DNA from: Xanthostigma xanthostigma
Lineage: Eukaryota; Arthropoda; Insecta; Raphidioptera; Raphidiidae
Length of the DNA: 64,000 nucleotides
Assembly: GCA_963575645.1 (NCBI GenBank)
Contig: OY754465.1
Location: 47,394,401 to 47,458,400, forward strand
Reading direction: 5' to 3'
Shown here piece by piece: positions 1-64,000 of the stretch. The position numbers were made by a program, and so were the translations under genes. Below the pieces are notes generated by a model. That model was given only the letters and a program-made list of their open reading frames with translations, was not told the DNA's origin and made no database searches. Each line of letters starts with the position of its first letter. The stretch's first letter is position 1.

Positions 1-639
1 AAATAATATAAACGATTTTTTTTTATTTTTGGTTGTTTCTTACAGAGTAAAGAACTTCCCAAAATCCACTGAAGTTCGTTAATTATTGTTCGTTACAATA
101 GGTGATTTTTATATCGTTAAATTATCTTATTCATTTATATTTTGAAAACTGGCCACAGGTGACCCAATGACATTTTTTTGACGTTATACTTCTTTTGGGC
201 CGTTATAAAAAAATGAGAGAATATTTTTACCATATAAGATCACAATTAACAAGCTTGGAAGTAATTATGAACTTAAATCGATGTAAAAATGGTTCTAAAA
301 ACGCTAGTTTAGCGGTATGTGCAAAACACAATATTGTAATGCGTAAAGAAATGCGATATAGGTCTTCAGCTTCCAGATATTCTAGTATATAATATACTAT
401 ATTCATACATTCATCAGTTTGAAATGCGTATACAAATAGCCTGTTTGCTAGAGTATAATCAATGAAGCTATCTTGTCATTCACATTTACTATAACAACAT
501 ACACAGCCCATCTCATCCATACGTACATATACAGGATGTCACTCAATAAATACCCAAAACTCATCTCTCAGTCCTTTTTTACACTAAGATGCCAGCCACC
601 CTCGACACCGGTGACTCTGCTTATTATTGGGTATTGATT
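1..639. other. AT-rich DNA with no supported gene
   Basis: I see no coding region, RNA gene or complete mobile element here. The stretch around 530-560 starts with TA followed by CAGGATG, an end sequence like that of the TA-flanked elements elsewhere in the window, but no partner end was found. Confidence 0.5.
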
Positions 640-1236
640 GTTATGGAGCCTATTAGATTAGGACAGCCGGTGGCGTTGCCACAACCTGGCTGCCGTGCCA
701 CGCGACCACGTTGACAGCCACGGGTGGCAGAGAGTCGCGACGGAGCATTGTATCATATCGAGCCTACTGTACTGGGATGCCAGGCGGCGCGGCCAGTCCC
801 GCCACTACTTGGTTTGGCTACCAAGTGGTTTGTGTACTTGGTACTTAAGGTTCAAATTACGGGTTCTTCAACTGCACAAATGAAATATTCGGTTTTCACT
901 TTTGTGTCCAATAACTTCTGGCATTCTTTCAAGGCTTCTTCCTGCTTCTTACGTTTTCCTTTTGTCTTGTTTACACTTTTACTTCCACTCCTTTCAGAAT
1001 GTGCAGTTTACTAGACATACTGAAGTACACAATACGCGTAATAAAACAGTGCGTAGAAAAGAGTCCGAGGAAAACAGAAACCAGACTGCTCGGCAAGTGA
1101 GAATGACCAAACTAAAGTAGAACCGAACAACGAGTGATTGGCTGCGCCACCGGTTGCCCTGCACGCATCGCCGACGGAGTCACCGGTGGCGCAGCTGGTT
1201 GCGCCGCCTGATGGCCTAGCCTAATAGAGTCCTAAC
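640..1236. mobile_element. Non-autonomous DNA transposon with imperfect terminal inverted repeats
   Basis: The ends are imperfect inverted repeats: GTTATGGAGCCTATTAG at the left matches the complement of CTAATAGAGTCCTAAC at the right, and the similarity continues inward through a GC-rich GGTGGCG/CGCCGCC block. The interior is richer in G+C than the surroundings. I could not define a convincing target-site duplication, so the superfamily is unknown. A short open frame on the minus strand is listed separately. Confidence 0.5.
852..1007 (-). pseudogene. Possible short coding relic inside a TIR element
   Basis: On the minus strand a 51-codon open frame lies inside the TIR element and ends in TGA. 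Its translation has a basic, coiled-coil-like stretch, KTKGKRKKQEEALKECQKLL, then a short mixed tail ending in EEPVI. The composition looks more like real protein than its AT-rich neighbours. It has no start codon of its own; an ATG just upstream lies in another frame that closes after about 15 codons, which would fit a frameshifted gene or a captured exon. I do not recognise the family. It could be the accessory protein relic of a DNA transposon, or chance. Confidence 0.2.
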
Positions 1237-2145
1237 ATTTTTTATCAGTGTAACTTTTTATAATAAAACTCTACCACGCGTTCCTATGGCTCTGTCAGAA
1301 AAAAATAAACTATACTCGCGAAATGAACGCTATTATAAGCGACACAACTCAATTCCAAAGCAATGTCACACGAAGTAATTAAATGAAAATAAAAATAAAT
1401 CGAAATCTATGAAAATTCAATTTAACCATTCAGTCGGAAACAGCAAAGTGACAACAGCTCTCATGAAGCGCGCTGTCCGGCATGAACAATGTTTAATATT
1501 GCGTGTGTTGCCGTTACGTTCAACAGATGGCGCTCCCATGGCCGTAAAATATTTAATATTTATCTTGCAATCGAAGGCGCTATTTTTTCAAAAAAAGCCT
1601 CTGGTTTTTTATTTATTCTTGTGAATGCTTGTGAATGCTATATAGGAAATAGTAGATTGTATACGTCATTATATTGCGACATTTATGACATTATGAGGCA
1701 CAACTTTTCAAAACATTCTATATATTATATACGTGTGCATGTATGTATATTTTTCTCTTTTATACATTTGTTGTCTCGCTTTATGTAGTGTAGATAGAAA
1801 CATTGAATTAGAATTGTAATCCTTGGATTTGGGCCACATGTGGCCTTGAGAGAAGATTTAAACATATTTTTCGTAGAAAACAGTAGAAAACATTTTTTTC
1901 TTTCGCTTGTAAAGCATGTGTATAGACAACGCTGTACTAGTACACATAGCATTGCCAAATATATGTAAATATTATGTAAGTATATGCAATGTTTTTTTTT
2001 ACTTTGAACCCACAAACCGGGGTACTAATAAGCATGATAATTATTTTATTATTTTTTAGGTATTATAAAATCACTATGTATACGGAAAATCTTCTATAAT
2101 TATTGTTTATTTTCTACTCTAAAAAAATATTTTTCCAAAACATAA
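1237..2145. other. AT-rich DNA with no supported gene
   Basis: Open frames here are short and their composition follows the base composition. A run of pyrimidines ending in TTTTTTAG directly before GTATTA (about 2041-2066) resembles an acceptor fused to a donor, but the donor half is weak. Nothing else was found. Confidence 0.5.
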
Positions 2146-2376
2146 TCTTTACTTATACTAATATTATAAAGAGGTAAAGTTTGTAATTTTGGATGTAGGA
2201 GGTAATCTCCGAAACTATTCATCTGATTTCAAAAATTTTGATTCATCACTGTTTAGAATAGACCTTCAGGATGGACATAGACTATATATTATCGCCTTAA
2301 AATAAAACTGCTTTTTGTGGAGACGAATTTTGCAACGTAAGTCTACAAATTCGGGCGAAGCCGGACCGGGTCACTA
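2146..2376 (+). mobile_element. Short non-autonomous Helitron-like element
   Basis: It begins A|TC and runs into ACTAATATTATAAAGAGG, close to the 5' terminus of the better-preserved Helitron-like copies in this window. It ends with a GC-rich GGGCGAAGCCGGACCGGG hairpin region and a degraded CTAT instead of CTAG. The internal piece GGATGGACATAGACTATAT is echoed near 48740-48770. The degraded 3' end lowers confidence. Confidence 0.5.
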
Positions 2377-2509
2377 TGATTTATAAAAATAATGTTTCGC
2401 TGACAAAGTTACCAATAGTATGGCCGAAACTCGACACGTATTGTAGATGTTTCCATTACGTCTTCATTTTTCATTTAAAATAGATAAAAAAATCTCGAAA
2501 ACCGAAAGC

Positions 2510-3115
2510 TCGTTGTAGTTAAATTTGATTTGTATACTAATGTTGATTTGTAGAAAACGTTGTCAGAAAATCGAATCTGACAATGACCACACAAATTTAT
2601 CCATAAAAAAGCATAGTAGAATTTCAAATCGAATTTGCTAAAAAAATAATTTATCGATTTAAAGGATATTCTTTTTGACGTGATAACGTCTTATAAATTG
2701 ATGAAACACCGGCTGCCTGCACGAAAATGTGTAACGTTCCGAGAGCGCAGTAATGTATTATTAAATATGATATTCGAGCGGAATACGTTATCACGTAAAA
2801 CTATCGTCCGTAAACCGACTTTACAGACAACCAATTTTTTTTTTAAACTGTATATACCTATACTATACATGTATTTATTGACTTTTTTTATACAAGTTCC
2901 ATTTTCAAACGACATAATTGGTAAAAACTTGGCTTAAAAAGCGATTTTTTTCTATGTAGAACAATAGTTTGTTTTTATGCGAGTATAATCTAATGTTCTA
3001 AATTAAAGGTAGTTTAAATATACGACTTTAAACTAATTTAGAATCACAATCTAAGGTCATTTTTAAATAAGATTTTTTGACAATGCTTTCTGCAACCCCG
3101 CATATTCACAAGGTA
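2510..3115. repeat. R61-family interspersed repeat interrupted by a REP copy
   Basis: Blocks such as TTTTTGACAATGCTTTCTGCAACCC, taken in parts, and 'ATCTAATGTTCT' recur near 25640-26160 and 61600-62000. The three copies share a motif order: a TTGTCA block, a region with TCTACATAGAAA-like sequence, and a final TTTTTGACAAT block before a run of Cs. In this copy a REP element (2672-2844) sits in the middle. No coding capacity was found, and the ends are uncertain. Confidence 0.45.
2672..2844 (+). repeat. REP-family copy, internally deleted
   Basis: The left end is TTTTTGACGTGATAACGTCT and the right end passes through ACGTTATCACGTAAAACT to ACAGACAACCAATTTTT. Both ends match four other copies in the window (20406-20715 minus, 30866-31407 plus, 58230-58852 minus, 54801-54960 5' part only). 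This copy keeps about 70-80 bp of each end and lacks the interior of the long copies. The ORFs crossing it are shadows. Confidence 0.7.
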
Positions 3116-4262
3116 TTTCATAAACTGTGCATCAATGCTGACTATTAGGTGAAGTATATATTTTAGGTAAAATAATAAATATTATATCAAGGTTTTATGA
3201 GCTATCTCTAGTTATTTTTTAACAGACTTCAAAAAAGATGAGGTTATATTATGATCGACGCGTATGTTTTTTTAATAATGTATGTTCAAAACATAACTTT
3301 TTAAGGGGTTGACCGATTTGAAAAATTTCAACGCCATTTCGCTCAGAATATTTCCGTTTGGTACCATAATTTTTAACAAAAATTGGTAGTCGTTTTTAAA
3401 TGACTTCAAACAAGAAGATATTTTTTATATATTATGTTACCTTATATCCCCCGCATTTGTAAATTGATTTTGATGAATCTTTTTCTATTTGACATATCTA
3501 CCGTTCTTTTAGTTTTAAGTATTGAACTATTAGAAAAGAAGGCGATTAATAACGTGCAAACTACATATTGTAAAGTCACCAAAAAATTTAACCTCCTTCA
3601 AAACGCGGCACCAATTTAATAAATCTAAGTACATAAAACGTGAGAGTAATCAAATAGGTACCGACCTCAAAACTTTGTTATTTTACGTGTTTAAGTGATC
3701 CGTTTTGAAGAAGTTTCAATTTTTTTAAAGTGTTTTTTTATCAAGTTAGACACCAAATGGTTACCGTAATACTCTATATGTGTGAAAGTCCATCATGATA
3801 AATTTTATTTTGGAATATACAACGCTTTGGTGGTACATATTTTCATGAAGTTTTGGGAATGTCCCGATAGTTTTGTTAGGTCGGTGTACGTTGTATATAT
3901 GTGTGTTATAGAGGGGAACAATATCTATATAGGACAAAATAATATTTTTAGTCGGAAAATTGAGTGGCGACAGTATAGCTGCCGTTATGGCCGACGGGAA
4001 ACTTAACGAAAGGAGTCTCTCTGTCTGCACTACAGAACATGGACATAACGCTGGTTTCTGTGCTGCCTCTGGTAACGTGTTGTGTCTCAGTTTAATATTT
4101 TATGACGGCTTCCCGCCAATATTATTCGCATCGATTACACGTTCGACAACTGAGATCATCTGCATCTGAAACGTTATTATGTATTCAACGTTGTCATGGT
4201 AGGAATAATAGTTTAAAAGCGGTTAGCGAATGCCAAGGTTAGTTGAATACAGATGTTACTTT
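3116..4262. other. AT-rich DNA with no supported gene
   Basis: Several overlapping short open frames occur on both strands around 3760-4170, but none has a recognisable motif, splice context or composition unlike the background. No repeat copy was matched to another part of the window. Confidence 0.45.
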
Positions 4263-4560
4263 GTTCTATCAAGCGCGGGAATGACGTCAGCTCGCGGACG
4301 GTTCATATTTTTATCAATAATGACAAGATCAAAAATGTCAATTAGATATATTGAACTAGGACTACGTAAATCCCTTACCTTAAAAATCAATTTATTGCAA
4401 ATAATATCAAAATTCTGTTTTTTGATTTTTATAACATTTGATAACTACTGCCATTAAAGTTTATAAATAACAGCCGTTGCTTTAACTGAGAGGTCCTCCG
4501 GATGTATTTTCTCTACTACTATTCAATGGAATGAGGCAACCTCTGTAATTTGCTAATCTT
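4263..4560. repeat. Interspersed repeat, copy 1 of 2
   Basis: This stretch shares with 24570-24850 a series of blocks in the same order: a TGACGTCAG box, GGACCGTTCATATTTTTATC, taken as related, GGACTACGTAAATC, TTATTGCAAATAATATCA, and a terminal GAGGCAACCTCTGTAAT. The distant copy opens with ACAGAGATTGCCTCATTCC, the inverted form of the closing block, so the family probably has terminal inverted repeats. Confidence 0.55.
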
Positions 4561-5764
4561 GTGATACATAATATGTTACACTGAACGAGCGAAGACAATG
4601 GATTTCGTTTAAGCTCAATCCCAAGAGCTAGCGAGTGTTGTATCGTTTCAATTCAGTCAAATGTAGGCACATTCAACAGGTATCGCACTTATTTAAAGAC
4701 AGTTGTGAGATACTAAAGCAAAATCTACACCAGTGACCATTTATTATTAATTGTTACACCATATAATTTTATGATAGATTAAAAATCGGTTTTAAACTGA
4801 TTATAGCTATTTAAAGGTTATTATTATGATTATATCTTATATCAAAATTGGTTTTTTAAAATTAAAATGTATCAACATCTAATTTTAAATGTTATAATAC
4901 GTTTGATGTTTGATGGAGAGGTGCCATTTGGATGCTACAGCTTCTTTTGATATATTTTTATTAAACTTAATCCAGAAGCTTTGTTCGAGTTTTAATAAAA
5001 TTTTCTTGTAAATTGTTACTATAATAACATTTTTCAAGTATTTTTAATCAGTGATGTTTTACTTTGTATTTAACTTTCAATAGAGTAAGCGATTTTGGCT
5101 ATTTAAATTTCAACCACGATTTTTAATGTCGTCCAAAAGTCATAGATTGTAGATTATAGACGCTAAACAGCTGAAGTCATCAGGGTGTATAGTTGTTCTA
5201 TTAAATGACCGTATAAATTTAATTCTTGAGATTTAGTTTTTGCTTTAATTGTAGTAGATATTCTTGAGCCTCAATAGAATAAAATGCTGAATTTTAGTGC
5301 CCAACTCTTGAGTTAGAATTGAAACACGACAAATAGCATTATACTCACTAAAGTTTTATTTTGTTTTGTTTAGTTTTGTGTTCTTTTTTTGGCTGTATGC
5401 CAATTAGTGTGTTATTATAGACTGTACTCGTATGTGGGAGTTTTAATTTTATTTTTATGGTCACTATTTTATAGTAAGTTGATTTTACAACGTTGTCTGA
5501 GCATCTTATGCTGTAGTATATTGCTTCACATGTCTATATTACACTTAATTGATATTACTAATTGTATAATAATTATTTGGCCATTCGTTCTGACTTTGTG
5601 CAACGTTAAATTATATTTAAGCCATCTTAATTTCTACAATATACGTCATATTTAGGAGAATATATTTTTTAATGTTTTTCACAAAATGATATTTGAGAAT
5701 CTGAGCTGATTATAATTAAACAACCATTTTTCAACGAACTGTTGTCAAAAATGATTTCTATATA
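4561..5764. other. AT-rich DNA with a short recurring motif
   Basis: The only recognisable piece is near 5145-5190, where GATTATAGACGCTAAACAGC followed by TGAAGTCATCAG recurs at 21740-21785 (inverted), 54340-54380, and in shorter form at 7765-7795 and 59810-59830. It looks like the end of a dispersed repeat. No gene was found. Confidence 0.45.
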
Positions 5765-6986
5765 GTTAAAGCAATGGTGCGTATTTCAATCGGTGGAAAG
5801 CAACTGGATGACTCTTGGTATTTGAGTTCCTGAAGCAATTTGGAAACTTTTTTGTTCAGTACCTCATAACCCCAAAATGGAAGGAATCGGAGAAAAGGGG
5901 GGGGGGGGGTCAAAACGTAAAAAAAAATTGTTTAGAAACCAAATGGAAAGGCGGTAGCATTAAAGTACGTGTACTCACTATTGTTTAAAAAAATTGTCAT
6001 CCGAAACGTGCGGACGGTTTGCGCGAACCGATTTTTTGAAAATCGGAAAAAAAAAATTGTGTCGCAACCGGTTGCGATTTTGAGGAAAATTCTTGTTTTT
6101 GTTCAGAGATGCTGTAAAAAAATTGTCATCCGTTTCTGCTGGACGGATTTTGAGGAATTAAAGGTTTGAGTGGCTAAAATTCTCAATTTTTCACTAGCTT
6201 TTTTCAAACATCATAAAAAAATTGCTAAAATTGTTAAAAACGGATGACGTTTCTTATACATGTTCTCAGAGGGTCCAACTATAATATGTATCAATGTCAT
6301 CCGTTTTTATAACATTTAACCCCATTTTTCAACCCCTTACTTTTGTGCGATATTAATCAGAATATTGAGGTTAGACTCGTTTCTGATGGCATACAGATAA
6401 CGTACACAACCCCTTTAGGGGTTGAAAAATGGGGTTAAATGTTATAAAAACGGATGACATTGATACATATTATAGTTGGACCCTCTGAGAACATGTATAA
6501 GAAACGTCATCCGTTTTTAACAATTTTTGCAATTTTTTTATGATGTTTGAAAAAAGCTAGTGAAAAATCGAGAATTTTAGCCACTCAAACCTTTAATTCC
6601 TCAAAATCCGTCCAGCAGAAACGGATGACAATTTTTTTACAGCATCTCTGAACAAAAACAAGAATTTTCCTCAAAATCGCAACCGGTTGCGACACAATTT
6701 TTTTTTTCCGATTTTCAAAAAATCGGTTCGCGCAAACCGTCCGCACGTTTCGGATGACAATTTTTTTAAACAATAGTGAGTACACGTACTTTAATGCTAC
6801 CGCCTTTCCATTTGGTTTCTAAACAATTTTTTTTTACGTTTTGACCCCCCCCCCTTTTCTCCGATTCCTTCCATTTTGGGGTTATGAGGTACTGAACAAA
6901 AAAGTTTCCAAATTGCTTCAGGAACTCAAATACCAAGAGTCATCCGGTTGCTTTCCACCGATTGAAATACGCACCATTGCTTTAAC
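5765..6986. mobile_element. 1.22-kb foldback element with near-perfect long inverted repeats
   Basis: The arms 5765-6337 and 6417-6986 are reverse complements, separated by a loop of about 79 bases. I found only about three substitutions plus a homopolymer length change (13 G at 5897-5909 against 10 C on the other side), so the arms are more than 99% identical. The outer end is GTTAAAGCAATGGTGCG on both sides and is flanked by TA at 5763-5764 and 6987-6988, the duplication expected of Tc1/mariner-type or other TA-targeting transposons. Identical 66-residue open frames at 5969-6169 (plus) and 6585-6785 (minus) are mirror images, not genes. It has no transposase, so it would be a non-autonomous element. 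Confidence 0.85.
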
Positions 6987-6988
6987 TA

Positions 6989-9180
6989 ATAACTTTCTAT
7001 AACAGTACAAAAAATCATTGTGACACTACAAAGTAAAAGTAAACATTTTACCTTCAGTAGTACTGTTTTTTCATAAAATATCTAGATTTTCTGTGTTCAT
7101 ATTTAGAATTCTTAAATTATATTGTATTAAAAAGTAATTTTTACTGTATAAATGTATTTTTAAATTAAGAATTTCAATTAAACACACAAAAATATAACGT
7201 TTGTATACTCTGACTTCATTTGTATTTGTTTTTAATTAATCTCAACACCATTGTTTCATTCAAAATTAAAATTTATGATTCTCAAAACTTCATGCTTGTA
7301 TTATTATTATTTAGTTTATCCTTATGAAAGTCCACAAAGCATTGACAGTGGATTTACGTTGAACAGACATTTGGAAAGCTTCCCCATTGAAAGGATTTCG
7401 CTTTCATTATATTAATTGCACCACAATAACTCCTCTGTGTTGGATACATACCTACATATTGTATACAGGTTGTCTCAGAAGTACTTTTTTGTATACTTAC
7501 GCTTATTTAAGGCTTTCTTTATATTTCTTTATATTTGTTATAGTGTAATCTGTTATTGGGTTTATACCTGTTGATTATTATAATAATAAATAAATAAATA
7601 AATAAATAATAATTATATTTTTTCAACATTTTTATCTACGATTAAACAACACCAAAAACAGCGTCATATTCAAGCGACGATGTTTCATTTATCGGAGTAA
7701 CGTGAAATAATCGGATTTTAAATTATTATTACTGTGAGTTCATGTCTAAAACTAAGGAGTTTGGCTGTTGAGGATCTATAATCTGCAATCTCTCACACGT
7801 ATCCAAAATTTCAAAAAGTTACACATTTTTAAAGGGAGGATACGGAAAGAGTGCGATCACTCAGGGTTTGCGGCATTCGAAAGGATTTATTGAGACTTGG
7901 ATATGATCATATTTTGGAGTCAATCGGTCACGTAGTTTCAAAGTTATTCAAAGAATAAAAATTAAAAAACAATTTTTTGTCGCTTAACTCCTAATCTGGT
8001 TGTTTATACAGTGATCAGAAAAGTTCAATAAAACTTAAATTAGCCTAAATATAAAAGCCTGTTACAATATAACTTTAAAATCAGTAAAATGAAAAATGAT
8101 AGATAACGATTTTTTTCCTGACAAATTCTTAACTTTTTTTATAACGTCATTTAATGTAAGTAAATTTTCGAGCGAGTGTGTATTTGCAATTCTGTTGAGT
8201 ATTAATAACACTGTTGTTTGCTACACTTGTTGAGAAACATCCATAGTTCCATCGCTATATATTAGAAAAATGTATTTTTCAAGCGCTGTCACCGTCGGGA
8301 TACGAACCCCGAATCTTTCCACTTTCCCAGCGGATTGAGTTTCTTTACTTTACAGTCTCTTTTATAAACACAATACTATCAACTTATTTTAATGCATTTA
8401 ACAGTACATATCAAGGAGTTTTAGGGTCAGCCCACAGGTCAACCTATTTCAATATTTTGTTATTAGATTCGAATACGGTGGAATTACATAATAACCTCTA
8501 AAAAGGAGAAATATGGCACACTGCTCGTAATACGACATGGCCTATAACAAAAGTCACTTTCGTGACGTTTAACCGTATTCACTCATGCCGCTACTTTTGG
8601 GATTTGACACGAAGCGATACGACATCTGGTGACAGAAATTTAAACCATAAACCCTTTACATTTTACTTGGTGATAGTATTACTATATATGTACGAAAAAT
8701 GGCGGATTTGACATTACAGTTGGCCTAAATTCCGTCCATATATAAAAAATAGCAAAAAGTTGAGGATGGTGGTCAGTAAAGTTGATTACACATCAAGAAT
8801 TGTAGTATGTGGTAGAGAGTTGCGTAGCTCGAGGCTCTGTAAAAATTTTAATGGTTTGGGGATAAAATAATGTTGCTAGCGTGCAACTTAAGGTCTCAAA
8901 AATGACAAAAAAATGTGTGTGTAGTCGAGTGACAAAGAACTCGCATAGTTGAGGCACATATGTATGTGGCAGATAATAATTATATGACGAAATGACAAAA
9001 ACAGACTAAATAAACGGGCTTAAGTCATTGTTTGATTAATTAATCCAATGTGCTGTCACGATCATCACGTTGAACGGAAGGGACTTTGTGGGGTTGTCAT
9101 ATATATTGTGGACATTTTGTTATTATGTAATTCGTTTGCACATCATGTGGTAACAAAAAAGTATACGTGAGCTATTTCGC
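6989..9180. other. AT-rich DNA with a simple repeat and a tRNA-like fragment
   Basis: An (AAAT)n/(AAT)n simple repeat lies at 7578-7612. Around 8283-8330 the minus strand reads CGGGGTTCGTATCCCG in a tRNA T-arm-like context. The rest has no supported gene. Confidence 0.45.
8283..8335 (-). repeat. tRNA-like 3' fragment, probably a SINE remnant
   Basis: On the minus strand CGGGGTTCGTATCCCG forms a T-stem and loop containing a B-box-like GGTTCGTATCC, preceded by a short variable-region-like piece. No acceptor stem or anticodon arm can be completed, so it is not a tRNA gene. It may be part of a tRNA-derived SINE. Confidence 0.3.
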
Positions 9181-9235
9181 ATTAGAAGTGAAATTTCTTA
9201 GGTTCTACCACTTGTTCACGATTTTATTATTTCAG

Positions 9236-9543
9236 GATTAGGAAATGGTTATGTGAAATTTGTTACCGTGGCTAGAAAAATGCTACGCACTTCGCATGCT
9301 TTGACAGAGAGAGTAGAAATGATTTCCTCTCAACTGCCGGTTGAAGTCGAAGAAGGGGAAACGTTTCACTTTACGTCTCATCCAGGCCAATTTACGTCCT
9401 TATCGCGCTTAAAAAAGTTTCACTGCGAAAAAATATTTACTGAAAGTAGCACAACAACTCGAAGAAAATTGAAATGGTTTTTTCCGTTTAATTTTCATTC
9501 GCTTTCCCATAAACGTATAGTGTATACTTTAAGAAAATACTAA
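9236..9543 (+). CDS. Candidate terminal exon of an unrecognised gene
   Basis: A pyrimidine-rich tract ends in TTTATTATTTCAG at 9235, a good 3' splice site. From 9238 one frame stays open for 101 codons to TAA at 9541-9543; the other two frames close within 14 codons of the acceptor. AATAAA follows immediately (about 9544), as expected for a last exon with a very short 3' UTR. The translation is hydrophilic and mixed (for example MISSQLPVEVEEGETFHFTS, then a basic tail ending YTLRKY) and the segment is richer in G+C than its flanks. I do not recognise a domain. The exon would be entered in phase 2. An intronic alternative last exon of a + strand gene is the most natural reading; a chance open frame of about 100 codons is the alternative. 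Confidence 0.35.
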
Positions 9544-9549
9544 AATAAA

Positions 9550-10985
9550 TAAAACTGAATACTTCAGATAAAAAGCTTTCTTTTTACAATATGGATGACC
9601 TTTAATTGAAAATCTTTTATCAATAATGGAGAATATTGTAATATTACAATCTACAAATTCAGACTTTTACAACATTTGTAAAATTTACTCTAAAATTGAT
9701 AGGGACCAAAACATGTATTGAAAAATTGTCATGGGTAGTTACCTAATGGCATCAGGCGCCACTCATATCATTGAATTTACCACATTGTCTGCTATTTATA
9801 TATTTTTAAATTTTTTAATCAATTATTGTCGTACAGTGCGAGTAGATGAATTACAGGACATTTGGATGCGATAGAGAAATTTGTGAACAAACAAGTTGAA
9901 AAGGTTTTCCAGCCATGGCTTTTTATACTGAACCTCCTCGATATTTTTTTAGTGAGAAGAACTGGGGAACCAAGGGTGCATACTCTGCTGTATGTTAGAA
10001 ATTGAAAAAAAAACAAAGAAAAGCCTTTTTTTAATATATAATAATATGGCATAGATGTAAAAATAATCTTGATGTCGGCCGGGATCGAACCGGCGACCCG
10101 GAGCTCAATGGATGTTTAGCTACTTTTGTGGTATTAGTTGTCCATACTATATACAGATACTGTGCAATAATATATTATTATGGTATTAGTTGACAAAAAT
10201 AATAAAACTAATACAGAACGCATTTAAATATGGTTCTATTCTGATAGAAAACAAAGCGAACAAAAAATAATCAAAGGCTCATTCGTCAAGGTTTGCGACC
10301 TGTATCGTTCGAACGTACGTAGAAACCAACCAAGAACTGCCGTTCACACTTTTCAGTAAAATTTTCAGAACTTATTATGGATTCGATTCAATCTAAAAAT
10401 GGTTCCATTTTATGGAATGGAATCTTTCCTTTTCAAAAGCTACTGTTTGAATGTTTTTCGTGCGAAATTAACGTAGATATATCTACATCTATGAACGAAA
10501 CTCAGCACTGATGCGTAAATAATAGAACTATATCGCAACCGGTGTGTGCAGTTATTATATCTCTCACAAATTTTGATCGAAATCATCGAGCTAAAGCCAG
10601 TTTATGGTTAAGGGAAATAGAGTTGAGTTGAAAAAATACAGGGCGTATCTGAGTATACCATATATTCTTAACTAACGATAAGTTCTTCATCGTTTTCCTT
10701 TTCCTTGTTCACCCTTCTGTATATGTATAACGGTTAATGATTGAAAACGGGCAACGCTTACGCTGAAGTGTAATTAGGAAAATTGATGTGTTTCGCGTGA
10801 ACAGTGTTAAGCATAAATACGTCATAAACACTGTTCTATATTTTTTATTCCTCCTGAGGCCGATTTATATTGAGTACGCAGTGAGACTAAAATAAAGTGC
10901 AATGTACGAAGATATTTAAAGGCAATATTATTTTTTGTTAAAGAAAATACAGAAAATAATTATCGATATATCAATTTATATAATA
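9550..10985. other. AT-rich DNA with one tRNA-like fragment
   Basis: Apart from the tRNA-like piece at 10071-10125 nothing is supported. The block GCGAAATTAACGTAGATAT near 10461-10480 recurs near 42195-42215 with its downstream GAACGAAACTCAGC, so a further dispersed repeat is present, but its limits are not clear. Confidence 0.4.
10071..10125 (-). repeat. tRNA-like 3' half, probably SINE-derived
   Basis: On the minus strand the T-arm GCCGGTTCGATCCCGGC forms a perfect stem-loop with a canonical B box, followed by CGACATC. The upstream half does not give a D-arm or an anticodon arm, so a functional tRNA is unlikely. Confidence 0.35.
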
Positions 10986-11110
10986 CTAGCGACCCGGTCT
11001 GGCTTCGCCCCGGTGCAAATTGTCTCTCTCCCCGCGAGAAACCATAAATTTAAATTAGTATTTTTTACACTAATCTATATCAATGCTAATCTATACTAAT
11101 ATAACAAAAA
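10986..11110 (-). mobile_element. Helitron-like 3' end, truncated
   Basis: On the minus strand this ends in a GC-rich CGGGGCGAAGCCAGACC hairpin followed by GGGTCGCTAG|T, the CTAG|T terminus shared by the other Helitron-like copies. The 5' end (A|TC...) is missing; the sequence fades into AT-rich DNA before the next element. Confidence 0.55.
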
Positions 11111-11141
11111 AAATGTATGATATTCCAAACTTATCTATACT

Positions 11142-11445
11142 TCTATACTAATATATAAAGCTGAAGAGTTTGTTTGTTTGAACGCGCTAATCTCAGGAAC
11201 TACTGGTTCAAATTGAAAAAAAAAATTGTTGAATAGCCCATTTATCGAGGAAGGCTATAGGCTATATAATATCACGCTACGATCATTAGGAGCGGAGCAT
11301 TAATGAAAAATGTTTCAAAATGTATTTAAAAAATAAGCTTCTATTTATGTGAAATGCACTAACTAGATATACTCATATTAGCATTGTAAGTACACAACCC
11401 CGGCTGGCTCAATCGGTAGAGCATGCGACTGTCAATATCAGCGGT
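11142..11445 (+). mobile_element. Helitron-like 5' half carrying a tRNA-Lys-derived segment
   Basis: It begins TCTATACTAATATATAAAGC and continues through GAAGAGTTTGTTTGTTTGAA and GCGCTAATCTCAGGAACTAC, the reverse complement of the right ends of 12864-13546, 15841-16853 and 21872-22446. At about 11399-11430 it contains CCGGCTGGCTCAATCGGTAG, the D-arm half of tRNA-Lys, after which similarity stops. It is therefore a 3'-truncated copy in the opposite orientation. Confidence 0.65.
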
Positions 11446-12370
11446 TCTCGAGTAAACTTGTTACAAGCAGATGTAAAGACAAAAAAAATTTGGAAACGCT
11501 TTTTCCCGTCTAGGTACCATACAAAATAATATCTACCCAATAACCCGGCAAAAACAAATGAAATTTTAGACTTGGATTTTTCTTAATTTTAAATAGTACC
11601 TATTTATTTTGTGTGTTCCGAACTGTTTACCACCTCTGTAGTTTAAATAAACCCTAAGAGGAATGAAAAATACCGAACAGACATTTTATAATACTGCTTT
11701 AGTCAGTATAAAGTAAACGATTATTTTTAAGAGCAGTTCCTGTAAAATATTAGCTACAGGTGTTTGATGAATAAATTCTTTGATTTTTTTGTACAGACAT
11801 TTTTTTCTTTTCATTAATTTTAGAAATTAAATATGATTCCATTTACTTTAAAAGAGATAGGTATATAATAACCATACCGTTTCTTAAAATTTATATTCTA
11901 CGAAATGTAAATGTAACATTCTACAACTTCTAGTGTAAAATTTATTTATTTTTTTTCATTATAAATGCGAACGACGGCGCTTTTCTGATCCTGTACAAAA
12001 CGTAGCTCTCTTCACTCTTTGAGGCCAGTGCTTCTTGGCTTTCTCTTTTTCTTCCTCTCAGGCGGTACCCAATTTATAATTAATTTTGTCGTCTTTTAGT
12101 TCTACATTTTTTGCGCTAGTCTGAACGTATATATTAATGAAATATAAATAAAAATAATATACACAGTCCTTCCGTAACATTCAATTTAAAGTCGGCGTAA
12201 ATAAACCACTACGACTATAACAGAGAAATAATTGCACCAACTTCTAATTGCAATTAGGGAAGGTGTATGTAAAGCTAAGAAAAAAAATACTATTATTTTT
12301 TCTTTCAAGATACATTAAAGCCGATAAAATGTTTTCAATTTTTTTTTTGTTCCTTGATTTTACTTAAATA
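11446..12370. other. AT-rich DNA with no supported gene
   Basis: No open frame with protein-like composition and no matched repeat was found in this interval. Confidence 0.45.
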
Positions 12371-12817
12371 TTTACCAGACTGGTTTTGTCGCTGGAATCA
12401 CAGCTGGGACTTGTGCTGGCTGGAGCACTGGCTGCAAGAATGGAACTGGCTCGCGTGCGTGATCACAAGAGATGAATATCAAAATTAGCACCGGGGATAA
12501 GTATATTTAGTGGTTGTTTTGAGCAGGAACCAATCAGGAAAACGTATCTTGTCACGTGGGCAAACGACCTCAAACAAACTTGGCGCCGTAGTGTGTGTTC
12601 TGGTTAGAGATAATAAACGTTCACTTTTGTTAACATTCAAATTGTCACTGCGCGCCCACTAAACCCATCTACAAAGCAAGCTTCAATAATTGCATCGCGT
12701 GAAGCGAATGCATAAAAACCATCACCAAAGTCAGCGCTATAGCACGCTTCAAATATAAAAGCCAATTTTAGCAAGGAATCTAGCGGCAAAACCAGCCTCG
12801 TTTGCAGCGACATTTAC
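12371..12817. mobile_element. T2-family TIR element, copy 1
   Basis: The left end contains ACTGGTTTTGTCGCTGGAATC and the right end its approximate complement, CTAGCGGCAAAACCAGCCTC followed by GCAGCGACATTTA. The interior blocks GTAAACGTTTATCGTCTCTG (here inverted), CACGTGACAAGATA and TGATTGGTTCTTG recur at 17490-17890 and 29825-30302. The three copies are non-coding, with TIRs of about 35-45 bp. The target duplication is uncertain, so the superfamily is not assigned. Confidence 0.65.
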
Positions 12818-12863
12818 CTGCTATTTAATACTTACCTTTCTATCATCTAATTTTTTTTGTATA

Positions 12864-13546
12864 CTAGCGGTCCCGCCCGGTTTTGCCCGGGTGCAAAAGA
12901 ACGAATGTGGAAGGGAGGGACATGAGTACGCACATTCATCTTAGTTTACCAAGATGAATGTTGTGTCCAAATTTTATATAAAAATTTTATAAAAAGCAGT
13001 AAGTATTTACACTTTTTTTAAGTAATAAATTTCTTTTAAATAAATTATTGCTGTAATTAATATTTAATATTTAATTGAAAACACTGTAGGAAAATTATTT
13101 TTATATAGTTTTCAAATGAGCTATTAATTAAATTTATTTAATTTTAATTGGTCGTAAATAAAATTAAAATAAATTTAAATGTAAGCCTTAGAAGAAAGTA
13201 ATGTAAAAAAAAAATATATTCGCCCAACGTGGGGCTTGAACTAACGACCCATGCTCTACCGACTGAGCCAGCCGGGCTTGTTAATATACAACGCTAATAT
13301 TGGTATATTCAGTTAGAGCAATTCACCTGAATAGAAGCTTATTTTTCAGATACGTTTTGCAACATTTTTCATTGATGCTCCGCTCCTATTGGTTGTAGCG
13401 TGATATTATATAGCTTTCCTCAATAAATGGGATATCCAACAAAAAAAAAATTCAATTTGAACCAGTAGTTCCTGAGATTAGCGCGTTCAACCAACAAACC
13501 AAACAAACAAAAAAACTCTTCAGCTATACCTATATATTAGTATAGA
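12864..13546 (-). mobile_element. Helitron-like element with tRNA-Lys-derived segment
   Basis: Read on the minus strand it starts A|TCTATACTAATATATAGG and ends with CCCGGGCAAAACCGGGCGG followed by GACCGCTAG|T, the 5' TC, subterminal GC hairpin and 3' CTAG with insertion between A and T that are typical of Helitrons. It is 683 bp and codes for nothing. A degraded tRNA-Lys lies inside it in the same orientation. The Helitron assignment rests on the termini, since no RepHel protein is present. Confidence 0.7.
13221..13277 (-). pseudogene. tRNA-Lys pseudogene lacking the anticodon arm
   Basis: On the minus strand the acceptor stem GCCCGGC/GTTGGGC, D-arm GGCTCAGTCGGTAGAGC and T-arm with CCCCAC match insect tRNA-Lys, but the anticodon arm is deleted (the D-arm is joined to the T-arm via TGGGTCG). 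It is carried inside the Helitron-like element and cannot decode. Confidence 0.7.
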
Positions 13547-14633
13547 TTAAGTCTAATATGCCCCGGGGCCGTAGTATAATATAGCTGCAATCGATGCACA
13601 TTTCCCCTTCCTTTTGTTTCTTATTGTATTTAATAAAAAAATCAAATTTTTTCTCGGTCTAAAACACCTTGTACAATATGCAGGTATAGCGATGTTCCAA
13701 AAATGTATGTATTTCAATTTTAGATGAACTTCTTCTATATTTACGTTACGAATTCAAAATAAATATAACAGAGCAAATGAAATGGTTAGGCTTTAAGTTT
13801 ATTAAGCTGTTTCGTTAAACAATTACTTCCTTAATTAAATTTTCGATTTTTAATTAACTGGCATATTACAAATTACGATTTCACTGCATATAAAACTTCA
13901 CCGGTCGCGTCGTCTGCAGACATAAAATTGATATTATGTACGTAGAAATTGTTTTCATTTTAATTAGATATTCGTAATTCGGTTCTATATTTGGAAACAT
14001 TTTAACTGTTCATTCACATTTTCTTATGCGAAGAAACAATAAGTAAATTAAATACATATTTTGTAGATTAGACGCGTCTTGATACCTTACAAATAATGAA
14101 AAATTTAGATGTACATACCAGGGCCGTCGAGTTAAGATGGAACCTATTAAATTTTTATCTAACAGTTACAATAAGCAAAAGTACAGTTCCTAATACCCGT
14201 TATTTTGTAACAACAGTGACAGCTGTCACGTTCCGCTTAAGCACATTAAAAGAATCTTTAAAACTTGAGAAAAGTATTGGCTTCAGACATTTACACCCCA
14301 CGAAAGTATTTTAAGTTTGGTTCTTTTCGTTTAAGATATATTAAGGAGCAGGAACCTGCGAGTGGCACTGTATATATTTTGTAGAGAATATGAATACATA
14401 TTATGTGAGTCACTGTAAGTATTTACGTGTGATTTGTTGACTGAAGTTTGGCGTGTTTACCGTACGTTTTCAAACGCTCTCCCTTTGTGCAAGATGCGTC
14501 GAGATTTTAAAGTTAAAAAGTTTGGTTTTCTTTATTCTTTTCTGTTTCGTTGTGCCGTTTGTGGTATTTTTTAGACCTTAATACCACATTTTTTCCTGAC
14601 CAATAAATTGATTTTTCGAATTGTCTATACATT
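13547..14633. other. AT-rich DNA with no supported gene
   Basis: Only short open frames are present, of which one at 14096-14314 has 72 codons and no recognisable feature. No repeat copy was identified. Confidence 0.45.
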
Positions 14634-14978
14634 TCAAATCTTCTAAATTTCCGAGCTTGTAAGTCGCGCTTCATATATATTTCTACCTGACGTTTCGTCT
14701 ACAACTGCGGTAGTCATTATCAAAATCGGTGTGGCTGTGGACGAAGTGTCGGCTCACAGGTAAGTAAGTGTGTGTGTTTTGTGCTCGGTCGAATTAGGAA
14801 GGAGCAGAAAACATACTCACGCTTGGACATCAGACGTTGAAACACTTATCTGTGAGCCACCAAAACATCTCTTGTTACGACACTGCCTTTGATAATGTCT
14901 ATTGCAGTTGTAGACGAAACGTCAGGTAGAAATACCTATGGAGCGCGACTTACAAGCCCGGAAACTTAGAAGGTTTGA
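14634..14978. mobile_element. Foldback repeat carrying a CGAAACGTC stem motif in each arm
   Basis: Arms of about 110-115 bp face each other: CTTCTAAATTTCCGAGCTTG at the left pairs with CAAGCCCGGAAACTTAGAAG at the right, continuing through ACCTGACGTTTCGTCTACAA and its complement. The middle is an unmatched spacer with TGTGTGTGTTTT. A related single arm occurs at about 46365-46445. Its superfamily is not clear; see the finding on CTGANGA...GAAAC motifs. Confidence 0.6.
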
Positions 14979-15840
14979 AGCTACGCTGTCCTTGAAAGTC
15001 CATAGACTTATCTCTACATTTATCTATTTTTAAGTTTGAATAAGAAGTAGTGATTACCATAATTTTTACATAATAAATATGCAGAAACCTTAACATCATG
15101 AAATATATTTTTCCGGTGGATTTTAGGAAAAAAATGAAAAGATTTGATAGACATTTGTGTACATTGAAGCCTGAAATAGATGCATGTGGAACACGTCGTG
15201 TGGTAAACATCGAAATATGAGTTATATTAAAACATACAAACATTATTGTACTCTATTCGAATTTTAAGCGCATTTTTCACGTATCGTACTACACACTATT
15301 TAGTTTTGGATACGACTCTTTGAAAATTATTAATTAAAAAAAAATATACAAAGAAACAAATTGGAGACTTTAAATCCGATATTAGTTTAATAGCCATCAG
15401 AGCTCTTCTAGCCAGAAAAAAATGCTGAGCTACATTTTTATATTTAATTTTCCGACCTGCAATTTCTGTCTGGTCGGGCTGGACCTCTTTAATCTTGTGT
15501 TTTAGTGCTGTCTTGGTACTGTAGGTGGCGACACAATGATATCCAAGGGCTCATAGAAATTGCGACAATCGAAAATATTAAAAGATTGTTTGTCGATTTC
15601 TGTCCATATAATTCGGGAAAACTCTGAATATTATTCACCATATTGCTTCCTTTATTCATTGAACCCGATACCTTTTTTTTCTTGGTTTCGTCCTCACGTC
15701 GCAAAAATAAAAACTCCTTCCACCAAACTATGCACGTCCATGTTGCACACTCACTACCTACTTGAAAACTACTAAATGTCTGCCGCGCACGGAATTGCAC
15801 ACGCTGCTGGTTTGTGCTGGTCTACTGTCTTATTTTTAGA
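14979..15840. other. AT-rich DNA with no supported gene
   Basis: Overlapping open frames of about 70-100 codons occur on both strands at 14950-15243 and 15489-15800, but none shows a motif or a splice context. No matched repeat was found. Confidence 0.4.
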
Positions 15841-16258
15841 CTAGCGGTCCCGCCCGGTTTCACCCGGGTACAAAAGAACGAATGGGGAAACGAGGGACAT
15901 GAGTACGCACACTCATATTTTTTTAGTTTACCGAGATGAGATGTTGGTCCAAATTTCATAATGATCGGAGTTACCGTTCAAAAGTTTTTGTCGCTAAAAA
16001 GCAGTATTTATACGTTTTTTAAGTGATAAATTTCTTTTAAAACAATAATTACTGTAATTAATAAAATATAATAAATATTTAATTGAAAACACTGTTGGAA
16101 AGTTATTTTTAAATAGGTACCTATAGTTCTAACCGTTTTCAAATGAGCTATAAATTGGATTTATTTAATTTTAATTAGTCGTAATAATATTTTAAAAAAT
16201 TGAAATGTAAGCCTTAAAAGAAAGCAATGTAGAAATAAAAAAAAAATAAAAATATATT

Positions 16259-16330
16259 CGCCGACGTGGGGCTTGAACCCACGACCCTGACATTAAGAGT
16301 CTCATGCTCTACCGACTGAGCTAACCAGGC
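16259..16330 (-). pseudogene. tRNA-Lys(CTT) pseudogene inside a Helitron-like element
   Basis: On the minus strand the D-arm TAGCTCAGTCGGTAGAGCA, the anticodon loop ACTCTTAATGT with CTT, and the T-arm GTGGGTTCAAGCCCCAC are all present. The acceptor stem is damaged: GCCTGGT at the 5' side faces GTCGGC at the 3' side, one base short, and the anticodon stem has a mismatch (GAGAC against GTC). The A and B boxes are largely intact, so transcription by RNA polymerase III is conceivable, but charging is doubtful. Confidence 0.7.
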
Positions 16331-16485
16331 TTGTGAATATGAGGCCCTAATATTGCAATATTTAGTTAGGGCATTTCACTTGATAATATTTGTCGGACGG
16401 ACAAATTTTGAGATACATCTTGCAACATTTTTCATTTATGCTCCGGTCCAATTGGTCGTAGCGTCGTGATATTATATAGCCTATA

Positions 16486-16724
16486 CACTGCCGTAAAAAG
16501 GCAAAAAGCAGTAAGTGATCAACTTATGAATTTGAGTAAATCAAGATTTACTAAAAATGTCTTGACCGTCCTGAATATTAGATTATGGAAACCAAAACAT
16601 GGGGGAAACATTTTTTAAAGACAATAAAATTATTGCTGCAGCACTTACTGCTGTCGTTGGCTTCAGTATGAACTCATTTTGTCAACAAATGTCACTTACT
16701 GCCCTTTGCCTTTTTAGGGCAGTG
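16486..16724. mobile_element. 239-bp MITE with TA target duplication
   Basis: The termini are inverted repeats of about 28 bp, CACTGCCGTAAAAAGGCAAA at the left and TTTGCCTTTTTAGGGCAGTG at the right, continuing into AGCAGTAAGTG/CACTTACTGC. It is bordered by TA at 16484-16485 and 16725-16726. Removing it with one TA restores the host Helitron-like sequence (TATAGCC...TTCCTCGATAAAT), so it inserted after that element. TA duplication fits Tc1/mariner-type transposases. Confidence 0.85.
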
Positions 16725-17489
16725 TAGCCTTCCTCGATAAATAGGCTATCCAACAAAAATATTTTTTTTTTTAATTCGAACCAGTAGTTTCTGAGATTAG
16801 CGCGTTCAACCAAACAAACAAACAAACTCTTCAGCTTTATATATTAGTTTAGATATAGATATAGATAGATTTGACTAATTTACGTAAATATTCGCGGTGT
16901 TTATAAAATAGGGGAGCTGTAATTAAAGCGTAGATGCGCTAGATCGATGGTAAGCTTTTTTTAAGCTACCCTTATCTGCGTTTCTCCAGTGTCCACAAAA
17001 GATCACATTCGTTTCTGATGGAAAATGAACCTGTACGTCCGTCTGTATGTGTATGTAGGTGACATATAAATACGACGTCCCAACTGGGTATTTTTACTAA
17101 CGGTTGTCGCCTCGTTCTACATCTACACGGATTTTATATCACTACTTCTTTTTGCACATTATTTTATCACGTCAATGGCGACGGTCACTTCTTTGAGAAT
17201 CAGTGTTATTTGTTTGATCATGAATAGGAGAGAGCACTGTCAGTTCTTTTTTTTATTATACTCGACAATAAAAATTTTTCCTTTTTTTTACTTTTCTTTT
17301 TTAGCGTACGTCTAATGTGTGCAATTTTTACGAGTTGTTTTTTTCGCTTTGTCGTGCGCACTTCTATTTGTGTATTTCGGAAATGGATTCAGAAAATGAC
17401 ATTACGATATACTAAATTAAATTTACTGTTATGGTTTTTCAAAAGCGACTGTGAGAATTTAAAGCTCAAATATGCTATTAGGTACTTAT

Positions 17490-17890
17490 ACGTTCAAGGA
17501 CGCTGCACTAGAGGCTGGTTTTGCCGCTTGATTCCATGCTAAATTTGACTACTAATTTTCTAGCGCTGGGTTTCTAGATTGCTTTTACGTGCTCGCTTCA
17601 CACGAGACGTTTTTTCAAGCTTGTTTTGTGGATCGATCTGGTGCGCGTGCAGTGGCACGTTTAAGCGTGCTGTGGCGCCGGGTTTCATGATGACTTTTAT
17701 GTGTCCGCTTCACACTATGCGCGATTTGAAGCTGGCTGAGTTTAGTTCAAATGTTAGCAAAAGTGAACGTTTATCGTCTCTGAACAGAACTATAAAGCCA
17801 TGTTTGTGAGCGTTTGCTCATATCGCTCACGTGACAAGATACTGTTTTCTGATTGGTTCTTGCTCAAAACAAGCAAAACAAAATAAACAA
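17490..17890. mobile_element. T2-family TIR element, copy 2
   Basis: It starts GGACGCTGCACTAGAGGCTG followed by TTTTGCCGCTTGATTCC, the T2 terminus, and carries AAGTGAACGTTTATCGTCTC and CACGTGACAAGATACTG in the family order. The far end is not clear after GAACCAATC complement sequences near 17860, so the copy may be truncated. The two ORFs across it (17315-17542, 17579-17809) are shadows. Confidence 0.6.
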
Positions 17891-18009
17891 AGACGATATA
17901 AAATGTATATATTACAGATTCATTTGAAGTGAATGCAAAACCAATACTGGTGTTGATCGGAATCGAGCCAGCGACCTTCTGCGTATGCAGTAGACGCTAT
18001 AAGTATATA

Positions 18010-18804
18010 CTAGTGTACCCGTGCAAAACCTTTTGCATGTATTTTCATATTGTTTTCAAAAATCGATATTTTGATACAGACCTACGACAATAATTTTATT
18101 CCTGATTAGTTTCCATTTACAGTTATTTTTCTTTTGATTTAGCCTGATCCATCAAGTTGTTTCTATATTTAATTGGTTATAAATTCAAAGAAAATGTATG
18201 AGATCTGTTCATTGTTGTCATGGTTACCCCGCAAGAGCTGTCACAATTCATTTTTAGAAAATCTAACCTCATTTGATACATTTACGATTTTCAATATTTT
18301 TTTCTGATCTGAGACCAAATTTTAGACTTGGTACAGTCCATGTAATATTTAAAAACTCTATTTTGGCATTAAATTAACATAAACTTACACGTTCTTAAAT
18401 TATTTGGAAAATATAATGAAATTTATTTGTGTATTAATATTTGGAATATTTGCGCTAATAAACGAGCTAAAAATATACACTTCAATATTGTCTTTTTGTC
18501 GACTTGTCAAACTGTTTGTAAAATCTCCGACATACGTACATATTTGCATTTCTCTCACACTCATGTCTCGTGAACATCGAAGGATTTTCTCTCTTTACGT
18601 TCCTCTTCACCCCGCTACCCCTTCGTCATTTTTACTATTATCGCTTGAAAGAAGCCCTTTTAAAGAAATTTCTCAAAAAAAAAATTGCGATAACATATCT
18701 GTGGACTAAAGGCTTCAGTTTAAAAAAAAATTGTGTCAATCGGTTTAGTAGGGATGGCTGGCGGATTGGCTAGAGATTTAGGGCTTGTGTTTTAAATATA
18801 TAGA
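18010..18804 (-). mobile_element. Second Helitron-like family, 795 bp
   Basis: On the minus strand it begins A|TCTATATATTTAAAACACAA and ends GTTTTGCACGGGTACACTAG|T. Both flanks keep the A...T insertion pattern. Internal sequence (CCAATCCGCCAGCCATCC) differs from the tRNA-Lys family. Open frames inside (18404-18709, 18570-18773) run against element orientation and have no motif. Confidence 0.6.
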
Positions 18805-19493
18805 TTCAACTGTTGTATCAGTTTAAATTATAATTTTCTTATGGTACCTATAGTGTAATTGAGATACCATGGCGAACCGAGAAACTTAGATATCGATGCC
18901 TTCAGCATCGACAAGACGCTATTTTATAGGGATGTGGGACAAAAAGCTATTATATTTGGCATTTACTTCGTCGCATTCTAAATTCTTAGATTTATTTTAG
19001 CAATATGTGTAATAAATGCGACTGGACACCAATATTTTTGGCGTCTTTTCTGTGAAAATTTTAATTCGTTTGAAAGATTTCTGCTACGTGTACATAGCTG
19101 TGTATAAAATAGCTTTTAAAAAAATCTATATAAATGTAATAAATTTTATTGATACTTATTCATACTTTATTGCATACTTTTTTGTTGTTATTATCAAAAT
19201 TATCTTTGTTATAGGCATTAAACATTTTATTATGTCAGCTGAACATGTGCACAATAGAATAACTTTATTAAAAACGAAATGGTTATTTTCTACAGCCGAG
19301 ATAAGAGTTTCTAAAATTTTTATACCTGAAAATTACATCTTTTCTCGTGAAGTTGAAGCTGTTTTTAATAGCTTTGCTCGCAGAGACAAACCGTGACGGT
19401 TTTACGTACTTTTGCTTCACACTTTCTCTACTTTCTAATCGGTGCTAAACTAATTTACAACTTCACCTGTAAAAAGGCATAATAAATACCTTT
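18805..19493. other. AT-rich DNA holding the longest ATG-started ORF of the window
   Basis: The 126-codon frame at 19016-19396 has a very hydrophobic, Ile/Phe-rich first half, as expected from random AT-rich DNA, and a more mixed second half (MSAEHVHNRITLLKTKWLFS onward). An acceptor-like TTATTTTCTACAG lies inside it at about 19295. I cannot support it as a gene, but the second half is worth an RNA check. Confidence 0.3.
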
Positions 19494-19937
19494 TATGCAA
19501 CACGCGTGAGTAATATATAATTTCGGGGCCCTGCTAAATTCGGGAGAAATAATAAATTACCTCATGTTGACGCGTAGAGTGCTAATAATGAGCCGAAACT
19601 GTACGATAATGTATTACTGCATAGTTTCTGGACTAATAGGAACGCGGTAGCGATTTGTATATATGAAAACAGCATCGCAATTCAGCGAAAGTCATGGCCA
19701 TCTTATGTGCATCGAGGGCGGTGGGTACGTCCACCAATGAAGTGATTTATTATTTTTCCCTCTTTTATCAGGGCTCCGATTACATATTACTCGTGCTAGT
19801 TGAATAAAGTATTATGTGCGACCATTGATCGAAGGAGAATATTTCACTCGCGTGTTAGCGCATTCGCTACGCTCGTGCGGCAAATTTCACGCTCATGGAA
19901 TCTTCTCCTTCTCTCACTAGTCGCACAATATACTATT
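19494..19937. repeat. 440-bp repeat, copy A, with terminal hairpin module
   Basis: This matches 23478-23929 in the same orientation from CAACACGCGTGAGTAATATA to TCGCACAATATACTA. The last 130 bp fold: AGTATTATGTGCGAC near 19808 pairs with GTCGCACAATATACT at the end, and GGAGAATATTTCACTCG pairs loosely with the stretch ahead of CTTCTCC. This copy holds about 50 bp (19770-19800) absent from copy B. Confidence 0.7.
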
Positions 19938-20156
19938 TTTGCACCTGTACGAACAGGTTCAAAAAACTAAATTTTGGGGACTGGACAAGTGCTGCTATAG
20001 CCATAGAATTTTTTTGATTGTCACGAGATAAAATATACTATATGTGGAATGGTTTTAGATTTTATTTCATTATTCTCTTATAACATGGGGCTCTTATTCT
20101 ATGGCAGCGCCGGATAAATATATTTGTAATACAATAAAAAATTACAGCCTTTGCAA

Positions 20157-20236
20157 CAAGACCATGACAACAATATTGACATTTAATAAATAAAATAAAA
20201 TTGTTGTTATCGCGTGCGGACGCGGGTAACGGCTAG
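20157..20236 (+). mobile_element. Helitron-like 3' end fragment
   Basis: The segment ends CGCGGGTAACGGCTAG|T with a GC-rich subterminal stretch. The same end is seen inverted at about 33222 (CTAGCCATTAGCCGAG) and 46967 (CTAGCCATTACCCGCG). No 5' end could be assigned. Confidence 0.4.
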
Positions 20237-20239
20237 TAT

Positions 20240-20990
20240 TAAATATTATATTAGACTTGCAAGGTTACCTACAATATAAGATGTTTCACGTTATTTAAAA
20301 ATTAATGAAAAGCATGCTTAACTAATTTCTTTCTCACAGATCTACAGAACAAAAGAACAGCTGATTTTTTTTATTTTCAAAATATTTCCAAAACTATAAA
20401 GTTTAGAAAAAATTGGTTGTCTGTAAAGTCGGTTTACGGACGATAGTTTTACGTGATAACGTATTCCGCTCGAATATCATATTTAATAATACATAACCTA
20501 AATACAAAGCAAAATACATATTTTTAAGCAAAAAAATGTTGAACGCACACTACTCTCTGACGTCACGCGAGAAGAGGGAGTAATGCGCACAAGCCGACGC
20601 TTGGGCCGATCGTGCATCTCTATCGCTTATATCGCGCTCTCGCTTGAGGAACGTTACTCTTTTCGTGTGTGCTGGCGGTGTTTCATCAATTTATAAGACG
20701 TTATCACGTCAAAAAGTTTTACAAAAATAAATAGAATAATAAACCGTTATAAAAAGTATACTATTATTATATAAAAAAACAACGTTATAGTATATATCTC
20801 TTTTGTGCATGCGCCGATTTTCCCCAATAACAATATGGCTCTTCACATTTGCATATCAAACATTCTTCCAATTTCGGTTTAAATCCGTTTGACCTGTATC
20901 GTGTTCACAAAAAACGTCCAGATTTTTTCCAAAAATGTGTCTTTTGGATTCAGGGACCTCAAAACGTTTGTGATGTTGGAATGGTAAAAG
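20240..20990. mobile_element. M-family MITE split by a nested REP copy
   Basis: Left part (to about 20405) carries GTTTCACGTTATTTAAAAAT, GCATGCTTAACTA and GATCTACAGAACAAAAGAAC; right part (from 20716) carries AATAAATAGAATAATAAACC, ATATATCTCTTTTGTGCATG, GCGCCGATTTTCCCCAA and GACCTGTATCGTGTTCAC. The same blocks occur uninterrupted at 32740-33180 (minus) and partly at 28158-29182 and 38250-38590. The REP element at 20406-20715 lies between the halves. Confidence 0.65.
20406..20715 (-). repeat. REP-family copy nested in an M-family MITE
   Basis: From AAAAAATTGGTTGTCTGTAA through TTTTACGTGATAACGTATTC at the left to AAGACGTTATCACGTCAAAAA at the right (ends as in the other REP copies). Its interior has a GC-rich CCGACGCTTGGGCCGATCG and CTATCGCTTATATCGCGCTC piece shared with 54900-54950. 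Confidence 0.75.
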
Positions 20991-21159
20991 TTCGCGACTA
21001 CCTAATATGCCTATACAAATCCGGGACAAGCTAGTGTCTCTATAAAAAATGTGACTGACCAGAATTATTTAAATCGAAATTATCTATACCGCAGACTCAG
21101 CGATAAATTGAATGGCACGTATATTCTACAGTAGACGTTCAATATTGTTATTTACATAA

Positions 21160-21295
21160 ATGCAGGAAGAAAAGGGCACGTCCGTGTGGTTCTGTTATGT
21201 AAGTGCATTTGAAATAAAATGTAGCCTGTCATTCATGACTTGTGCTGTTTATTTTTTCACAGGGCGCATGTTCCGTGCATCTGACAGCACACTGA
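21160..21295 (+). CDS. Candidate short spliced ORF with a 64-base intron
   Basis: An ATG at 21160 opens a frame of 13 codons ending at 21198, where GTAAGT gives a strong donor. A strong acceptor, TTTATTTTTTCACAG, ends at 21262, making a 64-base intron, a normal size for insects. Joining the two in phase 0 gives a 23-residue product ending at TGA (21293-21295). An in-frame stop lies immediately before the ATG. The product is too short to identify; the unspliced frame (21160-21438) is an alternative. Both sites could be chance. Confidence 0.2.
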
Positions 21296-21871
21296 CAACC
21301 GTTATTCAAGGCGCATCGCTTTTTTTCTCTCCTTGCGTTATTCATTTATTTGCTTTTGTTACCACTGTTACTATGCTTTATGTTTTTAATTGCATTTCTG
21401 TTATTTTGAATTATGTATTATCGAAACAGTATTGTTGATGATATAAGTTATTACGTACGTAATTTTTATTCTCTCATTAAATTTGGAAACATTTTATGGT
21501 AGAATTATTTTATTCTTCAAAGAGTTTTTTATATTAAATGAAACTTTTTAGTGCAGTATACTGGTGATCAGAGAAAGTACGCCGGTCGAAAGAATGTGAC
21601 TAGCTTGGTTTCCCAAATTTTCATTGTTACATGCGGACTGACTCTCTTTTCCTTCTGACGTTCTTTTTTTTTATTTATGAAAAAAAGGGTGCTTCGACTA
21701 CCAGGGGATTGGTTGTAGTATATATTATAGAGCTTCAATAGACAGGCGCTGATGACTTCAGCTGTTCAGCGTCTATAATCTAAAAGGTCTCTCTCTCGAG
21801 CTTCAATAGATTGTATTACTTTAAATATATTGTCGAAATACTTAATATCGTCTATTATTATTTATTCATTA

Positions 21872-22446
21872 CTAGCGGCCCGTCCCGGTTTCACCCGAGT
21901 ACAAAACTGTTCTGGAAATTTTATATTGACCTTCCCATCTACACAGCAGAACTATCAAAGTACATTGTTTTGATTTATCTCTAAATATTTGGCCAATCTT
22001 AGCGTACGAAAACATTTTTTTTAATAAATACCGTCATAGTTCAGTCATTTTGTACAAAATATTTGCAAATTATACACAGAAACCTTCCACTTGTATCGCT
22101 TTTTCTATTAGTGAAAACCGTATGAAAATCTGTTCGGCAATTTTTGAGTTTATCGCGTTTAGACAGACAGACACGGCGGAGGGACTTTGTTTTATATAAC
22201 ATTTTAGAACTTTTAAACGGGAACAATTCCGTCATACATGATTTTTGCGTAGCTTTAACAAATTACGCAGCGCACGCAACGGAGGCTCTCAAAAGGAATA
22301 ATTTTTCCCGTTTTTGCAACATTTTTCATTGTGGCTCCACTCCTATTGGTCGTAGCGTGATATTATGTAAAATTTCAATTCGAACCAGTAGTTCCTGAGA
22401 TTAGCGCGTTCAACCAAACTCTTCAGCTTTATATATTAGTATAAGA
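21872..22446 (-). mobile_element. Helitron-like element without the tRNA segment
   Basis: On the minus strand it starts A|TCTTATACTAATATATAAAG and ends CTCGGGTGAAACCGGGACGG then GCCGCTAG|T. The 5' region with GCGCTAATCTCAGGAACTAC and the CACGCTACGACCAATAGGAG box match the tRNA-bearing copies, but the middle holds a different segment (CAAAGTCCCTCCGCCGTG, also at 41845) in place of the tRNA part. Confidence 0.7.
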
Positions 22447-23477
22447 TTGCACACATGAACATTTTACAGTCTTAGAAATTTGGAAATCATTTCTGGGGGA
22501 ATCTTTCTAGTCTTTAAATAAGTTTTTATTTTGAGGAATGAATGTAGAGGAAGGTGTGACAAAAAACTCGGTTCGAATAGCCTCATCCAATGGGATTATT
22601 CTAATTAGTACCTACAAGGACGCGAACGTAAACATATTTTCCATGTGTGTAATTTTATACTTTTGTAATAAATTGCACTTATAGGACTTACAATAGCTAG
22701 CTGTAAATCCCAATTCCCAATCAAATTTCTTTTGAAATTATTGCAATATTATCAAACAAGAGGCAAAATAATTTTAAATATACCACATTTATTTCCACAA
22801 ACTGTGAAAACAACCTTAAATCTTTAATTTTACGAACACAATCATATTCCATAGTAAAGTTTAACATATATGTTTGCTAAATAAATATTTGTAAAAAAAT
22901 ATGAAAATAGAATTGCAAAAAAGAAAATAAGTAAATAATAGTATCTTTCAAATACTTTTAAGCGTCGTCTTGAGAAAGTTTTCGAGTTCTGTAAAAAAAA
23001 AGAAAAGAGACTTTTTCTCGTGAGACCGCTTGTGTCCGTTCACTCAAACTCCAGTGCTGACATCTGTTAGTTTGATTCTAAACTCTACTTTGACGGAATG
23101 TAAAAATTTAAATTTTGTTATTTGAATTTTTGACGAATAATTTGTAAAATACCAAGAGCTTGAAAATTTGCAACTATATGCATTTATCCTTCATTTGTAT
23201 TAAAATAGTATTTTCTGTATTTAGAACGTAAATTCAGTTATTATGCTCGAGCTGTGACATATACGAGATTCAGCGAGTTTTAACAGTCACGTGAGTCAAT
23301 ATAACATTACAGCATTTATTTCAAGTACCTCCTATACAAAATAACTGAGTTTTCACATCATAATAGGTCCCTACGTTTTTAATATTTTTGAGAACCGTTT
23401 GTAATATATTTGAGTTGCTTACGAAAACTACGTCTGGTATGCTATCTATGTGTCTCTTATAAAAGAAATATTTTTAT
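22447..23477. other. AT-rich DNA with no supported gene
   Basis: No matched repeat, RNA gene or coding segment was found. Confidence 0.45.
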
Positions 23478-23929
23478 TCAACACGCGTGAGTAATATATA
23501 ATTTCGGGGCCCTGCTAAATTCGGGAGAAATAATAAATTACTTCATGTTGACGCGTAGAGCGCTAATAATGAGCCGTACTGTACGATAATGAATTTTCTG
23601 GACCTATAGTAACGCAGTAGCGAGCGGAAGCCGTACAATAATGAATAATAACTGCATAGTTTCTGGACCAATAGGAACGCGGTAGCGATTTGTATATATG
23701 AAAACAGCATCGCAATTCAGCGAAAGTCAGGGCCATCTGGTGTGCATCGAGGGCGGTGGATACGTCAATCAATGAAGTGATTTATTATTAGTTGAATAAA
23801 ATATTATGTGCGACCATTGATCGAAGGAGAATATTCCACTCGCGTGTTACCGCACTCGCTAAGCTCGTGCGGCAAATTTCACGCTCATGGAATCTGCTCC
23901 TTCTCTCACTAGTCACACAATATACTATT
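23478..23929. repeat. 440-bp repeat, copy B
   Basis: This is the same-orientation partner of 19494-19937. It has an extra partial duplication around 23577-23645, where the GAGCCGTACTGTACGATAAT block is repeated in altered form before rejoining copy A at ACTGCATAGTTTCTGGAC. The terminal hairpin module is retained. Confidence 0.7.
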
Positions 23930-24569
23930 ACTTGATCGTAACTTCTCTATAACAACATTTTTCCTGAATTATAAGCGTCTCTTCGGAAGGCAGGAATGGC
24001 TTTTTGACGAAATGATAATTTTATGTTACGATTACTCCGGATAGAAAAATATAAAATTATCGTTTTGAATGTTACGCTTGAGATAGTTCCATACCATACT
24101 AATAAAATGTGCTTGCTTTGGTATTGTTTACATGTACAACAAACTGAAAACAAACTCTTTTTCTTCTTTATTTGTTTATAATATAACAGACGCGAAATAG
24201 TACAAACTGCAGTACTCTAACAAAATAAATATTACTACCGTAGTATTTGTACTATTTCCTATGTAATTTTACTTCCTACTTCAAGTATGATAGAGAAGTA
24301 TTGGGTTTAGTTAAAACATTTTTTTCCGGGATATTAATAGATCCAGGAATAATTTAAGACAATTTTTCGATTGATATAATCTCTCTCTCTCTCCTTTGAT
24401 ATCTTAAAAGTGAAAGCATAGGCAAAAAGAAAATATTACTGCGTTCTAGATGTTAAAATATGGATAAAATGTTAGTAATTTTGTTTTCTAAAATGTACAG
24501 ATTGCGAGAAAAAAAAAATATATATAATATATATAAAAAAATGCTCTCTCTATCAAGATATCTATGATT
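23930..24569. other. AT-rich DNA with no supported gene
   Basis: Only short CT-rich and AT-rich simple runs were seen (for example TCTCTCTCTC at about 24380). Confidence 0.4.
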
Positions 24570-24850
24570 TTAGTTAACAGAGATTGCCTCATTCCATCTG
24601 ACAAATCGACCGTAAGCACGGGATTGACGTCAGGTGGCGGACCGTTCATATTTTTATCAGCCTATATAATGAAATAACAAAAATGTCGTTATATTTAATT
24701 AGGACTACGTAAATCTCTTACCTTAAAAATTTAATTTATTGCAAATAATATCAATATTTGCCTTTTGTTTTCTGTTAAAATAATGCCACTAAAGTTTATA
24801 ACAATCGATGGGATTAAGGCAACTTCTGTAATATACTCACCTTGGTTGAC
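24570..24850. repeat. Interspersed repeat, copy 2 of 2
   Basis: Partner of 4263-4560. It begins ACAGAGATTGCCTCATTCC and ends GGGATTAAGGCAACTTCTGT, imperfect inverted ends, with the shared TGACGTCAG, GGACTACGTAAATC and TTATTGCAAATAATATCA blocks between. Confidence 0.55.
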
Positions 24851-25251
24851 CTTTAGTAGATCTTAACGTAGAAATAAGATGGCTGCGTTTTTTATAACAT
24901 AAAAATGGGTTGTTAATTGGAATAACTTTCATTTGCGAGAGATTGTTTACCTACTAGGTGACTGTGCAGTCGATTTTTGTTTAAATGTATGTATAGTGAT
25001 GACTCAGAGTTTAAATCCTGAATTTAACAATATCATATTGTGTTTTCAACTGTGTCCATTTTATAGTTGACAACAAATGACAATTAAATCTAGATTTAAA
25101 ACTGATTGTCGTATCAGAAACCGAACATAAATGTTAAATTCGAATTAAAATACTTTTCTCAATTCGTTCTACAATTTTTATATTACGTGTATAGGCTTGC
25201 TGTGGAATAATTTTTATCTTGAAAAACCTTTTTGTAAGTTTTTAAGGTTAA

Positions 25252-25288
25252 ATTAACTAACTTTGTTTTATTTTTGTTACAGGTGAGT
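25252..25288 (+). promoter_or_regulatory. Candidate recursive splice site (acceptor fused to donor)
   Basis: A branch-point-like TTAACTAAC is followed by a pyrimidine tract, TTTGTTTTATTTTTGTTACAG, ending at 25282 and joined directly to GTGAGT at 25283. This is the arrangement known for ratchet (zero-nucleotide exon) sites in long insect introns. A second strong donor, GTAAGT, lies 75 bases downstream at 25358, which also allows an ordinary small exon. Confidence 0.5.
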
Positions 25289-25357
25289 TACTTTGATTTT
25301 CACGACCAACTCCTTCAAGAAATTATTTTCCGAAAAGTGATGTGTTTTTACGATTCC
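25283..25357 (+). CDS. Candidate 75-nt exon (25 codons)
   Basis: The interval between the acceptor at 25282 and GTAAGT at 25358 is exactly 75 bases and is open in only one frame (phase 0): it begins VSYFDFHDQLLQ and ends CFYDS. The other two frames hit stops within four codons. Insect ratchet sites are sometimes followed by such decoy or regulatory exons. I do not recognise the peptide. It could be a real internal exon, a recursive-splicing exon, or chance. Confidence 0.3.
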
Positions 25358-25630
25358 GTAAGTTAAAAGAAAAAAAAATAATTTTATGCATTATTTCACG
25401 GTTCGTACTCACAATTTGATTATGATTCTACTAATTCTTTAAAAATAAAAAATTTAAAACAAAACCTTTTTGGAATAAACTAAACAGTGGAAATTTTATT
25501 TGTAAAAAAGTGAGTGCGTGCACTTATGTACGCGCGTTTGAAGTTATACTTCTTATTGATTTAATATCGGCTCTGTGATTTTTGAGATAAGCACCTCAGA
25601 AATTTTAAGATAAAATGGCTGCAATTATGG
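25358..25630. other. Non-coding stretch with a dispersed repeat end
   Basis: The block GTGCACTTATGTACGCGCG then GAAGTTATACTTCTT (25520-25555) recurs near 35518-35565 and, inverted, near 54745-54795. It appears to be one end of another dispersed element. Confidence 0.4.
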
Positions 25631-26160
25631 AACTCTTTCTGTACAAAAAGAGCTGGTTAGAACAATAGATTGTATTCACACAAAAACAAATGACTGATCT
25701 ACATATAGAAAAAGATCTCTTTTAGAGCTAAATTGATTCGACGGAGAAACAAGAAAATGTGTTAAAATATGTTAAAAATGTATAAAAAACATACCGTTTC
25801 AATCGATCAATTATTTTTTAAGCAGAATTAATTTCAATCTCTTCCATGCTTTTCTTATAGAGCAGTGATGTCAAACACGCGGCCCGCCAACACAGTGATT
25901 GCGGCCCGCCGAGACGTTAAAAAAACATTGAGTCTAATATTATTATCATTCTAACAATCGTATTTTATTAATAGTTTTTAACATTAAAAACATGCGGCTT
26001 CCAACTTAGTACAAAATAGATAATGTGGCCCTCAATATCATATAAGTTTGACATGCCTGTTATAGAGATAAATAAGTGTAAGATTATTTTGAAATCAGAT
26101 TTTCTGACAATACTTTCTGCAACCCAGCATTACAAAAATCATATTTAAAATATATCTCTG
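25631..26160. repeat. R61-family repeat interrupted by a hAT miniature
   Basis: The order of blocks (GAACAATAGATTGTATTCAC, CTACATATAGAAAAAGATCT, AATCGATCAATTATT, then TTTTCTGACAATACTTTCTG) matches 61600-62000. The hAT element at 25863-26059 splits it at a point where the 61.9-kb copy reads CTATGCTTTTCATATGG. Confidence 0.5.
25863..26059. mobile_element. 197-bp hAT miniature element
   Basis: Inverted ends CAGTGATGTCAAAC and GTTTGACATGCCTG are flanked by a perfect 8-bp duplication, TTATAGAG (25855-25862 and 26060-26067). The internal GCGGCCCGCC pieces are typical of hAT miniatures. It has no coding capacity. The perfect duplication suggests a fairly recent insertion. Confidence 0.85.
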
Positions 26161-26607
26161 GTGTCAGATATAAAATACTTAAGTCAAGAGTTGTTAAATT
26201 TTATTTTTTACTTTAGTCTCTTTCGTTTGGTATTAATGGCTTAAAAATAGACTTAAGTCCTTTATGCGTGACACCAACGATATATTATCCGATCTCAACA
26301 AAAAAATATCAGTTGCATATTTTCTAAAGCGTTAAAATCTGTCATAAAATACAAGCGGAGATATTTATGAAATTTAATTTAGCGTCATAAAATCCGGTCG
26401 TGATAACTCACTATATTATAGGGCTAGATAGTTAACATACAATAACTGTGTACACTGTACATTGTACGTCATACTAGGTACATCGTACATGTATGAGAAG
26501 GTGCAATATCGTGATATTTATGAAACTATAAAAATATATATTTACGTCTCTGAACTAAACTAAAACCTATGACTGGATTGATTAAACAGATGTACAAAAA
26601 ATTTAAT

Positions 26608-26830
26608 TTTAATGTGAAACATCTAATGACGCGTTTGGTTGTGTTTAAAACCGTGCAATTAGATTAAACATGGCTTTAGTTGAAGGCGACATCTAGATAA
26701 CAGGCTGAAATTTAGTTACTAGTATTATGTTATATTATGATAGTACATGACGCTTGCTGAGTGTATGCGTTGGATTGTAACATGACTTTTGTTTACGGGG
26801 ACATCTAACTGAGATTTATTAATTACATTT
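26608..26830 (+). repeat. G-family repeat, diverged copy
   Basis: It begins GTGAAACATCTAATGACGCG then TTTGGTTG and carries the internal GACATCTAGATAACAGGCTG and TTTAGTTACTAGTATTATGT pieces seen at 60252-60600. The terminal TTTCACATCTGCCAGGCG block is missing. Confidence 0.55.
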
Positions 26831-28157
26831 TCAAAATAAGCTTTATACAACCTTGCAAACCAAGTGGTAATCGGTACAGCGGTTTTAAGGTTATCGCAAA
26901 ATATAGAGACATATTTTACAAACGCAAAAAGGAATCTTTGAGTCTCGAAGCTACTACCCTGCCATTATGAGTCTTGAGCTCTACCGCAGAGCTATAGAGT
27001 AGCTTGTGAAATATTGCTCTGTATTGCTATATAGCAGTTTCACGTTCATTCATTAATTTTAAATACAAAATAAAGAAATTAAAAGTCGAGAACGCAATTT
27101 GCACCGTAGGTATTTCTTGACCACACCGTTTCCACATTTTACAACAGCAGTACTATTGTAATTTTATTGTTTATAACACTACTGTTGACATAGTTTCAAA
27201 TCGAATTTTTAACAAAATTATATAACATAAAACGGAGCATGTACCGGCAAGGCTAAGCAGTTCTTATTTCTACTATTATAGGATTAAAATGGCTGCCTCA
27301 GAATTTTTTATTGTTCTTATTGACTTGGGAATAATCGAATGATTTTGATTATCAAACGGTTCGAATAATTTTTATAATCGAATGATTCTTTAGAAATGAT
27401 TCCTTCGCATGGTTTCATAATAATAGGTCTGCTGGTACTATGCGTGAATAAACGAATGTTTCAATTCTTGAATGATTTATGCTCTCGATTTAGATTGCTA
27501 GTCTTAAGAGAGTCACCTGCATACATCAGACGCAAATAAAAGACGTAAGAAATTGTATTTAATACTGTTTAGTGGTTAGGTACTATGCGGTGAAAACACA
27601 AATTCATTCAGTCTATGCATTCGATATGATTATTGTAACGACTGAATTTAGCTCTAGTTTTCGATTATGAGACTTGAAAGTGCCTTATTGAACAGAGGCA
27701 GTGAAATCGCAAAAAAGATTCTGAAAGAGCAGGAATTTTCTTACAAAAAAGTCTTACCTCCCGAAACCCTGCTACCAATATTTCTAATTTTAATTTAGAG
27801 GTGAAAATAGGGCTAAATATTTGTATTTCTATTTTTTATACGGCAGGCTAAAAGACACAAAAATATTGAAAATTATCAAAAAAATGGAATAAAAAGTTTT
27901 GAGCCGTATTTACACTTCTAAATTAAAGTTAGAAATATTGGTGGTAGAGCTCCGGAAGATGGGACTGTTTTGTAGAAAATTTCTTGCTTTTTAGAATATT
28001 TTTTGTAATTTCAGATATATATTCAGATATATATTTTTGATATATTCGCAAAAAAACAAACCCTTCATTTTTTTCTACTAAAATGTTTATAAATTTTGTT
28101 ATTTTTTCGTCCCTCACTTCAATTTTTTCGAAAGTTTCTAGAGCCTTCTAGCCCAAG
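26831..28157. other. AT-rich DNA with no supported gene
   Basis: Apart from a degenerate tRNA-like stretch around 26945-27005 (GAGCTCTACCGCAGAGCTA on the plus strand, an A-box-like arm when inverted), nothing was found. Confidence 0.4.
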
Positions 28158-29182
28158 ATGTGTTTTAGGCAGGTTGAAATAATGAAAAAACAGTAATTTA
28201 TCAATGGGTGAATCTGGAATGGTGAGTCTGCCTGAGCATTTGCGGTTATTTCGCGCCTGCGCAGCATATGACATCTGCAAAAAAATATCCCCAAAAAACA
28301 TGTTTTAGACAACTTGAAACTTTTATAATCTTTGAGTTCAGCATTTATATAATCCAGAAATGAAAATGCCAGAACATTTTGTCGGTTATAAAGTAGGGGC
28401 AGAACCCCCCGAAGATATTTTATTAATATAAAACCAAATTTTGGGAGGATGTTTGGTATGAAGATATGAAAAGCTCTATTGTTTTTGGGGAAAATCGGCG
28501 CATGCGCAAAAGAGATATATGCTATAACGTTGTTTTTTATATAATAATGATATACTTTATAACAGTTTATTATTCTATTTATTTTTTCAAGAAAGTTTTG
28601 TGAACTATTTTTTTCTGGCAGATTTTCAATACAAAACAGCAGTTGGTTCTTATTTTCAAAATATTTCCGAAATTATTAAGTTTAGAATTTTTTTTCACGA
28701 AACTTTCTTGAATAAATAAATAGAATAATAAACTGTTATGAAAAGTATATCATTATTATATAAAAAACAACGTTAGAGCATATATCTCTTTTGCGCATGC
28801 GCCGATTTTCCCCAAAAACAATAGAGCTTTTCATATCTGCATACCAAACATCCTCCCAAAATTTGGTTTCAATCCGTTCATCCGTTTGACCTGTATCGTG
28901 CTCATTGCGTATATTAATAAAATATCTTCGGGGGGTTCTGCCCCTACTTTATAACCGACAAAATGTTCTGGCATTTTCATTTCTGGATTATATAAATGCT
29001 GAACTCAAAGATTATAAAAGTTTCAAGTTGCCTAAAACATGTTTTTTGGGGATATTTTTTTGCAGATGTCATACGCTGCGCAGGCGCGAAATAACCGCAA
29101 ACGCTCAGGCAGACTCACCATTCCAGATTCAGCCATTGATAAATTACTGTTTTTTCATTATTTCAACCTGCCTAAAACACAT
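28158..29182. mobile_element. 1.0-kb foldback element including M-family sequence
   Basis: The ends are ATGTGTTTTAGGCAGGTTG and its complement. The arms (about 28158-28620 and 28690-29182) are highly similar and enclose a loop of 70-90 bases. The right arm has about 40 bases, including CGTTTGACCTGTATCGTG at 28880-28905, that the left arm lacks. The inner part of each arm is M-family sequence (GCGCATGCGCAAAAGAGATA and complement). The mirror ORFs at 28119-28301 and 29039-29317 are by-products. Confidence 0.8.
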
Positions 29183-29824
29183 ACCCTAAATTGTGTCATC
29201 AGCTCTCCGGCTATTAGTGGATTCCTTCGACCATGTGTGGTATGCTGTATGAAAACATTTTTGCAATTTGCAGCCTACATTTCGAAATACCAACAAAAAT
29301 ACGGTCGATTGTTTTAATTTTACTTAAGGGGACACTGTCCCGTTAAAAACGGAACTAATGATCACGTTTTAGGTATGAATAAAATTTACTCATTTAAACA
29401 TTCAAATAAACAATCAAATAATGCAAAATTTTGAACAATAGTGTATAATTACATCGCACCGATGGCAATAACAAAAAAAAAAACGTACTCATTTTTCGAT
29501 AGGTTTACATTTCATCGCGACATTAAGTTTGATTTATTCGATTTTAGCCAATCGCTGTACTCTCGTATAATTTACGTGTTTTGTGTGTTTTGGACCCCGA
29601 TGTAGTGTTGATTCACGTTGATACACACAATATGGTACACATTGTACGGATTTGTTATTGATTTAAGATATAAATTATTTCTGTGAATTATTACTTTTTT
29701 CTCTGTTTGCTATTGTTACTAACTGCACTGTGATATTGTCCGATTTTCTTTTTTTTATATACACAGTAAACCTTCGATTATCCGTCAATGATCGGCGAAA
29801 CGTGATATAAGACAGATAAGAAGT
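29183..29824. other. AT-rich DNA with no supported gene
   Basis: A small dyad, GGGGACACTGTCCCG, occurs at 29329-29343. No gene or matched repeat was recognised. Confidence 0.4.
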
Positions 29825-30302
29825 TCATAAAGGTCGCTGAACACGAGGCTGCTTTTACCACTAGATTCCTTGCAAGATTTGGCTGCTAGGTTTCAAACGC
29901 GCTGTGGTGCTGGATTTTGTGATGACTTTTACGTGTTCGCTTTACACGATGCGTGTTTTGAAGATGACTTTGTAGATGGGTTTTTTCGCGCGCAGTGACA
30001 GTTCGAATGTTAACAAAAGTAAACGTTTATCGTCTCTGAACACAACACACACTCTAACGCCATGTTTGTTTGAGGCGTTTGTTCATGTCGCTCACGTGAC
30101 AGGATATTGTTTCCTGATTGGTTCTTGATCAAAACAAGCAACCAAACTAGCACGAAAAATAGCCCCGGTTCCAATTTTGAAATCGATCTTGTGACGACGT
30201 ACGCGAGCTCGCAGTGACGACATTTCACAGCCAGCGCGTCAGCCAGCCCAATTCCCGGCAGTGATTCTAGCGGCAAAACCAGCCTCGTTGTGCAGCGGCC
30301 TT
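29825..30302. mobile_element. T2-family TIR element, copy 3 (most complete)
   Basis: The ends are TAAAGGTCGCTGAACACGAG at the left and the complement of TTGTGCAGCGGCCTTTA at the right, extending inward to GGCTGCTTTTACCACTAGA and its counterpart. The interior has AAAGTAAACGTTTATCGTCT, GCTCACGTGACAGGATATTG and ATTGGTTCTTGATCAAAACA. Flanks GAAGTTCA and GACGTTCT are similar in 6 of 8 positions, which might be a decayed 8-bp duplication. Confidence 0.7.
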
Positions 30303-30520
30303 TAGACGTTCTTTGAGAATCACATTACGGGAGGCAATATTGGAAAAAGCCATCCATTCAATCTGCCAAATAATATTCAGATCGTTTGTGGAAATTTGTA
30401 TGCTCTCTGACCGCTCCACAGACAAGATATGGCTCTGATATCGTCACTTATGTTATACAAAAAAGTCAAATTGAATATTTAGTAACACAATATTCGAACT
30501 CACAATTTGCCTTAAAAAGA

Positions 30521-30811
30521 TAAATTATAGTTTAAAAAAACTAAAAAAAAACACGCTTTAATAGCAAACCGAACTAAAAAGTAGAAAATAAATTACTAAC
30601 AAACTAATTCAATTATAGTAAAAAGCGTGAGGTGCTTGATATTAAATGCTACAATTATTTCATTGGTATCTATAGAGTTATAATGAAAATATAGTAATTG
30701 GCACCCCACGCTTTTTTACAATAATTGAATTAGTTTGTTAATAATTATTTTCTACTTTTTAGTTTGGTTTGCTATTAAAGCGTGTTTTTTTTTAGTTTTT
30801 TTAAATTATAA
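30521..30811. mobile_element. 290-bp hairpin MITE
   Basis: Arms of about 110 bases: left TAAATTATAGTTTAAAAAAA, AACACGCTTTAATAGCAAAC, and AAAAAGCGTGAGGTGC; right GCACCCCACGCTTTTTT, GCTATTAAAGCGTGTTTT and TTTAAATTATAATTTA. The loop is about 65 bases. It has no coding capacity. A much degraded relative may be at 37055-37300. Confidence 0.75.
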
Positions 30812-30865
30812 TTTATTTTCTAATTTTTAGACATCAAAGGTATTTTTTTCAAATCTTTCGAATTC

Positions 30866-31407
30866 ATTTTAACGTGATAACGTCTTATAAATTGATGAAA
30901 CACCGGCTGCATGCACGAAAAAGTGTAACGTTCCTAACGTTCCGCCTGACCCTGTGCGAAAACGGCCCTAACGATTTGGATGAAATTTACTGAAAAGGGA
31001 TTTTGGGGGGCAAAAAATCGTTTTAGCTAGGTCTCATCTCTCGAAAAAATCGTTTTCATACAAATTTTATCATTATAAAAATCAATTTTTTGACGTATGA
31101 AAATACTTAAATATTGTAAGTAGGTTTTGGAATTTTATATAAACAGTGAAACAATTGTTTTCAAAATATTATGACAATTAATCTTTGAGACTTAAAATAA
31201 ATACGAAAGAAAGAAAGTTAAAAAAACAATTATTATTATAGGTGGTGAGTATTTTAATACATAAAATTAACCTAAATTTGAAGCGAAAGATGCAATATCA
31301 TAGATTCGAATTATTATATGTAGAATTTAGGTTATGTATTACGGAATACGTTATCACGTAAAACTATCGTCCGTAAACCGACTTTACAGACAACCAATTT
31401 TTTTTTC
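30866..31407 (+). repeat. REP-family long copy
   Basis: This is one of two long copies (the other is 58230-58852, inverted). From the GTGATAACGTCTTATAAATT end it runs through GCACGAAAAAGTGTAACG, AACGGCCCTAACGATTTGG, AGCTAGGTCTCATCTCTCG and AACCTAAATTTGAAGCGAAA to ACGTTATCACGTAAAACTAT and ACAGACAACCAATTTT. It codes for no protein. The interior is shared almost base for base with the other long copy, so this is the fuller form of the family. Confidence 0.8.
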
Positions 31408-31556
31408 AAAATTTTTAAATTCAAATTTATTTTTATTAAATAATTGTACGATTGTTAACGGCCCTTGACACGTGTGCAACTTTTCAAGTTAATCAGACTT
31501 CTTGAAATTGGTGAAAATTACGCTGAAAGATTCCTTTACATACATTCCTACATATA

Positions 31557-32001
31557 CAGGCTGACCGGTAATTGCTCGTATTCCTCTCAGGAGAAGGAGC
31601 TATGACTAATTTAGAATGATTTACTTCTGTCACTTGGAGGTCGGAAATGCGTCATCTTTTTATGATAATGACACTTTGTGAAGAATTTTTATTTTATGTT
31701 TTTTATTTATTGTAAGTTGTAACACAACATAAAATCTAACAGTAAATTTCGTGGTTTTTAGCTTTAGGAAGGTTGGCCAATTAGTAAGCTATCAGATCAT
31801 GAAAAAATTTAGGCCAAAAAGTGAGAATCTATTTTTTTTTTAATTTTAGCTCTCAAAATTCGAATTTTTATAAAAAGAAAACCGAAGTAGATTTTTTCGA
31901 AAATGACGCATTTCCGACTCCCAAGTGATAGAGATTAAATCATTCCAAATTAGTCACAGTTTCTTGTCCCGAGAGGAATACGAGCAATTACCGGTCACCT
32001 G
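31557..32001. mobile_element. 445-bp TIR element with TA duplication
   Basis: Inverted ends of about 105 bp: CAGGCTGACCGGTAATTGCT at the left and AGCAATTACCGGTCACCTG at the right, continuing through CGTATTCCTCTC and GGAAATGCGTCAT and their complements. TA flanks both sides (31555-31556, 32002-32003). The ORF at 31925-32194 overlaps the right arm and is a shadow. Confidence 0.75.
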
Positions 32002-32739
32002 TATAAAAAAGAAAAATTTAATCTTCAGTAGCACAATATTGGAACTCACAATTTGTCTTAAAAACAGTGTACCTATGCTGCCGTTGACTTATTATAAGAA
32101 GTCACATCGTGAAGACTTATTTTTGTTTTATGTGAGCTCTTCAACTCCTGACTTTTCATCTCGAAAATTAAACATTTTGGAGATAAATAAGTGAAGTGTT
32201 TGGCATCGGCGATGTTTCAAGCAGGTGCAGCTCTTCTCATCTCAATCGCTTGCAATGTATAAAGTACGGATGTTAATACGAAACCAGTAGCAGCCCATCA
32301 AATGGTTTTTGCTCGTAAGCAATACCTACATGTACATCTGTTAGAGCCCATGTGTGCGGTAACATGCAATTTACAGACAGCACAGATAGATACAGTTTAA
32401 TATTATCTTATGTGTAGAATGTAATGTTGAATGTGTGTATTTTTTCGTTTTGTTTGTAGTAACATTATACTCACGTACGGTCACACTCAATGGGAAGTAT
32501 TTGGTTGGAATCCGATTTATCCTCAGGGATTATGTGATCTTTCCTTCTCGCAGCTGTGCTTCATTCACAATGCTTCACACCCATATATAGGCTGTCCTGC
32601 AAATATATGTGTTCATGCATCTGTCTATCTGTAATATCGAAATAACTGTTCACGTGGTTATTTGCATGCTATCAGATCGTAAACGACCACATTACCATTC
32701 CAACCCACAAATGGGGAATGGTACCTACTGGTTTAGGTC
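32002..32739. other. AT-rich DNA with no supported gene
   Basis: No coding or RNA feature is supported here; the short open frames near 32431-32634 show no motif. Confidence 0.4.
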
Positions 32740-33180
32740 AAAAATAACTTTTCAAAATTTTACAATATTTTTTCGTTTTGAGGTCTTTCGAATCCAAAAA
32801 ACACATTTTTGGAAAAACTTTGTGTGTCTGTTAGTCTGTTTGTCCTTGAGCACGATACAGTTCAAACGGATGAGCAGATTGAAACCAAATTTTGGAAAGA
32901 TGTTTGTTACGCAAATATGAAGAGCCCTATTGTTTTTGGGGAAAATCGGCGCATGGGCAGAAGAGATATATGCTATAACGGTGTTTTTTTTTTGTATAAT
33001 AATGGCTTATAATTCTATTTATTTTTTCAAGAAAGTTTCGTTGGAATGTTTTTTTTTAAACTTTATAGTTTCGGAAATGTTTTGAAAATACACAAATCTG
33101 CTGTTCTTTTGTTTTGTAGATCTGTCAAAAATAAACTAGTTAAGCATGCTTTGATTAATTTTTACATGTCGTGAAACATA
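32740..33180 (-). mobile_element. M-family MITE, uninterrupted copy
   Basis: Blocks in order on the plus strand are GAGCACGATACAGTTCAAAC, ACCAAATTTTGGAAAGATGT, TTGGGGAAAATCGGCGCATG, AAGAGATATATGCTATAAC, then TTTTGTAGATCTGTCAAAAA and AGTTAAGCATGCTTTGATTA, i.e. the reverse of 20240-20990 without the REP insert. Confidence 0.65.
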
Positions 33181-33221
33181 TGTAGGTAACCATGGCAACG
33201 AATAACAAATATCATTGAATA

Positions 33222-33709
33222 CTAGCCATTAGCCGAGTCACCTCACGCGATATCAGATATTTTATTTTCTTTGTTATACTATATCAGATCTCAACATTTT
33301 GAAGTTGGAATGGCCTCGTCGCCCAGTCGGCTGGAATTTTTCATTTACTTTTGTCTGTCTGTCTGTCCGGGATAATCCTGGAAACGACTGAACCTATCGT
33401 CATGGCACTTCCCGGACAGGTCAATGGCTACGCCCAGCGTGATCTAGGCTACATTTTATCCCTAAAATTATCTTTAAAGGTGAAAAGGGGGGTGGAAATC
33501 TTCATAAAGGATACTCTGTATCTCTGAAATTGTTTAAGCTAAAAACGTGAATCTCGACAAAAATAGTCTTTTTAGAAAACAAAGAAATACATGTTCGATG
33601 GTCTTTTGCACACACTACCCGAACGGAGGGAGGGGTCGTTTTTGTATAAAAGAAAACTGGGTACAATATCGTCTATACAACGAGGACAAAGTCGTGGACA
33701 AACCGCTAG
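33222..33709. mobile_element. Helitron-like fragments, two 3' ends facing apart
   Basis: At 33222 a minus-strand CTAG|T end (CGGCTAATGGCTAG) is seen. At 33709 a plus-strand end reads GACAAACCGCTAG|T. Between them lies CTGTCTGTCTGTCCGGGATA and AACGGAGGGAGGGG, a pattern of the kind common in insect non-autonomous elements. The 5' ends could not be defined, so this may be two truncated copies. Confidence 0.45.
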
Positions 33710-33814
33710 TATTAAATTAATCCGGTTTGGGAAGACAGTTCATTGTTCGACTCCTTCCAAGCGAGGTCTGGGTTGTCCCTGACGTCGCTTGATTTTTGAA
33801 TTTTGAATCCACGA

Positions 33815-34130
33815 TACTTTTGATGTGAAACATCTAATGGCGCGTTTGTTTGGGAGTAAAACTGTGCAATTGGGATGTGTTACGTTTCAATAGGCGGGAC
33901 GCTGTTCCTGGAAAGTGTTACAGCTGTTGGTTAGTGATTGTTGCATGTGTGTGTGTTGGAGTGGCAAACATAGCGTTTATTGGTACGTTTAAGTTAGTTG
34001 CTATAATTTCGTGAGATGACACGACGCAATTTATTTACTAGAATTTTGTTAGATATTTGGGCGAAATTTAGTTACTAGAATTTTGCTTAAATTCATGTTT
34101 CACATCTGCCAGGCGTTTCACGACGGCTAC
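33815..34130 (+). repeat. G-family repeat, complete-looking copy
   Basis: Begins GATGTGAAACATCTAATGGC then GCGTTTG, ends ATGTTTCACATCTGCCAGGC then GTTTCACGACGGCTACC. The end region inverted (GCCGTCGTGAAACGCCTGGC) resembles the start, so the TIRs are imperfect. Inside are two copies of TTTAGTTACTAGAATTTTG-like subrepeats. Related copies are at 26608, 40562 (minus), 43645, 57113 and 60252. Confidence 0.65.
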
Positions 34131-34476
34131 CATTTTTTTACATTCAGTATGTTTATACACACGTGTAGTATGATCATAGTATGTACATATTATACTTACT
34201 ATATACAGGCCCAGTCTGCGTACTACTTGGAAAGAAATATTACGTAAGCGACTTACATATTACATAATATACGAGAACATGTGAATGCTTTACGACGAGT
34301 AGGTGTATGTTTTGTTGCATTCACTGTTGCACCAATAAGCGATAGTGACTGCTCGACAAACAGCTGTTTTTCTTTAAATCGTACTTCCTCAAATTCGAAA
34401 CGTTGAAAAACGTTCCTATGCTGAAATTTTTTTATATATAAGCATCTTTACTCGTCCCTTTTCAGTTTCGTTTACA
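34131..34476. other. AT-rich DNA with no supported gene
   Basis: I see nothing in this stretch that can be supported. Confidence 0.4.
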
Positions 34477-35211
34477 GTAAAGGTCAATTCACACATGCGG
34501 TACTGTGCGCCGACTGTGCACCGACTGTGTCGATTTGAACTAAATCGATCACCTGAAGTTTCCATTGAAAATGTATTGAATTGCACTATTTAATTCACAC
34601 ATGTAGGTCTAGGCACAGACTGTGCTCTGACTGTGTTGCTTCCGACCGCTCTGAAAGCGATTTCTCAAGGTTACGGTCCGACACGGTAGGAGCACGGTAC
34701 GTGCATAACCGCTCTAGTGAGAACTATTGGAAGGCGACCAGAGGGCGGTCGTCATGTTTCGGCCAGTGCTCGTTCATTTTCGGGTGTCACGATTTTGCCA
34801 CTTTGTGTTCTTTTTTTGTATGTCTGGTTTTACAAGTTTCAGCAGATTGTCAAAATTCAAGAAAGTCATGCGAAAGTATCGAACAAATTGTTCTGGATCA
34901 TCTTTGAGTCGAGCAAATGCTGTGTGAAATTCTCCTTCTTCCTCCCTAGCTCTCCATAAACGGTTAATCCAAATCTTCCTCTTTCTTTTTTTCACCTCTT
35001 CCGTTAATACTAGATACGCTCCGCATGCTATCACCACGTCCTCTTCTCTTGAATCCATGATACAAACCACAAAACACACAGTTTTGTGATACAAACAACT
35101 CACTGTGGCACGTAATAACATGGTTGGTGTGAATATGCACAACACAACACAGTCGGTGCACGGCTACGACACAGTCGGCGCACAGTACCGCATGTGTGAA
35201 TTGACCTTTAC
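34477..35211 (-). mobile_element. Internally deleted PIF/Harbinger transposon
   Basis: Perfect terminal inverted repeats of more than 40 bp start GTAAAGGTCAATTCACACAT and run to GCGGTACTGTGCGCCGACTG on both sides (34477-34520 and 35170-35211). Directly inside are extra CGACTGTG-type repeats. The interior encodes, on the minus strand, the N-terminal part of a Harbinger-type transposase (separate entry). A 3-bp TWA duplication is usual for this superfamily, but I could not fix one because the ends read GTA and TAC symmetrically. Confidence 0.75.
34774..35058 (-). pseudogene. HARBI1-like Harbinger transposase, N-terminal fragment
   Basis: This is a 94-residue frame on the minus strand starting at ATG 35056-35058 (MDSREEDVVIACGAYLVLTE). 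I prefer this start to the upstream ATG at 35145 because the sequence before it is unlike the family. After a basic stretch (KKRKRKIWINRLW) comes REEEGEFHTAFARLKDDPEQ, then VRYFRMTFLNFDNLLKLVKP, which is the conserved N-terminal segment of PIF/Harbinger (HARBI1-type) transposases (in the family: FHTLF..L..D...F.RYFRM....FD.LL..V.P). Family members usually exceed 300 residues and carry a DDE catalytic domain; that part is absent, the frame ending in an AT-rich tail. It is therefore catalytically dead. It lies between the perfect TIRs of its element. ORFs on the other strand here are shadows. Confidence 0.75.
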
Positions 35212-35907
35212 TTGTCGATTCTGGGACAGATGGTGGAAGTTTCATTTTCAACTATGTTCTACGCTTCTTGGTTATACGAATTTGTTAAATAAGCGGTCAT
35301 CGTATTTACACATTTTTCGACAGAATCTCACTGTTTTTTACGTATTTTTCGCATTTGTCTGAATTTACCCTATAATATATTTTTCCAAAAAATTTATAGG
35401 TATTTTAGAATGAAGAATATTTTCAATGCATACCAAAAAATTCATAAAAACGAAAAAATTAAGTGAAAAAATAAAATATGACCTTTACTTAATAAAACAA
35501 CTTAATTAAAAAATGTGTGTAGGTACGTTTGTACGTGCGTTAGAAGTTATACATACTTCTTTGGCGTGATTAAAAACTAAATTTTATTTTACATGCAAAT
35601 AATTTGTTAAAATAAAATAATGAAAAGACAGGGGTGAGATTAGTGTAAATACAGCTATATTAGACGCTACACGCATGTGAACATTGGATCTACTATACTC
35701 TATCCTCCTTACCCAGTGAACTGAAACACAACTCAAAAGATATATTATGACGAACCCACGTCCACTAGTGTAAGTCATTAGTCGCTAACCTTTTTCTGTA
35801 AGTAAATTCATTCTGTAAGTTTTGATGTTCACTTGAATCAGTTTTTCATAATTCGCCAAAAGAAGTATAGCGTCCACATAAATATTTATGGAAAGAGATT
35901 ACTATAG
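35212..35907. other. AT-rich DNA with one dispersed repeat end
   Basis: Around 35515-35565, GTGTGTAGGTACGTTTGTAC, GAAGTTATACATACTTCTTT and GGCGTGATTAAAAC match 25520-25560 and (inverted) 54740-54795. No gene was found. Confidence 0.4.
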
Positions 35908-36268
35908 AAAAGGGTCGGCGCTGTTTTGCGATCAAAGAGACCATGGTTTCAGCGCTATAATAGTAACAGAAAAAGTATAATAATTCAAATAATTGCAATG
36001 CAACTAGGCCATGCTACTTACCCTTCACACCTGTTTCGTATTGGTGTTCGGGAAAGTCCGGTTTGCGAATGCGATAATAGCTCGATTGGTGATCTTAATC
36101 ATATTTTCTTCGCGTGAAAAAAAAAATTGCGACGAACTACATAAGCATCTAATCGGAATAGGTTTGGTGAAACCTTTCAGTATTTGCTATGTTCTACAAT
36201 CGAGGTGCTTTGAAATTTATGATTTGCTAAATGAATTCTGTGCTTTCAATAATTTGTCTGTGTAAGCG
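35908..36268 (+). pseudogene. Non-LTR retrotransposon C-terminal fragment (Jockey/R1-like)
   Basis: One frame from about 35908 to 36117 reads KRPWFQRYNSNRKS, then QIIAMQLGHATYPSHLFRIG, ESPVCECDNSSIGDLNHIFF. This is the region after the reverse transcriptase domain in Jockey/R1/I-type elements, with the conserved R/QLGH..YPSHL.RI....SP.C.C....DLNHIFF pattern. After a run of nine A (36117-36126) the frame shifts; the continuation KNCDELHKHLIGIGLVKPFS to FCAFNNLSV ends at TGTAAG near 36265 and resembles the usual C-terminus of such proteins. A short 3' UTR with an A-rich tail ends about 36350. The reverse transcriptase and endonuclease domains are missing: a 5'-truncated, frameshifted dead copy. 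Confidence 0.75.
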
Positions 36269-36350
36269 TATGAGCTTACAATAGCTATAGGAATTAGTGC
36301 TTATACATGAAGCTATGCCTCTGAAGCCATAATGTGTTGGTATTAAAAAA

Positions 36351-38080
36351 AAATAATGTCCACATCATCTGCAAGTATACAATATTCGAAATACTTTCTG
36401 CTAAAATCTTGTGTATTTGAATTAATATTTAATTAAAATGTACACAATATGGTCAGTATAAAACAAAAACCGTTTTGTTATAAAATCATCTCATTGTATG
36501 TATAGCAAAATTTGTATAATAAAAATTAAGCTTGAATAAACTGAAACTGAAAATAACACAATATGTTGCAATGTGTTGTTGTGTGTATGAAATTGTTATG
36601 TTTTTATAATAGAAACTTTGTTCTATTTTACATAGTTATGGCATGTGTATGTGTGTTTGTGATGTGTACACTGTCCCTTTGGGCGTTGAAATGGAAAATT
36701 TAACGTGCGGGAAACAGTCATGCTCTGATTAGCAGCTTACAAATTTTACTGAAGCTTCACACAACACAAATATAATACAACACATGCACAAACTCTCTAG
36801 TGGCTGAAGTGGTTGGTTGGACCATGGATGGTTGAATTGTTTGGATTCAATGGTCCAAGATATCCAGCAAGTTACGAGCTTAACCTGGTCGAACTGGATT
36901 AATTTGTTTCATGTAATCAAACATATTTTTATACGAGACTCGCTGCATTGCGGCGTTTACCCGAATCTTTTACACCAACATTTTATTAGCGTAAACATGT
37001 CGTTCACTAGCACATATAGCCTGATTTGCTAAGCGTGTTTTTAAATTAAATAAAATATAACAATAAGAACGCTTTAATAACAAGCTATTGGAAAAATGTA
37101 CTAAAATGAAGAAAATAATAAATAATCAAACAAATAAAATCATTTGAAATCTTGCTCGCGAGAAGTTTAAATTTCAATTTTTTATGAACATACCTCGCGA
37201 CAACCTTTTAGATCAGGTCAACAAAAAAAATGTTTTTATTTGCTTCAATTTTTGATTATTTTCTTCGTTTTAGAACAATTTAATAAAAGCTTTTTTTTAA
37301 ATGTTTTTTTTTACCTATTATTCGTCTACTCTATAAGTTCATAGTATATACCTAGGTGTATTATTATCAAAACCGTCTGCCGTCTGTTAAAAATTTGCAT
37401 AGTGACTGCAGCATCGGGTCATGGCTATCGGATTATTATTGTCATCGAAGTATGCAAAATTTCAAAGTAATAGATCAAGTGAACTGATTCAAAATCGGCC
37501 TACGAGATCTGACCCAAACTGACAGACTGTCTGACAAGGAATCAAAGCTTGTAAAATATTTAGACAGTATACAGCAATTTTCTTGGTAATATAAATAAAA
37601 AATATAAATTATAGTTTTATTTTTGAAAAACCCGGTAAATTGTGACTTAGTTTATATTCGTCACAACATTTTTAACATCAACAAATATTAATTTTTGATC
37701 TATATCTCTATATTATAATATCTTGTATAATTACATTAGAACTAATAATCGTAAGATTGAAGCACAGTTATATTATTTTTTTTCTCTTTAATAAAATAAA
37801 AAAAATATATTAATTTTGCTTTTGGAACGTTTTCTTTTTTAAATTTCATATTTTTTAGTTTTATTTTCTATAAAATTTGGTAGAACTTTTTAAAGTGATA
37901 ATGGTTCATTAAACTATTAAAAATATTTCAGTCAATTAGATGACAAGGTCAGTCCAACACTACTGACATTATTTTGACATAGTAATAAATGAAATAGAGT
38001 TTATGGCTGCATATGTAAAAATTAACCAAAGAATGCTTGTCGTATAACTCACTTAGTTTTAACAGATCTATTTACTTCTT
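36351..38080. other. AT-rich DNA with one degenerate hairpin
   Basis: A weak inverted repeat spans about 37055-37300: AACGCTTTAATAACAAGC and AAAATGAAGAAAATAAT face GATTATTTTCTTCGTTTT and TTTAATAAAAGCTT. It resembles a decayed relative of 30521-30811. No gene is supported in the rest. Confidence 0.35.
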
Positions 38081-38205
38081 CAAATAAATAAAATTGTCGA
38101 CCAATTTCTCTCAGACCATATATTGACAAAAAATCATAAAAATGGAAATCAATATAACAAAAGATGACGTTTCGATCCGGATTTGGATCTTCTTCAGAAA
38201 TATCT
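38081..38205 (-). repeat. Repeat end with CTGAAGA...GAAACGTC stem motif
   Basis: The first half, AAATAAATAAAATTGTCGACC and TATATTGACAAAAAATCATA, matches one arm of the 47339-47469 hairpin. The second half on the minus strand reads CTGAAGAAGATCC, AAATCC, GGATCGAAACGTCATC, a short stem bounded by CTGAAGA and GAAAC. The same layout occurs at 51198-51225. The parent element is unknown. Confidence 0.4.
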
Positions 38206-38249
38206 AAAAAATATAAAAATTAATTAGTATTAAATTATTTATTATCTAA

Positions 38250-38595
38250 TAGATTACTTCTGAACAAGAGAACTGATTTTTTATTTTCAAAATATTTATA
38301 CAACTATACGGCTTAGAAAACGGTGTGTGCCAAACTTTATTATAAAAATTAATAGAATGATAAACCGTTATTAAAAGAATACCATTATAACAAAAAAAAA
38401 AAACAACGGTATAGCGTGTGTATCTCTTTTGTGCATTGCTCCGATTTTCCCTCAAAACAATAGGATTTACATATCAAATACTTTCCGAAAATTTGGTTTC
38501 AATCCTCTCTTCCGTTTGGCCTGTATCGTGTTCACAAACTAACAAACATGGAAACGTTTTTCAAAAATATGTTTTTTTTGGACGCAGGGAACCAC
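38250..38595 (+). mobile_element. M-family MITE, diverged right part
   Basis: GAATACCATTATAACAAAAA, GTATCTCTTTTGTGCATTGC, TCCGATTTTCCCTCAAAACA and TGGCCTGTATCGTGTTCAC follow the M-family order. The left part with AACTGATTTTTTATTTTCAA is also present. Confidence 0.55.
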
Positions 38596-40371
38596 AAACT
38601 ATGAAATATTAAATTTTGAAAAATTAATTTTTACCAAAATTAGTGTCATTCTCTTATGACAAGATAAAAGATAAAAATACTTTATTGTCTTATTACATAT
38701 AAAAATTTTGTACAAAACTTAAAAACAATGGTTTTTTAATAGCGTACCCGGCAATAATCACCACAACCAGCTGAGTTATTTTTTATTTTTGTGTGAATAG
38801 AGAAAACTAGTATGACTATTTTGTATTTTTCCAGAAAAAAATTGGGGAAAAACTGGTTCTTTTGGGTTTTATTATTTCTTAGTTTTTAAGAAGAATATGT
38901 TCAACTCTCTTATGGGAATATTTTTTATAGTGTAATTCATTGATGTTATAATTACCAATATAATTTATAAATGGATTGTTATTATTTTTACAGTTATTGA
39001 AAACATTGGTAGCAATGTTGAAGATGAACTGATCCAGATGTTCAAGACTTATGGTATCATGCATTGTTTTAATGTTTGAATGGTACATATACAATGTTTT
39101 CCGGTATAACACCCTTCCTTCCACCATAATATGGTGGAAGTAAAGATGTTATAACGTTGTTCAAACTCTATAGATTAACTATTATTTAAAAAATGTAAAA
39201 TGCCAGCCAGAACTGATTCTAAATATTATTAGAAATATACTCAGGTCGCAATCTAGTTTTCTAAAAATTTTAATGAAGAGCTAAAATTGATTTTGAAACG
39301 ATTAAAATTTTTCCAGTTCAGTATGATGAAAACAGATTCAGAAAAACTTAATGGAAGAGGGAAACAAACTTAAACCGAAGGAATAGAACTATATTGCCCG
39401 AGGAATGAAATATCTACAATTTATAAAATATAAATATATTTTGATATCTTTCTGATTAATTATTAGTTAAATTAAAAATGTACGGTTAATATTATTGATG
39501 AGAATTGCATCAAGTTTAAATACAGAACAGGAAACGCTCAGCCCTAGGAATTTACATATATTGATCTTCAAACAGCAGCATTTTAGAATCATTTTACCAT
39601 TACCACTTTCATAATTTTCAGTCTCGCTATATGTGTTTCGTTTTATATGCCTTATTCCTTATTTACTTCCTATTACATTAGTCCAGTTGAAATAGTTTTA
39701 ATACGGCCGGAACGTGAAATTAAATAATAAGTCTTCTATGAATATTTATTATTAGTGACGAGGGCCAGCACGAATGTTGTTAATTATGTACTTTGTTTTG
39801 GTATACAATATACCTACCTAAAAAAATTATTACTTTTAAATTTTATATTAGAAGTTCCCTGCACATATTAACTATATTAATTGTACATTCTACCTTGTAA
39901 TAACGTTGTATTTCCATACGTAGTTTATTCAACTGACGAATCGAGATTTAATTTTTTTATACATATTTAAATATAATAGTGCAGGCCTACATTAACTAAA
40001 CTATACTAAGTTTTTATACTTGAATGAGTAATAATTTTTTCTTCATACCTCAATCGAAAGTATATACTATAGGCATAAATTGTAAGGCAGAAAGTGTAAC
40101 ATTTACGCATTGGTGGGATACACGCCCTGATGCGAGAAGTACGTACGTTCAGACGGCAGTAAAGAAATGACCTATCAACTGTTGTTTAGATGTCGTTTCA
40201 ATAGCACCCCTATTACATTTTAGCTAATAGTCGCTAACAGCTGTCATTCTTGTTTTTACATGCAACCTCTAAGCTGCTTGCTTGGAATTTATCTGTGTTT
40301 TTATGTAATTAACAAGTAATTACTTAATTAATGTATTTAATAAGCGAGCTTACGACTGTGGTATGAAGAAA
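38596..40371. other. AT-rich DNA with no supported gene
   Basis: An 82-codon frame on the minus strand (38879-39127) is Asn/His-rich and shows no motif; I do not support it. No repeats were matched. Confidence 0.4.
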
Positions 40372-40506
40372 GATAGTATACACCACACTGGCCGAAAGTT
40401 TGATAGCCTTGCACTACGGGTCATGATGCCCTCGGCTTCGCTTCGGGTATCATGACGCGCAGTGCAAGAATATCAAACTTTCGGCCCTTGTGATGTAATA
40501 TACTAT
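40372..40506. mobile_element. 135-bp snap-back hairpin element
   Basis: Left ATAGTATACACCACACTGGC then CGAAAGTTTGATA faces TATCAAACTTTCGGCC then TTGTGATGTAATATACTAT. The inner stem GCACTACGGGTCATGATGCC faces GGTATCATGACGCGCAGTGC, and the tip is CTCGGCTTCGCTTCG. Half of another copy (tip to right end) is at 50378-50446. Confidence 0.75.
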
Positions 40507-40561
40507 TTACATACAGTCAAAATCTATCAATAAGACTAGTTTTAGTAAAAAAAAAAATATT

Positions 40562-40693
40562 AGCCGTCGCAGGACGCCTGGCAGTTGTGAAACATAAACT
40601 TAGGCGAATTTTTTGTAACTTAATTTCGCCCTGTCAACTAACGAAATTCTAGTAACTAAATATCGCTTTGTAACTAAATTTTGCACTGTTCTC
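40562..40693 (-). repeat. G-family repeat, terminal part
   Basis: GCCGTCGCAGGACGCCTGGC, GTTGTGAAACATAAACTTAG, TTCGCCCTGTCAACTAACGA and AATTCTAGTAACTAAATATC are the complement of the right end and subrepeats of 33815-34130. It stops next to the repeat starting at 40697. Confidence 0.6.
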
Positions 40694-40696
40694 TAG

Positions 40697-41060
40697 TTAT
40701 TCAAAGCCGATTTAAATAACACGCGCTATAACTTGTGGGTCAGGAGTTGCATGGTGTACACCAGAGGTATCTGATGATGACGTTTCATGTGCTGCTTCGG
40801 AGTGCAGAACAGCACCTGAACGCAAGAAAATCTGCTACACAGAACACAGTTTTGTGGTTTGTCAGCGGCTATTAAACTTTAGCATTAATTGTGTAACTAT
40901 TGCACTATTTTCTACATTAATAAGTAATAAATATGGAAATTAATATAATTAATATAATATAATTAATAATAAATATATGGAAAATGTAATTCGTTCTAAA
41001 ATTATAAAGTATGTCAGTTCTGCAGTTCTGCAGCGCTCGTAGAGAAACCGCCACTGTTGT
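40697..41060. repeat. 330-360-bp dispersed repeat, copy 1
   Basis: It runs parallel to 62747-63075: CAAAGCCGATTTAAATAACA, GCATGGTGTACACCAGAGGT, TGCTTCGGAGTGCAGAACAG, GTGTAACTATTGCACTATTT and GCAGCGCTCGTAGAGAAACC in the same order. This copy has an extra AT-rich expansion around 40930-40985. No coding capacity was found. Confidence 0.65.
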
Positions 41061-41444
41061 ATAGATAATTTAAGAAGTACAATAATCCATTTACTTAAAC
41101 AGTCATAAATTATTTAACTAAAGCTATATCTCTTCATAAAGAATCTACGATCGTTTTGTGGTAGTGTCAGTTTTCATATTATAAAATAAATGTTCACGTT
41201 TTACACAAAAGTGCAATAATAATATAATGTAACATAAAAACTACACATTGTATTATAAATTCGATATAAAAACTGAACGTAATGTAGTCAAGTGTCAAAA
41301 CATGTTCACATATGTTCTACACACGTGTCAAGTTATCGTGACACGTGTATCTTATAAGGAAGAACGGGAGAAAAAAGTTCAATCTGATTGCTTGGTCTAA
41401 AACTCTGGCACGCCTTATTTAAATCTATCAATATATATTTATTA
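41061..41444. other. AT-rich DNA with no supported gene
   Basis: A cluster of short ACACGTGT-type palindromes occurs at 41320-41350 (ACACGTGTCAAG, TGACACGTGTAT). Nothing else was noted. Confidence 0.4.
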
Positions 41445-41860
41445 CTAGCGGCCCAGTCCAGTGTCACACGGGTGCAAAACTGTTCTTTTTATATATTATA
41501 TAGAATATTGATAAATATTTTGTGTTACCGGAAAATTCTGCAAAATGTCTTCCATTACGGACGTGTCTATGAAAACGATAACTACGCAGAAATGTTTAAA
41601 CTAATAGCTTCGAGCAAATTCTATCTGATGTCGCTAGTACAGCGCAGAAATGTCTGAACTAATAGCTTTGAAGCACGTTGTACGAACACAGGTTTTTTTT
41701 TGACAAAACATCATCATTTTGTACAAATTATATAGAAAAACCTTCCTCGTTTAACGCTCTTTCTATTAGTGAAAACCGTATTAACATCCGTTCGATATTT
41801 TTTAAGTTTATCGCGTTTAGACAAACAGACAGACGCGGCGGAAGGTCTTTGTTTTATGTA
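41445..41860 (-). mobile_element. Helitron-like copy, 5'-truncated
   Basis: Left end TTA|CTAGCGGCCCAGTCCAGTG then CACACGGGTGCAAAACTG is the inverted 3' terminus. Similarity to 21872-22446 continues to GACAGACGCGGCGGAAGGTC (about 41850); the A|TC end is missing. Confidence 0.6.
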
Positions 41861-43194
41861 CATATAGTTTTAATAGACGAGTTGTGACATTATGTTTAAA
41901 ACGAGGAGCAGCAAGTTTTAACAATCACAGGTACCGTAATACTATTCCACACGAGATATATAGGTTTGTATAAAATTTTGCAGGTACCTCCTATAAAATA
42001 ACTGCTTTTGAATTCATTTTCAAAATGTTTGACAATCCACTTTTGAGCAAACGTCACTTCTAACAGTAGGTTATAAAAAGGACAGTTGTCAGGCAAAAGG
42101 TAATTTATTATGAATTCGAATCAACCAAAAAATTGTTCAACTTTATAAAACAGGCTCTCTTCTTTGCAACAAACTACAGTTTGATTGGATTCCGCGCGAA
42201 ATTAACGTAGATATAACTTGTCGTATGAACGAAACTCAGCTCTGACGCGCAAAACGATCATAGAGCACACTGTCGAAACCGGTCTGTGCAAAATAAAACG
42301 TTTGAATTCATTCATTTGTAAAACAGATTTGGGATTTCGTTCATGATTCATAAAAGTGCGGGAGCATCTCTCGAAATTGTATTTTAATGATTTCAAGATC
42401 AAACAGTAAAAGACTTTGCAAGAATTTACAAAGCAATCTAGATTCAGATTGGACACTTGATTGTTCAACATTCAACCTATGAATTGTCAGTCGTTATAGC
42501 AAAGCATACCTTTAGCAAAAAAAAGGGAGATCGGGCGTTATTTTATTCTTTTTATTTCCATTCTTTAGCATTGCACAGACGCGTATACATTTTGCTCTTT
42601 ATTGTTTTTTTTTTCGCGAACGCCGTACAATGTTAAATTTATTTGATATATCTTTATTTATTCCCGCCGGATCAGTTTTCAATTGTCTCTTACTACTTTA
42701 TACTACACGTTTGTCCTTACACTGGTGTCTTTATGTCTTGTGTTTGGTTCACATTGATCTCTAGAAAATGCTGCAAATTAAAAACGTAACGCTGAATGAA
42801 GTAGCTGGAACGTGAATTCAAAAGAAGGTCAACAAACTGATATATTTATATCCATATGACAAGTTTATATAAATACCATGTTTTATTAAATTTTGTGTCT
42901 ATACTACTAAATAAAATTATTTGTATGTATTTGCGTTTGCACGGATTTAACTAAAAACCTATTTTGACGAATTTTGAAGTGCTAAGGCTATGTTTTAACA
43001 CAGTTTTATCGTAAATTTAATTAAATTACTCTAATTATTTTTTTGGCATATACTACTTCTCTACAAATATACCTATATAAAATCGTGTTGTCAAGGCAGA
43101 CCGGTACACCCTCTTCTCCCGCGCCTGTGTTTTATGTTACCGGTACATATAAGCCGTGAGCTAGTAACTCGATTTCTGACTTGACACGGCGCAA
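41861..43194. other. AT-rich DNA with fragments of dispersed repeats
   Basis: GCGAAATTAACGTAGATATA near 42195 repeats a block at 10461. ORF 42202-42471 on the minus strand has no motif. No gene is supported. Confidence 0.4.
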
Positions 43195-43340
43195 GAGCGT
43201 AGATATTTTTTTTCCTTTAAAGCAAAAAATCAAATATTTTTTAAAGTTTTATTAATATCACACAAGAATATTCACAAAGGAAGGTGTCAATCAAAATATT
43301 AATTCTCAAACCAATTTTACAATTTTTTATTACTCTTTTC
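43195..43340. repeat. Dispersed repeat shared with 48478-48670
   Basis: AAGAGCGTAGATAT opens this block and also appears at 48478. CACAAGAATATTCACAAAGG then AAGGTGTCAATC (43260-43290) appears inverted at 48640-48665. The mixed orientation suggests inverted ends of one element. Confidence 0.4.
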
Positions 43341-43644
43341 AACCCCCCCTCCCTTATTTATGCCTCCTTGAAACGGCGCGCTGTGTGCAAGTTCTCCTAG
43401 CCAGGAGCTTTTTTTGACTACCAGGAATACCGAGATAAAATATGTGGGATGGTATTAGATTATATCTTATTTGTTATTCCCGGATAATGCTGGAGAAATA
43501 CGCCTGTATTCCGTCAAATCTTTTATTTGTTCTCGGAATACAATCTTAGAAGTTAATGTGTATATTAGACGTCCTCACATTGTAATCTATTTTCAAACAT
43601 AAAAATGTTTTGTATGTGGAGCTTTCTCAACAAGTGAACACATT

Positions 43645-44235
43645 TTTGAGGTGAAACATCTAATGGCGCGTTTGGTCGGGAGTAAAATCGTGCTGATGGG
43701 ACGTGTTACGTTTTAATTGGAACGACGATTTTCATGGAACGTGTAAGGTTTCATTTACGCTTGCTGTTGGTATGCATTGAACAGCTGTGTGTTAGTTGTG
43801 TGTGTGTGTGTGTTGGAGTGCCGATCATGGGGCGTAAATGTTGATACGTTTAATTTAGTTATTAAAATGTCGTTAGATGACAGGGCGAAATTTATTTTAC
43901 TACAATTTCGCCTTCTATGTTTCACTTCTGCCAGCATAGACGTAGCAATGATTTTATCCTAGGGGGGGTCAAATTTTCAACTCTACTTACCATTACCAGC
44001 TGCCACTTATACTAAAAATTGTTCATAGAAGCGAAATCGATCAACACGACTTTCTGGAGAAATTTCACGACAAAGAAAATATGTAGATTATTGTAGATTT
44101 ATCTTGTTGTTTGTAGATGAACAATCTATATTCTAGAGTGGGCCAGGATGATTCTAGGGTGGGCCAGGCCCACCTGGCCCCCCATCTTGCTACGCCAATG
44201 TCTACCAGACATCCCACGCGACGGCTCACATTTTT
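43645..44235 (+). repeat. G-family repeat split by a hAT element
   Basis: The left part, GTGAAACATCTAATGGCGCG to TTTCACTTCTGCCAG (43651-43934), and the right part, TCTACCAGACATCCCACGCG then ACGGCTC, become continuous once the 266-bp hAT element and one 8-bp duplication are removed. This confirms the G-family 3' end as seen at 34110 and 60560. The ORF at 43755-43937 and its complement are shadows. Confidence 0.7.
43935..44200. mobile_element. 266-bp hAT-like element nested in the G-family repeat
   Basis: Ends CATAGACGTAGCAA and TTGCTACGCCAATG are inverted repeats, followed inward by runs of G/C (AGGGGGGG, GGCCCCCC). The flanks TCTGCCAG (43927-43934) and TCTACCAG (44201-44208) form an 8-bp duplication with one mismatch, typical of hAT. 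It has no transposase. Tandem pieces GGGTGGGCCAGG occur at 44135-44170. Confidence 0.8.
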
Positions 44236-45797
44236 ATATTTGTAAATGAGTTCCATTCTACTGAGCAGAAATTGTGAACCGTGTTTAGCTATTTGGTTCA
44301 CATACAATGCGGGCTTACACCACACACCACACAGGCCGGCATCACACAGTTTATATGTGAACATATACACGAGTGTGGTTACATATACGTACGTCGTTGG
44401 TGTTGGATGTGTGCCGTTCACAAATATAGAAACATCACCACTGACTGACGTCTCAACTGCCTAAATACTATGGTATCGTTCCTTTAAGTGCGTGTATATA
44501 TGAGGCTATTATTAATGGAAATAAATGCTTACTTGTTGACTTCCTTTCTTTCTCGTTTTACATCCAATACAATAATATGTATTAATAGGCTGGTATTAAT
44601 ATTAAATTGTTTAAAATGCTAACATCGTAGTAGGTATATAGACATGAGGACAGTATAAAAAGAATAGATGGTTTTAGAGAAGAATATACCTATGTTGAAA
44701 GAATTCTAAAAAATGACTCAGTGTTAACATAAACATTGAGATTAATAGGATTTTTAATAAAATAAAAATATAAAATACTGCAATCAGCCATGTTGACTGA
44801 AACACCGAATGACGTCACGCCTTCTAAAATCAAAGAGAATATAAACGCTTGAAATAATTAATCACCGTGTCGCTTAAATTTTTGTTGCGATCATTCACTT
44901 CTGCATCATTTCAATTTTTCAAAATTTTGCGCAGCAAAATGACGATATCTCGCGAACGGGTTGTCTAATTAGACCCGGTTTGGAACGAGCTTACGCGGAT
45001 ACTTTTTCTCTACAACTTTTGTTGGAACATTAAAATGTTGGAACATGATAATAATGGCCGACTTATGGGGCAAAAACGGGTTTTCCGGAACTTTTAAGCG
45101 GCATATCCCCCGCCACCCCGTCCGACATGTGGTCACAAACTATACCAATATGTCGGGGAAGCTCGACTCTTGAGTTTTTGTAGGAAACATTTCTCGATTT
45201 AAGACACATCGGTTTTAAATTTCCAGTCCACTCCACATGGCAGCCGAAAGTGAAAGGAAGCCGAAACTGGCTGAAACCGAAAGTTCGGTCGGACACCATC
45301 GTAAATAGATTCGTGTTCATAATGCCCCGTTGGTGGATTTCCATTCCTCTACACTTCACAGTGGCAGGGAAAGGATATCGTGTATCGCCGTTGAATTGCT
45401 TTCGTATTGCCTCGTGTGCGTACAGTCTAGAGAAAGTAGTAGATTTGTGAAGCGTTCGTGTTTCTTCGCCTATGAAACAAACAGTATGTATATTGATGCC
45501 ATATATCTAGAGAGCGCGGCCGCGGCCTGATAGAGGCGCTGCTGTAGCAACACGGAAGAGAAGACAGAGCGTGTATGAGAGACGTAACTAATCCAAACAA
45601 TTTCACCCTGTCTTTAAATTTAAAATAATGTGAAATTATTGTCATTGTCTTCAATCGTTAGTCTAATAAATTTGTGTTTCGCGTTTGAATAATGGATGAA
45701 ATGTTCTGCTCATGGTTTATTCTATTCTGCTGTGTGGGACTGTCTAATTTTCCTTTAAAAAATGTCTGCATTTGCCACAATGTTTTTAAGACTGATC
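44236..45797. other. Mixed DNA, locally G+C-richer, no supported gene
   Basis: The interval 45060-45430 is G+C-richer than its flanks and contains open frames on both strands (45063-45359 minus; 45250-45530 plus), but I recognise no protein motif and no clear splice sites. A GCGGCCGCGGCC run lies at 45516. It may be a dispersed repeat or an unrecognised exon region. Confidence 0.35.
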
Positions 45798-46285
45798 GTT
45801 ATTACCCGACTGCGCAACAGCAAAGACTGGGTTATGTTTTTCACGCGCATCTAGATGTATGCATTTAGAATTCTTTATACCCTCGAAGTATCCTAATGGC
45901 TGAACGGATTTTAATCAATGATGTGTCTTACGATTCGTCTAAACCAGTGTTTTTCAATCTTTTTCATGGCGCGAGCCCCTTAGTATGAACAGATATTTTG
46001 GGACCCCCTACTCTTCGCTGTTCCTAACCAGTATGGTCAATGTGACACATGGGAATTTTTTTTAATTTGTTAATTTGTGTCTACAATAAATGTCCTTTAA
46101 TTAATATTTTCTTAATAAAAATACTTTTATTGAACTTTGTTTTTTTTTACTGAGGCTTCGCGACCCTCCGCGACTTCCTTGTAGAAGCAGTGCGACCCCC
46201 CAGGGGGTCGCGACCCACATTTTAAAAAACACTGGTCTAACCCATGTAAAGACAGAAAAAAATTGCATCCATATAGAGTGGCACA
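45798..46285. repeat. Dispersed repeat interrupted by a hAT element
   Basis: TTATTACCCGACTGCGCAAC, GACTGGGTTATGTTTTTCA and CTAATGGCTGAACGGATTTT resemble a repeat that I believe is common in insect genomes (memory, not checked). The hAT element at 45945-46234 interrupts it; the sequence resumes at CCATGTAAAGACAG. Confidence 0.45.
45945..46234. mobile_element. 290-bp hAT miniature element
   Basis: Ends CAGTGTTTTTCAA and TTTAAAAAACACTG with flanks GTCTAAAC (45937-45944) and GTCTAACC (46235-46242), an 8-bp duplication with one mismatch. Inside, CGCGACCCTCCGCGAC and GGGGGTCGCGACCC are typical of this hAT miniature type. Non-coding; the ORF at 46101-46289 is a shadow. Confidence 0.85.
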
Positions 46286-46329
46286 TCACTGAATAAAGGT
46301 TTTTAAAAAATCAAGATGTTTCCTAGACT

Positions 46330-46600
46330 ATTTTACAGCCATAAGCTCCAAATTTTCTTCGTTTCCAGGCTTGTAGGCTATGTTCTATTGGTTTTTCTAC
46401 CTCACGTTTCGTCTACAACTGTGGTAGACATTATCAAAGGCAATGTGGCAGCAGGCGAAGTGTCTTTCACGTATCTGGGAGCCGTCTGGAAGGACACTTC
46501 ATACTTCAGGTGCAAAATTTTACGGAAGATGACTTACAAAGGACTCCGCAATATCCTTATGAGATTTGGTGCTCGCTTAAATTGATCGAAAACGGTTTTA
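46330..46600. repeat. Single-arm relative of the 14634-14978 foldback
   Basis: CCAGGCTTGTAGGCTATG, CTACCTCACGTTTCGTCTAC and TGTGGTAGACATTATCAAAG match the left arm at 14655-14725. The remainder (GAAGTGTCTTTCACG) follows the same order more loosely. The 89-codon frame 46316-46585 reads through it but has no motif. Confidence 0.45.
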
Positions 46601-46622
46601 TTTTATATTTAAAGGTCACTAA

Positions 46623-47269
46623 GACAAAGTGTCCATGAGCGCTTAGCCTAAAAACCAATAGATTGTAGCTACAGATGTTTAGGCGAAATTTTAGATATAG
46701 GGATATCCATTGAATTCACAAACATGTTCCATGTTCAACTTTTGTTTTTAACATGTATCATGTTTTAGCCCTGGGGTACTAAATTTTTTTGAGAGTCAAT
46801 TTTGCGCGTCAGAGTCAATTTTGCGCGTCAGAGTCAATTTTGCGCGTCAATTTTTTCCGCGCAGAAAAAAAAAACAAGTTTATAGAATTTCGAATCAATA
46901 TCGAGGAGAAAACATGATACATGGTTGAAATTTTTGGTTCTAGAACAGAAATCATTGAATACTAGCCATTACCCGCGTTTTTAACATGTATCATGTTTTA
47001 GCCCTGGGGTACTAAATTTTTTTGAGAGTCATTTTTTTTAGAAATAGAAAAATAGTCGAAAACTAGGTAATATTGGAAGGTGTCACCCCGTATAAAATAA
47101 TAGTCATATTCGGATTCAGCCCACTCGAAAACATATTTCTAAAGCTTAGAATTTTTTAAGATTGTGAACTTAGTGGGTATCCCTCATCTAAAATCTCGCT
47201 AAACATATCTGTAGCTAAAAATCTATTGGTTTTTAGGCTATGCCGTTATGCGCCCATGGACACTTTGTC
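46623..47269. mobile_element. 647-bp foldback with internal tandem and direct repeats
   Basis: The ends GACAAAGTGTCCATGAGCGC and GCGCCCATGGACACTTTGTC are inverted and continue through CCTAAAAACCAATAGATT and its complement for about 110 bp in all. The centre carries three tandem 19-bp units (46793-46849) and a 50-bp direct repeat (46750-46798 and 46982-47030). A CTAGCCATTACCCGCG Helitron-like end lies between the direct repeats. Confidence 0.65.
46793..46849 (+). repeat. Three tandem copies of a 19-bp unit
   Basis: The unit GAGTCAATTTTGCGCGTCA occurs at 46793, 46812 and 46831 without change. The second direct repeat at 46982-47030 ends at GAGAGTCA, so it carries only the start of the first unit. 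Confidence 0.9.
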
Positions 47270-47338
47270 GATGAATTTAACTAAGAACCAAATCCCATAA
47301 GCAAATCTTAGATTAACGTCTGAATAGAACTCTTCAAA

Positions 47339-47469
47339 TAAATAAAATTATCGACCAATTTTTTCAGACTGTATATTGACAAAAAATTATAAAATTATAA
47401 TTCAATAGATGACGTTTATAATTTTTTGTCAATATACAGTCTGAAAAAAATAGTCGATAATTTTATTTA
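47339..47469. mobile_element. 130-bp AT-rich hairpin
   Basis: AAATAAAATTATCGACCAAT, TTTTTCAGACTGTATATTGA and CAAAAAATTATAAA face TTTATAATTTTTTGTCAATA, TACAGTCTGAAAAA and CGATAATTTTATTTA. The tip has AATAGATGACG. A single arm with the same sequence begins at 38081. Confidence 0.7.
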
Positions 47470-47601
47470 CTAAAATCCCCTAAGGTTTGTGCGGAATCTT
47501 TTAAATAATGTTTACTGATGCAGTAGCATTCTAGTACTGAGCCCACTAAATACAAAAGTTGAACGGAGTTCTTTGCCCAGCTAAATAATCGTTCCTTCTT
47601 T

Positions 47602-47873
47602 TCAAATATTTAACTCAACCACTTTGGTAGAATATGCTCCAAGCAGGTGCGCTGGAGGCATCCGTTTCCATGGAAGTTTCTCGCCCGGCGAACAGTTTGT
47701 CGAGATTATGTCCCGCGTGTGATTTGTCGACCATCTCCACGGCATCACCATTAACGGCGCCGTCCCTCGTGCATTGTGGAAATATTCCACACCAACGTTT
47801 TTATTTCTACCTTTTTTTAACACTACACTGCATGCAGGTAGTTGAAGCTACGATGTTGTCAAGCGTGATATAA
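47602..47873. other. G+C-rich island with open frames on both strands
   Basis: From 47636 to 47790 the DNA is clearly richer in G+C than its flanks. Several frames are open: plus 47634-47873, and two on the minus strand, one reading DAVEMVDKSHAGHNLDKLFA in the middle. The composition would fit an exon, but I find no convincing splice sites and recognise no family. It could be an exon of an unknown gene, a captured gene fragment or a G+C-rich repeat. Confidence 0.25.
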
Positions 47874-48477
47874 GAGCGTTAAGACTTATACGTCCAGAAA
47901 AGCAACCCTCGCAATTATGATGCAGTGATTTTACTATTTTTGCAATCAATTTATACGAATCAATAAAATCGTAACTTTGTCAAAAATTGTAAACTACATT
48001 TTTGACATTTCAAGATCGAATTAGTCATTTATAGATTTTGTGTCTGTTTCTGTATAATAATAATAATAATACAACTCTATTTGGTTTACCACACCGTACA
48101 AATAGCGTCATACAATTAATTTACAGTATTGCTTTTAACGAATAAGTACAAAATCCCAGCGGGTATATTTTTATTTCCCTTTATTTTTATTTGGCTCATC
48201 CCCTAGTTGATTTGACATTTTATTGTGTATTCTAATCATGTGACTGTCAGAGCCGAGAAATTGGTTTCGGGTTAACGCACTGCTGAACCAGTCTTGCTTA
48301 AATTTTTACTATACTGTTTGTTATGTATGCCAATCGAAGCGTATTAATATCTTTATGATACAAAAGATATTTTATCAAAATTGGTACAGCCTTTTTTTCG
48401 TTTATAATATATTCAACAAAAAGCGGTTTTTAGGATTTCTTATAATACACTTATCGGGTTTAATTTGTTCTGGTGAC
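47874..48477. other. AT-rich DNA with no supported gene
   Basis: I see nothing that can be supported beyond an (ATA)n run at 48056-48070. Confidence 0.4.
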
Positions 48478-48790
48478 AAGAGCGTAGATATGGGGGGCAA
48501 TTACCTCCCCCCCGTCCAAGACCACACTAAAAAAATAAAACTGAAAATATTACGAATACCCGACTAAAAAACAAAATTTAGACAAAATTGTAACAGCGTA
48601 TTTTGTAACATAATTAGTTTGGGAATTTATATTTTGCTTGACACCTTCCTTCGTGAGTATTCTTGTCTGATGACAATCGATACTTTTAAAGTAAAGTTTG
48701 GATCCGATGTTAAAAATTTTTTCACTAATATTTAGAATGGAGCTTCAGGATAGACATAGGCTAGATATGATCACATTAAAATAAAAGCTA
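48478..48790. repeat. Dispersed repeat fragments
   Basis: AAGAGCGTAGATATGGGGGG and TTGACACCTTCCTTCGTGAG correspond to 43195-43340. Next to it GATAGACATAGGCTAGATAT (48750-48770) resembles the interior of the Helitron-like element at 2146-2376. Confidence 0.4.
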
Positions 48791-49417
48791 AAATAATATT
48801 ACAAATTATTTTGTCATCGAAACTGCATTCAACGGCAAACTTTTAAGTCATCTGAACACTTGGAAGAAAGGACGATCTAGTTGCAAGATTTTTTTACAAC
48901 ACCTTATTCAATGATTATTTTTTTTCAAATAAAAAGATGCTTTCAAAATGCAAGCACAAATGATAACTTTAAAAGATCGGAGAGCTTGCACAACATTAAT
49001 AATATTTTAACGTATGCTTATAGCAGTTTATCGCTTGATTTAAAATATGGGAGTTTGTTCAAGGGTTTATGGTCGCTGTGCGCACCTTTGTAATACCTGT
49101 AGGCATAATTATTCAGCGGTTTAGGTCGGATATAAGACCTTCATAATCCAATCTTATGATTTTATAATTAAATTTGTTATTAAGGTTCACTTGATTTTAA
49201 TACAGCTATCAATTTTAAAATGCCTTTTTTCGCTAAATCTATTCCCACACATCATCTCTTCTAATTAAATAATAATCCTAGCGTTAAAATTAACAGTCAA
49301 TGTATACAAAATATTGTGAATATTAATTTAATTTTGATTCTCGTTCACCCAGACGGCATTGTAATCTTTGAGGCAAAAAAAAAATATAATGTTACGACGA
49401 CAAAGAATTTCGTTAGA
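48791..49417. other. AT-rich DNA with no supported gene
   Basis: No feature could be supported. Confidence 0.4.
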
Positions 49418-49554
49418 CAACAATCGGCTCGTCATTCTAACAATGACACACACATTGTTGTGGTACCACAATCGGCTTGTTGTTATAACAATGATACACA
49501 TATTGTTGTGGGACAACAACAATCGGCTTGTTGTTCTAACAATATGCGTAGGTA
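49418..49554 (+). repeat. About 49-bp tandem repeat, 2.7 copies
   Basis: Units start ACAATCGGCTCGTCATTCTA, ACAATCGGCTTGTTGTTATA and ACAATCGGCTTGTTGTTCTA, each followed by ACAATGAYACACAYATTGTTGTG (the last truncated). Each unit contains a small dyad around ACAATG...CATTGT. Frames crossing it (49316-49636) are low-complexity. Confidence 0.75.
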
Positions 49555-50179
49555 AAAACGGTTTTGTTGCCAAATTCCAGACAACAATGAATGTGTGAAA
49601 AGAAAGAACGATCCAGCGCACATATGTATAATTCACGGCGATAGCTCAGAGGACGACAATCATACATTGTGTTTCATCGAGTGAACAATCGACATAAATT
49701 TACAGTTAGTACCGTGAACGGTTCTAATGGTAACTGCTGAGATAAATAAATATATGAACTGGGTGAATAATCCTGTGTATATAGTTAATAAATAAGTATG
49801 CTAATTAAATTTTGGTGTGTTCTTGTGTTGTAAATATTTTGTGTACATAAATAGTGACTATTCTTTTATTTTATTAGTTAGAATTGTTGTTTTTTTATAT
49901 TACGTTATAAAGAAGTACTTTTTGTTTGTTTGTTTATTTGTTTTGTTAACGTTTTACTATTGTAAATAAATCTTTTCCACCACGAACTAGAACAGTTTTG
50001 TTACAATAATAAATCATGAGATTTCAGAAAGATTTTATTTGCTGTATTATTATTACAATGGCTAATAATAATCATTACGATTAAATTTCAGTATACAGCA
50101 TATTTTTTCACTGTATTAGTGAAAGCATAATATTAAACTATTTTCGTCATAATATTTTTAGAAGGCTTATATATAAGAA
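49555..50179. other. AT-rich DNA with no supported gene
   Basis: Nothing supported here. Confidence 0.4.
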
Positions 50180-50275
50180 AAAATTAAAATGCCACTGTCG
50201 GAACTTGAACTCGAAGCAACCAATTTCGCGTTGACTGAGTTACATTACTTACAGTCTACAGTGCCCACGACAGTT
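50180..50275 (-). repeat. tRNA-like element, possible SINE head
   Basis: On the minus strand GTAACTCAGTCAACGCG resembles a D-arm and A box, and GCTTCGAGTTCAAGTTCCGA a T-arm and B box, in tRNA order and spacing. CTGTCGTGGGCAC and GTCGGAACTTGAACTCG do not form a proper acceptor stem. It is more likely a SINE head than a tRNA gene. Confidence 0.35.
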
Positions 50276-50369
50276 AATTTTTTATTTATCTCATATGTAG
50301 CACAATGCATCGCAGAATCGATTACCTGAATGTTGACTTCTCCATTTAGCTGGATTTGCTTAAGTGAAA

Positions 50370-50446
50370 CTATTCGCTTCAGGTATCATAGCGCGCAGGG
50401 CAGTAATATCAATCTTTCGGCCCTTGTGGTGTAATATACTATGGAT
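50370..50446 (+). repeat. Half copy of the 40372-40506 hairpin
   Basis: TTCGCTTCAGGTATCATAGC, GCGCAGGGCAGTAATATCAA and TCTTTCGGCCCTTGTGGTGT then AATATACTAT match the hairpin from tip to right end. The left arm is absent. Confidence 0.65.
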
Positions 50447-50564
50447 GATCTCATTATTCTGTCATAACAGGGAGCTGTTATTCAAATGCAATGCCGAGAA
50501 ATACAGCTAAAATTTTCTATGAACTTGTCTATCTGGATGTGTATAGATATCTTTAATAGGCAAT

Positions 50565-50594
50565 CTATAACTCCGGGTGAAGCCGGGCTGCTAG
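50565..50594 (+). mobile_element. Helitron-like 3' end fragment
   Basis: CTCCGGGTGAAGCCGGGCTG then CTAG|T, the 3' terminus of the Helitron-like family. No matching 5' part was recognised upstream. Confidence 0.5.
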
Positions 50595-51152
50595 TAAGTA
50601 TATAAACTTATAAAGGTTATATTACAATAGTAATGATTAGTAAATTTTTTCGTTTAAATATTGAATGCGGTTTGGTCACACCGAGTGCTAGTATTTTAAA
50701 CTGCAATTAAACCGTAAACGCTTACGTGTTCATATATACCTATATATTTTTTTGTAAATGTGCATTGACAACAGTATTCAACCATTAGTGAACATTATGT
50801 ATTTATAACCACAATACCTGCAGCTATAGACAAGTTGAAAACCGCACACACAAACAACGAAATCCAATTGCCTAAAACACAACATATCTACATTTAAAAG
50901 AGGAGAGTCGAAACTATTTTCGGCTGTACTGTGCACATTTTATAGTGTTGTGAACTTTTTGCACCAAGATTACGCTCTTATCTCACGATGTCTTGTGCTC
51001 ACGTTTCCTAAATAAAGCTGCTAGATCACTCCATTTCAATTACACTTCAGAGCGAATAAAACTAAATTTAGATGAAAATATATGCCAGTATCATTTGACA
51101 AACATTCGTCACATATAGAAGTTGAACTGCATTGCATATGGCCATCGTTCTC
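50595..51152. other. AT-rich DNA with no supported gene
   Basis: Nothing supported here. Confidence 0.4.
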
Positions 51153-51273
51153 TGAGGAACAATATAAATAAGCTTTACCAAAGTATCGCTTGTGGCCCTG
51201 AGGATGAAAATATAATTTTCGAAACGTTGGCCACAAGCGATACTTTGGTAAAGCTTATTTCTATTGTTCCTCA
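51153..51273. repeat. 121-bp hairpin with 45-bp arms and CTGAGGA...GAAAC loop
   Basis: Arms 51153-51197 and 51229-51273 are complementary at 44 of 45 positions. The 31-base region between them reads CTGAGGAT, GAAAATATAATTTTC, GAAACGTT, a small stem bounded by CTGANGA and GAAAC. The frames at 51036-51355 on both strands are by-products. Confidence 0.85.
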
Positions 51274-51847
51274 ACCAAATAAATCACCTTCAAGAACTAA
51301 CATTATTCGATATAGAAATGAACTCGTGGACTATCAGTTGACAGTCCGTGGTTGACAAAAATATGAATGGTCTTTGAAAAGACATTCATTAATAAGGTGA
51401 CCTGCGTATCTAATAACCATGGAACAGCATATAGTAATGGTGCTAGTGGCGTCTGTTATATGATTGTCGTTTACAAGTGCACGATTGTTATATTTCTCGA
51501 CAATAAGTTGTTGAATAGAAATTTATTGGACCCACCCGTATGTTATACAATGTAAAGCATCATAGTGTTGCATAAAAAGATAGAGATTAGTGCAGTTCGG
51601 GAACGGGAGGTGTATTGGACACGCGCAAAGTGCATTGCTGTCGGCTTGAAAGCACGTGGTTTTCCATGTATGGCTTAGCTGTAGTTACAACAAAATATCT
51701 AACACCCGTTATATGTAGGTGTTTAAAAATACAGGTCCGTTAAAAGTTACTGTCTGAAATGGAAAGCGTAAAAATATCAATAATGAATTAATTACCGGTG
51801 GGAAGTCTTTAAATAATGAAAACTTAAATTAACAACTGACAGTTATA
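51274..51847. other. Non-coding stretch, no supported gene
   Basis: No feature could be supported. Confidence 0.4.
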
Positions 51848-52575
51848 CGGGTGAGGCAAAAGTCCCGGAACGGTTGAATATCTCGCATACTACGCATCAT
51901 ATAAAAAAAAAAAAAAAATACGTGTCAAATATTTTTCGCAAAACTATTTTTTGATACCACACATGACTCCCCACCCCCCTACCCAGTTGGTGGGGGGAGG
52001 GGCAACTTTAAAATTTTAAATAGGAACCCCTATTTTTTATTGCAGATTCGGATTCTACGGGAAAAATTACATCAATTGTATGTAATTTTTTTTTTATTTT
52101 AATATTACTATCAATACAACAAATTAAATTCACCCTTCTCTAAATAAATCCATATCCACAAACTAACGTTTTCATAAAATTTTTAAGTCTGGTCCTGTCG
52201 GGCCGATTTTAATAAAATTTTGGTAGCACATTTTAATCATTACTAAAGGGTTAAATTTCAATTTTGAAACGATTCGGAGAAATTTTTCGGTATTTTCGGG
52301 CCCAAACATATTTTTCAACCCTTAAGATCCACGGAAAAAATTACATCAATTGTATGTAATTTTTCCCGTAGAATCCGAATCTGCAATAAAAAATAGGGGT
52401 TCCTATTTAAAATTTTAAAGTTGCCCCTCCCCCCACCAACTGGGTGGAGGGTGGGGAGTCATGTGTGGTATCAAAAAATAATTTTGCGAAAAATATTTGA
52501 CACGTATTTTTTTTTTTTGATATGATGCGTAGTATGCGAAATATTCAACCGTTCCGGGACTTTTGCCTCACCTGG
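51848..52575. mobile_element. 728-bp foldback with about 240-bp inverted arms
   Basis: Outer ends GGTGAGGCAAAAGTCCCGGA and TCCGGGACTTTTGCCTCACC, flanked by TA on both sides (51846-51847, 52576-52577). Arms run to about 52092 and from about 52331 and include the G-rich GGTGGGGGGAGGGG block and its complement. The core 52093-52322 is also found in the unrelated foldback at 57158-58153. It is non-coding. Confidence 0.8.
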
Positions 52576-54800
52576 TATATCTTTAATTAGTAGGATCGAC
52601 AGTTTTCTTTGTTACGTGTCTTAAAAAATATTCAGTAAATCAATATTCATGAGAAGAAACCATTATGTTCGTACAAAACAATTTTTGAGGTTCAACCAAA
52701 AATCCGACTGATGGCGTTAGTGTAAACGCCAATAAAATAAGTTTCACAAAATAATAAAGTTTTATCCTAATCCAATTGCATACAAAACTTCCACTAACTT
52801 TAATGTTTTACAACTATACACTTCACAAAAGGTTAATAAACAGCACATCAAAAAATAACAAGGGCAACTGTAGATATAGGCAATACTCCACGTTTATAGG
52901 TTAGGTATTATGATCTATGTCGCGGCCATTATTATTTTATCAGGCGAATAAATATTTATACTCTGGAAGTAAGACAAAATAGATTTATACCTGCAGTAAA
53001 CATAATTATGGTCGGTAAATTGAGTTATCGCTATTTTCGGATGAATAATTACTTGAAGAACAAATGAATCGAATAAATAACCACTTACGTTCCGTAAATA
53101 TGACCATGAGTGGAAGGAAACCTTATTTAAACATCAAAATATTATTAGTTAAACATTATCAGTGATACCCATGTCAGTAGCGTTTTTGATTCAGTCAGTA
53201 TAGAGTTTAAAAGCTATGACAGTGTTTAGTAGTTACAAAATTTAAGGCTATTTTTTCTGATTTTGACCTGAAAAGTTGCAAACAACTAAAAAAACTAAAG
53301 AAAAGCGTAATTCTGGTCCGCATCGTAAATTTTTCGTGAATTTTAAAAATTCACTGTTTTCTGATTTTTCCTTACCTAGTTGGATGCCAAATTTCAACTT
53401 TCTAGGTCATCTGGAAATGGGCCAGGTTTTTGATAGATATATACCTATCAGTGAGTCAGTCAGTCAATGATAAAAATGCCAATTTTAGACGTTAATATCT
53501 CAATATCCGTTTGAGCTGTATTTATGAAATTTGGTATTCTAGTTAATTCTGAGGGGTCTTAAATATACCAAATTTCATGTGCTTCTGTTAAATAGATTTT
53601 GAGTTATTAAGGGGTTAAATGGCTCCAAATGGTTCGTGTAATATAACACACGGCTGTTGATGCCTTTTCTGTTTGAACTTGGCTTGACACGCTGCCGCGT
53701 GTCTGGATCGTAATACGCAGAAATGTAAACTCACGACAACAGCAAAGTTCGCGTTGAAAGCGTTATTTCAAGTATGAATCTTTAAAATTATTTTTTGTCC
53801 CCACTAATAGATTATAAGTCCTCACAAAGTACTATCCAGGGACTCTTACTAATGCATTTCCAGGTTCGTAGCAATTTCGGTCCTGTAGAAATCCAGTCTT
53901 TCTGTATCATTAACAGTATAGTAGTATAAATAATACTAAGCCAGATTAAAAGTCTAGCCACGGACATCATTTTGCATAATTTACATAATCTTTACTTAAA
54001 ACGAGAAAAAGCTTATATTCTTACTCTATATTAAATCCAAAAAGTCATAGTAAGTACTATTTATAGTACATGGTATAACACAACGTTGTAAGAACGTTGT
54101 GTTATACCATGTAGAAAAGTTTTTAAGGGATTGTTTAAGTATTACAAAAATAATAATAAAAAAATGTTATACCTATTTTTTTCGACACGTTATGAAAAAA
54201 TGATGGTGAATTTTTACCACGTAAGATAAAAATGATCGGGATGAAGCTGCTCGCCAAACCATGCTTCTTGGACTTTTTGTTAAATATTTTTATTTCAAGC
54301 ACGTTTAAAGACTAGCGCAGCGTGGAGAGAGAGATATTGTAAATTATAGACGCTGAACAGCTGAGGTCATCAGCGTCTATGTGTGTATTAGAAATTCTAC
54401 CAGCCAGCATACATAAATTGACTGATATGAGCTCAAGTTCCAGGGAGTGCTAATTCTCAAAAAAACTTGGAATTAATACCACATTCCAATATTTCCTCTG
54501 AGGGAATGACAGCGATCTAAAATGTAAAATGGTGATTATGACAGATGTCAAGTGATGCTTTATTTCAATACGATTATAGATATGCTTATAAATAAATTAT
54601 ACACATGTAGTGCTAATAGTGAGTTTTAGTGAATATTATTTTGAAAACATTTGTTACTTGTGAATATTAGTGATAATATCTCACTTCAGTCCTTTCATTA
54701 TTTTATTTCAATAAATTATTTGCATGCAAATTACGTTTTAATCACGCCAAAGAAGTATAACTTTTAACACGCGTATATATAAGTACACGCACACACTTTT
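52576..54800. other. AT-rich DNA with no supported gene
   Basis: A degenerate stretch with GTGAGTCAGTCAGTCA (53450-53466) and TTTGAGCTGTATTTATGAAA looks like dispersed repeat DNA. A palindrome, TGGTATAACACAACGTTGTA then AGAACGTTGTGTTATACCA, lies at 54070-54110 (20-base arms). GATTATAGACGCTGAACAGC-type sequence is at 54335-54380. Confidence 0.4.
54070..54110. repeat. Small palindrome
   Basis: TGGTATAACACAACGTT and AACGTTGTGTTATACCA are perfect complements separated by a few bases. It could be a small hairpin element or an operator-like dyad. Confidence 0.6.
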
Positions 54801-54960
54801 TTGACGTGATAACGTCTTATAAATTGATGAAACACCAGCTGCACGCACGAAAAAGTGTAACGTTCCAAAAGTGTCGCGTTCTGCCTAAGCCTGTGCGTGC
54901 AAGCGAGAGCGCATTATAAGCGATAGAGAAGCACGATCGGCGTCGTTCGTTGTATACATT
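54801..54960 (+). repeat. REP-family copy, 5' part only
   Basis: TTTTTTGACGTGATAACGTC, TTATAAATTGATGAAACACC and GCACGAAAAAGTGTAACG are the REP left end; AAGCGAGAGCGCATTATAAG then CGATAGAGAAGCACGATCGG match the interior of 20406-20715. The right end is missing. Confidence 0.65.
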
Positions 54961-55394
54961 TGCGACTATAAAATTTTATATAAACTATATTATATTTAAT
55001 TAATTTGCGGTTAATTTTCCTTAAAATATTAATTATTGAGGCGATACAAACATGTTCAAAATTGATTATTGAATGGACTAGAAACTCGGACACTAAACAA
55101 ATATTTTATCGTAACGTGCTACGAACATTATATCTATCAAATTTGAGTTGAAACCTCTGCTTTGTTTAACTTTTGAAAGGGTTTGAAAGCTTCTATGAAT
55201 TTGTTGATTCAATCATATTTCTGATATGCATAGGTAAATACAGATATAACCGATATAATTTAAATGTATTATATGTGTTAATTGCACGGTTAAAAACTCG
55301 ATCAATGGCGCACTTACTACAAGCGATTATCAAAATATGACGATAATCCGATTTGTCACCACAGTTGTGTTATGTTATAAAATCGTAACGGCAT

Positions 55395-55431
55395 TCAAAC
55401 TTCATACTTTATTACCATTTTTAGGTAAGTT
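55395..55431 (+). promoter_or_regulatory. Second candidate recursive splice site
   Basis: A pyrimidine-rich CTTCATACTTTATTACC then ATTTTTAG ends at 55424 and is joined to GTAAGT at 55425. It lies on the same strand as the site at 25283. The tract is less pure and the branch point less clear, so this is the weaker of the two. Confidence 0.35.
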
Positions 55432-55511
55432 TAATAATAATTAATTATAGTAAGAGATCCGGTATTAGAAATATATAGCCTCCTCTGTTATTTGATTATG
55501 ATAAATATTAT

Positions 55512-55766
55512 ATGTTAGATAATATACATGTGTTACGGTCAATGTCGACAATGCCCGAGTTTTTATCACTGATATCAACTATTGAAGAATATATTTTTCA
55601 GCTTTCAAATAGTGTCTTGAATAACTCAAATTTGAACAAAATATTTTGTAAGCACTTGAATGAAACACAATTGAAACTTACTGAAAATCGACCGACTATT
55701 ACGAGAATTCTGAAAAGAATGACAGCGCTAGAACTTACCAACGTCTTAAAAAGCCGAATTTTGTAA
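55512..55766 (+). CDS. Unrecognised 84-codon ORF within a foldback
   Basis: The frame starts at ATG 55512 and ends at TAA 55764-55766, with AATAAA-like sequence just after (TAATAAATAG). The product is hydrophilic in its second half (NLNKIFCKHLNETQLKLTEN, then RILKRMTALELTNVLKSRIL) and looks helical. About the first 30 codons overlap the inverted arm, so the start may be an accident of the repeat. I recognise no family, and chance is quite possible. Confidence 0.2.
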   Translation: MLDNIHVLRSMSTMPEFLSLISTIEEYIFQLSNSVLNNSNLNKIFCKHLNETQLKLTENRPTITRILKRMTALELTNVLKSRIL

Positions 55767-56162
55767 TAAATAGAAGGTTTTTGTATTTGAGTAATAAGAA
55801 GATTATGAGTAGATCAGCTTAGGAGAGCAATAAACATATTTTCATTTATTAAAATAAATAAAATGTGTGAAAATAAATTATCCGTAGTTTTGATTTTTAT
55901 TTTTATTGCTGGAATAATCGTGAGTTCTGAAATTTAATACATTGAGATATTATATTGTTTATTTCTCATATCATATAAATAATAAATAAATTATACGTAT
56001 TTTCAATCATTAATAATTGTAATAGAAAGCTGAAAAATATATTCTTCAATAGTTGATATCAGTGATAAAAATTCCATAAAGTGCTAATGATAACTCATCA
56101 TGATAAAGATACAATCAAATGTCAGCGTTTCATGTTTATAAAAAATCTATTTTTTGAACCTT

Positions 56163-56280
56163 GTTCGATTTCGGACATTGCCCGATGTGGCTCGGGCATT
56201 GTCGACATTGACCGGTCAATGTCGACATTGCCCGGGCATTGTCGATATTGCTCGTATTACGGACATTGACCGTAACATAT
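56163..56280. repeat. Array of GACATTGMCCG motifs with a 41-bp palindrome
   Basis: Within about 115 bases the motif GACATTGCCCG or GACATTGACCG (or its complement) occurs about seven times. Two halves, CGGGCATTGTCGACATTGAC and GGTCAATGTCGACATTGCCC, make a near-perfect palindrome centred near 56213. One further inverted pair is at 55533-55556. It looks like a cluster of protein-binding sites. Confidence 0.75.
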
Positions 56281-56765
56281 AAATTGATAAATCGCACACG
56301 AGTTGTCTAGCTAAATCACGTACCGATGCTGTTGAACTAAATAAATTCTAATTAATTTTTTTGAATCATCTTCCCCAATTTATAAATCATAAAAATCAAG
56401 CCTAAGATGAGAAAATATGACACAAATAAACTGTTAACATAACAAATAAACTCAAAATACACAGAACACAACTATTTACCAGGTATGTTTATGTGGATGA
56501 TCAATATTTATTTATAGAATCAATGATATATTCAATTCCTTGTATCACATTCTCTCTTTTTAGGCTAGATTTTTATGGTTTTCAAATCGAGGTATAGTTG
56601 ATCCAAAAAAGTTAATTAGATTTTTTTTAATTTAACAGCATCGGTACACGATTTAGCTAGGCAATCCATGTGCGATTTATTAATGTGTATATTATCTAAG
56701 ATACCTATAATCTTTTTCATCATCAAATAACAGATGAGGGTATATATTTCTAATAGTCTAATATG

Positions 56766-57112
56766 CTATGAGTTGGAATTTCGAGCGTGAAGGCAACGCA
56801 TACCTATAATACCTACATTAAAATCATGTTTGGATGTTTGTAATATTCATTGAAGTAATTCTATCAAAACTTTCTCATCTCAGTTCTCGTTTCGCGACAT
56901 TGGTTATTACTGTTAGAAAGTTTACTTGTTTTTCACCTATTATTAAATGCTATTAATCACGAATTTATTTGAAACTTTTTTCGTTCATATTTCTCAGATC
57001 AACGAAATTAGTTATCGAGAAATTAATTATGTTATCCGTTCATTATTGTCAAGTTAAATTTCTGATTTTATTTTTTTAATTTCTCAATCGACTATTTGAA
57101 AATATTTGTGAT
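56766..57112. other. AT-rich DNA with no supported gene
   Basis: Nothing supported here. Confidence 0.4.
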
Positions 57113-57157
57113 TTTGAAGTGAAACATCTAATGGCGCATTTGGTTGGGAGTAAAATT
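57113..57157 (+). repeat. G-family repeat, first 45 bp only
   Basis: AAGTGAAACATCTAATGGCG then CATTTGGTTGGGAGTAAAA, after which similarity stops at the left arm of the next foldback. The other copies continue CCGTGC. The missing remainder was not found on the far side. Confidence 0.65.
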
Positions 57158-57813
57158 AATTTTAAACTAAATATAATTTTTTAATTTATTAAATACATTA
57201 AAAATGACTTTGCTATAAAACTTATGTTAAAAAAATCCTTCAAAATCCCAATTGTAATTCTATAACAAGGCTTTGAATAAAAAAAAAACTCGGGTCGCAG
57301 TGCCAAACCCTGCCGACAATATAGTGTATTTGCTTACACTGCCAGTGTGGCTTTATTATATGAACTTAACCCTTTTGGTTTTGGACAAAATAAAAATTTT
57401 AACTTAATACATCCCTTAAAATAATTTTTTTCTTAATTTCAATATTACTATCAATTTACCAAATTAAATTCACCCTGCACTAAGTAAATCCATATCTACA
57501 AATTAATGTTTTCATAAAATTTTTAAGTCCGGTCCTGTCGGGCCGATTTTAATAAAATTTTGGTAGCACATTTTAATCATTACTAAAGGGTTAAATTTCA
57601 ATTTTGAAACGATTCGGAGAAATTTTTCGGTATTTTTGGGCCCAAAAATATTTTTCAACCCCTAAATCCCACCCTTAAAGTGGCCCGATTGGGCCCATTT
57701 TAAATAGGCTTCGTGCGGTGATGGATTTTAATATGTGGTCCAAATTTCGTTAAAATCAATTAACTCCTTCGAAAGTTATTGTCCGCACCTATATATATAT
57801 ATATATAAATATA

Positions 57814-57889
<76 letters not shown>

Positions 57890-58153
57890 TAAACATACTT
57901 TTCCAAAAATGGTGCCAAAGTGTTTAGGAGGCTATGAAACGTCGAGAAATTTTGGTCCGACCCCTAGGTCCCGCCATCCGACCGACGCCAATAGTGTAAG
58001 TGCCTTATGGCAAATACACTAATAATATCATTAAAAGCCTTGTTATAGAATTACAATTGGGATTTTGAATGATTTTTTGACATGTTTTATAGCAAAGTCA
58101 TTTTTAATGTATTTAATAAATTAAAAAGTTATATTTAATTTAAAATCAATTTT
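57158..58153. mobile_element. 1.0-kb foldback with an AT microsatellite and a shared core
   Basis: Inverted arms, about 57158-57285 and 58035-58153: AAATACATTAAAAATGACTT, TGCTATAAAACTTATG, AAAATCCCAATTGTAATTCT and ATAACAAGGCTTT face their complements. Weaker pairing continues through GTGTATTTGC. The core 57425-57660 matches 52093-52322. A long (AT)n run lies at 57789-57890. Confidence 0.65.
57789..57890. repeat. (AT)n microsatellite, about 100 bp
   Basis: A nearly pure TA dinucleotide run with a few interruptions. The 95-codon frame across it is a Tyr-Ile artefact. Confidence 0.95.
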
Positions 58154-58229
58154 AAAGTAAGTTCATTATTATATATTTGAAGAAATTGAAATAAACTATG
58201 TACCTACCTATAATAACAAAGATATTCTA

Positions 58230-58852
58230 AAAAAAAATTGGTTGTCTGTAAAGTCGGTTTACGGACGATAGTTTTACGTGATAACGTATTCCGTAATACA
58301 TAACCTAAATTCTACATATAATAATTATAATAATTCGAATCTATGATATTGCATCTTTCGCTTCAAATTTAGGTTAATTTTATTTATTTAAATTACTCAC
58401 CATATAATATAATTGTTTTTTTTAACTTTCTTTCTTTCGTATTTATTTTAAGTCTCAAAGATTAGCTGTCATAATATTTATAAAACAATTGTTTCACTGT
58501 TTATAATATAAAATTCCAAAACCTACTTACAATATTTAAGTATTTTCATACGTCAAAAAATTGATTTTTATAATGATAAAATTTGTAAGAAAACGATTTT
58601 TTCGAGAGATGAGACCTAGCTAAAACGATTTTTTGCCCGCCAAAATCCCTTTTCAGTAAATTTCATCCAAATCGTTAGGGCCGTTTTCGAGAAAAGCACG
58701 CACAGGGTCTGGCGGAACGTTACGCGTTACGCGTTACGAACGTTAGGAACGTTACGTTAGGAACGTTACACTTTTTCGTGCATGCAGCCGGTGTGTTATC
58801 AATTTATAAGATTGGTGATTCATCAATTTATAAGACGTTATCACGTCAAAAA
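58230..58852 (-). repeat. REP-family long copy with local tandem growth
   Basis: Inverted relative to 30866-31407 and almost collinear with it. Two places have grown: TCAATTTATAAGATTGGTGA then TTCATCAATTTATAAGACG near 58798-58840 (a partial duplication of the end), and repeated AACGTTAGG/GTTACGC units at 58718-58770. No coding capacity was found. Confidence 0.8.
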
Positions 58853-58990
58853 ATGTTAACAGACAATATTTATCACAAAGTGTAAGCAATGATAAGATAT
58901 AATAACTCAAACCCTTCATTGATAGCAAAATAATTCGATTTTATAAACAAACAACCTTAGAATTAGTTTCGTTAAAAAGGAATTTTTCAA
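58853..58990. other. AT-rich spacer
   Basis: Nothing supported here. Confidence 0.4.
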
Positions 58991-59350
58991 GTTTTATTTT
59001 ACATACACGGTGGCACATAAACATTGTTCTTGGCTCCTAAAACAAATCTGCAGAATCGACTTTTTCGTTCAAAAACTTAGGACGCACACATATAATTACG
59101 ATCGGTTGAAATCTAGTAGTTAAAGAACCGATTATCAAATTATACAAACGTTTTTACGTGCACGGGAGCACATTTTGCCCTCAACGTACTATTACGCGTA
59201 TTGTCGGTATATCCGAATAATTGCAGATGAAATCCGTCTTTAGAGGAATCGATTATCAGATAGGTCATCTTATCTGGAACAATTGTAAATATAGACTGTT
59301 TTACATGCACGGTAGCACATTGTGTCTCGAGCTTCTATAAGGTTCGTAAG
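58991..59350 (+). repeat. Degenerate tandem repeat, period about 150 bp
   Basis: TTTTACATACACGGTGGCAC (about 58997), TTTTTACGTGCACGGGAGCA (about 59151) and TTTTACATGCACGGTAGCAC (about 59299) start three successive units. Between them GAACCGATTATCAAATTATA and GGAATCGATTATCAGATAGG also correspond. Identity between units is low, so the array is old. Confidence 0.55.
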
Positions 59351-60251
59351 GTCGACTATGTTCCACAGTTATACAGTAGGTATGTAGGTATAGAGCTCTG
59401 GTGTGCGCTTGTACCTCTGGCTTCCTGCAGTTATAGACCTCCATTAAAGTTCCGGAACACTGGCTACACAGCTGATTTCATTTCCAATTAGCAATTCCTG
59501 CAAAGCGATAAAGTCTTCTTGCACGTACGACCATAGACCGTTCCTGCTATACGCCCATTCCTGCTACATCGCGCAACGCTCTCTTTGTTTTTATTTCTCG
59601 TTCTCTCTTTGTCGCTCTTCCAGCTCTATGTCATTCTACTGGGTGTTGATTGTAGTCATGGAACTTATTTAAAAAGAAGTTTGTACCACGTCTACTTCGT
59701 CAATACGAGAAAACAATTGTCATAAAATAATACGAGCTAAAATCTCTTCAAATCAATTGACATTTGATTCATGGTTCTAATTTATTATACTGTGTCGTTG
59801 TGAGCTCTGTTATCGAACGTCTATAATCTACAGTATTTATCTCTCAAAATTAATATTTCACGTGCTTGAACTGTTTATTAGTGTTCCGTGCGAAATCATT
59901 TCGGTGTTCGTCTGTCCGTCTGTCACAGGCAATAATTTTATCTGAAACTATATGAGGTAAAATTTAAAATTTGGCAGAGTGTGGTAGCCCAAATCGAAAC
60001 GGGAAGTATAAATAATTGATTTTGGGAGTGAATTAGGAAATGGGAAAATAGAATGTCAAATGAAAGCTTATTATAATATCGAGCTAACTCGTTGGTACCA
60101 CATAAGACTCGTAATCTCAGGGTCAAGTATTACTTGCACTTGAATCGATTTTTTTTAACCTACTCAGCGTCTTCTGCAATATTTAAAAGAAACCTCTTAA
60201 GCGCTTACCATTTATTCAAATCTTTGTTAGAAATATTTTACAATTTCCAAA
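59351..60251. other. Non-coding stretch, no supported gene
   Basis: A CTCTCTTTGT-rich patch occurs at 59579-59625. AACGTCTATAATCTACAG at 59817 is part of the short dispersed motif mentioned at 5145. No gene is supported. Confidence 0.4.
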
Positions 60252-60600
60252 TTGTTTTGATGAAAGCGACTTATGACGCGCTTGGTTGGGAATAAAACCG
60301 TGCGATTGACGCAACACTTTTATGGGAAGACGGTACGTTTGTGTGCGTTGGATTAATCATTGGATTAATTGAAGGCGACAGCTAGATAACAGGACGAATT
60401 TTAGTTACTAGTATTTCGTTAGATGGCAGGGCGTGACGCTTGCGTTGTATATGCGTTGGATTATAAGGAGACAACTAGATGACAGGGCAAAATTTAGTTA
60501 CTAGAATTTTTTTAGTCGGCAGAGCAAAATTTAATTACTAGAATTTCGTTTTAATTTGTTTCACATCTACTAGGCGTCCCACAATGACTCAAATTTTTTT
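60252..60600 (+). repeat. G-family repeat with internal subrepeats
   Basis: Starts GATGAAAGCGACTTATGACG then CGCTTGGTTGGG, ends GTTTCACATCTACTAGGCG then TCCCACAATGACTC. Inside, TTTAGTTACTAGTATTTCGT, TTTAGTTACTAGAATTTTTT and TTTAATTACTAGAATTTCGT form three tandem subrepeats of about 40-100 bp spacing, each preceded by a GCAGGGC-like block. Confidence 0.6.
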
Positions 60601-60653
60601 ATTTAATCGTTTAATTCTAAACTACAGTTTGTATACGTCGATTGGGTTTTCAG

Positions 60654-60740
60654 AATATACTTCCTGCAGGCGTCTCTTTACCTGAATCCGTACACGTAGT
60701 ACGTACCCAACCTATACAAAACCCGTTCCTTCAGAACCAG
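60654..60740 (+). CDS. Candidate internal exon, 29 codons, phase 0
   Basis: The acceptor GATTGGGTTTTCAG ends at 60653. From 60654 a phase-0 frame reads NILPAGVSLPESVHVV, then RTQPIQNPFLQNQ and meets CAG|GTACAG at 60741, an acceptable donor; the exon is 87 bases. The frame stays open past the donor as VQIRHPHPPTRTSEPLCKWM to TAG at 60954, so a longer exon is possible. The segment is G+C-richer than its flanks and Pro/Gln-rich, as in low-complexity parts of regulatory proteins. I recognise no domain. Chance remains possible. Confidence 0.35.
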
Positions 60741-60956
60741 GTACAGATCCGCCACCCTCATCCGCCCACGCGGACCTCTGAGCCGCTCTGCAAATGGATG
60801 TGTTTCGAAACTAATTTAAATGAAATGATTGTCGCTTTTATCTGTTATTTATTTTTAATCTTTTATGGCTTCGAGATTATCTTCGCCCGTTGTTTTATTT
60901 CAAATCGTTTAAAGAACGCTGTCATTTTGTTCGTCACTTTCTACCTCGCCGTTTAG

Positions 60957-61599
60957 TTTATTTTTAAACTTTTTTTATTTGAATGACTTTTTTAATACAG
61001 GCAGTCGAATTTTCATAGCTTCTCTAATGTTTATAATGTTATTAATTAGATGCTCCTGATGACATCCTCAAAATAAAAGATTACAACGTTTTGTTAATTT
61101 TTTATTGTCCCACAGTAGTATTAATGATATCCATATCGGATAAAAGGACAGGTTTTTGGTAAAACATTTGTTTCTTAAATAGCAACGCTTCATCCTAATA
61201 AATACAGGACAAAACGCGATATTGGTATCTTTTTTTAATACAACGAGAAAGCATCAGCAATACTAAAAGTTGGCTTCATAAAAAAATCGCATCCTGATAT
61301 TTAGACAGTCAAAGTGGAACATTACAATAGGTAGTCATTTACATTAGATAGTTAAAAACGTAACTATATATTTTTTTCAGGCTGCCATTTTTCAAATTTA
61401 TTGCATAATATGCCATTGTTCGCGAGGATTAAGAAAGTAGCCACAATAAAAAGTTTGGGACAAACCTTCCCATATTAAAAGTAGGTATATGCAAAGTTTT
61501 AACATCCTAGAAAATAATTCGGTTCCGTTGAGTTCTGTCCTGTCTTCAATGCTATATTGTTACTTATAAGTATGCAAAGTTCCAGTCAATCGGAACCTT
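60957..61599. other. AT-rich DNA with no supported gene
   Basis: An acceptor-like TATATATTTTTTTCAG ends at 61380, followed by a 30-codon frame with MPLFARIKKVATIKSLGQTF. There is no donor or other support. Confidence 0.35.
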
Positions 61600-62000
61600 A
61601 GAAAATTATATGTGTAGTGCTAGGTTGCAGAAAGAATTGTCAAAAAATTTGATTTGACAATGATCTTAGATTGTGATCATATAATTAGAGTTTAGAACAT
61701 TAGATTGTACTCACACAGAAACAAATGATTGTTCTACATAGAAAGAGATCGCTTTTCAAACTAAATTTTGGTCAAAATGCGTAGAAAAAAGTTGTATAGA
61801 AGTGGAAACTGTACAAAAAACCATGCTAAATACATTTATACAGACTTTAAGAAAAATGTCGTTTTAATCAATCAATTATTCTTCTAATAGGATCATTCCA
61901 AAACTCTACTATGCTTTTCATATGGTGAAATATGTATATTCAGATCCTAAGGTCATTGTCAAATCAGATTTTTTGACAATCCGTTCTACAACTGAGCACG
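61600..62000. repeat. R61-family repeat, most complete copy
   Basis: GTTGCAGAAAGAATTGTCAA and TTGACAATGATCTTAGATTG at the left face GATTTTTTGACAATCCGTTC then TACAACTGAGCACG at the right, so the ends may be inverted repeats. CAATCAATTATTCTTCTAAT lies between. Copies are at 2510-3115 and 25631-26160. Confidence 0.5.
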
Positions 62001-62746
62001 AATGTTCCAAAATATAAATATTTCTGTTGTTAAATAATATAGAATGCTATAGTAATCAACCATAATAATTTAACGTTCGTAATATTATAACACTATATAT
62101 ATACGTCACTAGTCTGTGCTTTTACGGTTTTTTCTGCACATTAATCTATTTTCGTCACGTTGCGAAGTTCAGATTTAAGATGAATGCACTGTGGAGAAGT
62201 CTTCAATTGTGAGTTCTCGACTTTCAAGATATCGATTTCATTTATCCAATTTTTCTCCCCTTTTCTCCTGAACATACTGACACTGTGATATGTGGAAATA
62301 TTGAATAGAAAGGTATACCGGATGAATAAGTAACAACTTAACGTACAACTTTTCATTCTTAACTTAAAACTATTTTATAATGCAGGTATGTATGAAAAAA
62401 AAATGAAATAATAATTTCGATGAATTTAGATGTTTCGTGAACATTTTAAATGGGTGTTCTGCAGAATGAGCCAGAGGTACCTTGTAACACGGGCTATAAA
62501 TGAGGTAGGGAAAGTTAATTAAATTATCAATCACATCCATGTTAATGATGTTTTAATTATTGACAACCTCAGTATACACTATAACACCAGTCACTACTGC
62601 CATAGGCCGTGTATCTTGTATCATGCACGACATAGGTACGTATCGCCGAGTCCAAATGATAGACTCACATAGACTCAGTAAACACTTCTAGCATATGACA
62701 GTAATGAACGCTTATTTGTACTAATGTGCTGACGGTAAATACAGCT
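62001..62746. other. AT-rich DNA with no supported gene
   Basis: At 62385 TATAATGCAG is joined to GTATGT, a further but weak acceptor-donor fusion. Nothing else was found. Confidence 0.35.
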
Positions 62747-63075
62747 CAAAGCCGATTCAAATAACACGCTATAATTTGAGGGTTAGAGCTTGCACGGTGT
62801 ACACCGGGGGTATTCTGATGATGGCGTTTTATGTGCTGTTCGGAGTGCAGAACAGCGCCTGAACACAATTAAGTCTCCGACACAAAACACACACGAGTTT
62901 TGTGGTCTGCGAGTAGTGGCAGTTAAACTTTAGCGTTGATTGTGTAACTATTACACTATTTACTGGTATTAAATATTGACTAAATATGGAAAATATAATT
63001 CATTCTAAAATTGTGAATTACCTATCTAAGATTTTGGCTGCTCTGCAGCGCTCATAGAGGAACCGCCACTGTTTC
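62747..63075. repeat. 330-bp dispersed repeat, copy 2
   Basis: Partner of 40697-41060, collinear and in the same orientation, from CAAAGCCGATTCAAATAACA to TCTGCAGCGCTCATAGAGGA then ACCGCCACTG. Confidence 0.65.
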
Positions 63076-64000
63076 ACGATTCTTATTATTACTACATTTT
63101 TAAAACGAAATATCAATGTTCAATGTTGTCCAAAAATTAAAAGTTTTGGAGCTTAGTGTTAATCAATTAATTAATATATCTCGACGTTCGATAGGTATAT
63201 AACAATTTATGTGCATTTTTAATGACGCTTTTAGTTTAAATTAATATAATCTAATTTTCTTAATTTAAGAAAAAATAACAAATGAATAACTTGGTAGGTA
63301 ACAATGTAACACAAGAAAAAATTTTACATTCTGTTAATTTTGTTTTAATAAAGTGTCAACAATTGAAATGTAAAAGAATACATAGAAATTAATTAGCGTT
63401 CTTGTTGCTAAGTGCTGCTCGATGCCGCTTAAGTTAGAATCGGTCTTAAAAAAGCTAGTGCAAGCTCATATATTATGTAATAACTATGTTACGAAATTAT
63501 TCTTTTAAAATAATCCGAAAACAAAATAGAATTAGACGCGAATGTCGGTTTGATTTACTGAGTGACTTTAGAGAAACCATTTGTAGTCATCGTGCAAAAA
63601 TGAACACTGTATATTTATGTATTTTGTGTTCCATGAATGTGCTGTGCATCTATCGAGCTAAAAAGATTTTCAACTCCTTATTTTATTCATTTCAGTACGT
63701 ACACTCACAACATAATACAGACAGATTTTTTATTCATCACACATAAAGAACTGAATTTTTTGAATATTGATTTTTATTAACATTAGAAAGAAAAGAGAAG
63801 TAAATATTTGGTTAGCAGTTATTAAATTTGACTAGCAACAAAAATCAGCCGTAAAATCATTTGGTCAGCATACAAAGATTTTGTTTGCAATAAATAAAAA
63901 TCGGGTGGCAATCCATGTTCTGCAAAGAATATTAATAAGGGTCAGTACTTTAATCATAAACGGGCAGTTAGCAATATTATGTATCAGCTTAATAAACAGT
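63076..64000. other. AT-rich DNA with no supported gene
   Basis: An 86-codon frame at 63486-63746 has no motif and no splice context. No repeats were matched. Confidence 0.4.

Follow-up and report, generated by a model that had tools for sequence, protein, structure and literature searches.

A fused splice acceptor and donor as a candidate ratchet point of recursive splicing in a 64-kb stretch of DNA

At positions 25252-25288 of the + strand of this stretch of DNA (64,000 nucleotides, analysed as a whole and hereafter called the window), a T-rich splice acceptor runs directly into a splice donor. Is this fusion a ratchet point, at which a long intron would be removed stepwise, or did the two motifs meet by chance? 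Recursive splicing as such is already well known; intronic ratchet points and cryptic recursive exons of Drosophila were reportedly described by Burnette in 2005, Duff in 2015 and Joseph in 2018.

The fused site and the elements around it

The elements on which the analysis is based are as follows (numbers with a plus sign denote donors downstream of the junction):

25253-25261, + strand: segment with the putative branch point, TTAACTAAC, read from the sequence
25257-25261, + strand: branch-point-like CTAAC, its A at 25260 being the putative branch nucleotide, 22 nt upstream of the G in the acceptor AG
25262-25282, + strand: T-rich tract and 3' splice acceptor TTTGTTTTATTTTTGTTACAG, acceptor score 10.99
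25283-25288, + strand: abutting 5' splice donor GTGAGT, the candidate ratchet-point donor; the 9-mer with the genomic CAG scores 13.6
25283-25357, + strand: candidate cryptic recursive exon, 75 nt, open in frame 0 (25 codons)
25358-25363, + strand: candidate recursive-exon donor TCC/GTAAGT, at +75, with a 9-mer score of 5.4, under that of the ratchet donor
25510-25515, + strand: alternative downstream donor AAA/GTGAGT, at +227, with a score of 8.59, higher than that of the +75 donor; the corresponding 227-nt exon has no open frame

The acceptor-donor junction lies at 25282/25283, where TTACAG is joined to GTGAGT with a gap of 0 nt; the earlier note had given the letters and coordinates of this fusion correctly, and its placement of the junction after position 25282 was confirmed. 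The 18 bases upstream of the CAG of the acceptor comprise 14 T and 4 purines, i.e. the pyrimidines are all T. Only 8 of the 127,960 positions on both strands (its own position included) score as high as this acceptor, and the 9-mer composed of CAG and GTGAGT reaches, with 13.6, the ceiling of the donor matrix, which was not fitted to this species. By the matrices used, both halves of the juxtaposed AG/GT at 25282/25283 are near consensus, as is expected of a ratchet point. A scan of both strands of the 64 kb found CAGGTGAGT once, and the more general motif YAGGTRAGT three times on the + strand (motif starts 14757, 25280 and 55422) and not at all on the - strand of the window. The exact 33-mer of the site is absent from the viral_contigs collection, a result that is uninformative as to the conservation of the core.

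The branch point and the downstream donors were searched for only once the fused site was known. CTAAC at about the distance found here accompanies 1.4-1.7% of the AGs in the window, while for CTRAY the value is 7-8%; a GTRAGT at +30 to +150 is present for 6.5% of positions.

The donor predicted at +75 would bound a short exon and is weaker than the donor that would be rebuilt at the junction, with a score of 5.4 vs 13.6 if the upstream exon ends in CAG, 12.6 if it ends in AAG, and 8.16 after the poor end CCT. For the two former ends this is the order expected for exon skipping (PMC8605326), and with an upstream exon that ends in an ordinary way the candidate cryptic exon is predicted to be skipped. 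The +227 donor, which sits inside a repeat run (25504-25554), scores 8.59 and thus above the 8.16 of the CCT end, so that an upstream exon with such a poor end would lose to it. The openness of the 75-nt exon is weak evidence, since frame 0 is likewise open in 51 of 358 nearby 75-mers, and the candidate exon by itself is no evidence, because acceptor-donor pairs of comparable quality are common in the window (37 on the + strand, 18 on the - strand). Searches with its 25-residue peptide returned no PDB or Pfam match, a query this short having little power.

Score of the fused site against chance

For comparison with chance, both strands of the window were scored with a fused-site matrix of 27 positions (21 of the acceptor and 6 of the donor), whose Drosophila-like frequencies were not fitted to this species. 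The site at 25282 scores 20.5, the maximum of the matrix being 24.8, and is 5.3 bits ahead of the runner-up, which at 15.2 is the best other fused site in the 128 kb of both strands. In sequences simulated with Markov models of orders 1-4, whose training set was the window with its complement, the target score was reached by 1, 0, 0 and 1 matches, respectively, in 12.96 Mb each. Pooled, these 2 matches in 51.8 Mb correspond to about 0.005 expected per 128 kb of both strands (0 to 0.01 for single orders); a longer run of the order-3 model gave 2 matches in 124.6 Mb, or 0.002 per window. The same null underpredicts weaker fused sites: with the target left out, 4 sites with a score of at least 13.7 were seen (two per strand) and 1.36 were expected, so that the Markov null is probably about threefold too lenient.

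A harsher, conditional control keeps the real acceptors of the window and takes into account that GTRAGT follows 5 of its 5944 AGs (target included). The number of fused sites expected by this control is 0.11 after the 128 acceptor-like sites with a score of at least 8, 0.048 after the 57 sites of at least 9, and 0.0076 after the 9 sites of at least 10.98, with one seen in each case; among the 57 sites of at least 9, the target alone runs into GTRAGT. The fused site stands above local chance by these estimates, on a per-window basis and with a Markov null that underpredicts weaker sites. In a genome of several hundred Mb the same rates would give tens to hundreds of chance cores, so the core alone is no proof of function.

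The runner-up is the second fused site on the + strand:

55404-55430, + strand: second acceptor-donor fusion, CCATTTTTAG joined to GTAAGT, with the junction at 55424; score 15.2, much weaker than the first

It lies 30.1 kb from 25282, and 0.49 sites as good are expected per window. No CTRAY was found within 45 nt upstream of its junction and no GTRAGT within 300 nt downstream, and the fusion at 55424 is probably due to chance. The idea that 25282 and 55424 form a chain of two ratchet points was rejected, because the second is no better than chance and comes without a branch point or a downstream donor.

Recursive splicing and its rivals

The site at 25282/25283 is best explained, in our view, as an ordinary ratchet point of recursive splicing within a long intron of the + strand, with a probability of about 0.7, a figure that expresses our judgement and was not computed. 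What lies at the junction is a set of sequence elements, and from these we infer the following course of splicing. The acceptor at 25282 and a downstream donor (that at 25358 or, less likely, that at 25510) would be defined together as a short cryptic exon, and the upstream exon would be joined to position 25283. This joining would rebuild a donor from the last bases of the upstream exon and GTGAGT, which would outcompete the donor of the cryptic exon, so that the cryptic exon and the remaining intron would be removed in a later step and the mRNA would keep no nucleotide of either.

Such a course has a close counterpart in flies. According to PMC8605326, fly ratchet points are recognised via a cryptic exon of variable length, about 50 nt, which is then spliced out, the rebuilt ratchet donor normally beating the donor of the cryptic exon, and cryptic recursive exons are generally out of frame. 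With the Drosophila intronic ratchet points (PMC8605326, PMC6110457) the present locus has in common the T-rich acceptor, the AG/GTRAGT fusion and a short exon downstream whose donor is weaker. With the expressed recursive exons m1 and m2 of Ubx (PMC8605326) it shares a short exon that opens with a donor and whose length is divisible by three. The exon proposed here differs from both: it is 75 nt long and in frame, whereas the cryptic exons of fly ratchet points measure about 50 nt and are generally out of frame, and m1 and m2 measure 51 nt and are conserved throughout in flies.

Outside Drosophila the nearest comparison is provided by the fused sites ("RP-sites") that were computed for mosquito, bee and beetle, where they lie on the sense strand of long introns (PMC2773006). 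Table 2 of that source gives, for the large introns of four insects, 0.5-2.2 RP-sites per 100 kb of the sense strand vs 0-0.12 on the complement, i.e. 4 to over 20 times more on the sense strand, as obtained with a human matrix at an 80% threshold, unlike in this analysis. Those sites were counted with that other matrix in annotated introns of more than 50 kb, whereas the intron is here a proposal. If the region is intronic, the published sense-strand density renders a genuine site several times more probable than a decoy.

The earlier note had taken the fusion as the mark of zero-nucleotide exons in very long introns of insects. As regards the mark, this was right in kind, being in line with the cited Table 2, but a single core is no proof. 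As regards the zero-nucleotide exon, the acceptor, the abutting donor, the branch point and the downstream donors are all present, but under the current model recognition in flies proceeds via a short cryptic exon that is later spliced out (PMC8605326), and the site would not simply be a zero-nucleotide exon.

The main rival of the ratchet point, which we consider unlikely, is a chance fusion or a decoy, in which a T-rich AG merely happens to precede GTGAGT in DNA that is intergenic or not spliced. The window is indeed rich in good acceptor-like and donor-like sites, both strands carry weaker fused sites somewhat in excess of simulation (the 4 besides the target vs 1.36 mentioned above), and the searched ORFs yielded no recognised gene. 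It is the target itself that fits this explanation poorly, given its lead of 5.3 bits over the next fused site, the co-occurrence of the fusion with a branch point and with a downstream donor, and an expectation of about 0.005 or less by the Markov null and of 0.11 or less by the conditional control.

Less probable still is that 25283-25357, with its 75 nt or 25 codons starting with GTGAGT, is an expressed cassette or recursive exon kept in some mRNAs like the Ubx microexons. Its length keeps the frame, frame 0 is open, and it lies between a strong acceptor and a donor GTAAGT; flies do have expressed recursive exons, although these number fewer than 50 vs more than 500 intronic ratchet points (PMC8605326). 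The open frame is shared by the 51 of 358 nearby 75-mers noted above, the peptide matched nothing in PDB or Pfam (its 25 residues being a low-power query), and the donor of the exon itself scores below the ratchet donor. A more specific version, to which we assign a slightly lower probability yet, would make it a regulated expressed recursive exon, perhaps in a non-Drosophila insect, in which the host protein would gain 25 residues or not, depending on whether TCC/GTAAGT or the rebuilt ratchet donor is chosen.

If the ratchet point is real, it would add one more example with a recognisable cryptic exon, possibly from outside flies, the source of the direct evidence, and the 64 kb without a recognised gene would become oriented as intron of the + strand. 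The case further suggests that raw sequence allows a joint reading of branch point, fused site and cryptic-exon donor, an approach useful for scanning insect genomes.

Strand signals and other elements of the window

The ratchet-point reading places the fused site in an intron of the + strand, and the composition of the window was analysed in this respect. Self-repeats make up 28% of the window, and the fused site lies outside all repeats detected within it. In the unmasked sequence T exceeds A on the + strand by 0.033 (block-bootstrap sd 0.008; 0 of 5000 resamples at or below zero), with no clear skew between G and C (0.006, sd 0.008). In the presumably neutral part of fly short introns there is a T excess of 1% and a C excess of 7% (section 3.3 of PMC10946897). 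Half of the fly pattern is thus present (T over A, but not C over G), and the base skew lends weak support to + strand transcription; as a proof of it the skew was rejected, because the window lacks the C excess seen in fly short introns. Runs of at least 6 nt are more numerous for T than for A (187 vs 141), and those of at least 10 nt number 9 for T vs 15 for A.

Acceptor-like sites are more numerous on the + strand than on the - strand (for scores of at least 10, 21 v 6; at 9, 37 v 20), with an asymmetry that fades lower down (70 v 58 at 8; 124 v 108 at 7). GTRAGT donors reveal no strand lean (39 on the + strand v 36 on the - strand). Both observations have parallels in large insect introns, where acceptor-like sites lean in the same direction, to the sense strand (Table 4 of PMC2773006), and donors are likewise without a lean (Table 3).

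Of the 186 stop-free stretches of at least 58 residues, 118, including all 99 of at least 70, were scanned against Pfam, and none gave a match above the curated cutoff (18 of the 99 longer ones, scanned separately, gave sub-cutoff matches at most); exons in shorter open stretches would escape such an ORF-based scan, and its empty result fits an intron and intergenic DNA equally. Neither a flanking exon nor a host gene was found in the window, and pattern and protein searches of viral_contigs and a literature search for one repeat, made to identify the host from its repeats, yielded nothing usable. The proposal of the earlier note that the window is part of one long + strand intron is plausible and has indirect support. 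The excess of T and the asymmetry of the acceptors agree with it; a C-over-G excess like that of fly short introns is not seen, and the window may equally be intergenic.

One candidate for an upstream exon, 998-1096 on the + strand (acceptor 11.05, donor 7.71, two open frames), was rejected because it lies inside a GC-rich stretch with inverted-looking ends, a probable DNA element. Its two peptides have no Pfam match. For one of them PDB returned nothing, and the PDB matches of the other are two designed helical repeat proteins (E-values 1.4e-6 and 0.02); the match, of 20 residues, is taken as compositional. The element itself spans approximately 651-1240 and includes 998-1096; its GC content reaches 62%, compared with 33% in the window, and its ends appear by eye to be inverted copies.

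Several other elements were recorded in the window. A long near-perfect palindrome at 5763-6988 consists of arms of 575 and 572 nt, which differ by three substitutions and one 3-nt gap, around a 79-nt spacer; possible readings are a recent fold-back element, a source of hairpin RNA if transcribed, and an assembly artefact. The segment 16259-16330 on the - strand resembles a tRNA (Rfam tRNA, 39.6 bits), with the anticodon read as CTT (Lys) and with some non-standard stem pairs; ARAGORN, run with the bacterial code, makes no call there, and the segment is possibly a pseudo-tRNA or the head of a SINE. An ORF of 123 residues at 34774-35145 on the - strand presumably resembles the N-terminal part of PIF/Harbinger transposases, its only Pfam match being below the cutoff and to a different family. 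Related and partly fold-back repeats occur in several copies and orientations at 28158-29182, 20298-20871, 32847-33163 and 38266-38399. Finally, a dispersed repeat of 79 nt is found at 2673-2751, 30867-30945 and 54799-54877, all three copies containing CGTGATAACGTCTTATAAATTGATGAAACACC and two of them showing 87% and 91% identity with the third.
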